Shown here: one piece after another, positions 1-28,569 of the stretch
Position numbering within the stretch: the stretch's first letter is position 1
Layout of the letters: every line of letters begins with the position of its first letter
From: a virus
Length of the DNA: 28,569 nt
Virus record (IMG/VR): IMGVR_UViG_3300028394_000255
Span: 1-28,569 of that record
Reading direction: 5' to 3' (one strand)
Program-made: the position numbers and the translations under genes
Notes under the pieces: model-generated
What the model was told of the DNA's origin: nothing
The model's database searches: none
What the model saw: the letters and a program-made list of their open reading frames with translations, nothing else

Positions 1-492
1 ACCCTTCTTCAAATCCCTCTCAACCAACTCCGTCATCCACTGCGCTGGCACCAACTTTGTCGCACTAATCTCCCACCAGTGATTGTTGATGATCATTGCC
101 TGCCACTTGGTCAACTCACCCCAGGTCACCGACCTTAACTGCGCCTCACTGTTGGCACTCACAATCACCGTCGAGCCAATCCTTGTGGTCAGCATCCACA
201 AAATCAACCAACTTACCAACGCCGACTTGCCAATACCGCGACCGCTAGACACCGCCAGCCTTAACGCATCCATGTCCAGCGCACCCTGATTGGCCTTGAT
301 GTGGCTCGTGATCTGGCGCAGCACATCGCGCTGCCAGCCCCTTGGCCCCTTAAATTTAGCCAGCGGCGTGTTTTCCTTGCCCCAAGGAAATGCAAAAAAA
401 ACAAAGGCTTCCGGATCATCCTTTAACTTGGATGACCACAGTTGCGTCATGAGCGTTTGTTCTTCTTCAGCGGAAAATTTGGGTTTTTGCAT
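1..492 (-). CDS. terL: Terminase large subunit (N-terminal part, cut by window edge)
   Basis: This is the ATPase/nuclease motor that packages phage DNA into proheads. Only the first 164 codons are visible; the frame is still open at base 1. An aromatic-rich region (FAFPWG, residues about 33-38) is followed by the Walker A-type sequence SSGRGIGKSALVSW near residues 86-99. Then comes a strand with VIVSANSEAQLRSVTWGEL, a pattern common in TerL ATPase domains of the Terminase_6/GpA type. The start ATG (490-492) has AAGGAAT upstream, overlapping the stop of the preceding XF1762-family gene, so the two are probably co-translated. The nuclease domain lies outside the window. An 18-bp copy of its start region recurs at 947-964. 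Confidence 0.93.
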   Translation of the reverse strand, partial: MQKPKFSAEEEQTLMTQLWSSKLKDDPEAFVFFAFPWGKENTPLAKFKGPRGWQRDVLRQITSHIKANQGALDMDALRLAVSSGRGIGKSALVSWLILWMLTTRIGSTVIVSANSEAQLRSVTWGELTKWQAMIINNHWWEISATKLVPAQWMTELVERDLKKG

Positions 493-494
493 AA
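477..494. repeat. 18-bp direct repeat, copy 1 (terL start)
   Basis: The 18 bases reading ATTTGGGTTTTTGCATAA on the plus strand contain, on the minus strand, the start codon and first codons of terL (MQKPK). An identical copy lies at 947-964. The pair brackets the XF1762-family gene almost exactly. Confidence 0.9.
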
Positions 495-501
495 TTATTC
501 C

Positions 502-948
502 TTAAGCAGCTTCCCAAAGAAGTTTCTGCCCTCTAAGCAATTCATCCGTATCAATCCTTGGCCTGCTTTTGCAATTCCAATTGCCACCACCGCGCTCACC
601 CACGCAAGTCCAACCCGACGCCTTAAGACTAGCGCCGCCCTCTGCTGGCAACGTGTAGGTGATTAGTTTCTTATAACCCAATGCCTTAGCCGCACGCCAT
701 GCCGCGCCATACAGCATAGAGCAAGCGTTTTTGGTTCCGTCGGTGCAACAACGGTTTACCTCTAAAACCCAACCGTTGTCCAGATGCCTAGAAACCGGTC
801 TGCCAACAATTGCAACGCCAACAATTTTATCGCCGTCGCTTACGGCAATTGAAAACTTATGCCCAACCATAGGCTTATGGTGCCGATGATATATCTGCAC
901 AAAGGCATTAGATTCCTCTAATGTAATCGGCGTTATTGATAGAGGCAT
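502..948 (-). CDS. XF1762-family protein, GNAT-like fold
   Basis: This 148-residue protein begins MPLSITPITLEE and contains YHRHHKPMVGHKFSIAV, then a VVxVAIVGRPVSR-like strand, EVNRCCTDGT, and NACSMLYGAAWRAAKALGY. That is the layout of the phage and prophage family named after Xylella XF1762. The family is thought to share the GNAT acetyltransferase fold; its substrate is not known. I chose the ATG at 946-948 because longer frames enter a GC-rich non-coding leader and lose family similarity. No convincing Shine-Dalgarno sequence precedes it: the leader is AAAAACCCAA behind a T-rich tract. The stop overlaps the terL ribosome-binding site. It sits between direct repeats, which suggests later insertion in front of terL. 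The family call is fairly firm, the function is not. Confidence 0.8.
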   Translation of the reverse strand: MPLSITPITLEESNAFVQIYHRHHKPMVGHKFSIAVSDGDKIVGVAIVGRPVSRHLDNGWVLEVNRCCTDGTKNACSMLYGAAWRAAKALGYKKLITYTLPAEGGASLKASGWTCVGERGGGNWNCKSRPRIDTDELLRGQKLLWEAA

Positions 949-964
949 TTGGGTTTTTGCATAA
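947..964. repeat. 18-bp direct repeat, copy 2 (upstream of XF1762-family gene)
   Basis: This is an exact second copy of the terL start region. Read leftward it gives ATG CAA AAA CCC AAA and then runs out of frame into a stop after nine codons (962 to 933), so it is a decoy start overlapping the start of the XF1762-family gene. Confidence 0.9.
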
Positions 965-1221
965 AAAATAAAAAAAATTGGCGTGACCCCTCCGTCACCG
1001 TGACCGGTCGCCGTCGGCCCTACCCGGCCCTTGCCTTGCCGATTCGGTTTTTGCCTTGCGTCTAGGTTAACACGACGACGCGCCAAGACGACGCAAGCGC
1101 ATGGACGACTGATCGTCAATAGGGGTTTACCCTGCGACAGTGTGTCGCATTGGCGTGGTCGGGCGATGTTGGCACAGTGTGATCAAGCGCCAGGTGGCGT
1201 GTTAACAAAGGAGCAACGCAA
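965..1221. other. Divergent intergenic region between XF1762/terL and the rightward micro-gene island
   Basis: No convincing gene is seen here. A leftward T-rich tract (961-979) follows a weak GTGAC/GTCAC stem (983-987 with 994-998). GTCAC-C-GTGAC (994-1004) and GACCGGTC (1002-1009) are palindromes, and TTGCCTTGC occurs twice (about 1031 and 1051). A stronger palindrome lies at 1133-1149. I could not find a sigma70 promoter with good -35 and -10 elements in either direction. The GC-rich palindromes suggest regulator binding or a phage-specific promoter (inference). Confidence 0.5.
1133..1149. promoter_or_regulatory. Perfect 7-bp inverted repeat, candidate operator
   Basis: TGCGACA and TGTCGCA are perfect inverted arms around a 3-base centre GTG. 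The site lies 72 bases upstream of the first gene of the rightward island. Its size and symmetry suit a dimeric repressor. There is no T-tract on either side, so it is not an intrinsic terminator. Confidence 0.5.
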
Positions 1222-1476
1222 ATGGATTGGATTCGCATCAAGAACGACGTAAACGGCAACCCTCGCTGGGTTTGTCACTGGCTGACGCTTGAGTCTAAGC
1301 CCGACTACAGTCTTACGTTATCTGAGCGTTACGCTCGCGCTTTACAGCTAGCCAAAACAATTGGGGGGCGCAAATTCCACAACAAACAATACGGTGGCGG
1401 GATTGTTTTCCAGTGCTACGGGCCAAACGATATTCAGCCCTATATTGATCTAGTCAAATCGCGGGCGGCAGCATGA
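1222..1476 (+). CDS. Small uncharacterised phage protein (84 aa)
   Basis: This is the first gene of the rightward island between terL and terS. AAAGGAG lies 8 bases before the ATG. The protein is soluble, basic and aromatic, beginning MDWIRIKNDVNGNPRWVCHW, with GGRKFHNKQYGGGIVFQCYG in the second half. Short proteins of this look occur in phage early regions, but I assign no function. It overlaps the next gene by ATGA (1473-1476), which indicates translational coupling. Confidence 0.8.
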   Translation: MDWIRIKNDVNGNPRWVCHWLTLESKPDYSLTLSERYARALQLAKTIGGRKFHNKQYGGGIVFQCYGPNDIQPYIDLVKSRAAA

Positions 1477-1682
1477 ACCACTACACTGAACAATTTGAGC
1501 GTTATTCAGACGCAACCCTTGCATTTACACTAGCAGACTGCTACGAAACCTTGCATATCGGCGCTGGCGTCCATGGCAACGCATACGTTGCAAAGCTTTG
1601 GTCGCAGATTGATGCCATCTACGATATCCAAAACCGTCGCCGCAAGAAACCCAAAGCAAAAAAGCCCAGTCATGAAGCTTGA
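1473..1682 (+). CDS. Small uncharacterised protein (69 aa)
   Basis: This is the second island gene, coupled to the previous one through ATGA. It has an acidic/aromatic N-terminal half (FERYSDATLAFTLADCYETLHIG) and ends in a strongly basic tail (RRRKKPKAKKP, about residues 54-64). The tail suggests contact with nucleic acid or membrane lipid (inference). There is no recognised domain. Its last codons overlap the start of the next, membrane-peptide gene. Confidence 0.75.
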   Translation: MNHYTEQFERYSDATLAFTLADCYETLHIGAGVHGNAYVAKLWSQIDAIYDIQNRRRKKPKAKKPSHEA

Positions 1683-1758
1683 AAACTACCTTGATCTCGC
1701 ACTCGCACTCTTTATCGTCGTTGCGTCAGTCATCTTGATTGACGCCATTTGCAAGTAA
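1672..1758 (+). CDS. 28-aa single-pass membrane peptide
   Basis: The ATG at 1672 lies inside the end of the preceding gene. It opens a 28-codon frame beginning MKLENYLDLALALF, followed by IVVASVILIDAI, one clear hydrophobic helix of about 18-20 residues with a short basic end (CK). The overlap with a real gene and the tight packing of the island favour a true gene. Roles such as superinfection exclusion or lysis timing are possible, but nothing in the sequence decides between them. Confidence 0.6.
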   Translation: MKLENYLDLALALFIVVASVILIDAICK

Positions 1759-1772
1759 CCCAGGGGAACAAA

Positions 1773-1931
1773 ATGATCATTTCACGCAAATACGCCAAAG
1801 CATTAATTCGCGCCGGACGAGCCCGTCGGGTTGGCGAGTGTATTGGCGACGATGGCGGGCTGTACGCAATCATCGTCCGATTTGACAGGCAACGTGTCGA
1901 TCACTATGAGCTAAAACGGATTGGTGACTGA
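1773..1931 (+). CDS. Small basic protein (52 aa)
   Basis: The start ATG at 1773 is preceded by CAGGGGA, a good ribosome-binding site; an upstream in-frame TTG (1749) has none. The product begins MIISRKYAKALIRAGRARRV and ends VDHYELKRIGD. It has a basic helical N-terminus and a beta-rich C-terminus. Proteins of this kind are found in many phages without a known role. The stop TGA overlaps the ATG of the next tiny gene (1931). Confidence 0.75.
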   Translation: MIISRKYAKALIRAGRARRVGECIGDDGGLYAIIVRFDRQRVDHYELKRIGD

Positions 1932-1990
1932 TGGGGATACTAGTCGCGGCGCTCGTCGCCGCCCTGATCTGCATCATTCTCGATCTTTAA
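1931..1990 (+). CDS. 19-aa hydrophobic peptide
   Basis: A TGATG overlap with the preceding gene starts a 19-codon frame, MGILVAALVAALICIILDL, which is almost entirely hydrophobic and of transmembrane-helix length. Its stop (1988-1990) touches the first base pairs of the island's terminator, so the frame fits exactly between gene and terminator. The coding claim rests on overlap, hydrophobicity and position only. Confidence 0.45.
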   Translation: MGILVAALVAALICIILDL

Positions 1991-2485
1991 ACCCGCTTCG
2001 GCGGGTTTTTTTACGGCCGGGCTCGGATCATTCGTTAGCTGCAAGGGCTCGTCAACCTCCACGATCTCGGCTTCGATCACGCGCTGCGCCGCTTCCTCAA
2101 GCGCTTGCGTGATGCTGATCTGACCGCTAATCTCGATCACCTTGGGTTGTTCAGCCCAGCGCATCTGGGTCTTAGTCCACCAAATCAGGCTCGCCACATC
2201 GCCGGCCATTGCCTTTTGATACAGCGTGCTGCCGATGCCCATTGAAGCTTTGGCGCGGCCGCGTTGGATTTCCTCAAGCAGATATTTGCGCATCGTGTGA
2301 ATGTCAATGCCATCACCGATCAGCGGCGCGATGTGATGTTCAGCCACTCCCCACATCGCGAGCTTCTCAGCAAGCTCCCTATCCTTTTCTGAGGGCACAA
2401 ACGCAGGCCTACCCGAACCGGGTTGCGGCCCACCTCTCTTACCCTTTTCTTGAATGGATTTTCCTTTTTCCATCATTTCCAGCAC
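1940..2485 (-). CDS. terS: Terminase small subunit
   Basis: This 181-residue protein would recognise the packaging site and load DNA on TerL. After a basic start comes GGPQPGSGRPAFVPSEKDRE, then a helical region (LAEKLAMWGVAEHHIAPLIG, IDIHTMRKYLLEEIQRGRAKA). This is typical of an HTH DNA-binding domain in small terminases. It continues with GSTLYQKAMAGDVASLIWWTKTQMRW and an acidic C-terminus (about residues 125-181). The longest frame starts at a GTG (2483-2485) just after AGGGAG; ATGs three and four codons inside are alternatives. Its 3' end overlaps the terminator of the opposing island. TerS and TerL are usually adjacent; here about 1.4 kb separates them. Confidence 0.82.
   Translation of the reverse strand: MLEMMEKGKSIQEKGKRGGPQPGSGRPAFVPSEKDRELAEKLAMWGVAEHHIAPLIGDGIDIHTMRKYLLEEIQRGRAKASMGIGSTLYQKAMAGDVASLIWWTKTQMRWAEQPKVIEISGQISITQALEEAAQRVIEAEIVEVDEPLQLTNDPSPAVKKPAEAGLKIENDADQGGDERRD
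1989..2012 (+). terminator. Intrinsic terminator of the rightward island
   Basis: An 8-bp stem AAACCCGC/GCGGGTTT closes a TTCG tetraloop and is followed by T to base 2012. It ends rightward transcription. It lies within the 3' coding region of the opposing terS gene, where the complement reads KKPAEAGLK. Confidence 0.92.
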
Positions 2486-2534
2486 TTTCTCCCTAGGATG
2501 AAATCTTTAACGTAAAATCGTCCCGCATCGAAAA

Positions 2535-2643
2535 CGTAGCAACGTAGCACTCTAAAGAGTGTGCTACGTTTTGCTACGTTTTTTCTCGCCTTTGCCACAA
2601 CGTAGCAGCTACGCAATGCTACGCTATGCTACGTTTTGCTACG
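2535..2643. repeat. GCTACG repeat array (nine copies), candidate origin or packaging site
   Basis: GCTACG starts at 2563, 2573, 2608, 2618, 2628 and 2638; its complement CGTAGC starts at 2535, 2543 and 2601. Four copies (2608-2643) are spaced exactly 10 bp apart, as are 2563/2573. The first four copies form an imperfect dyad around TCTAAAGA, and 2601-2613 is a palindrome CGTAGC-A-GCTACG. The last copy contains the stop codon of the primase/helicase gene. The density and helical phasing look like protein-binding iterons. Its place between a replication gene and terS fits either an origin or a TerS recognition site. Confidence 0.85.
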
Positions 2644-4525
2644 CTAATTTTGCCCTCATAAGATCATCTGCAAACGATCCCTCTATGACGGCAAAACCCT
2701 TGTCTAGCTTTCCCACAATTTTAGCGTCCAGCAGATCACGCACAATTGACCCTTCCCTACCCGATGGTTTGAGCAATTGGTCTGCGTTTTTCTCGCTGGT
2801 GCCGTTTTCGATCATAAACGCCCGCAGATCGTCTCGGGCAATATAAGGCTGATCGTCACGCACCTCGGCCTTGCCGCAACCAAACCACGCACGCTTGAAA
2901 AACTTTTTGTGATCGTCCAGTTTGCTCCCTTTGGGTTGAGGCATCCTTAGATCGCCGTCCACGAAAAATGAGAACACGGCGCCATCAATCGGCAAACCAT
3001 CCTCGTCCACCCAACCGAGGCTAACCGGCTCAAGCCAACCATATCGCTCCGCTGGCTCTGGCGAGTCTTTCATCTTCGTGCAGCTAACCTTGATCTCATT
3101 CTTTTCGCCTGACACTAGGATGCTCGCGTCAAGCGCCCCGCGCCACGCGCTAGAACCTCTTGCACGCTGTTTTGACTCGCTACTGTGGCCCAGGTGGTGC
3201 ACAAGCATACTCGTCGCGCCTAGAGCCGTTGAGACGATATTGCAGGCATTGATCATGGCGCGGGTATCTTTGGCGCTGTTCTCATCGCCGCTCATATGGT
3301 TATTGAGGGTGTCAATGATCACCAACACCACGGTCTCGCCCGTCATCTCACGCACTGCCGCGATGATCCTAGCTGCAGCGCCGGGGCTATCCAGATCAAT
3401 CGCCTTGTTGCTGATCAACAGATTGTCCAACTGTTTTATGCCATGCTTAGCGCACCAGGCCGCGATCCGCTGGCGCATCCCGTAATTACCCTCTCCTGCC
3501 AGATAAACCACAATGCCTGGCTTGGTCTTGATCCCCTGCCACATCATGGCGCTGGCAATCGAACAGGCCATGTCAAGCGCCACAAAGGTTTTGCCCACGC
3601 CGGACTCGCCATAGATCATGCAAGTCCCATACGCTGGCAACCATCCCTTTATAACCCACGGGAGCGGGGCTGGTTGACCCAGGAAGCTCGTTGCGCGGGT
3701 GAGGTAATAATCAGATGTGGCCTGACTCTGATAATTGCTTAGAATCGCTTCTGCGGCCTCGTCGCCAAGTGCGGTGCTTGCCGCCACATCGTGATCTGGC
3801 TCGTACCTTGCGACGGATCGGGCGATCTGGGCAATTTCGCTGCTGGGCAATGGGATTTCGCAACGTGTTTCATTTGCAATACTGATTGCGGCCAAGATTT
3901 CGGCCTCGGACATCCCAAAATTACGCATGGACCCGGCAAGGCTAGTCAGCCCTGCGTTGCGGTTGCCTTTGATCAGATCGCCGTTGGTGGCGCTTTTGGT
4001 CTTGCGCTGACTGAGATGCGGCAGCCAGTTTAATGGGATGCTGCCAGGTGCGATGCCGTCAAATGGGTCGCTGCTGGCCTCCCATTCGTATGCTTTGCCT
4101 TCTACACTACTGGGGTGCGCCACAAAATATCGGCCATCGGACAGTAGATCAATGCCCTCGCGCAGCTTGCATGAGCGAATCCCTGACTGGTATGCGGCAA
4201 TATAGTGCTGCCCACCGCCTGCGGTGAGGGCCATCGCGCAATCTGGCGGTGAGCCATGCTCTGCAATCCAGCCCTGCCAACTTGTGTCGCCACCGTTGCG
4301 CGGGTCAATGTCAAACACCACAATGCCTGACTTTTCCCCTGCCGCAATGCCAATGTTGAAGTTGGGATTTTGGCCCCACCATGCTTTGATCTGCTCGGCA
4401 TCTGTTGTGGCGTCATGCACCCCATGCGCTGTGGCAGGGGTCTTGCCGTTGGGCACCACAGGCAGAACGTGCCAGCCCCAACTGGCGTAGGCCAAGGCTG
4501 CGTCAATCTTGCTCGTGGTCTGCAC
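2639..4525 (-). CDS. Primase-polymerase / RepA-type helicase fusion
   Basis: This 628-residue replication protein has an N-terminal Prim-Pol domain (about 1-180). It includes WGWHVLPVVPNGKTP, the acidic pair in VVFDIDPRNGGD (D72, D74) and GGGQHYI with the conserved His. A C-terminal RecA-like ATPase of the AAA_25/RepA type follows, with Walker A GESGVGKT (about 304-311), Walker B VVLVIIDT (about 398-405) and SMLVHHLGHS. It would make primers and unwind DNA at replication forks. The start is GTG (4523-4525), with AAGGAG 7 bases ahead, overlapping the end of cro. It is therefore read from the cro promoter. The stop lies in the GCTACG array. Confidence 0.9.
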   Translation of the reverse strand: MQTTSKIDAALAYASWGWHVLPVVPNGKTPATAHGVHDATTDAEQIKAWWGQNPNFNIGIAAGEKSGIVVFDIDPRNGGDTSWQGWIAEHGSPPDCAMALTAGGGQHYIAAYQSGIRSCKLREGIDLLSDGRYFVAHPSSVEGKAYEWEASSDPFDGIAPGSIPLNWLPHLSQRKTKSATNGDLIKGNRNAGLTSLAGSMRNFGMSEAEILAAISIANETRCEIPLPSSEIAQIARSVARYEPDHDVAASTALGDEAAEAILSNYQSQATSDYYLTRATSFLGQPAPLPWVIKGWLPAYGTCMIYGESGVGKTFVALDMACSIASAMMWQGIKTKPGIVVYLAGEGNYGMRQRIAAWCAKHGIKQLDNLLISNKAIDLDSPGAAARIIAAVREMTGETVVLVIIDTLNNHMSGDENSAKDTRAMINACNIVSTALGATSMLVHHLGHSSESKQRARGSSAWRGALDASILVSGEKNEIKVSCTKMKDSPEPAERYGWLEPVSLGWVDEDGLPIDGAVFSFFVDGDLRMPQPKGSKLDDHKKFFKRAWFGCGKAEVRDDQPYIARDDLRAFMIENGTSEKNADQLLKPSGREGSIVRDLLDAKIVGKLDKGFAVIEGSFADDLMRAKLA

Positions 4526-4676
4526 GCAGCGCTCCTTCCGTCTTAACTTGTAGTTCGTACTGACGGGCGATCGGCGGCCTCTCTCCCCACTTGTAAATCA
4601 CCTGCGGCCAGATGCCAAGGGCATCGGCGAGCTTTTTTAAGCCCCCGAAATGCTTGATTGCTTCGTCTGTTGTCAC
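4503..4676 (-). CDS. cro: Cro-like repressor
   Basis: This 57-residue protein has a GTG start (4674-4676) preceded by AGAGAGGAAAAA. The sequence VTTDEAIKHFGGLKKLADAL, then GIWPQVIYKWGERPPIARQYELQ, has the length and helix-turn-helix pattern of lambdoid Cro proteins. Its recognition helix is around WPQVIYKW and an RPPIA turn follows. It would bind operators in the adjacent 4698-4737 region and repress one or both overlapping promoters. It is the first gene of the leftward operon and overlaps the start of the primase/helicase gene. No CI partner gene is visible in the window. Confidence 0.88.
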   Translation of the reverse strand: MTTDEAIKHFGGLKKLADALGIWPQVIYKWGERPPIARQYELQVKTEGALRADHEQD

Positions 4677-4697
4677 TTTTTCCTCTCTGTGCGAAAT

Positions 4698-4728
4698 AAC
4701 CTGTTGACATCCTAAAACGAAACGGGTT
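4698..4728. promoter_or_regulatory. Imperfect inverted repeat around the -35/-10 elements, candidate Cro operator
   Basis: AACCTGTT (4698-4705) and AACGGGTT (4721-4728) match in 7 of 8 positions as inverted arms. They flank the promoter core on both sides. The position suits control of both promoters by Cro. Confidence 0.4.
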
Positions 4729-4733
4729 AAGAT
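4704..4733 (+). promoter_or_regulatory. Rightward early promoter
   Basis: A perfect -35 TTGACA (4704-4709) and -10 TAAGAT (4728-4733) are separated by 18 bases. It faces the early operon starting at 4789 and overlaps the leftward cro promoter almost completely. Confidence 0.75.
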
Positions 4734-4737
4734 GCAA
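4709..4737 (-). promoter_or_regulatory. Leftward sigma70-like promoter for cro
   Basis: On the minus strand TTGCAT (4737-4732) and TAGGAT (4714-4709) are separated by 17 bases. Initiation near 4702 would give a short leader carrying the AGAGAGG site ahead of the cro GTG. Confidence 0.6.
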
Positions 4738-4788
4738 ACACTGCACGAACCGATGGCCGGACGGTGCGGTAATCAGGAGCAACAACAC

Positions 4789-5034
4789 ATGGTTAGGTTA
4801 GATGTCAGCGACGCAACGACGGTGCGATTAACGCGCTTGCGAGAGCTAAAAAAATTGCCCGGCAAAAAGGCAACCAGCATCTTAGAAATCAAAATATTTA
4901 CAAAGCACATGGAAAATCAATTTATACAACAACAAGAAACGCTAACGATTCTTGTACGGTCAGATGGGAAGGTTCCGGTTTTTACGAATGACGTAAAAAC
5001 TTATGACTTAAAGACTTGGAATGGTGAAGAATGA
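4789..5034 (+). CDS. First early-operon gene, unknown (81 aa)
   Basis: The ATG at 4789 follows CAGGAG at a spacing of 9-10 bases, downstream of the TTGACA promoter; an upstream in-frame ATG (4732) would start inside the -10 element and is rejected. The product begins MVRLDVSDATTVRLTRLREL with a basic KKLPGKK, then a helix-rich middle and a beta-like C-terminus (TLTILVRSDGKVPVFTNDV). Its position directly behind the early promoter suggests an early regulator or host-takeover protein (inference). It overlaps the next gene by ATGA. Confidence 0.78.
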   Translation: MVRLDVSDATTVRLTRLRELKKLPGKKATSILEIKIFTKHMENQFIQQQETLTILVRSDGKVPVFTNDVKTYDLKTWNGEE

Positions 5035-5279
5035 AACCAAACCTAGCTAAACGCATTGAGCGCGTCGGCGAATACCACCCCGACTGGGTTGAGTCACTCG
5101 CCGAGAACCGCGCCACGGAGCAGTACCGCTGCGGTCGCAAAGAGTATTACTTTTTCGAGGATCACTCGGTGCTAGTGCATGAGCGCTGTTGCTGGTACAC
5201 CGACACGGTGGGCCAGGCGTACCGCGATATTGAGGATTATTTTGCGGAAGATAACTTCGCAAGGGAGATGTTCGCATGA
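5031..5279 (+). CDS. Unknown acidic protein (82 aa)
   Basis: This gene is coupled to the preceding one through ATGA. It is rich in aromatic and charged residues, with three Cys (RCGRKEYYFF, HERCCWYTDT) and an acidic C-terminal helix (YRDIEDYFAEDNFAREMFA). No known family is recognised. The end again overlaps the next start by ATGA (5276-5279). Confidence 0.75.
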   Translation: MKPNLAKRIERVGEYHPDWVESLAENRATEQYRCGRKEYYFFEDHSVLVHERCCWYTDTVGQAYRDIEDYFAEDNFAREMFA

Positions 5280-5401
5280 AGCATACGACAGAGGGCATGG
5301 ATCGGTTTCGTAAGGAATTGCGAGACGCATCATGGGTTGAGAATTTCATCATAGTCTTGGTTGGCGCGGCCTACGCTGCCGTGCTGTACTTTTTTCTTTA
5401 G
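5276..5401 (+). CDS. 41-aa membrane protein with C-terminal helix
   Basis: An ATGA overlap opens this frame. It has a charged N-terminus (MKHTTEGMDRFRKELRDAS) followed by WVENFIIVLVGAAYAAVLYFFL, one hydrophobic helix of about 20 residues at the very end. It resembles a tail-anchored single-pass protein. Start and stop fit the packed operon; the next gene follows after a 10-base gap with its own AGGAGAG site. The function is unknown. Confidence 0.68.
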   Translation: MKHTTEGMDRFRKELRDASWVENFIIVLVGAAYAAVLYFFL

Positions 5402-5411
5402 GAGAGTGTAG

Positions 5412-6083
5412 ATGGCTATCAAATTAAGACATACCGGCGAGGCGGGTGCCTTGACCGTGAAGTTGTTGGTGTATGGGCAAGCAGGGGCGGGCAAGACCAG
5501 CCTTATCCCTACCCTTCCCAACCCGGTAATCCTTTCTGCGGAGGGTGGCCTGCTCAGTATTGCGGACACCAACTTGCCGTTTATCGAGGTCGCCAGTATG
5601 GATGACTTGCGTGAGGCATATCAGTGGCTCACCAAGTCTGCCGAGGCGCAGGCTTTTGAATCGGTGGCGCTGGACAGTATCAGCGAGATTGCTGAGGTGG
5701 TTTTGAACACGGAAAAGAAAACCACAAAAGACCCACGCCAAGCCTATGGCGCAATGCAAGAGCAGATGGCCGACATCATCAGAGGGTTTAGGGACTTGCC
5801 CGGCAAGCACGTTTACATGAGCGCCAAACTGGAAAAGACTCAGGACGAAATGGGCCGGGTGCTATATGCCCCATCCATGCCTGGCAACAAGACGGGCCAA
5901 AGTCTGCCGTACTTCTTTGACGAGGTGCTGGCCTTGCGCGTGGAGAAGGACTCCGAGGGCAATGCTCGCCGCGCCCTGATGTGCGACTCAGATGGCCTTT
6001 GGCTTGCCAAGGATCGATCCGGCAAGTTGCAGGTTTGGGAGGACGCCGATTTGGGTGTGATCATCAAGAAGATTGGGGGTTGA
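5412..6083 (+). CDS. Sak4-like RecA-fold ATPase (AAA_24)
   Basis: This 223-residue single-domain ATPase has Walker A GQAGAGKT (residues 22-29), a following acidic site in PVILSAEGG (39-46) and Walker B-like VALDS (85-89). YMSAKLEKTQDE lies in the C-terminal half. This matches the phage nucleotide-binding family AAA_24, which includes Sak4, a RecA-like annealing protein that works with a phage ssDNA-binding protein. AGGAGAG precedes the ATG. The DUF669-type protein and nucleases downstream support a recombination role. It acts on ssDNA in the cytoplasm. Confidence 0.85.
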   Translation: MAIKLRHTGEAGALTVKLLVYGQAGAGKTSLIPTLPNPVILSAEGGLLSIADTNLPFIEVASMDDLREAYQWLTKSAEAQAFESVALDSISEIAEVVLNTEKKTTKDPRQAYGAMQEQMADIIRGFRDLPGKHVYMSAKLEKTQDEMGRVLYAPSMPGNKTGQSLPYFFDEVLALRVEKDSEGNARRALMCDSDGLWLAKDRSGKLQVWEDADLGVIIKKIGG

Positions 6084-6084
6084 G

Positions 6085-6504
6085 ATGTCTGCCCTTATCC
6101 GCGACGATTTAGACGAGCTTGCAAAGCGCTGGCTCATGTACAAGGAAACCGAAAAGATTGCGGCAGAGAACCGCCGCAAACTTGAGGACACTATCTGCAA
6201 AGCAGTTAGCTTTCCCAAAAACTTTGAAGGCACCGAGAACGTGGTGCCGGTCAACAGCCTTTACAGCATCAAGATTGAGGGGCGTATTAGCCGCAAGGTC
6301 AACGCTGACAAGCTGGTCGAGCTTGCTAGTGAGGCTGGGTTGAGCGAACACCTGTCAACGCTTTTTCGGTGGAAACCGGAAATAAACATGAAAATCTGGA
6401 AGGAGTCAGATCAAGAGATAACCAGACCACTGCTTGACGCAATCACCAGCGAAGCCAATCGGCCTAGCTTTTCTATTACTTTGAGAGATATCCATGCTGC
6501 TTAA
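6085..6504 (+). CDS. Recombination-module protein of unknown role (139 aa)
   Basis: The ATG at 6085 is preceded by GGGGGTTGAG, so the earlier TTG frame is not used. A coiled N-terminal helix (ELAKRWLMYKETEKIAAENRRKLED, about residues 10-35) is followed by a beta-rich part with YSIKIEGRISRKVNADKLVE and WKPEINMKIWK. Proteins of this length and helix-then-strand layout recur between Sak4-like and DUF669 genes in other phages. I know no established activity. It overlaps the next gene by 11 bases. Confidence 0.72.
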   Translation: MSALIRDDLDELAKRWLMYKETEKIAAENRRKLEDTICKAVSFPKNFEGTENVVPVNSLYSIKIEGRISRKVNADKLVELASEAGLSEHLSTLFRWKPEINMKIWKESDQEITRPLLDAITSEANRPSFSITLRDIHAA

Positions 6505-6970
6505 CGAAGCCTTTACCCTTGCATCCCTACCCACATCCAATCGTACCTATGATGTTGTCCCGGCGGGTTGGTACGTTGCCCAGATCACTGACGCCGAGGT
6601 CAAGCAAACCAAGAGCGGAACGGGCGAGTACATCAAAATTCGCTACGACATCCAAGGGCCAACTAGCCAAGGTCGCGTGGTGTTTGGCAACTTGAACGTC
6701 AAGAATGCCAATCCCGCTGCCGAGAAGATTGGCCGCCAGCAACTGGGCGACATCATGCGCTCAGTGGGTTTGTCTGCCGTGACCGATACCGATCAACTGC
6801 TCGGCACAACGATGCAGATCAAGATTGATATCCGCGACTCTGAGCAGTACGGGCCGTCGAATGAGGTCAAAGCCTGGAAAGCGCTCGCCGCTGGCATGGC
6901 CCCGGCTCCTGCCGTCAAGCCACCAGCGTCGAATGCTAAGACTGCGCCGCCGTGGTTAGCGAAAAAATAA
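6494..6970 (+). CDS. DUF669-type single-strand DNA-binding protein
   Basis: This 158-residue protein contains YDVVPAGWYVAQITDAEVKQTKSGTG, EYIKIRYDI, GRVVFGNLNVKN and GRQQLGDIMRSVGL. These are the core of DUF669 proteins, small beta-rich phage proteins thought to act as ssDNA-binding proteins. The tail from about residue 133 is Pro/Ala/Lys-rich and probably flexible. It lies directly downstream of the Sak4-like gene and its partner, in keeping with an annealase-SSB pair. The A-tract and hairpin after the stop belong to a terminator in the opposite direction. Confidence 0.82.
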   Translation: MLLNEAFTLASLPTSNRTYDVVPAGWYVAQITDAEVKQTKSGTGEYIKIRYDIQGPTSQGRVVFGNLNVKNANPAAEKIGRQQLGDIMRSVGLSAVTDTDQLLGTTMQIKIDIRDSEQYGPSNEVKAWKALAAGMAPAPAVKPPASNAKTAPPWLAKK

Positions 6971-6983
6971 GATAACCACAGGC

Positions 6984-7011
6984 AAAAAAAATCCCGCTGG
7001 AGGCAGCGGGA
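6984..7011 (-). terminator. Intrinsic terminator facing leftward inside the rightward operon
   Basis: An 8-bp perfect stem TCCCGCTG/CAGCGGGA with a GAGG loop (6992-7011) has eight A before it on the plus strand (6984-6991), that is eight T after it on the minus strand. It is a strong terminator for leftward RNA. On the plus strand the following bases (CTTAAATC) give no U-tract. Confidence 0.85.
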
Positions 7012-7033
7012 CTTAAATCAGGAGAGGAGCAAC

Positions 7034-8059
7034 ATGAAGATTCCAAGTCCGAATCATAGCATTGCCACCATGATTGACAAAGCGCACGAATTACGGGTCT
7101 CGCTAACCCGTGAACATTTGGGTGCTTCCATGCTCGGCCATCCTTGCGACCGTTGGCTTTGGCTGTCGTTTCGCTGGGCGGTGCAGCAGCAGTTTCCTGG
7201 CCGAATCCTGCGCTTGTTTAGGCGCGGCCAGAACGAGGAGGCAACCATCATTGCCGATCTGAAGGCAATTGGGTTGAACGTGCGAGATCTTCAAAACCAG
7301 ATGCGCGTGGAGTTTGGCTCGCATGTTGGTGGCTCGCTTGACGCAATCATCGACAGCGGCGTGCCAGAGGCGCCAACCAAGAAGCACGTTGCTGAGTTCA
7401 AAACGCATTCCAAGAAGTCATTTGACGAGCTTGAAAAGAAAGGCGTAGAGCAAGCCAAGTTTGAGCATTTTGTGCAGATGCAGGTCTATATGCACGGCAC
7501 CAAGATTGACCGCGCCTTATATGTGGCCGTGTGCAAGGACGATGACCGTATCTACACCGAGCGGGTTGAGTACGATGAAGGCGTCGCAGTCAATGCAATC
7601 AATCGAGGTAAGCGGATTGCATTGTCAGACAGGATGCCGCCGCCCCTAAGCACTGATTCAACTTGGTATCAGTGCAAGTTTTGCCCAGCGCATACGTTCT
7701 GCCACAAAACTCAGACCACAGAGCACGTTAACTGCCGCACCTGCGCTCACAGTACCGCGACCGAGGACAGCACTTGGGTTTGCGAGCGTCACGGTGGCAG
7801 CGAAATTCCGGTGGAATGGCAACGCGAAGGGTGCGCTTCTCATGTCTTGCACCCAGACATGGTGCCGTGGCAACGCGAGGATTGCGGTGATGAATGGAAA
7901 ACCATTTACATCATAAACGGGCATCAGGTTCGCAACGGGAACCCTGATGAGTTTACGTTTGGCTCAAAGGAGATTATTGCCAACCCATCGTTTTGTGCCG
8001 ATCCGAGTAAGGATGCGATGAAGATTAGGGAAAAGTTTGATGGGAGTATTGTTGGATGA
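7034..8059 (+). CDS. PD-(D/E)XK nuclease with Cas4/AddB-type cysteines
   Basis: This is a 341-residue exonuclease-like protein. GGSLDAIID carries the catalytic Asp (D103), VAEFKTHS the E-x-K pair (E121, K123) and FVQMQVYMHG the QxxxY-like helix (about 147-154). C38 near the N-terminus plus C214, C217 and C223 (CKFCPAHTFC) match the four-cysteine Fe-S arrangement of Cas4/AddB nucleases. A further set (C234, C237, C250, C267) could bind zinc. It probably makes single-stranded ends for the Sak4/DUF669 pair. AGGAG precedes the ATG. It overlaps the next gene by ATGA. Confidence 0.86.
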   Translation: MKIPSPNHSIATMIDKAHELRVSLTREHLGASMLGHPCDRWLWLSFRWAVQQQFPGRILRLFRRGQNEEATIIADLKAIGLNVRDLQNQMRVEFGSHVGGSLDAIIDSGVPEAPTKKHVAEFKTHSKKSFDELEKKGVEQAKFEHFVQMQVYMHGTKIDRALYVAVCKDDDRIYTERVEYDEGVAVNAINRGKRIALSDRMPPPLSTDSTWYQCKFCPAHTFCHKTQTTEHVNCRTCAHSTATEDSTWVCERHGGSEIPVEWQREGCASHVLHPDMVPWQREDCGDEWKTIYIINGHQVRNGNPDEFTFGSKEIIANPSFCADPSKDAMKIREKFDGSIVG

Positions 8060-8652
8060 AAGTTCTAATTGCCTGCGAATATTCTGGCACGGTTAGAGAC
8101 GCATTTATTAGGGCCGGGCATGAGGCTATGTCTTGTGATTTGCTACCGACAGACGTAACGGGGCCGCACTATCAAGGCGACGTTACGGACATATTGAGCA
8201 ATGGTTGGGATTTGATGATTGCCCACCCGCCCTGCACATACATGACTAATAGCGGCGTTAGTTGGCTGCACAAAGACCCCGCAAGATGGGTGCTGTTAAA
8301 TGACGCCGCCGCGTTTTTTAATCTGCTGCTGAACGCGCCAGTAAACCGGATTGCCGTTGAAAACCCGATCATGCACAAGTACGCAAAAGAGCGCATCGGT
8401 AACCGCAAGCAAGACCAAGTTGTCCAACCGTGGATGTTCGGCCACATGGAACAAAAAGGAACCTGTCTGTGGCTGAAGAATCTGCCGCTGCTGACGGCGA
8501 CCAACAACGTCAAAGCGGAAATGTTATTGCTGCCCGACAACGAACGGCAGCGGTTGCATTACTTGTCGCCAGGTCCAGATCGGTGGAAATTACGCTCTAA
8601 GACGTACCAAGGCATTGCCGACGCAATGGCCGCGCAATGGGGATGTTTATGA
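8056..8652 (+). CDS. Small cytosine-methyltransferase-like protein
   Basis: This 198-residue protein has the Rossmann start MKVLIACEYSGTVRDAF, an acidic SAM-site position in SCDLLP (D28), IAHPPCTYM with the Pro-Cys nucleophile motif (P59-C60) and VENP (101-104), the counterpart of the ENV motif of C5-cytosine methyltransferases. It ends in SKTYQGIADAMAAQWG. It is much shorter than restriction-type enzymes, without an obvious target-recognition domain. It could modify phage DNA against restriction, or have another SAM-dependent role. It is coupled to both neighbours by ATGA overlaps. Confidence 0.75.
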   Translation: MKVLIACEYSGTVRDAFIRAGHEAMSCDLLPTDVTGPHYQGDVTDILSNGWDLMIAHPPCTYMTNSGVSWLHKDPARWVLLNDAAAFFNLLLNAPVNRIAVENPIMHKYAKERIGNRKQDQVVQPWMFGHMEQKGTCLWLKNLPLLTATNNVKAEMLLLPDNERQRLHYLSPGPDRWKLRSKTYQGIADAMAAQWGCL

Positions 8653-10250
8653 TTCTCCGTGACTACCAACAACGCGCCATCGACGATCTATACCGCTGGT
8701 TTGAGGCATACGAGTCTGGAAACCCATGCTTGGTGCTGCCCACTGGCTCAGGCAAGAGTCACATCATTGCGGCGATCTGCAAACAGGCGGTGACTACCTG
8801 GCCCGAGACACGCATCTTGATGCTCACCCACGTTAAGGAGTTGATTGAGCAGAATGCCGAGAAGATGCGCCAGCACTGGCCGGACGCCCCGTTGGGCATC
8901 TACAGCGCTGGCATGGGCGTCAAAAAAATGGATCAAATCACGTTTGCCAGTATCCAGTCGGTGCGTTATTTGGCCGACCAGATTGGCTACATTGATATCG
9001 TTTTGATTGACGAGTGCCATACGGTATCCCACAAACAAGAGGGCGGTTACCGCTGGCTCCTGAGCGATCTTAAAAAGATCAACCCATATCTGCGCGTTAT
9101 AGGGCTAACCGCGACGCCTTACCGCTTGGGCCACGGGCTGATCATTGAGGAGCCAGCCCTGTTCTCGGCGCTGATCGAGCCGGTGACGATTGAGGAGCTG
9201 GTGTTCAAAAAGCACCTTGCCCCGCTGCGCTCAAAAGTAACCCAGTTCAAACTAGACGTTAAAGGCGTAGGCAAGAGCGGTGGCGAGTACATTGAAAGCC
9301 AGTTGCAGAAAGCCGTTAACAGCAAAAGCCAAAACCTGCGCGTGGTGCGCGAGGTCATAGCATGGGCCGAGGATCGCAAGGCGTGGTTATTTTTCTGCGC
9401 CGGGGTTGATCATGCTATCGCCATCCGTGACGTATTGCGCGACGAGGGTATTGCCGCCGAATGTATCCTTGGGGAGACACCCAAGCAGGAGCGCGAGCAG
9501 ATCATTGCCAACTACAAGGCAGGCAAGATTAAGGCGCTAACAAATGCCAACGTCCTGACCACTGGGTTTGACTATCCCAACATTGACTTAATTGCGATGC
9601 TGCGCCCAACCATGTCGCCGGGCTTGTACGTACAAATGGCGGGTCGAGGAATGCGCCCCAAGGAGCATACCGATCATTGCATGGTGCTGGACTTTGCTGG
9701 CGTGGTTGAGGCGCATGGGCCGATTACTGCGGTGCAACCGCCTAAGAAGCCCGGTGAAGGCACCGGAGAAGCCCCAAGCAAACCGTGCCCAGAGTGCAAC
9801 GAGATTTGCCACCTGTCAGTGCGCGAATGCCCTTCCTGCGGGTTTGAGTTTCCGGCCCCGGCGCAAAAGAAATTGCAACTGCGCGACATTGACATCATGG
9901 GCGAGAAGGGCAAGGAGATGGCTGTCACTGGCTGGACTTGGCGGCGGCACATTGGGCACAACAGCGGCAAGCTGATGATCTCCACAACGTACTACGGCGC
10001 ACTGTCTGACCAGCCGGTGACTGAGTACTTTCCGGTGCTGCACGAAGGGTATGCCGGTGAGAAGGCAATCGGCCAGATATACAAGATCGCCCAACAAAAT
10101 CACGTTAGCCTGGCTAAAGTGACTGATCTTGACCCAGAGAACGGGCTTGACTACATCGTGATCCAGATGAACTTAGGGAAACCCCCAACTAGCATTGAGA
10201 TCAAGCGCGACGGAAAATTTAACCGAGTGATCAAAAGGATGTGGCGATGA
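8649..10250 (+). CDS. SF2 DEAD/DEAH-type helicase with zinc ribbon
   Basis: This 533-residue ATP-dependent helicase starts at the ATG in the ATGA overlap (8649), with GGGGA 5 bases ahead. ATGs at 8637 and 8643 are in frame but lack a site. Motifs are MILRDYQQ (Q-like), LPTGSGKS (30-37), DECH (121-124), GLTATPYR (about 156-163), TNANVLTTGFDYPNID and QMAGRGMR (motif VI). After the helicase core a four-Cys ribbon (CPECNEIC, then CPSCGF) and a C-terminal domain follow. It fits branch migration or strand displacement within the recombination module. Confidence 0.92.
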   Translation: MILRDYQQRAIDDLYRWFEAYESGNPCLVLPTGSGKSHIIAAICKQAVTTWPETRILMLTHVKELIEQNAEKMRQHWPDAPLGIYSAGMGVKKMDQITFASIQSVRYLADQIGYIDIVLIDECHTVSHKQEGGYRWLLSDLKKINPYLRVIGLTATPYRLGHGLIIEEPALFSALIEPVTIEELVFKKHLAPLRSKVTQFKLDVKGVGKSGGEYIESQLQKAVNSKSQNLRVVREVIAWAEDRKAWLFFCAGVDHAIAIRDVLRDEGIAAECILGETPKQEREQIIANYKAGKIKALTNANVLTTGFDYPNIDLIAMLRPTMSPGLYVQMAGRGMRPKEHTDHCMVLDFAGVVEAHGPITAVQPPKKPGEGTGEAPSKPCPECNEICHLSVRECPSCGFEFPAPAQKKLQLRDIDIMGEKGKEMAVTGWTWRRHIGHNSGKLMISTTYYGALSDQPVTEYFPVLHEGYAGEKAIGQIYKIAQQNHVSLAKVTDLDPENGLDYIVIQMNLGKPPTSIEIKRDGKFNRVIKRMWR

Positions 10251-10570
10251 CCGAACACGAAGAACAACGCAACTTTGTGAAGTGGTTTCGCCAGACCCAC
10301 ACCGGCGTGCGTATTTTTGCCATACCCAACGGCGGCGCTAGATCGGCGTCTGTGGCGATGAAATTGAAGGTTGAGGGTGTAAGTGCTGGCGTGCCCGATC
10401 TCTTTATACCGGCGACGCTAACGTGGATTGAGATGAAACGTAAGACAGGAGGGGTGTTATCGAAAGAACAAAAAGACTGGATTGAATACTTGAGAGGATG
10501 TGGACACAAAGTCATCGTCGCCAAAGGGTGCGATGACGCAATCAAACAACTTGAAGGATTGCCATGTTAA
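10247..10570 (+). CDS. VRR-NUC endonuclease
   Basis: This 107-residue stand-alone VRR-NUC nuclease has an N-terminal acidic helix (EHEEQRNFVKWF), IPNGGAR, GVPDLF (D51) and WIEMKRKTG (E62, K64), followed by LSKEQKDWIEYL. These are the active-site positions of the family, a PD-(D/E)XK relative related to Holliday-junction resolvases. The ATG is taken at the ATGA overlap with the helicase; the upstream GTG is not needed. Next to the SF2 helicase it probably cuts branched recombination intermediates. Confidence 0.9.
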   Translation: MTEHEEQRNFVKWFRQTHTGVRIFAIPNGGARSASVAMKLKVEGVSAGVPDLFIPATLTWIEMKRKTGGVLSKEQKDWIEYLRGCGHKVIVAKGCDDAIKQLEGLPC

Positions 10571-10842
10571 GAAAAAGAGATGAGGTTCCGTCTTGTTTTG
10601 AAAGTCGGGAGCAGTTCAAACTATGGGTTGCTGCGGCCAGATCGCAGCACCCAACGCCGGGGCATGAGTGGTGCGAGGACTGCACCAAGTCATACCAAGA
10701 CAAGATGATTTGGGAGGGTCGCTGCGCTTACCCCGGCACCATCTTTATCAAAATGTCCGATGGCGCAGTTGAAGGGCGCAGGCCATTTTCCATCGTGAAA
10801 AAACTACGTCAGGAGGCGATGAGTGAAACTCAAAACCCTTGA
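10564..10842 (+). CDS. Small cysteine-containing protein (92 aa)
   Basis: This starts inside the end of the VRR-NUC gene. EWCEDCTKSYQDKMIWEGRC gives C-x2-C-x13-C and, with the preceding His (PTPGHEW), could form a zinc site. PGTIFIKMSDGAVEGRRPFS follows. Phage proteins with this look are common beside recombination genes but remain uncharacterised. Its last 20 bases overlap the next gene in another frame. Confidence 0.75.
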   Translation: MLRKRDEVPSCFESREQFKLWVAAARSQHPTPGHEWCEDCTKSYQDKMIWEGRCAYPGTIFIKMSDGAVEGRRPFSIVKKLRQEAMSETQNP

Positions 10843-11149
10843 GTACATTGCTCAATATGGCGAGGCGACGTATCCAATGCTGCGTAGCAATTGCGGTGCT
10901 CATGAAAATGAAGTACGCAAATTGTTTTTGAACGGCACTTTGGTGCGCCGTCAAGTCACCCCAGAACCCAACAGTAGCCGGGTTGTGTGGGCTTACCGTC
11001 TGCCAGACCAACCGGAGGACTTGCCTACTTACCCCAAATTGGAGCGCGATCCAATCTCCAACCGGCCAGTCAAGAAAGCCAGAGTTCGCACGAAAAAAGA
11101 ACGGGTTGAACCAGATTATTCAATCATTTTGAGGACACTAGGATGCTAA
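10823..11149 (+). CDS. Winged-helix-like small protein (108 aa)
   Basis: The GTG at 10823 lies 6 bases behind AGGAGG. The N-terminal half, LKTLEYIAQYGEATYPMLRS followed by HENEVRKLFLNGTLVRR and RVVWAYRLPD, has the pattern of a winged helix (helix, turn, recognition helix, wing). The C-terminal part is very basic (KKARVRTKKERVEP). It may be an early DNA-binding regulator (inference from pattern, not a firm family match). Confidence 0.68.
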   Translation: MKLKTLEYIAQYGEATYPMLRSNCGAHENEVRKLFLNGTLVRRQVTPEPNSSRVVWAYRLPDQPEDLPTYPKLERDPISNRPVKKARVRTKKERVEPDYSIILRTLGC

Positions 11150-11286
11150 CGATTCCATATCATTCCCGCGCCATACCCACGATTCGTATGGGCGATCCGC
11201 GCTTTGTATATGTCCCAGCCGCCGCGACAGATGTGACGCGGATTTGGCGTAAATATGGGTGGGTTCCGAAAGGGGAAAAAGAATGA
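11143..11286 (+). CDS. 47-aa unknown protein
   Basis: The ATG at 11143 overlaps the end of the preceding gene, with GAGGACACTAGG upstream. The protein, MLTIPYHSRAIPTIRMGDPR, then FVYVPAAATDVTRIWRKYGW, has no recognised domain. It ends in an ATGA overlap with the next gene, consistent with real translation. Confidence 0.68.
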   Translation: MLTIPYHSRAIPTIRMGDPRFVYVPAAATDVTRIWRKYGWVPKGEKE

Positions 11287-11516
11287 CTAAAGACGAGATC
11301 ATCCGCATGGCTTGGGAGGCTGGGCTGCAAAATGGGCCTGTATTTGTTCAGGGTCTTGAACGCTTCGCCGCCCTGATTGCCGCGCATGAGCGGGAGGAGT
11401 GCTTAAAACTGGTTGATGAACAAATTCACAACATGACTGTTCTTGACAGCTATCCCGAACAATCAGGAGCAATTTACCGAGCCATAATAAATATCCGCGC
11501 AAGGGGAAAGAAATGA
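11283..11516 (+). CDS. Small helical phage protein (77 aa)
   Basis: The start is the ATG in the ATGA overlap at 11283 with GGGGAAAAAGA upstream. MTKDEIIRMAWEAGL, FVQGLERFAALIAAHEREE and YRAIINIRARGKK make a wholly helical protein. This is a pattern seen in many siphovirus and podovirus early genes of unknown use. The paralogue-like gene at 11660 shares the KFAELIVRE-type helix. Confidence 0.78.
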   Translation: MTKDEIIRMAWEAGLQNGPVFVQGLERFAALIAAHEREECLKLVDEQIHNMTVLDSYPEQSGAIYRAIINIRARGKK

Positions 11517-11650
11517 AATACGGAATCCTTGACGACGAGGGCCAAGTTGTGCGGTGGGTCTGGGAAAAGCCTGACTACCCGCACATTGCCGTAAAGATTA
11601 AGCGGCAGCCCAAGTTTGACCCGTCTGGTTATCCAGATGCTTTGTTTTGA
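11513..11650 (+). CDS. 45-aa unknown protein
   Basis: ATGA overlap with the previous gene and an AAGGGGAAAG site upstream mark the start. The product, MKYGILDDEGQVVRWVWEKP followed by HIAVKIKRQPKFD, looks like a short beta hairpin or WW-like fold. Peptides with DxxGxVVRWxxxKP are frequent in phages; the function is unknown. Confidence 0.72.
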   Translation: MKYGILDDEGQVVRWVWEKPDYPHIAVKIKRQPKFDPSGYPDALF

Positions 11651-11659
11651 GGAAAAGAA

Positions 11660-11950
11660 ATGAACGAACGAATTAAAGAACTTGCCCAACAATGTTGGGA
11701 TAAAAGATTAGATGGACTTCATTTCGATCAGGAAAAGTTTGCCGAGTTGATTGTGCGGGAGTGCTGCCCACAGCGTTTAGTTCAAGAACTGCCCCCACCC
11801 CTAACCAAAGGTCAAGCATGGCAAAAGTGGTGGTACGAAACGCGAGGCAAGCATATGGTCGCGGGCGGGGCGCACCCTATGGAATGGGCCATGTACGATG
11901 CCTTCAACTCGGGCTGGGACGCAGCCAAACAAAATAGTGAGAAGGACTAA
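11660..11950 (+). CDS. Small helical phage protein (96 aa)
   Basis: This begins MNERIKELAQQCWDKRLDGL and continues FDQEKFAELIVRECCPQ, resembling the helical protein at 11283. It then has WQKWWYETRGKHM and MEWAMYDAFNSGWDAAKQ, a motif typical of small phage proteins with repeated aromatic helix turns. GAGGAAAAGAA precedes the ATG. It ends TAATG into the zinc-ribbon gene. No function is known. Confidence 0.77.
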   Translation: MNERIKELAQQCWDKRLDGLHFDQEKFAELIVRECCPQRLVQELPPPLTKGQAWQKWWYETRGKHMVAGGAHPMEWAMYDAFNSGWDAAKQNSEKD

Positions 11951-12129
11951 TGCGCTGCGCCAAATGCTCGGGCAAGACTAAAATTGTCGACACCCGAAAG
12001 TGGCATGACCACCAACTTGGGTTCTACTGGACTGAGCGAAAGCACGTTTGCCGAACGTGCGATAACGTGTTTGTCACCATTGAACTGTTAAAAACCCTCT
12101 GGGATCAATATTTGGAAGCCAACCCATGA
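11950..12129 (+). CDS. NrdR-like zinc-ribbon protein (59 aa)
   Basis: The TAATG overlap sets the start. MRCAKCSGKTKIVDTR and HVCRTCDNVFVTIELL give two CxxC knuckles 28 residues apart. This is the layout of the N-terminal zinc ribbon of the NrdR ribonucleotide-reductase repressor, here without its ATP-cone domain. It could be a small regulator of transcription. It is followed by an ATGA overlap into the last operon gene. Confidence 0.72.
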   Translation: MRCAKCSGKTKIVDTRKWHDHQLGFYWTERKHVCRTCDNVFVTIELLKTLWDQYLEANP

Positions 12130-12287
12130 CTGACTTTAATACTTGGCGGCACGAAAATTTGGTGCAATTTGCCACCGAAGCAATGCAACGCATGAAGTTT
12201 TTGCAAGATGAAGTTGAAGCACTAAACGCCGATATCAAAGCGGCGATCGCAGCGTATCGAGAGCTTAATAAGACGATACATCAATGA
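12126..12287 (+). CDS. 53-aa coiled-coil protein, last early gene
   Basis: The ATGA overlap sets the start at 12126. From FATEAMQRMKFLQDEVEALN through ADIKAAIAAYRELNKTI the sequence is a single amphipathic helix, a probable coiled coil. Its end runs 23 bases into the 3' end of the oppositely transcribed metallophosphoesterase gene (tail to tail). I found no clear intrinsic terminator between the two operons. Confidence 0.7.
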   Translation: MTDFNTWRHENLVQFATEAMQRMKFLQDEVEALNADIKAAIAAYRELNKTIHQ

Positions 12288-13227
12288 GTTGCCCTCGGAA
12301 GTCCAGTGTATCTTCGCTGTGCTTCCGAACCACTTCGGGCCACAATAACTCACCATTTTTCATGGTGAGAACGGCAAAGCCAGAGCGCCAATTCGTTGGC
12401 GCATCTTCCAGATAATCTATGAACTGCGGGCCATTCGTATCGGCTAACGTGCCGGTATCAACGCCCCAACGGGTGCCGCGATAATCGTCGAATGGCGTTA
12501 CCTTCAGACTATGCAGATGCCCGGTGACAACGGATGTACCGGCGTTGACGGTGTTGTTGTGGGTTGCGTGTACCCCAGACTTCCAGCGGTGTTTGATTGC
12601 TACCGAATCGCCAATCCAACAAGACCAGCAGGGGTGCCAGGCGGGGAAATGATCTTTAAGGGTAAACCCGGCGATACCTTCAAACTCGGGCGCGACTTGG
12701 GATAGCCTAGATTCCAAACGGCTATCGTGATTGCCCAAAGGCCAGATTAGCTGCACCGGGTAATACGCTTCTTTGGCCGCTTCTTCAATCTCTTTGAGAG
12801 CCTCTTGGCAAGCGTTTAGTTCTTCCTTAACACTTGGGGTCTGCTGCCATGAAATGCGAGCGTGGCGGCTGATTGAAGCCCCGTCAAAGGCATCGCCGTT
12901 GCATATCACTGCGACTGGCTTAAACTCATGTATCGCCCAAAGCAAACCCTTAAACGCCGTGGTTCTCATGCCAGGCCAGAAGTGGGCATCCGAGAACACC
13001 AGCACAACCCCGTCATGAACGCCAAGCTGGTGCCGGGTTCGATTGTGCTGGATTGCTTGGTAAGCACCTCTGCCGGTGAGTTTTACACCGTGTTTTGCTT
13101 CAAGCCTGCGGCGTCTACTAGCAACATTTCGCACCGTTACGCCGATTATTTCGGCGATTTTGGTAGCGCTTTTATGTTTATCCCACAATTCAATGAATTG
13201 TGCATCGGTGGTTTTTGCTGCGGTCAT
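12265..13227 (-). CDS. Calcineurin-like metallophosphoesterase with N-terminal HTH
   Basis: This 320-residue protein starts at the ATG in the ATGA overlap at 13227; a TTG/GTG 10-11 codons upstream lacks support. Residues about 8-45 form a helix-turn-helix (KSATKIAEIIGVTVRNVASR). The phosphoesterase metal motifs are VFSDAH (78-82), NGDAFDG (110-116), LGNHDSR (164-170), H220 and TGHLHS (235-240). It could hydrolyse nucleotides or nucleic acid. Being the last gene of the late operon, next to lysis genes, it may act on host polymers or signalling nucleotides; the substrate is unknown. Confidence 0.88.
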   Translation of the reverse strand: MTAAKTTDAQFIELWDKHKSATKIAEIIGVTVRNVASRRRRLEAKHGVKLTGRGAYQAIQHNRTRHQLGVHDGVVLVFSDAHFWPGMRTTAFKGLLWAIHEFKPVAVICNGDAFDGASISRHARISWQQTPSVKEELNACQEALKEIEEAAKEAYYPVQLIWPLGNHDSRLESRLSQVAPEFEGIAGFTLKDHFPAWHPCWSCWIGDSVAIKHRWKSGVHATHNNTVNAGTSVVTGHLHSLKVTPFDDYRGTRWGVDTGTLADTNGPQFIDYLEDAPTNWRSGFAVLTMKNGELLWPEVVRKHSEDTLDFRGQLIDVSSY

Positions 13228-13406
13228 TGCGGCAATATCGGTATAAACTCGCCGCACCAATGCCCATCATCTGTTGGGGGCCAATGAGGATTGTTATCCT
13301 CAAAGATGGGGCTGCGTCGGCGACATTCCCCCATCCACTCGTTTGGGGGTTTGCCGCCAAGGTTGATCCAGTAAAGACATTCTTTACAGGTGGGTCGATC
13401 ACTCAT
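13224..13406 (-). CDS. Small zinc-binding-type protein (60 aa)
   Basis: MSDRPTCKECLYWINLGG, then GECRRRSPIF and DDGHWCGEF, give C-x2-C ... C ... HxC, a compact zinc-site pattern. It is common in small proteins of phages and proteobacteria. It lies between the endolysin gene and the metallophosphoesterase, and its stop overlaps the latter's ATG. No function is established. Confidence 0.78.
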   Translation of the reverse strand: MSDRPTCKECLYWINLGGKPPNEWMGECRRRSPIFEDNNPHWPPTDDGHWCGEFIPILPQ

Positions 13407-13430
13407 GGCGCGAACCCTAACTGTTAATTA

Positions 13431-13769
13431 TTACACTTGTCTTTCAAAGTGCGGGCAATCTACAAAGTTTTTAAAGTTGCCACCCCAACGGTTCTTGGGG
13501 TTAAGGCTTTCCCAGTATTGCCCAACTGGGATCAATGGCTCACGCGACCCAATCATTGCGCCGTCTTTAAAGAAGTTTAAATCCAAAGCGCAGCGCTTCA
13601 AGTGCATGGAGTTGGAGGTCTTGCTTAGACCCTTTTGGATATAAATTGCCTGCTGCTCTGGCGTGCGAAACAACTCGCCGCCAGTCACAACAAAGCCCAA
13701 CTCAAAGCACTTGTTGATGAGTTTGGCAACATCCTTAAGGAACTCTGCCTGCTCTGCAACAAGACTCAC
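13431..13769 (-). CDS. M15-family peptidase endolysin
   Basis: This 112-residue L-alanyl-D-glutamate or D,D-carboxypeptidase type lysin would cut peptide bridges of the host cell wall. SMHLKRCALDL has the SxH...AxD zinc-ligand pattern (H56, D63) and DCPHFE the third ligand (H107); YWESL and RWGGNF are typical for the M15_4 group. The GTG start (13769) overlaps the holin stop by GTGA, the classical holin-endolysin coupling. No signal peptide is seen, so holin release is required. Confidence 0.88.
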   Translation of the reverse strand: MSLVAEQAEFLKDVAKLINKCFELGFVVTGGELFRTPEQQAIYIQKGLSKTSNSMHLKRCALDLNFFKDGAMIGSREPLIPVGQYWESLNPKNRWGGNFKNFVDCPHFERQV

Positions 13770-13939
13770 TTTGTCTCACTCAAGAACACCGCGCCAAAGG
13801 CGCAAGCAGCGGTGCCAAGCTGCACCAGCGCCTCGCCCGTGCCTGGCGGGATACCAACCAGCGGCGACACGATGTTAATCAGCAGGGCAATACCAGCCCA
13901 CGAGGATGGCTCTTTGAAGCGTTCAATAAGATATTTCAC
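13766..13939 (-). CDS. Holin-like small membrane protein (57 aa)
   Basis: The GTG at 13937-13939 follows GGAGATTCTCCT. VKYLIERFKEPSSWAGIALL, then INIVSPLVGI and LVQLGTAACAFGAVFLSE, give a basic N-terminus, one hydrophobic segment and a second helix. This is the form of small holins that permeabilise the inner membrane and time lysis. The stop overlaps the endolysin GTG. The start overlaps the end of the upstream gene by GTGA. Position and topology support the call; family identity was not tested. Confidence 0.78.
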   Translation of the reverse strand: MKYLIERFKEPSSWAGIALLINIVSPLVGIPPGTGEALVQLGTAACAFGAVFLSETK

Positions 13940-14256
13940 AGGAGAATCTCCAAGGTTCCGTGCAAGTCATCATCCGTCGAGGATGTCACACTGACACTGA
14001 TAATTGTCATGTCAAAGTAGGTTGGGATATCAAACTTTACATAATGGCCGACCGGCACGTTATACGCTTGCGCCATATACGGGGCTTCGACGCCAGGATT
14101 CTCGCCGGAAGTAACGACAAGATTGAATAGCGCATCTGGCTCACTGCAATCAACCACGCCGATCTTAGCATCCCACTCCCCCATGCCAGTTGGTGCGTAT
14201 GAAACAGAATTAAACCACTCATCATCTTCGCCCAGATAGAAACGATAAGTTGCCAT
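13936..14256 (-). CDS. Late protein of unknown function (106 aa)
   Basis: This acidic, beta-rich protein begins MATYRFYLGEDDEWFNSVSY and contains WDAKIGVVDCSEPD and YMAQAYNVPVGHYVKFDIP. There is no hydrophobic helix. It lies between the TM/coiled-coil gene and the holin, joined by TAATG and GTGA overlaps. It could be a small virion or lysis accessory protein; I see nothing that decides. Confidence 0.72.
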   Translation of the reverse strand: MATYRFYLGEDDEWFNSVSYAPTGMGEWDAKIGVVDCSEPDALFNLVVTSGENPGVEAPYMAQAYNVPVGHYVKFDIPTYFDMTIISVSVTSSTDDDLHGTLEILL

Positions 14257-14489
14257 TACTTGTCTGCCTTTGCGTGAAGTTGGTCAAAAATCTTGTTCAA
14301 CATACTTTTGATCTCGTTGAGGTCATCTTTGTAGTCACTTCGCATCACATATTTGGTCGGCATCTCCTGCCGAATCTCGTGAATCTCACGGCTCATCTCG
14401 CGCAGAGTGTTCCACAGTTCTTTAGCAACCCAACCCATGATCGTCAGGACGGTGCCGAGGGTGATGTCAATGAGGAGTTGGGTGTCCAT
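14256..14489 (-). CDS. Membrane-anchored coiled-coil protein of the lysis region (77 aa)
   Basis: An N-terminal hydrophobic segment (LLIDITLGTVLTIMGWVA, about residues 5-22) precedes a coiled coil (LREMSREIHEIRQEM, DDLNEIKSMLNKIFDQLHAK). This topology resembles inner-membrane spanin or antiholin-type proteins, and it stands just before the holin/endolysin pair. No outer-membrane spanin lipoprotein was found nearby, so the exact role is open. Confidence 0.75.
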   Translation of the reverse strand: MDTQLLIDITLGTVLTIMGWVAKELWNTLREMSREIHEIRQEMPTKYVMRSDYKDDLNEIKSMLNKIFDQLHAKADK

Positions 14490-14491
14490 GA

Positions 14492-16507
14492 TTATTCAAT
14501 GTCGGGGGTGAATGCGCTAATTGTCCCAGAAGTTAGCCCAGATGGGCCAGCTTTCAAAACTTTAAGTAACTCTGATCTTTCCTTGGCAGGCAGCGTTTGA
14601 AGCAATTGCACCCCATTTTTACCAGACTTAAATCCTTCAGTGAGGATATCCATCGTTTTCTTGCCAATCCGATCTTGAAGTTCATCTAGAACTTTATTAG
14701 TCGCAGTTACTTTAGCGCTAAAAAATGATGGAAGTTTTAAAGTCGGTTGATTGGCTTGCAACAGTTCGCGTAATGCGTCTTGACCAGCAGACACCTGCGA
14801 TTTTACAGCTTCCCCTCGCTCAACCCTTCCAGCAACACCTTTTAACACGGCCATGCTGCGGTTAGACATTTCTTTAGCAATATCGTAGCTTCCAGGCCCA
14901 AAAATCTTTTCAACTTCTTCTGGCTTGTTACCTCTAACAAGTTCAACAAACTGCTTTGGATTGGATTCAAACAAATGCAACGCTTCCGCGCTAAGTTTCT
15001 TTTGATTGATAGCTTGGCGGCCAAGCGCGTAGGCTTCCAAATATGATCTGTATCCAGTACCACCAGCCGCTTCAATCGCGTCAACAATTGCAGGATTTAC
15101 ACTTGCCAAAACTTTTGCTGCAAGTTCTTTTTGGGCTTTTGTATTGGCCTGCGGGTACAAATCACGAATGGCTGCATTTACAGAATTTTTGCGAATGCTG
15201 TCAAGTGCAAACGCATCAATAATCCCGTCATTATTTGTCCATTGTTTAATATCGTCGCCAACTCGTTTAAGAACAGTAGCCACATCTCGATTACCAGCAA
15301 ACTCTGGGTTTTTCAAACTTGTGGAAATGCTACGAATTATTGAATCTGGTTTTAACGGGGTCAAACCATGAGCTGCAAGGCTATCTGCAGCAGCTTGCTT
15401 AAACCTAGCCGCTTCGCCAAAATTCAAAGATGCGTTTGCAGCTTGAGCGGTTACTTCTTCAGCTTTACGAGCCAAATCTCCGCCAACGTAAGTTTGTTGT
15501 GCAGCCAATCTTGGCATAAATTGCGGGTTATAAAAGTTAGCCGCAGCAGGATTCATTGGCGCACGTTCACCAGCAGCAGTAAACCGTCGAACATCTTCAA
15601 CTTTTTGCGTTGCAGCATTGGCAAAACGATCTGCTTGACCTTGAAGAACTGGCAACATTTCACCAGCAGTGTTAGCAGCCCCAAGTTCTGTTTTAAGAAC
15701 CGGAATCAATTGTTCATTCAACGCATTTCTAGATGCTTGCTGAACATTTCTTGCTTCAGTTTGCGTGCCGCCGCTAACCAAATTTCGCAAGGCATTTACT
15801 GACGCTTCGCCTTGTGACGCTTCCAAATTAGCCAAAAAGCGCGGGTCGCGTTGCAACGCACGGTCTACAAATGCTTGCCAAGTCGGAGAGTTAAGGCTTG
15901 CAGTTGCCTGACCAGCAGTAGTGCCAGCACGAGCCTTGCCCATCAATTCCAATGCTGCTGGCAAGTCTGGCCCAAGTGCCTGGCGAGCCATGTCTGCGGC
16001 GCGTTGTAATGGAATTTGGCGAGCATCAAAAACAGCGCCAAGAGCTTTAAAAATATATGGCGCAACAGCCCGACCGCCAGCCTCAAAAGTTGCGCCAGTC
16101 AGTACGTCACCAGCAGCATTCAAAAAAGCATTTGTTGGTGTTTCCGGCGGTTGATTGCCCAACATAACATCAGCACCGCGCAGCAGACGGTTTGAGATGC
16201 CATAACCCAATCCCGCGCCGCCAATTGCCCCTGCTGGGCCAAGCGGTGCCCCAAGCAACCCACCGCCTGCGGCCCCTAATGCTTCAACAGTTGGCCCAAC
16301 AAGTTGCCTAGTGGTTTGAGCTGCACTGTAAAGATTTGGATAATCTGTAGCCCAAGATGGTTGTTTGGTTTTAACTGCTGCTGTTGTTTCAACCTCTTGC
16401 GGGGTTTGCATCCGTTTGATTTCGGCAGCCAGCATTTTGGCCGCCTCAACATCACCAGCGGCATCAGCGTTAACCAATGCTTTGCCAAGTTGTTCAATGG
16501 TAGCCAT
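14492..16507 (-). CDS. Large ejection-type internal virion protein (671 aa)
   Basis: This long, largely helical, Ala/Gln-rich protein begins MATIEQLGKALVNADAAGD, a motif found at the N-terminus of large internal proteins of short-tailed phages. A glycine-zipper stretch (GAAGGGLLGAPLGPAGAIGG, about residues 78-97) could insert into membranes. It is the last of three consecutive ejection-type genes, placed like the P22 ejection cassette (gp7, gp20, gp16). There is no lysozyme or transglycosylase motif visible. It would leave the capsid with DNA and form a conduit through the cell envelope (inference). Confidence 0.7.
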   Translation of the reverse strand: MATIEQLGKALVNADAAGDVEAAKMLAAEIKRMQTPQEVETTAAVKTKQPSWATDYPNLYSAAQTTRQLVGPTVEALGAAGGGLLGAPLGPAGAIGGAGLGYGISNRLLRGADVMLGNQPPETPTNAFLNAAGDVLTGATFEAGGRAVAPYIFKALGAVFDARQIPLQRAADMARQALGPDLPAALELMGKARAGTTAGQATASLNSPTWQAFVDRALQRDPRFLANLEASQGEASVNALRNLVSGGTQTEARNVQQASRNALNEQLIPVLKTELGAANTAGEMLPVLQGQADRFANAATQKVEDVRRFTAAGERAPMNPAAANFYNPQFMPRLAAQQTYVGGDLARKAEEVTAQAANASLNFGEAARFKQAAADSLAAHGLTPLKPDSIIRSISTSLKNPEFAGNRDVATVLKRVGDDIKQWTNNDGIIDAFALDSIRKNSVNAAIRDLYPQANTKAQKELAAKVLASVNPAIVDAIEAAGGTGYRSYLEAYALGRQAINQKKLSAEALHLFESNPKQFVELVRGNKPEEVEKIFGPGSYDIAKEMSNRSMAVLKGVAGRVERGEAVKSQVSAGQDALRELLQANQPTLKLPSFFSAKVTATNKVLDELQDRIGKKTMDILTEGFKSGKNGVQLLQTLPAKERSELLKVLKAGPSGLTSGTISAFTPDIE

Positions 16508-17955
16508 TATTTTGGTGCGTATTTGTTGACTAATTCGTCAATTTCTTTTGAAGAATTTAATTTGACGCTTTGTTTTGCTTCGCCTTTTAGATAAGTCTTT
16601 TCAATTTGATTAAGAATGCGATTTACAGTTTGCGTAGATTGCTTTGGGTCTGACAAAGAATTAAGCATATTTTGCAACTCAACGTTTGAGTTAAGTTGCT
16701 GTGCAGACATTCCGGTTGCATTTTTAATTGCATTAACCAATCTTAAACGACTACTTTTAATTACGTCGCGTTCGGTTTGTTCTTTGGTTCCAACAGCTCG
16801 ACCTAACGCTTGACCAACGTCAGAAGCGCCCATGCTTGCTGACAAATTTGACAAAGCATTTTTTTCCGTGCTTGGAATTCCACCTAAAGATTCAAGCGTT
16901 TGGTAAGCATTTCTAATGTTTGAAAGTTCGCTTGAAAGCTCATCTTTGCCTTTGGCTAATTTTTCTTCTTGAGCCGCTGCTTGTGGAACTTTACCGCCAA
17001 CACCAATAACGCCAGGTGCGCCAACACCACCACCGCGATATTCACGCGCATTAACGCTAATCATTTGCGATGGGTTTGTTGGATCTGTAATTTGCGTAAC
17101 GGTCGGCGCAACAGGCTGCACTGGGACAGGCGGCGCTCTCATTGCAGCCGCTTTTTCAGCCAAATATCTAAGAAATTCAGGATTTTGTTGGGCTTGTTGA
17201 AATTCTTGTTGCGAAGTTGTTGGCGCAAAAGGAATTTGAACAGCTTGCTGCCCGGGAACAGATATGATCTGACCGGGGCTAAATGTTTGTGCTTTCTTTA
17301 GTTCAGAAAGTTGCCGTGAAAATTCAGCAACCAAAGGCATAAGGCGTGGGTCTTGACCGGCAAGTAAACTCATACCAGCACGTTTGCGTTCTAATTCAGC
17401 AATTTGAGCGTCAACATTTTTGGTAAAGTTGCTTGGCAGCAAATTATTTACCGGCGCAACAGGAGCAGCGGCAGCAGGAGCTGCAACCATTGATGCAAGC
17501 CTATTTGTAGGTGAAACACCTTCTGATACTGAAAATCGAACCGGCCCTTGCTCATCAATTGGCCGATCAATTGGAGATGTAGTGGCAACAGGAGGCTTTT
17601 CAGGTTCTACTGGCTCCGATGGCGCAGCGCCTTTTGGATTCATTAAATCGCTAAACTGCTTTTGAAAAGCTAGTTTTTCGTTTATCTTAAATCCAAGATC
17701 CATAAAATGCGGAATCCCAGAGTTAAGCATTGCTTTTGCAGCTTCTGGTAAATTATCTGGGCCGCCAGCTTGTTTAATTTTATTTTGAAGATCGGCAAGC
17801 GCTTCCCGATCGCGCTTCAAATCAGCCAACTTTCCTTCGTAAATATCGCTTTCGTATTGACCTTTGCGAATGTCAATCATCTTTCCATAGATATCTAAGG
17901 GCGATGCAAATTTTGGCGGCGCTACGCCAGCAGCAAGAACCGGATCAATTGCCAT
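16507..17955 (-). CDS. Ejection-type internal virion protein (482 aa)
   Basis: MAIDPVLAAGVAPPKFASPL is followed by a coiled-coil region (about residues 30-100, with KLADLKRDREALADLQNKIK). A Pro/Ala/Gln-rich flexible centre (about 105-310) and a helical end (TERDVIKSSRLRLVNAIKNA and onward) complete it. The composition, length and place between two other Ala-rich proteins fit a DNA-ejection protein. It is joined to the next gene by TAATG. No enzymatic motif is seen. Confidence 0.68.
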   Translation of the reverse strand: MAIDPVLAAGVAPPKFASPLDIYGKMIDIRKGQYESDIYEGKLADLKRDREALADLQNKIKQAGGPDNLPEAAKAMLNSGIPHFMDLGFKINEKLAFQKQFSDLMNPKGAAPSEPVEPEKPPVATTSPIDRPIDEQGPVRFSVSEGVSPTNRLASMVAAPAAAAPVAPVNNLLPSNFTKNVDAQIAELERKRAGMSLLAGQDPRLMPLVAEFSRQLSELKKAQTFSPGQIISVPGQQAVQIPFAPTTSQQEFQQAQQNPEFLRYLAEKAAAMRAPPVPVQPVAPTVTQITDPTNPSQMISVNAREYRGGGVGAPGVIGVGGKVPQAAAQEEKLAKGKDELSSELSNIRNAYQTLESLGGIPSTEKNALSNLSASMGASDVGQALGRAVGTKEQTERDVIKSSRLRLVNAIKNATGMSAQQLNSNVELQNMLNSLSDPKQSTQTVNRILNQIEKTYLKGEAKQSVKLNSSKEIDELVNKYAPK

Positions 17956-17963
17956 GATTTTTC

Positions 17964-18680
17964 CTACGCGGTTGTTCTGCTTGGGAATCTGTTAATCATT
18001 TCATTGGTCATGTAGTAATTCCCAAAATTGCCAAGGGCTTGATTAAGAGAATTTGCTTGACCAAGATATCCAGATGCCTGAGCGCTGCCAATATTTCCGT
18101 ATCCTTGCGCTTGCGCTTGCCCAAAGTTTTGCGCGGCGTTGCCAACATAGTTGGTTGCCGACTGGCCTACACCAGCAAGCGATTGCAATGGGTTTAATTG
18201 AGCATTGCGCTCGGCTTGATAGCGATTAAAAGCGTTGGTGTACTCGTTAGACGCATAGTCTTGACCGTACCGCGATGCTGCTTTAAGTGCGCCGCCTGAG
18301 ATTAACCCACCGCGAGCAGCAGCTTGACGGTCTAGCGCTTTAAGTCCTTCGTCCAATCTAAACTGATAACCTGGGTCTTTCTGAAACTGATCCATGCCAA
18401 ACTTTTGGTAATTTGTTGCCAACGGAATCAGTTGGTTTAACGCGGTCATTCCCGCTTGTCTATAAGGTTCTTGGTCAGCGCGAGTCAAATCAAACATCCG
18501 CTGCTGCGCGTCAATCCCTTGCTGCGCTGCATTAGCTTGAGCATTAGCCGCGCTACGAGTTGCGGATGCTCCACCAACTCCTGCGCCTAAAGACGCGCCA
18601 AGAGCGGCACCAGTTGGGCCGCCCAAAAGAAACCCAGCGCCGCCGCCAATGATTGGTAAAAGACTATCTAGCCAACTCAT
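17964..18680 (-). CDS. DNA-transfer/ejection protein (238 aa)
   Basis: An N-terminal glycine-rich hydrophobic segment (LLPIIGGGAGFLLGGPTGAA, residues 6-25) precedes an Ala/Gln helical region. The characteristic DPGYQFRLDEGLKALDRQAA and GALKAASRYGQDYASNEYTN follow. The latter motifs recur in podovirus proteins annotated as DNA transfer or injection proteins. It begins the three-gene ejection cassette. Likely role: packaged internal protein released into the host envelope. Confidence 0.76.
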   Translation of the reverse strand: MSWLDSLLPIIGGGAGFLLGGPTGAALGASLGAGVGGASATRSAANAQANAAQQGIDAQQRMFDLTRADQEPYRQAGMTALNQLIPLATNYQKFGMDQFQKDPGYQFRLDEGLKALDRQAAARGGLISGGALKAASRYGQDYASNEYTNAFNRYQAERNAQLNPLQSLAGVGQSATNYVGNAAQNFGQAQAQGYGNIGSAQASGYLGQANSLNQALGNFGNYYMTNEMINRFPSRTTA

Positions 18681-18691
18681 AGCGATTTCCT

Positions 18692-19627
18692 TTAACTAAT
18701 CCGCAAATACAAACTAACCATATTTCCACCACTCGTCGCGCCGGTGGTAAAGCCCATGCAACGCCAAGTTGAACCAGTTGGGACTGCAACCACGGTTGTG
18801 GTGGTGCCACCAGCACTGGCATAGCGCAAATTGGCCGCTATGTTGGTATCGCCTGGATCATCCGCAACGCCGGTGTAGTCGGCCAACATTGCATACGTTC
18901 CAACTGCGCCCAACGTAGTAGGTACAGAAGGCGCAGCGCTCGTCCACGCAGACCCATTGCTGGTCAAGACATTGCCAGTTGTGCCGGGGCTTACGCTGAA
19001 CGTAATGTTTGGCGTGGAACCACCGCTAGATGCAATTGGCGATGTTGCCGTAACCGACGTTACGCCACCGCCCCCACCTGCTGCTGCAATCGTGATGCCA
19101 CCAGAAGCATTGGTAATGGTTACGTTTGACCCAGCAGTCAAAGTGGCTTTGGTGTAACCCGTGCCATTACCAATCAGCAACTCACCGTTTGCTGGCGTGG
19201 TGGTCAGGCCAGTGCCGCCATTAGCCACCGGCAACGCAGTGCCAGAGTAAGCCAGCGTTAGGGTGCCGCTACTTGTAACCGGGCTACCGCTAACCGTAAA
19301 CAATGCAGGAGCGGCGATCGCCACGCTTGTGACCGTACCGGCAGCGGCACCGGGTGGGCCAAGAATGTTATCCACAACCCAGACTTGCACATCGCTGGCA
19401 TCGGTCAACTTAAACTTGTAATTGGTGCCAGGCGTCAACCAAATGTTGGCCTCGCCTCGCGAGTCCAGAATGATTGGGTTGGGGTTGTTGGTTGCGCCGG
19501 TTGAGTCGGTGTAGGTTACAATCGGCGTAGTGGTTCCGGCAGCGTAGGTGTATACCTTGCCGCCCGCCAAGGGATTGCCATTGGCATCAAAAAACTGTTG
19601 CTTGGCGTTTGGCGATAAACTTGCCAT
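18692..19627 (-). CDS. Tail fibre protein (311 aa)
   Basis: MASLSPNAKQQFFDANGNPL, then AGGKVYTYAAGTTTPIVTYT and PIILDSRGEANIWL, are the standard virion-attachment domain of podovirus tail fibres and spikes. A Gly/Thr-rich repetitive stem follows (PVANGGTGLTTTPANGELLI). The C-terminal beta domain ends STWRCMGFTTG...LYLRIS. The stem block has a diverged copy in the fibre at 21536. It is probably a short, trimeric receptor-binding fibre; no enzymatic motif is visible. Confidence 0.86.
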   Translation of the reverse strand: MASLSPNAKQQFFDANGNPLAGGKVYTYAAGTTTPIVTYTDSTGATNNPNPIILDSRGEANIWLTPGTNYKFKLTDASDVQVWVVDNILGPPGAAAGTVTSVAIAAPALFTVSGSPVTSSGTLTLAYSGTALPVANGGTGLTTTPANGELLIGNGTGYTKATLTAGSNVTITNASGGITIAAAGGGGGVTSVTATSPIASSGGSTPNITFSVSPGTTGNVLTSNGSAWTSAAPSVPTTLGAVGTYAMLADYTGVADDPGDTNIAANLRYASAGGTTTTVVAVPTGSTWRCMGFTTGATSGGNMVSLYLRIS

Positions 19628-19629
19628 TA

Positions 19630-19995
19630 CTACCTCGAAATAAAAGTCACTGTCGGCGCAGGCAAAACGTAAGAGATGCGTAGTTGGTCATTTGGTGCCA
19701 AACTAAACATCCCGTAATAGCTGCCGGTGTTGTAAAAGTTAGTGCCGTCTCGGGAATATTCTAACTTAGTAACGCCACCGCCACTAATTATTATATCCCC
19801 ATAGTTTGTGCTGGTATTAACGTAGGTCGATGGGTTTCCCGTTAGGGTTACCGCTGTCGGGTTGGCTGGCACCGTGCCAGAACCAGATGCTTGAAACAGG
19901 CTCAAGAAAAACCGAAACCACTCCCGCGAGATTAAACCAGTCTTGGGGTCGGTTAGCGGAACCCTCGGCGGCGTGATAGAGGTTAGATTGTTCAT
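19630..19995 (-). CDS. Small tail-fibre-associated protein (121 aa)
   Basis: MNNLTSITPPRVPLTDPKTG followed by LISREWFRFFLSLFQASGSG is a head widely found in short phage proteins next to fibres. The remaining part is beta-rich (LEYSRDGTNFYNTGSYYGMF). It overlaps gp10 by TGATG and is followed after 2 bases by the fibre gene. Probably it is a tail needle- or fibre-adaptor-like structural protein; the role is inferred from position. Confidence 0.72.
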   Translation of the reverse strand: MNNLTSITPPRVPLTDPKTGLISREWFRFFLSLFQASGSGTVPANPTAVTLTGNPSTYVNTSTNYGDIIISGGGVTKLEYSRDGTNFYNTGSYYGMFSLAPNDQLRISYVLPAPTVTFISR

Positions 19996-21539
19996 CAGGC
20001 ATTGGTCGGGCTAAGTATTAGTTCCGCGCCCATGATCACAACTTTATTAGGATCGGTGCCGGAAATCTCATAAACCCGGTCGCGCAACTTCATGGTCATA
20101 CCTAAGCGCCGCCAAAACACCCGTTGCGAGTAGTTGCCAATCTTGCCCATTGGCGACCAATGCTCATTTGACCAAGTGTGCCCAGCATCATCCGACCAGC
20201 GCAGCATAACCTGCGGGTTGTAGCCAGCCCAATCAGGGTAGGGCAGCGTCACTAAAGACAGACCATCCTCGGTTGTAATCTCAAACCCAGATTGGTTGAC
20301 AAGCGTATTTTCCCCGTCTGCCGGGTAAACACCCAACCCAACACCCGACTCGCAATCAAGCTGCAAAGTGTGGTGCGCGGTACGCTTGAGGTTGTTTTGG
20401 TCAGTTGGCAGCGCACGCCACGAGCGCAGCCACTTTTGCTCGGCGCCGTTGTCAGAATAAACGTCTAGGTCAAATCCATAGATGTTGCCGTTTTCAAAGT
20501 CCCCAACGATTATTTCGTTGTTATAGAACATCTGGCAATTGCTGCGGTGCCGCGTAAACTGCGCCGGGTTGTAGTTGGTGCCCATCGTCCACGCACCGCG
20601 CTCGTGCCAGGCTTGGGTAGCCACATCGTAAACCCATGTTGCGTTACCGCTTGGGAATGTCAGCACATAGAAGGAATGGCCCTCTTGCTGGTAGGTGTAG
20701 CCGATTGCATCCGAGATGGTGCCGTACTGGGCGATGGCGTACTCAATGGCATGGGTGCTAATCCGCTGGCCGGTGTAGCCGGTGGAACGGTAGACAATGC
20801 CCTGCCCGCGAGCGTCTGCACCAAGCCAAAACAATCCATTGTCCATCTTGGCAATTGAGTAGGCAGCAGCGCAGCCGATCTCGTTAAAGGCACCCTGCAT
20901 CCGCTGAAAGGGAAAACCCTCAAGCGCGGCGTCATACCAAACCTCAACCGTCTTGGTGCCAAACACCCAAAGCTCACGGTGGTCAACAATAATGCCCACC
21001 ACGCCGTCTGGAGAGCCATCAGCGCTGGCAAAATCCAATGGATCAATCTGCGTGCCATCCAGCAGGCTAGTCACCCACAACAACTGACTGTTTGGCTCGT
21101 TGTAAACGAAATAGCCGTCCAGATAACCCACCTGCCCTGCGCCGGTAAAGTCTGGATCATTGATCTGGCTAAATGCGGTGGTGACCGAGTTGTAGATGTA
21201 TGATGGGCCATTGCAGGCCACAAACAACTGCGTGCCGTTGTCGGTCATGCTAACCGGGCCAGTACCACTTACGTTACCAAGAAGCGCCTTATTGTAGTTG
21301 GCGTCAATCTTGAACAGTTGGGTGCCGCTTACAACGTACCCGACATTATTAAACGTCCACAACCCACGGATTGGGCCTTGTCCCACATTAGCCAGCAGGC
21401 GCAAGCCTGGCGCTCGATTCAAAAAGGCAGGCTCTTTGCCGCCCTCTGGCACAATTTCTGGAAACAAGTTAATCATGCGGTTATCCGCAGCGTTGATGCT
21501 GCGGGCCACATACGCTGATCCCAAAATGGGAGTTTTCAC
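19995..21539 (-). CDS. P22 gp10-like packaged DNA stabilisation / tail hub protein
   Basis: MKTPILGSAYVARSINAADN, then RMINLFPEIVPEGGKEPAFL and APGLRLLANVGQGPIRGLW, are hallmarks of the Phage_stabilise family, homologues of P22 gp10. That protein closes the tail tube beneath gp4 and holds packaged DNA. At 514 residues it is slightly longer than P22 gp10. Later blades include LWVTSLLDGTQIDPLDFASA and RELWVFGTKTVEVWYDA, a beta-propeller-like pattern. The GTG start (21539) overlaps the upstream fibre by GTGA. Confidence 0.9.
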   Translation of the reverse strand: MKTPILGSAYVARSINAADNRMINLFPEIVPEGGKEPAFLNRAPGLRLLANVGQGPIRGLWTFNNVGYVVSGTQLFKIDANYNKALLGNVSGTGPVSMTDNGTQLFVACNGPSYIYNSVTTAFSQINDPDFTGAGQVGYLDGYFVYNEPNSQLLWVTSLLDGTQIDPLDFASADGSPDGVVGIIVDHRELWVFGTKTVEVWYDAALEGFPFQRMQGAFNEIGCAAAYSIAKMDNGLFWLGADARGQGIVYRSTGYTGQRISTHAIEYAIAQYGTISDAIGYTYQQEGHSFYVLTFPSGNATWVYDVATQAWHERGAWTMGTNYNPAQFTRHRSNCQMFYNNEIIVGDFENGNIYGFDLDVYSDNGAEQKWLRSWRALPTDQNNLKRTAHHTLQLDCESGVGLGVYPADGENTLVNQSGFEITTEDGLSLVTLPYPDWAGYNPQVMLRWSDDAGHTWSNEHWSPMGKIGNYSQRVFWRRLGMTMKLRDRVYEISGTDPNKVVIMGAELILSPTNA

Positions 21540-22195
21540 CGTAGTTCAGCCCAATTTGTAATCCCGCCAGTACAAACGTAAGTGGCACCAACCGGCACAA
21601 TCGCCGTTAGTTGGTTGTTCTGCCCGTTGACCCCACCAGATGCGCCAACTTGAATGCCAGATACCAGCAGCGTAGTATTTGAATTGATGTCATAGGTGGT
21701 GATTGCCACCATGATTGGCTTGGTTGTGCTGTTGGTGTAGGTGGTGCCAGATACGCGGCTAGAGAACACATTCTGCCAAGTCTGCCCATACCCCAACCCA
21801 TCAGCAACGCTCGTTGCGGCAATTGAAATGCCGCCAGCCGTGTTAGTCACCGTAATGTTGGTGCCAGCGCTGATCGTGCCCAAGGTGTAGCCGGTGCCGT
21901 TGCCAATCAGCAATTGACCATTGGTCGGGGCCGTTGATACGTTAGTGCCACCGTTGGCAACCGGCAATGTGCCGGTAACGCCAGCAATCAGCGACAACCC
22001 GGTGCAGTTCGTTAACGTGCCGCTGGCAGGAGTGCCAAGCGCTGCATTGGTAAACGATGCGTTGGTAAGCGTGCGGTTGGCAAACAGATTGTTGATGGAC
22101 AACTGTTTGGTGATGCTGGACTGCACAATTGGCAGCACATCCGTGCCGCCGCCGCTAGATGCAACCGGAAGGGCTGATATGGTGATCGTAGGCAT
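21536..22195 (-). CDS. Fibre-like structural protein (219 aa)
   Basis: MPTITISALPVASSGGGTDV, then LPIVQSSITKQLSINNLFAN, is the usual N-terminus of short fibre/neck proteins. The stem PVANGGTNVSTAPTNGQLLI is a diverged copy of the one in the 311-residue fibre, followed by a beta-rich C-terminal domain ending VGATYVCTGGITNWAELR. It lies between gp4-like and gp10-like genes, joined by TAATG and GTGA overlaps. It may be a second fibre or a neck appendage. Confidence 0.78.
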   Translation of the reverse strand: MPTITISALPVASSGGGTDVLPIVQSSITKQLSINNLFANRTLTNASFTNAALGTPASGTLTNCTGLSLIAGVTGTLPVANGGTNVSTAPTNGQLLIGNGTGYTLGTISAGTNITVTNTAGGISIAATSVADGLGYGQTWQNVFSSRVSGTTYTNSTTKPIMVAITTYDINSNTTLLVSGIQVGASGGVNGQNNQLTAIVPVGATYVCTGGITNWAELR

Positions 22196-22908
22196 TAGTA
22201 ATTACCCGCATATACGTTAAAGCGCTGCCTCGTCGCAACCAGCGAGTACGGCATAGCCATCACATCATCTGGATTGTTGATGCGCTTGATGTTGCGCTTG
22301 CTGGTCATGGCAATGCGCGTAACTTGCGGCGATGGCTCAACCCCAAACTCAGGGGCGATCTCCATAGCCAGATTGTAGACAAACGCCCGCAGATAGCCCG
22401 GTGGGAACGTCAGTGCCGTTGCAAGCGTAGCCGGTTGAGACAATTCCTCAACCGAAATAAAGTGCCATTCCAAAACCCGCGTTGGCTTTGGGTAGATGGT
22501 CATTGTGATATTGGGATACTCCATATTTATCCACATCACCTGTGGATAAGTGGAGGTAACCGTTTTAACAGCAATCCCGTCGTATTGCTGTTGATTGATA
22601 AACTTAATGCCGTAACTGACGTTAGTAGTCGGATCGCGGAAATAAGTTGAGTCATCCAGCAGGATCGGGCGATTGCCAACAAAGTCCCCACTTGGGCCAA
22701 GCGTCTGGGTGATTAACCCAGGAGTCCACAAGTAGGTTTGATCCTGCGTGTTAAACACCGACAAACGCTCGGTGTTCCACGATTCAATCATCTGGTTTAG
22801 CGCAGTCAACGAGTCCTGCGAAACAGATGGGCTAGGAGTCTCGCCCTCTGCCAGAACCCCAAGCAACCGCAATGCCCGATTGATTTGGTCACCGGCAGTT
22901 GTGGACAT
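22195..22908 (-). CDS. P22 gp4-like tail accessory factor
   Basis: This 237-residue protein with DQINRALRLLGVLAEGETPS, LTALNQMIESWNTERLSVF, PGYLRAFVYNLAMEIAPEFG and a C-terminal basic helix fits the P22_Tail-4 family, which seals the portal after packaging. It is longer than P22 gp4 through insertions in the middle (about residues 90-150). It is followed in the operon by the second known tail-closing protein, gp10-like, which supports the call. TAATG overlaps mark both ends. Confidence 0.86.
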   Translation of the reverse strand: MSTTAGDQINRALRLLGVLAEGETPSPSVSQDSLTALNQMIESWNTERLSVFNTQDQTYLWTPGLITQTLGPSGDFVGNRPILLDDSTYFRDPTTNVSYGIKFINQQQYDGIAVKTVTSTYPQVMWINMEYPNITMTIYPKPTRVLEWHFISVEELSQPATLATALTFPPGYLRAFVYNLAMEIAPEFGVEPSPQVTRIAMTSKRNIKRINNPDDVMAMPYSLVATRQRFNVYAGNY

Positions 22909-23093
22909 TATTCTTCCTTTTCGATTTTGCGCGGTCTGCCGCGCTTAACCACTAATTCATTGACTATTTCAGTCTGAACAGGCGCATCGTCTAGATTATA
23001 GCGCGACCAGCCGTGCTGTTCATCAAATTGCGCTTCCAATTCCATCGTGGCAACTTTGTTGCCGTGAACTGGATGCTGGAGATATATCATCAT
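22908..23093 (-). CDS. Small late protein with basic tail (61 aa)
   Basis: The ATG at 23091-23093 (or the adjacent one at 23090) starts MMIYLQHPVHGNKVATMELE. A short acidic region and a basic end VVKRGRPRKIEKEE follow. This resembles small proteins encoded between coat and gp4 in P22-like phages, of unknown role; GRPRK could be an AT-hook-like DNA contact. No clear Shine-Dalgarno site precedes it: the hairpin at 23102-23118 occupies that place. Confidence 0.7.
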   Translation of the reverse strand: MMIYLQHPVHGNKVATMELEAQFDEQHGWSRYNLDDAPVQTEIVNELVVKRGRPRKIEKEE

Positions 23094-23097
23094 AGGC

Positions 23098-23118
23098 AAA
23101 AGGGGGCTTTTGGCCCCC
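23098..23118 (-). terminator. Hairpin/attenuator after the 137-aa decoration-like gene
   Basis: On the minus strand GGGGGC and GCCCCC form a 6-bp stem with a CAAAA loop, followed by TTTTG. It looks like a weak intrinsic terminator that would lower transcription into the gp4-like tail genes. It overlaps the leader of the next gene. Confidence 0.65.
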
Positions 23119-23124
23119 CCCCGT

Positions 23125-23538
23125 TTAACTCAAACAGTGGATAACCGAAAAGTTAATTACAACGGCTTCAGAGTATGAAGTACCGCTCAAGTTGCGTAAC
23201 GTGAATGATGCAGAACCAGCGGTCATGTTAGAAACATAAGTTGTGTAAGCACCAGCCGTGCTTCCAGTGGTAACGCTGGAAATACACACAATGATTGTGT
23301 CATTTGCAGAAATCAACGAATTGTTGAGTGTAAATGAAACAGCGGTGTTACCAGCCAAAGCTGCGTTGTTCATCGTAATCTGACCAGCAGACTTGTTAAG
23401 CGTAACGCCGGTAGATTTGCTGGTTGCTTGCGTGACAGTACCTTGGGCTGCTGCGGTGTAGCCAAGTTCTTGGCTAGCGTAGCAAGTCGTAAATTCCGGA
23501 TCGGAATACGCGACTCCAATTGCTTGCGTATTAGGCAT
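23125..23538 (-). CDS. Head decoration/surface-like protein (137 aa)
   Basis: MPNTQAIGVAYSDPEFTTCY is followed by a Thr/Ser/Val-rich beta sequence (KSTGVTLNKSAGQITMNNAA, NDTIIVCISSVTTGS). This is the composition of Ig-like or jelly-roll capsid decoration proteins, and it lies two genes behind coat. AAGGAAT precedes the ATG. It is flanked by GC-rich hairpins on both sides, so it may be a monocistronic-like high-level product. The family is not named; the role is inferred. Confidence 0.7.
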   Translation of the reverse strand: MPNTQAIGVAYSDPEFTTCYASQELGYTAAAQGTVTQATSKSTGVTLNKSAGQITMNNAALAGNTAVSFTLNNSLISANDTIIVCISSVTTGSTAGAYTTYVSNMTAGSASFTLRNLSGTSYSEAVVINFSVIHCLS

Positions 23539-23549
23539 GACAATTCCTT

Positions 23550-23573
23550 AAATAATCGGGGGCCGAAGCCCCC
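23550..23573 (-). terminator. Hairpin/attenuator between the two decoration-like genes
   Basis: GGGGGC-TTCG-GCCCCC on the minus strand (stem 23558-23573), followed by GATTATTT, forms a very stable 6-bp stem with a UUCG tetraloop. The U-tract is broken, so termination should be partial. Confidence 0.65.
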
Positions 23574-23578
23574 TAGAC

Positions 23579-23986
23579 TTAGACGCGGTAAACAACCCAA
23601 GTCGAGTCAGCGGTGCGACGCAGCAGGAACCGGCCGCTGGACGTTGCGCTAATCGCAACCGTAGCGTTGCCACCATCGGTCACGCCAGTGCCAGCAGCAA
23701 GCGCTGCCGTGCCAGACGAGGTTCCCAGATTAACCAGCACGAGTTCAAACGTGCTGTTGATCTTGGCGCTGGTAACCAGAGCGTCCAAAGACGCACCAGT
23801 GGGCAGCGTGTAGGTCTGGGCGGTCGTTGCACCCGAACCAACCAGCAGGACGCCAGAAGCGACCTGAGCAGCGGTCAGGGTTGCAGTTGCCGTGACAGAC
23901 TGAGGAGCGGCTTGATAGCCGAGGATTACTTCATTCAGGTTGCCGTCGCCAAGCTGGTAACCACCAGCACCATTAGGTAAAGCCAT
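23579..23986 (-). CDS. Head decoration-like protein (135 aa)
   Basis: MALPNGAGGYQLGDGNLNEV is followed by ILGYQAAPQSVTATATLTAA, then TYTLPTGASLDALVTS and ATSSGRFLLRRTADSTWVVY. It is a beta-rich, low-charge protein common directly after P22-like coat genes and usually annotated as a capsid or structural protein. AAGGAAATATC precedes the start. A terminator-like hairpin separates it from coat. It is probably an outer capsid stabiliser (inference from place and composition). Confidence 0.72.
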   Translation of the reverse strand: MALPNGAGGYQLGDGNLNEVILGYQAAPQSVTATATLTAAQVASGVLLVGSGATTAQTYTLPTGASLDALVTSAKINSTFELVLVNLGTSSGTAALAAGTGVTDGGNATVAISATSSGRFLLRRTADSTWVVYRV

Positions 23987-23995
23987 GATATTTCC

Positions 23996-24025
23996 TTAAA
24001 AATAGTGGGGGGTATTAAACCCCCC
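23996..24025 (-). terminator. Intrinsic terminator after the coat gene
   Basis: On the minus strand GGGGGGT/ACCCCCC (7 bp, loop TTAAT, 24007-24025) is followed by ACTATTTTTAAGG. It probably ends most coat transcripts while letting some continue. Confidence 0.78.
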
Positions 24026-24032
24026 TAAAAGA

Positions 24033-25244
24033 TTAACCCCAGAGACGGCAAGCCATCTGCGGACGAATCGTGCTAAAGCCATACAACACATCAATACGAC
24101 ATGGAAGTCTGTCATTATTTATGTCGTACTGCCTAATCACACGCAAGCTGATCCCGTTATGTACTGCGCGAGCGGCCATATCGACCCCGCTTGGCAGCAA
24201 GAGATCGGCCGTCGCGAACGTGATTGCATTTTTATGGTAGACCAAGTTCTGTGGATATTGCGTTGAAGCAGATCCAAGGAACGTGATAACCGCGCTGGCT
24301 GCAGGGAATGAATCAACTGTAGCCAAGGCATTTGCCGACGTATAAAGCGCCGGTGAAATTGCCAAGGTCATGGAAGTGCTCGAAGTCACGCTGTTGTCAG
24401 CGGTAACAACGAACTGCTGGAGCGAACCAGTCGATTCACGGGTCTGCGGGTTAACAGCATAAACGCCAGCAATGGTGAAAACGTCGCCTTGCTTAACCGT
24501 CTTGGTTCCGCTGGTGAACGTAATTGGAAGGGTCGCTTGACCCTCAACAAACGTCGCACTAGAAGAAACAATAGGCGAAATAGGGAAGTTGCCGGTGGTG
24601 TGCTGCTTGATTGACTGAGACATATTGATCTCGTCAAAGCCCAACACGCCAGTGCCCATCATGCCATTCTTGAACTGCTTGGAGATGGTGTCGGTTGGGT
24701 TAAAGAGACCCTTCATGCCTTCAACCAGCCCAGCGTTAGCAGCGGGGTTAACCGTTGCATAACGTGGCGACATAACCGCAGCGGCTTCGTTAAGTTTCTG
24801 TTGCGCTTGCAGCAGAACCAGCGAGGTCGATGGGGTCGTGCCTGGCGTGCCGACCGATGCGTAAATGTTCTTGTACGCATTGGCAACGTCAGCGTCGATG
24901 CTAGAAGCCAACTGCGAGATACGCGGCTTAAGCACGCGCTCTGCGAAGTCATCCAACTGCATCGTCAGTTCGGCAGACGTAAAGTTCACACCAATGTGCT
25001 TCTGGGTCGAAACGGTCAGCGTGGTGTACTGCTCGTTATCGTCCTGCACTTGCAGAGCGGCACCATCAGTCACCAATGCGCGATCCGGCAGCCGGATACG
25101 CAGGGTAGAACCGATCTTGGCACCTTCGACAGCAAAGCTGTCGTCGTACTGACGGTTTACGTTGCGGGTAAGGACGAGGTTGTTTTCGAGGATCTCAAGG
25201 GCCTTCCTTGTGATCATGTCAATCGTGAGAATCGAATTAGACAC
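24033..25244 (-). CDS. P22-type major coat protein
   Basis: This 403-residue protein matches the P22_CoatProtein family. MSNSILTIDMITRKALEILE, then NNLVLTRNVNRQYDDSF, RIRLPDRALVTDG, and near the end DMAARAVHNGISLRVIRQYD and RLPCRIDVLYGFSTIRPQMA are family signatures. P22 coat has 430 residues, so length fits. The start is GTG (25242-25244) behind GGAAGTAAA. It forms the icosahedral shell with the scaffold encoded upstream. A homing endonuclease gene now separates the two. Confidence 0.94.
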   Translation of the reverse strand: MSNSILTIDMITRKALEILENNLVLTRNVNRQYDDSFAVEGAKIGSTLRIRLPDRALVTDGAALQVQDDNEQYTTLTVSTQKHIGVNFTSAELTMQLDDFAERVLKPRISQLASSIDADVANAYKNIYASVGTPGTTPSTSLVLLQAQQKLNEAAAVMSPRYATVNPAANAGLVEGMKGLFNPTDTISKQFKNGMMGTGVLGFDEINMSQSIKQHTTGNFPISPIVSSSATFVEGQATLPITFTSGTKTVKQGDVFTIAGVYAVNPQTRESTGSLQQFVVTADNSVTSSTSMTLAISPALYTSANALATVDSFPAASAVITFLGSASTQYPQNLVYHKNAITFATADLLLPSGVDMAARAVHNGISLRVIRQYDINNDRLPCRIDVLYGFSTIRPQMACRLWG

Positions 25245-25266
25245 TTTACTTCCTTTGGATAAGTTG

Positions 25267-25275
25267 TGTTAGAAT
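25267..25275 (+). promoter_or_regulatory. Extended -10 promoter candidate for the HNH gene
   Basis: TG-T-TAGAAT is an extended -10 motif without a good -35. Initiation near 25282 would give a 26-base leader for the rightward HNH gene. It overlaps, in the opposite direction, the leader of the coat gene. Confidence 0.4.
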
Positions 25276-25307
25276 AGAAATTCCTTAGTCACCTTTTGGG
25301 GTACAAC

Positions 25308-25958
25308 ATGATTGGCATAACCGTAGACGGAATCGAGTATCGATTCTTTGACCACCTTTACGCTGTCTCGCGCTGCGGAAAAGTTCTCAGAAAGTTTCTT
25401 CCACACACCCCCACCAATAGAAAAGATGGGTATGTATCTCTCGGTCGAAGCAACAAACTTATGCACCGAGCCGTGGCTCAATGTTGGCTGGAGTCCTTTG
25501 ACCCAGCCAAACACGTTCACCACATTAACGGCAACAAAGCTGACAACCGAGCCGAAAATCTTGAATGCGTTACGGCCAAAGAACATTTTGCTGAACGCCA
25601 CGCTGGAATGAACGGGCATTACATTCGTACGCCCGAAACCAAAGAAAAAATTCGCCAATCGCGCCTTGGAAAAGTCACTTCCGAGGAAACCAAAGCGAAA
25701 CAAAGAGCGGCGTTGTTGGGTCGCAAACGTCCTTACTTTGAACGCGCCGCGCATAGCGAAGCGTCCAAACAAGCGCGTAGCCTTACCCATCACCGCAACA
25801 CTGGGTGTTGCGTGCTTGGGGTTGAATACCGCTCCTTTGCGGAAGCGGCTAAAGCTACTGGCATTCATAGATTTACGTTAAGAAAAAGATGCCTTTCTGA
25901 GAACTTTCCCAACTATAGGATTTTGAGCTTTACATCCGAAGCGATTCCAACTTCCTAA
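25308..25958 (+). CDS. HNH homing endonuclease with NUMOD-type DNA-binding modules
   Basis: This 216-residue protein is the only rightward gene in the late region. The ATG at 25308 follows TGGGGT. GYVSLGRSNKLMHRAVAQCW leads into HVHHINGNKADNRAENLECV (HNH_3 active site H71, H72, N74). Then come two NUMOD3-like modules (TPETKEKIRQSRLGK, SEETKAKQRAALLGR) and a NUMOD1/HTH-like end (SFAEAAKATGIHRFTLRKR). It would cut an HNH-free coat/scaffold junction and spread by repair. Its last 29 bases overlap the scaffold 3' end tail to tail. Confidence 0.9.
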   Translation: MIGITVDGIEYRFFDHLYAVSRCGKVLRKFLPHTPTNRKDGYVSLGRSNKLMHRAVAQCWLESFDPAKHVHHINGNKADNRAENLECVTAKEHFAERHAGMNGHYIRTPETKEKIRQSRLGKVTSEETKAKQRAALLGRKRPYFERAAHSEASKQARSLTHHRNTGCCVLGVEYRSFAEAAKATGIHRFTLRKRCLSENFPNYRILSFTSEAIPTS

Positions 25959-26670
25959 TCTGCCGCATCCGATCTGCTTCAATCCATTCCGAGGTAGACA
26001 TGGTTTTGGTTGACCGGGGATCGGTCGTGTCATAACTCGGATTGCCTGAATTTCGAGCGGTAACGGGTCGAATAGGTGCTGGCGCAGATGAGGTTCGTTT
26101 AACAGGCGGGTCTGAGGCTAATTTAGCTTCAATTTTCCCGATCTCTTTGGCTTGCAGAACAGGATTAAGACGGGAAATGCGGTCTGCTTCCTTGGGATTG
26201 GAGCCTAGCCAATAGGCTATTTCGGGGCCAATGTCCGAGGATTGAACCACTTGCGCCATCACATCCGTGACTCGTAGCGTGGGGTTGTACGCGACTTGTT
26301 CAAAGTCATCGTATTTATCCCGCGCTTCTTCCTCGCGTCCGTGATATGCCTCCAAAACCTCCCTTTGCTGCCTTTGGATTTCTCGCTGCTCAAACAGTTT
26401 GATTGCTTTGGCGTCTGCATAAGCATCAACCGAATCAAACTGATCAACCGGCGGCAAATCAATTGGCGGCGGGGCAGATTCCTTTAGGCTGCGTTCCCAC
26501 TTCCTCCGTTCAATAATCAATCTTTTCTGAACCCGCTCATCCATTTCTTCCTGAGTGAAAGTCTTAGATGGTTCAGGCTCGACCGGTGTTTCGTTAACTA
26601 GTGCTGGCGAGTCCACCGTGGCCTCGGGCACCGGCTCGGTTATACCTTCCGATAAGGTTTCTTCTGACAT
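25930..26670 (-). CDS. Scaffolding protein
   Basis: This 246-residue, highly charged, mostly helical protein lies directly upstream of coat in transcription order. The N-terminal part is acidic and Pro-rich (EPVPEATVDS...PVEPEPSK). A long coiled region (TQEEMDERVQKRLIIERRKW, REIQRQQREVLEAYHGREEE) follows, and a basic helical C-terminus (WIEADRMRQIRKLESLRM) where P22 scaffold binds coat. Start ATG 26668-26670 is preceded by AGGA within a hairpin. It guides procapsid assembly and then leaves. The call rests on composition and position. Confidence 0.78.
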   Translation of the reverse strand: MSEETLSEGITEPVPEATVDSPALVNETPVEPEPSKTFTQEEMDERVQKRLIIERRKWERSLKESAPPPIDLPPVDQFDSVDAYADAKAIKLFEQREIQRQQREVLEAYHGREEEARDKYDDFEQVAYNPTLRVTDVMAQVVQSSDIGPEIAYWLGSNPKEADRISRLNPVLQAKEIGKIEAKLASDPPVKRTSSAPAPIRPVTARNSGNPSYDTTDPRSTKTMSTSEWIEADRMRQIRKLESLRM

Positions 26671-26675
26671 TCAAT

Positions 26676-26707
26676 GAATCCTAAGATTCCCTGGTGAGCC
26701 GCACCAG
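26676..26707 (-). promoter_or_regulatory. Tandem hairpins at the scaffold ribosome-binding site
   Basis: GAATC-CTAA-GATTC (26676-26689) and CTGGTG-AGCCG-CACCAG (26691-26707) are adjacent inverted repeats in the leader of scaffold. On the RNA the AGGA site falls in the loop and stem of the first. There is no U-tract, so they are not terminators; they could tune scaffold translation (inference). Confidence 0.4.
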
Positions 26708-26712
26708 TACGG

Positions 26713-27036
26713 TTAACTTAACGTGATTGAATCTGAATCGGTTGATCCAATAACAGATTCAATTGCACTTATAACATATTCCGGTTCTGGTTCTGGAATG
26801 ACAATTGGCTCCGGCTCAATATCCGACAAAACCCAATCCGCACCATTCCAAGAAATAATTTGCAATGCAGGATCAAACTCTGGCTTTGGTGGGGCTTTGA
26901 CATAACCCAATAGCGCCATTACCTCTGCATCCTGCGTGTATTGGCTTGCATCAGTGCGCGTCAACCCACTTGGCAACCGCACGCGAAACTGGGTTACTTC
27001 AGCGGGAAAGTTGCCATTCTTGCTAAACAAATTCAT
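26713..27036 (-). CDS. Small late protein, possibly fibre/adhesin assembly (107 aa)
   Basis: MNLFSKNGNFPAEVTQFRVR is followed by SQYTQDAEVMALLGYVKAPP, FDPALQIISWNGADWVLSD and an acidic Pro/Glu repeat (IEPEPIVIPEPEPEY). The WNGADWV part recalls fibre-associated proteins with a W-x-G-x-x-W core. It starts 3 bases behind the LamG gene with GAGGTAAG as ribosome-binding site, so it probably works with that adhesin. No firm family is recognised. Confidence 0.65.
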   Translation of the reverse strand: MNLFSKNGNFPAEVTQFRVRLPSGLTRTDASQYTQDAEVMALLGYVKAPPKPEFDPALQIISWNGADWVLSDIEPEPIVIPEPEPEYVISAIESVIGSTDSDSITLS

Positions 27037-27039
27037 CTC

Positions 27040-28173
27040 TTACCTCGTTGGAAATGCTGCGGTTGGCGTGGTGATGGTGCGGGCCACGCCTTTGGTGATG
27101 CGTAGGTCTTGGATGTAGCCGTTATAAAAGTCACCAGTCAAAGGATATGTTGTTCCTATCACAAACCTAGAAGTTTGAGTAAAACTTGTTGTGTTTGTTG
27201 CCTGAGCCTGTTGAGTTCCGTTAATAAACAACTTTGTATTATTTGATCCAGAACCTGATCTTGTTATAGCAACATAAGTCCATGTTCCGGTTGGGAAAGA
27301 CGAATAGGTCAATATGTCCGAACCATTTGTTCTAAATCTAAGTTGAGATGTAGCAAAGTAAATGGTAAACCCATTGGTATCAACCCCGCCCGATGTTCTA
27401 GTATCAACAATCCCAGAAAAAGAACCTGCCAAACTTGACGCATACAACCAAAATTCTATCGTGTAATCTCCAGAACCAATTTGCAAATTAACACTGTCTG
27501 GAAGCAGTAAATAATCCCCCGTCCCATCAAACTTCATGCTTGTGGTCGGCCATTGGGCTTGGGTTGTACTAACCTGAGCATCCCCCACCGTCAGGGCATT
27601 ATTCTGCCAAGCAGCGTCGTAGATTCCGGCGTTGGTGAAGTTGGTGAGGAGGGAGGTGTTGGCATCCGATCCATATGGAGTTGTTGGGTATGTTGTTAAT
27701 CCAGTTCGCACAACATTAGAAATTCTTAAATTTGAAATATATCCCGGCAAATACCCGCCGGGAGAGCTTCCTTGATAACGGCCAATTCCTAATGTATTAG
27801 TTGGAGCAGATGCGTTATAAGAAAATCCCGTATTTGAACTAGAACCAGCAGCAGCGCCATTTATATAAAACGCGCAAGTTTTAGTAGAAGAAGTAAAAGT
27901 TATGGCAACATAATTCCAAGAATTTTGAACTAATGTTGCGCTAGAATTAAACGCCGCGTCACCCACACTATTGGCAAAATAAACTTGAGCGCCGTTTACT
28001 AAACCACCATTATTTGTGTTGTTAAAAAATACGCTCATTCCAATTTGAGCGCCAAAAGCAGTAGTTCCAACTATGCCATATAAAGACGACCCGCTATGGA
28101 AAACAAAAAATTCTATAGTCCAATTTGATCCATTGTGCAAAAAAGTCCAGTTGGATGCTGCGCCAGCGGTCAA
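27040..28173 (-). CDS. LamG-domain adhesin, C-terminal part (frameshifted from 28190-28569)
   Basis: This contains two concanavalin-like LamG domains: WTIEFFVFHSGSSLYGIVG to YLPGYISNLRISNVV, and YTIEFWLYASSLAGSFSGIV to FYNGYIQDLRITKGVA. Such domains bind glycans, and in phages they occur in receptor-binding or capsid-surface adhesins. The first codon shown (TTG) has no ribosome-binding site. The frame continues open upstream to a TAA at 28285-28287 and joins in sense the product of 28190-28569 after one base is skipped. It should be read as the rest of a broken or shifted gene, with at least three LamG repeats in all. Confidence 0.72.
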   Translation of the reverse strand: MTAGAASNWTFLHNGSNWTIEFFVFHSGSSLYGIVGTTAFGAQIGMSVFFNNTNNGGLVNGAQVYFANSVGDAAFNSSATLVQNSWNYVAITFTSSTKTCAFYINGAAAGSSSNTGFSYNASAPTNTLGIGRYQGSSPGGYLPGYISNLRISNVVRTGLTTYPTTPYGSDANTSLLTNFTNAGIYDAAWQNNALTVGDAQVSTTQAQWPTTSMKFDGTGDYLLLPDSVNLQIGSGDYTIEFWLYASSLAGSFSGIVDTRTSGGVDTNGFTIYFATSQLRFRTNGSDILTYSSFPTGTWTYVAITRSGSGSNNTKLFINGTQQAQATNTTSFTQTSRFVIGTTYPLTGDFYNGYIQDLRITKGVARTITTPTAAFPTR

Positions 28174-28189
28174 ATAATCACTAGACCCA

Positions 28190-28569
28190 TTAAAATACCC
28201 ACTCCCCCCATACGTCGCAGCACTGTACGATGCTGCCGGGGAAAAGGGTTGGAAGGCTTGGACTTGTGGGGGTGCCGCTGGCCGTTATGGCAAATGCGTT
28301 TGTGCTATTGTCAATGAAGCGGTTGGATTGGAGCGTGAGTAAGCTGGTGTTGGTGATTGCGGTGAGGGGGGTTGTGGGGACGGTTAATGTTGTAAGCGTA
28401 GGATCGTAAACCGCAGTGCCTTTTACAACCCTTGCATTTGAAACATACCCATCATAAAAAGTCCCTGCAGCTCCGTTTTCGCTTCCAATATTTAAGGGCA
28501 AACCAGTATTTGAATCGTTTACAGTAAAAGAAGAAGAAGTTACAATTCTTGTTCCGTCTAAATACATAC
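28190..28569 (-). CDS. LamG-domain adhesin, N-terminal part (cut by window edge, frameshifted)
   Basis: The frame is open at the right edge. It encodes the end of a LamG domain (YLDGTRIVTSSSFTVND, FYDGYVSNARVVKGTAVYD) and the linker SLLTLQSNRFIDNSTNAFAI. It then loses family-like sequence after ASGTP and stops at 28190-28192. In the other frame the expected linker continues as VQAFQPFSPAASYSAATYGG. The change point is the G5 tract at 28268-28272 (C5 on the coding strand). Without one base, GTPQVQAFQPF reads through. This could be a true mutation, phase variation, recoding or an assembly error. Confidence 0.7.
   Translation of the reverse strand, partial: MYLDGTRIVTSSSFTVNDSNTGLPLNIGSENGAAGTFYDGYVSNARVVKGTAVYDPTLTTLTVPTTPLTAITNTSLLTLQSNRFIDNSTNAFAITASGTPTSPSLPTLFPGSIVQCCDVWGEWVF

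Follow-up and report, generated by a model that had tools for sequence, protein, structure and literature searches.

The stretch of DNA analysed here, called the window throughout, is a viral contig from IMG/VR; it is 28,569 bp long and has no end repeats. On its minus strand, a primase-helicase gene (4525-2639) is followed by an array of short repeats, a gene for a TerS-like protein (2485-1940), a Mom-like gene and, beyond that, the beginning of TerL. The primase-helicase is a single protein of 628 aa that holds both a primase and a RepA-type helicase, with Pfam matches to Prim-Pol (E=4.4e-33), PriCT_1 and AAA_25 (E=1.2e-39) and a C-terminal domain of about 95 residues that has no Pfam match. 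The TerS-like gene starts about 50 bp past the array and matches its family weakly (phrog_309, E=2.4e-6). The DNA modification gene between TerS and TerL (502-1119, minus strand) is Mom-like by its match to phrog_1384 (E=3e-43).

The hexamer GCTACG occurs 22 times in the window compared to 9.8 +/- 3.0 expected, a count reached in 0 of 100 shuffles. Nine copies lie within 109 bp (2535-2643), which is the sole such cluster of GCTACG in the window. The original prediction, made from the window alone, had drawn attention to these nine copies, and both the count and the shuffles bear it out: when the whole window was Markov-shuffled 40 times, no hexamer exceeded 4 copies per 110 bp, so the observed cluster is not due to chance. 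Numbered from the primase end, units 1 to 4 (2638-2643, 2628-2633, 2618-2623 and 2608-2613, plus strand) form a run at 10-bp spacing, and the outermost copy, unit 1, overlaps the minus-strand TAG of the primase gene, in agreement with the predicted start of the array in that stop codon. Unit 5 (2601-2606, minus strand) is inverted, units 6 and 7 (2573-2578 and 2563-2568, plus strand) are a second pair with 10-bp spacing, and units 8 and 9 (2543-2548 and 2535-2540, minus strand) are inverted relative to the main run. It had also been proposed that one-turn spacing places all copies on one face of the helix. This holds within each run and fails across the nine copies, which do not share one helical phase because the two runs lie 35 bp apart and the inverted copies stand 7, 8 and 20 bp from their neighbours.

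Units 8 and 7 are the two arms of a hairpin whose core, read on the minus strand, is CACTC-TTTA-GAGTG (2548-2561). Two further elements on the minus strand are not repeats and are conserved in relatives: GGCAAAGGCGAG in the middle of the array (2585-2596), which is kept across unit types, and TTCGATGCGGG at the downstream edge of the array (2522-2532).

A conserved array build with group-specific unit letters

The window was compared with 80 related viral loci and with one circular phage from GenBank, MW202867; 81 distinct loci were analysed, the window included. An array of like build lies directly after the primase gene in 73 of the 81 and after one inserted gene in another 6. One of the remaining two is cut off inside the array by its contig end. 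The other is the single locus lacking an array and its contig ends 672 bp past the primase, so relatives that had lost the array and kept its flanking genes, which had been named beforehand as evidence against a functional site, were not found. The skeleton common to the relatives opens with direct units spaced at about 10 bp, or more tightly in some CGTAAC and CGTACC arrays. An inverted unit comes next, then a central box (GGCAAAGGCG, or GGACAAGGCG in the distant clade), further direct units and the hairpin. After the hairpin there is usually a pair of inverted units some 8 bp apart, and the last element is a CGATG box. The original prediction had suggested aligning this junction to see whether the hexamer and its spacing are retained. 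The skeleton with its spacing of roughly 10 bp is kept, and the letters of the hexamer differ by group. The unit reads CGTAGC (the reverse complement of GCTACG) in the group of the window, CGTCAC in both L010 and L012, CGTAAC in 45 loci, CGTACC in L022 and GGGACA in 20 loci. Within each array the unit letters are replaced throughout while the positions of the units, the central box, the hairpin and the right-hand box stay, and this build persists from 99% down to below 40% primase identity as the letters change.

Arrays with a hairpin were also found after the primase-RepA genes of more distant phages, several of which are cultured, with the units GGTTCA in Alteromonas phages PB15 and XX1924, GGTACA in Idiomarinaceae phage 1N2-2, CGTGAC in Rhizobium phages 16-3 and RHph_X2_25 and GTATAA in Roseobacter phage CRP-821. 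In each of these six the observed copy number was reached in 0 of 300 shuffles. Weaker cases were left aside (the share of shuffles that matched was 0.02 for Salicola CGphi29 and for a Salmonella houtenae record, and 0.003 for Roseobacter CRP-406 and for Vibrio 1.210). Not all such phages share the arrangement: six distant phages with a primase-RepA gene have no array within 430 bp of it: MW202475, MW202444, MW202711, Caulobacter GB2A, Microcystis Mae-JY30 and Mycobacterium Phelemich. Bacterial genomes searched with the primase and with the CGTAAC array core, as a host and prophage lookup, gave no match. A literature search, whose coverage was mostly of papers outside subscription, returned no description of such arrays.

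Several relatives carry a gene inserted between primase and array (L011, L015, L036, L043, L045, L055 and L063, and also L151 at 2499-3290), and the array is intact beyond it. In Vibrio phage 1.210 the inserted gene belongs to the phosphoadenosine phosphosulfate reductase family; those of L011 and L015 resemble it by eye.

Contigs unrelated to the window that carry at least three phased copies of TGCTACG (L024-L029, L031 and L034) were not used, and no adjoining primase was recognised in the two examined (L026 and L034). L026, an unrelated phage, has 14 head-to-tail copies of CGTAGCACCC exactly 10 bp apart (5902-6038; also in L028 and L029), roughly 1 kb ahead of the gene for a terminase small subunit, with no primase recognised beside the array. 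In L034, a 4.2-kb contig, a GCTACG cluster in both orientations (18-185) lies just upstream of an unknown gene and could be an unrelated origin or operator.

The hairpin stem varies with compensation

Ten hairpins from several groups, including the Rhizobium and Roseobacter phages, were aligned. Their stems were paired in 98.3% of cells, a somewhat inflated value since these hairpins were picked for a four-base loop, which favours paired stems, and several others have different loop lengths. The informative part of the set is the spread of differing stem letters: two-sided stem changes numbered 18 compared to 6.1 in shuffles, none of 500 of which reached the observed number, while the T(T/A)TA loop was kept across all ten. 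Selection for pairing or for dyad symmetry seems to act on the stem.

Other signs of an origin differ between clades. The GGGACA clade has a perfect DnaA box, TTATCCACA, 123-194 bp after the primase stop codon in 17 of 20 loci, and the box is rare elsewhere in those contigs. It overlaps the start codon of a small gene in most such loci and is found outside that context too (L101, L102 and MW202867). In the window, the search around the array returned no DnaA box and no clear AT-rich stretch, AT content being at most 62%. GC skew, suggested with the original prediction as a check, follows gene direction and is uninformative for an origin. Two perfect copies of TTATCCACA lie in the structural gene region of the window (22527-22549), in opposite orientation and 14 bp apart.

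Joint exchange of repeat letters and the primase C-terminal domain

We examined the C-terminal domain of the primase-helicase (about residues 534-628, encoded at 2642-2926 on the minus strand). A PDB sequence search with this domain gave nothing significant. The AlphaFold2 model (mean pLDDT 80) has the order H-E-E-H-H-H-E-E-H, and the homologous domain from the GGGACA clade was modelled with near-identical topology (pLDDT 83.5). A PDB fold search gave no match at E <= 0.001; many of the weak top matches were winged-helix proteins, e.g. TubR, MotA, FUR, and CRP-family and GntR-family regulators. The domain is predicted on this basis to be winged-helix-like, and we propose it as the part of the protein that would bind the array.

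The clearest exchange is seen between the window and L012, in which residues 1-530 of the primase are 98.9% identical, the C-terminal domain is 50.6% identical, every unit differs (CGTAGC vs CGTCAC) and TerS is 99% identical. The differing block of about 420 bp (2493-2916) takes in the codons of the C-terminal domain and the array, and its flanks are about 92% identical. L010 shares this state: relative to the window, the primases of both L010 and L012 are 99% identical over residues 1-530, a figure that falls to about 50% for the C-terminal domain. Both arrays read CGTCAC throughout. A second exchange, less cleanly bounded, separates L021 from L022, with 98.5% identity in the N-terminal part, 66% in the C-terminal domain, and CGTAAC vs CGTACC units. 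By comparison, in 757 pairs with the same unit and at least 88% identity in the N-terminal part, identity of the C-terminal domain averages 90% with a minimum of 70.5. Trees of the helicase core and of the C-terminal domain disagree, as expected from exchanges; the helicase core of L010 is identical to that of the window and its C-terminal domain is far from it.

TerS behaves differently. In L006-L008 the array and the C-terminal domain are kept and the N-terminal half of TerS is only 60-75% identical, and the gene after the array in relatives is often not terS: besides TerS, its product may be a ParB-type methyltransferase, a Zn-ribbon protein or another protein. The array as judged from these alignments goes with the C-terminal domain of the primase and not with TerS, because of the exchanges involving L012/L010 and L021/L022, the state of L006-L008 and the variety of genes that follow. 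At the right array edge, a ParB-type methyltransferase gene in L010 and terS in L012 follow an otherwise shared array; since different genes follow the same array here, its edge is a junction at which genes are repeatedly exchanged.

The domain-and-unit exchange was seen in two cases only, and as the C-terminal domain and the array adjoin, a single exchange could move both by linkage alone. A stronger argument for function is provided by the concerted change of dispersed, inverted units within a conserved skeleton, since scattered inverted copies split by unique conserved sequence would be hard to change in step unless they were read by a protein.

A probable initiator-binding site within a replication origin

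The original prediction left two roles for the array, a replication origin bound by the adjacent Prim-Pol/RepA-type protein or a packaging site bound by TerS. The comparison strongly supports the first, in that the array stays beside the primase and its letters change with the C-terminal domain of that protein and not with TerS. We consider it probable, at roughly 0.8, that the array is where the initiator binds within a replication origin, and that the neighbouring Prim-Pol/RepA-type helicase reads it through its C-terminal domain. From the sequence comparisons we infer a mechanism in which each CGTAGC(A) unit would be a binding site for the winged-helix-like domain of the helicase encoded upstream. 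The one-turn-spaced runs and the inverted units around the small hairpin would load the initiator next to its own gene, the helicase would then open the DNA, and the Prim-Pol domain would lay primers, possibly with the hairpin as a single-strand landmark.

An operator array, at which the primase C-terminal domain or another regulator would control how the primase or the downstream operon is transcribed and which would not take part directly in replication initiation, is unlikely. Phased dyads would suit cooperative repressors as well, the array lies between two genes on the same strand, and a Cro-like protein is encoded just upstream of the primase in several relatives. However, no sigma-70-like promoter was found in the region, the downstream gene is not conserved, the unit tracks the C-terminal domain of the primase, and a purely regulatory site after the gene would leave the hairpin unexplained. 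An autoregulatory role in addition to the replication role is possible.

The packaging role is less probable still. Pac sites are often in or near terS, and the proximity of the TerS-like gene to the array suggested a pac/cos site read by the TerS encoded downstream. We rejected this reading because TerS and the array vary independently, the units differing beside a nearly unchanged TerS in L012 and staying the same beside a diverged TerS in L006-L008, and because terS is often not the neighbour, the next gene frequently being that of the ParB-type methyltransferase, the Zn-ribbon protein or another and differing between L010 and L012 after one array.

Slightly behind this in probability, the hairpin and repeats might work at the RNA level, whether as a terminator or as some other element. 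The TTTA loop, which is fixed, and the compensatory changes in the stem would fit such a role, as would one weak terminator-like match on the plus strand, but it was rejected because no Rfam match was found and the stem is not followed by a T run on the strand of the primase, and it leaves the 10-bp phased copies outside the hairpin and the link to the C-terminal domain unexplained. A neutral repeat hitchhiking with the end of the primase gene, for which physical adjacency would account for the joint exchange with no function, is very improbable, given that the build is kept from 99% to below 40% primase identity while the letters change, dispersed inverted copies change in step, and the array is intact after gene insertions beside it.

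If the origin reading is correct, a large group of phages without an annotated replication start would have a recognisable origin, and inspecting the DNA that follows the primase-helicase gene would be enough to find it. Exchanges seen in nature would supply matched pairs of DNA-reading domain and site in which origin specificity is directly testable, and paired alleles could show which residues read which bases. We regard as an even bet the wider proposal that these loci represent an undescribed, widespread class of phage origin. Its specificity module would be exchanged as a cassette and would combine a TTTA-loop hairpin and hexamers phased at 10 bp with the winged-helix C-terminal domain of an initiator that is one piece, of the Prim-Pol or Toprim/RepA kind. 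With about ten hexamer types in use, phages infecting the same cell could keep clear of one another's initiators or origin decoys. Lambda growth is blocked when a cell contains additional lambda origins (PMC4488673). Escape from competing origins is, speculatively, a plausible driver, and changing origin type could pay.

Comparison with known origins

SaPI Rep and Cch belong to a helicase family other than AAA_25, the family of the helicase described here (E=1.2e-39). In SaPI Rep and SCCmec Cch2, a C-terminal domain binds repeats that lie immediately downstream of the helicase gene (PMC7581432). The present loci are alike in having repeats downstream of the helicase gene (79 of 81, plus one cut by a contig end), and here the C-terminal domain tracks the repeat letters. 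Unlike those systems, they combine primase and helicase in one protein, have units of 6-7 bp at 10 bp plus a hairpin, and belong to a tailed phage and not an island. The alpha protein of P4 is a single primase-helicase whose C-terminal winged helix binds origin repeats (as summarised in PMC4234260), which resembles the one-protein primase-helicase, predicted winged helix and candidate origin repeats found here. In contrast to the Toprim-type primase of P4, the N-terminus here is a Prim-Pol (E=4.4e-33) joined to a RepA-type helicase; the unit also differs, and here the array follows immediately after the gene.

In pRN1 ORF904, and in Bordetella phage BIP-1, a Prim-Pol protein with a C-terminal winged helix is followed directly by an essential stem-loop (PMC4234260), comparable to the Prim-Pol replication protein, predicted winged helix and downstream hairpin of the window. 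However, pRN1 has an SF3 helicase and a long stem-loop without iterons, and no specific binding was detected in it, whereas AAA_25 and iterons are found here. RSF1010 oriV combines a RepA-type helicase, a primase, iterons and small hairpins for priming (PMC4234260). A RepA-type helicase, a primase, iterons and a small hairpin recur here, with a different unit and spacing, but the roles of the three RSF1010 proteins RepA, RepB' and RepC are apparently combined in one 628-aa polypeptide. In lambda, the O gene itself contains the iterons, which have an AT-rich region next to them (PMC7466680). There, as with the putative initiator here, the protein is encoded next to its iterons, so that protein and site can be exchanged together; unlike the protein described here, O is neither helicase nor primase, and the present array comes after the gene, overlaps only its stop codon and reaches an AT content of no more than 62%.

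By the features compared, the array would work like the origins of SaPI Rep, Cch2 and P4 alpha while being a member of none of these systems. The proposed arrangement of an initiator with downstream iterons is of a known sort, but with a different helicase family.
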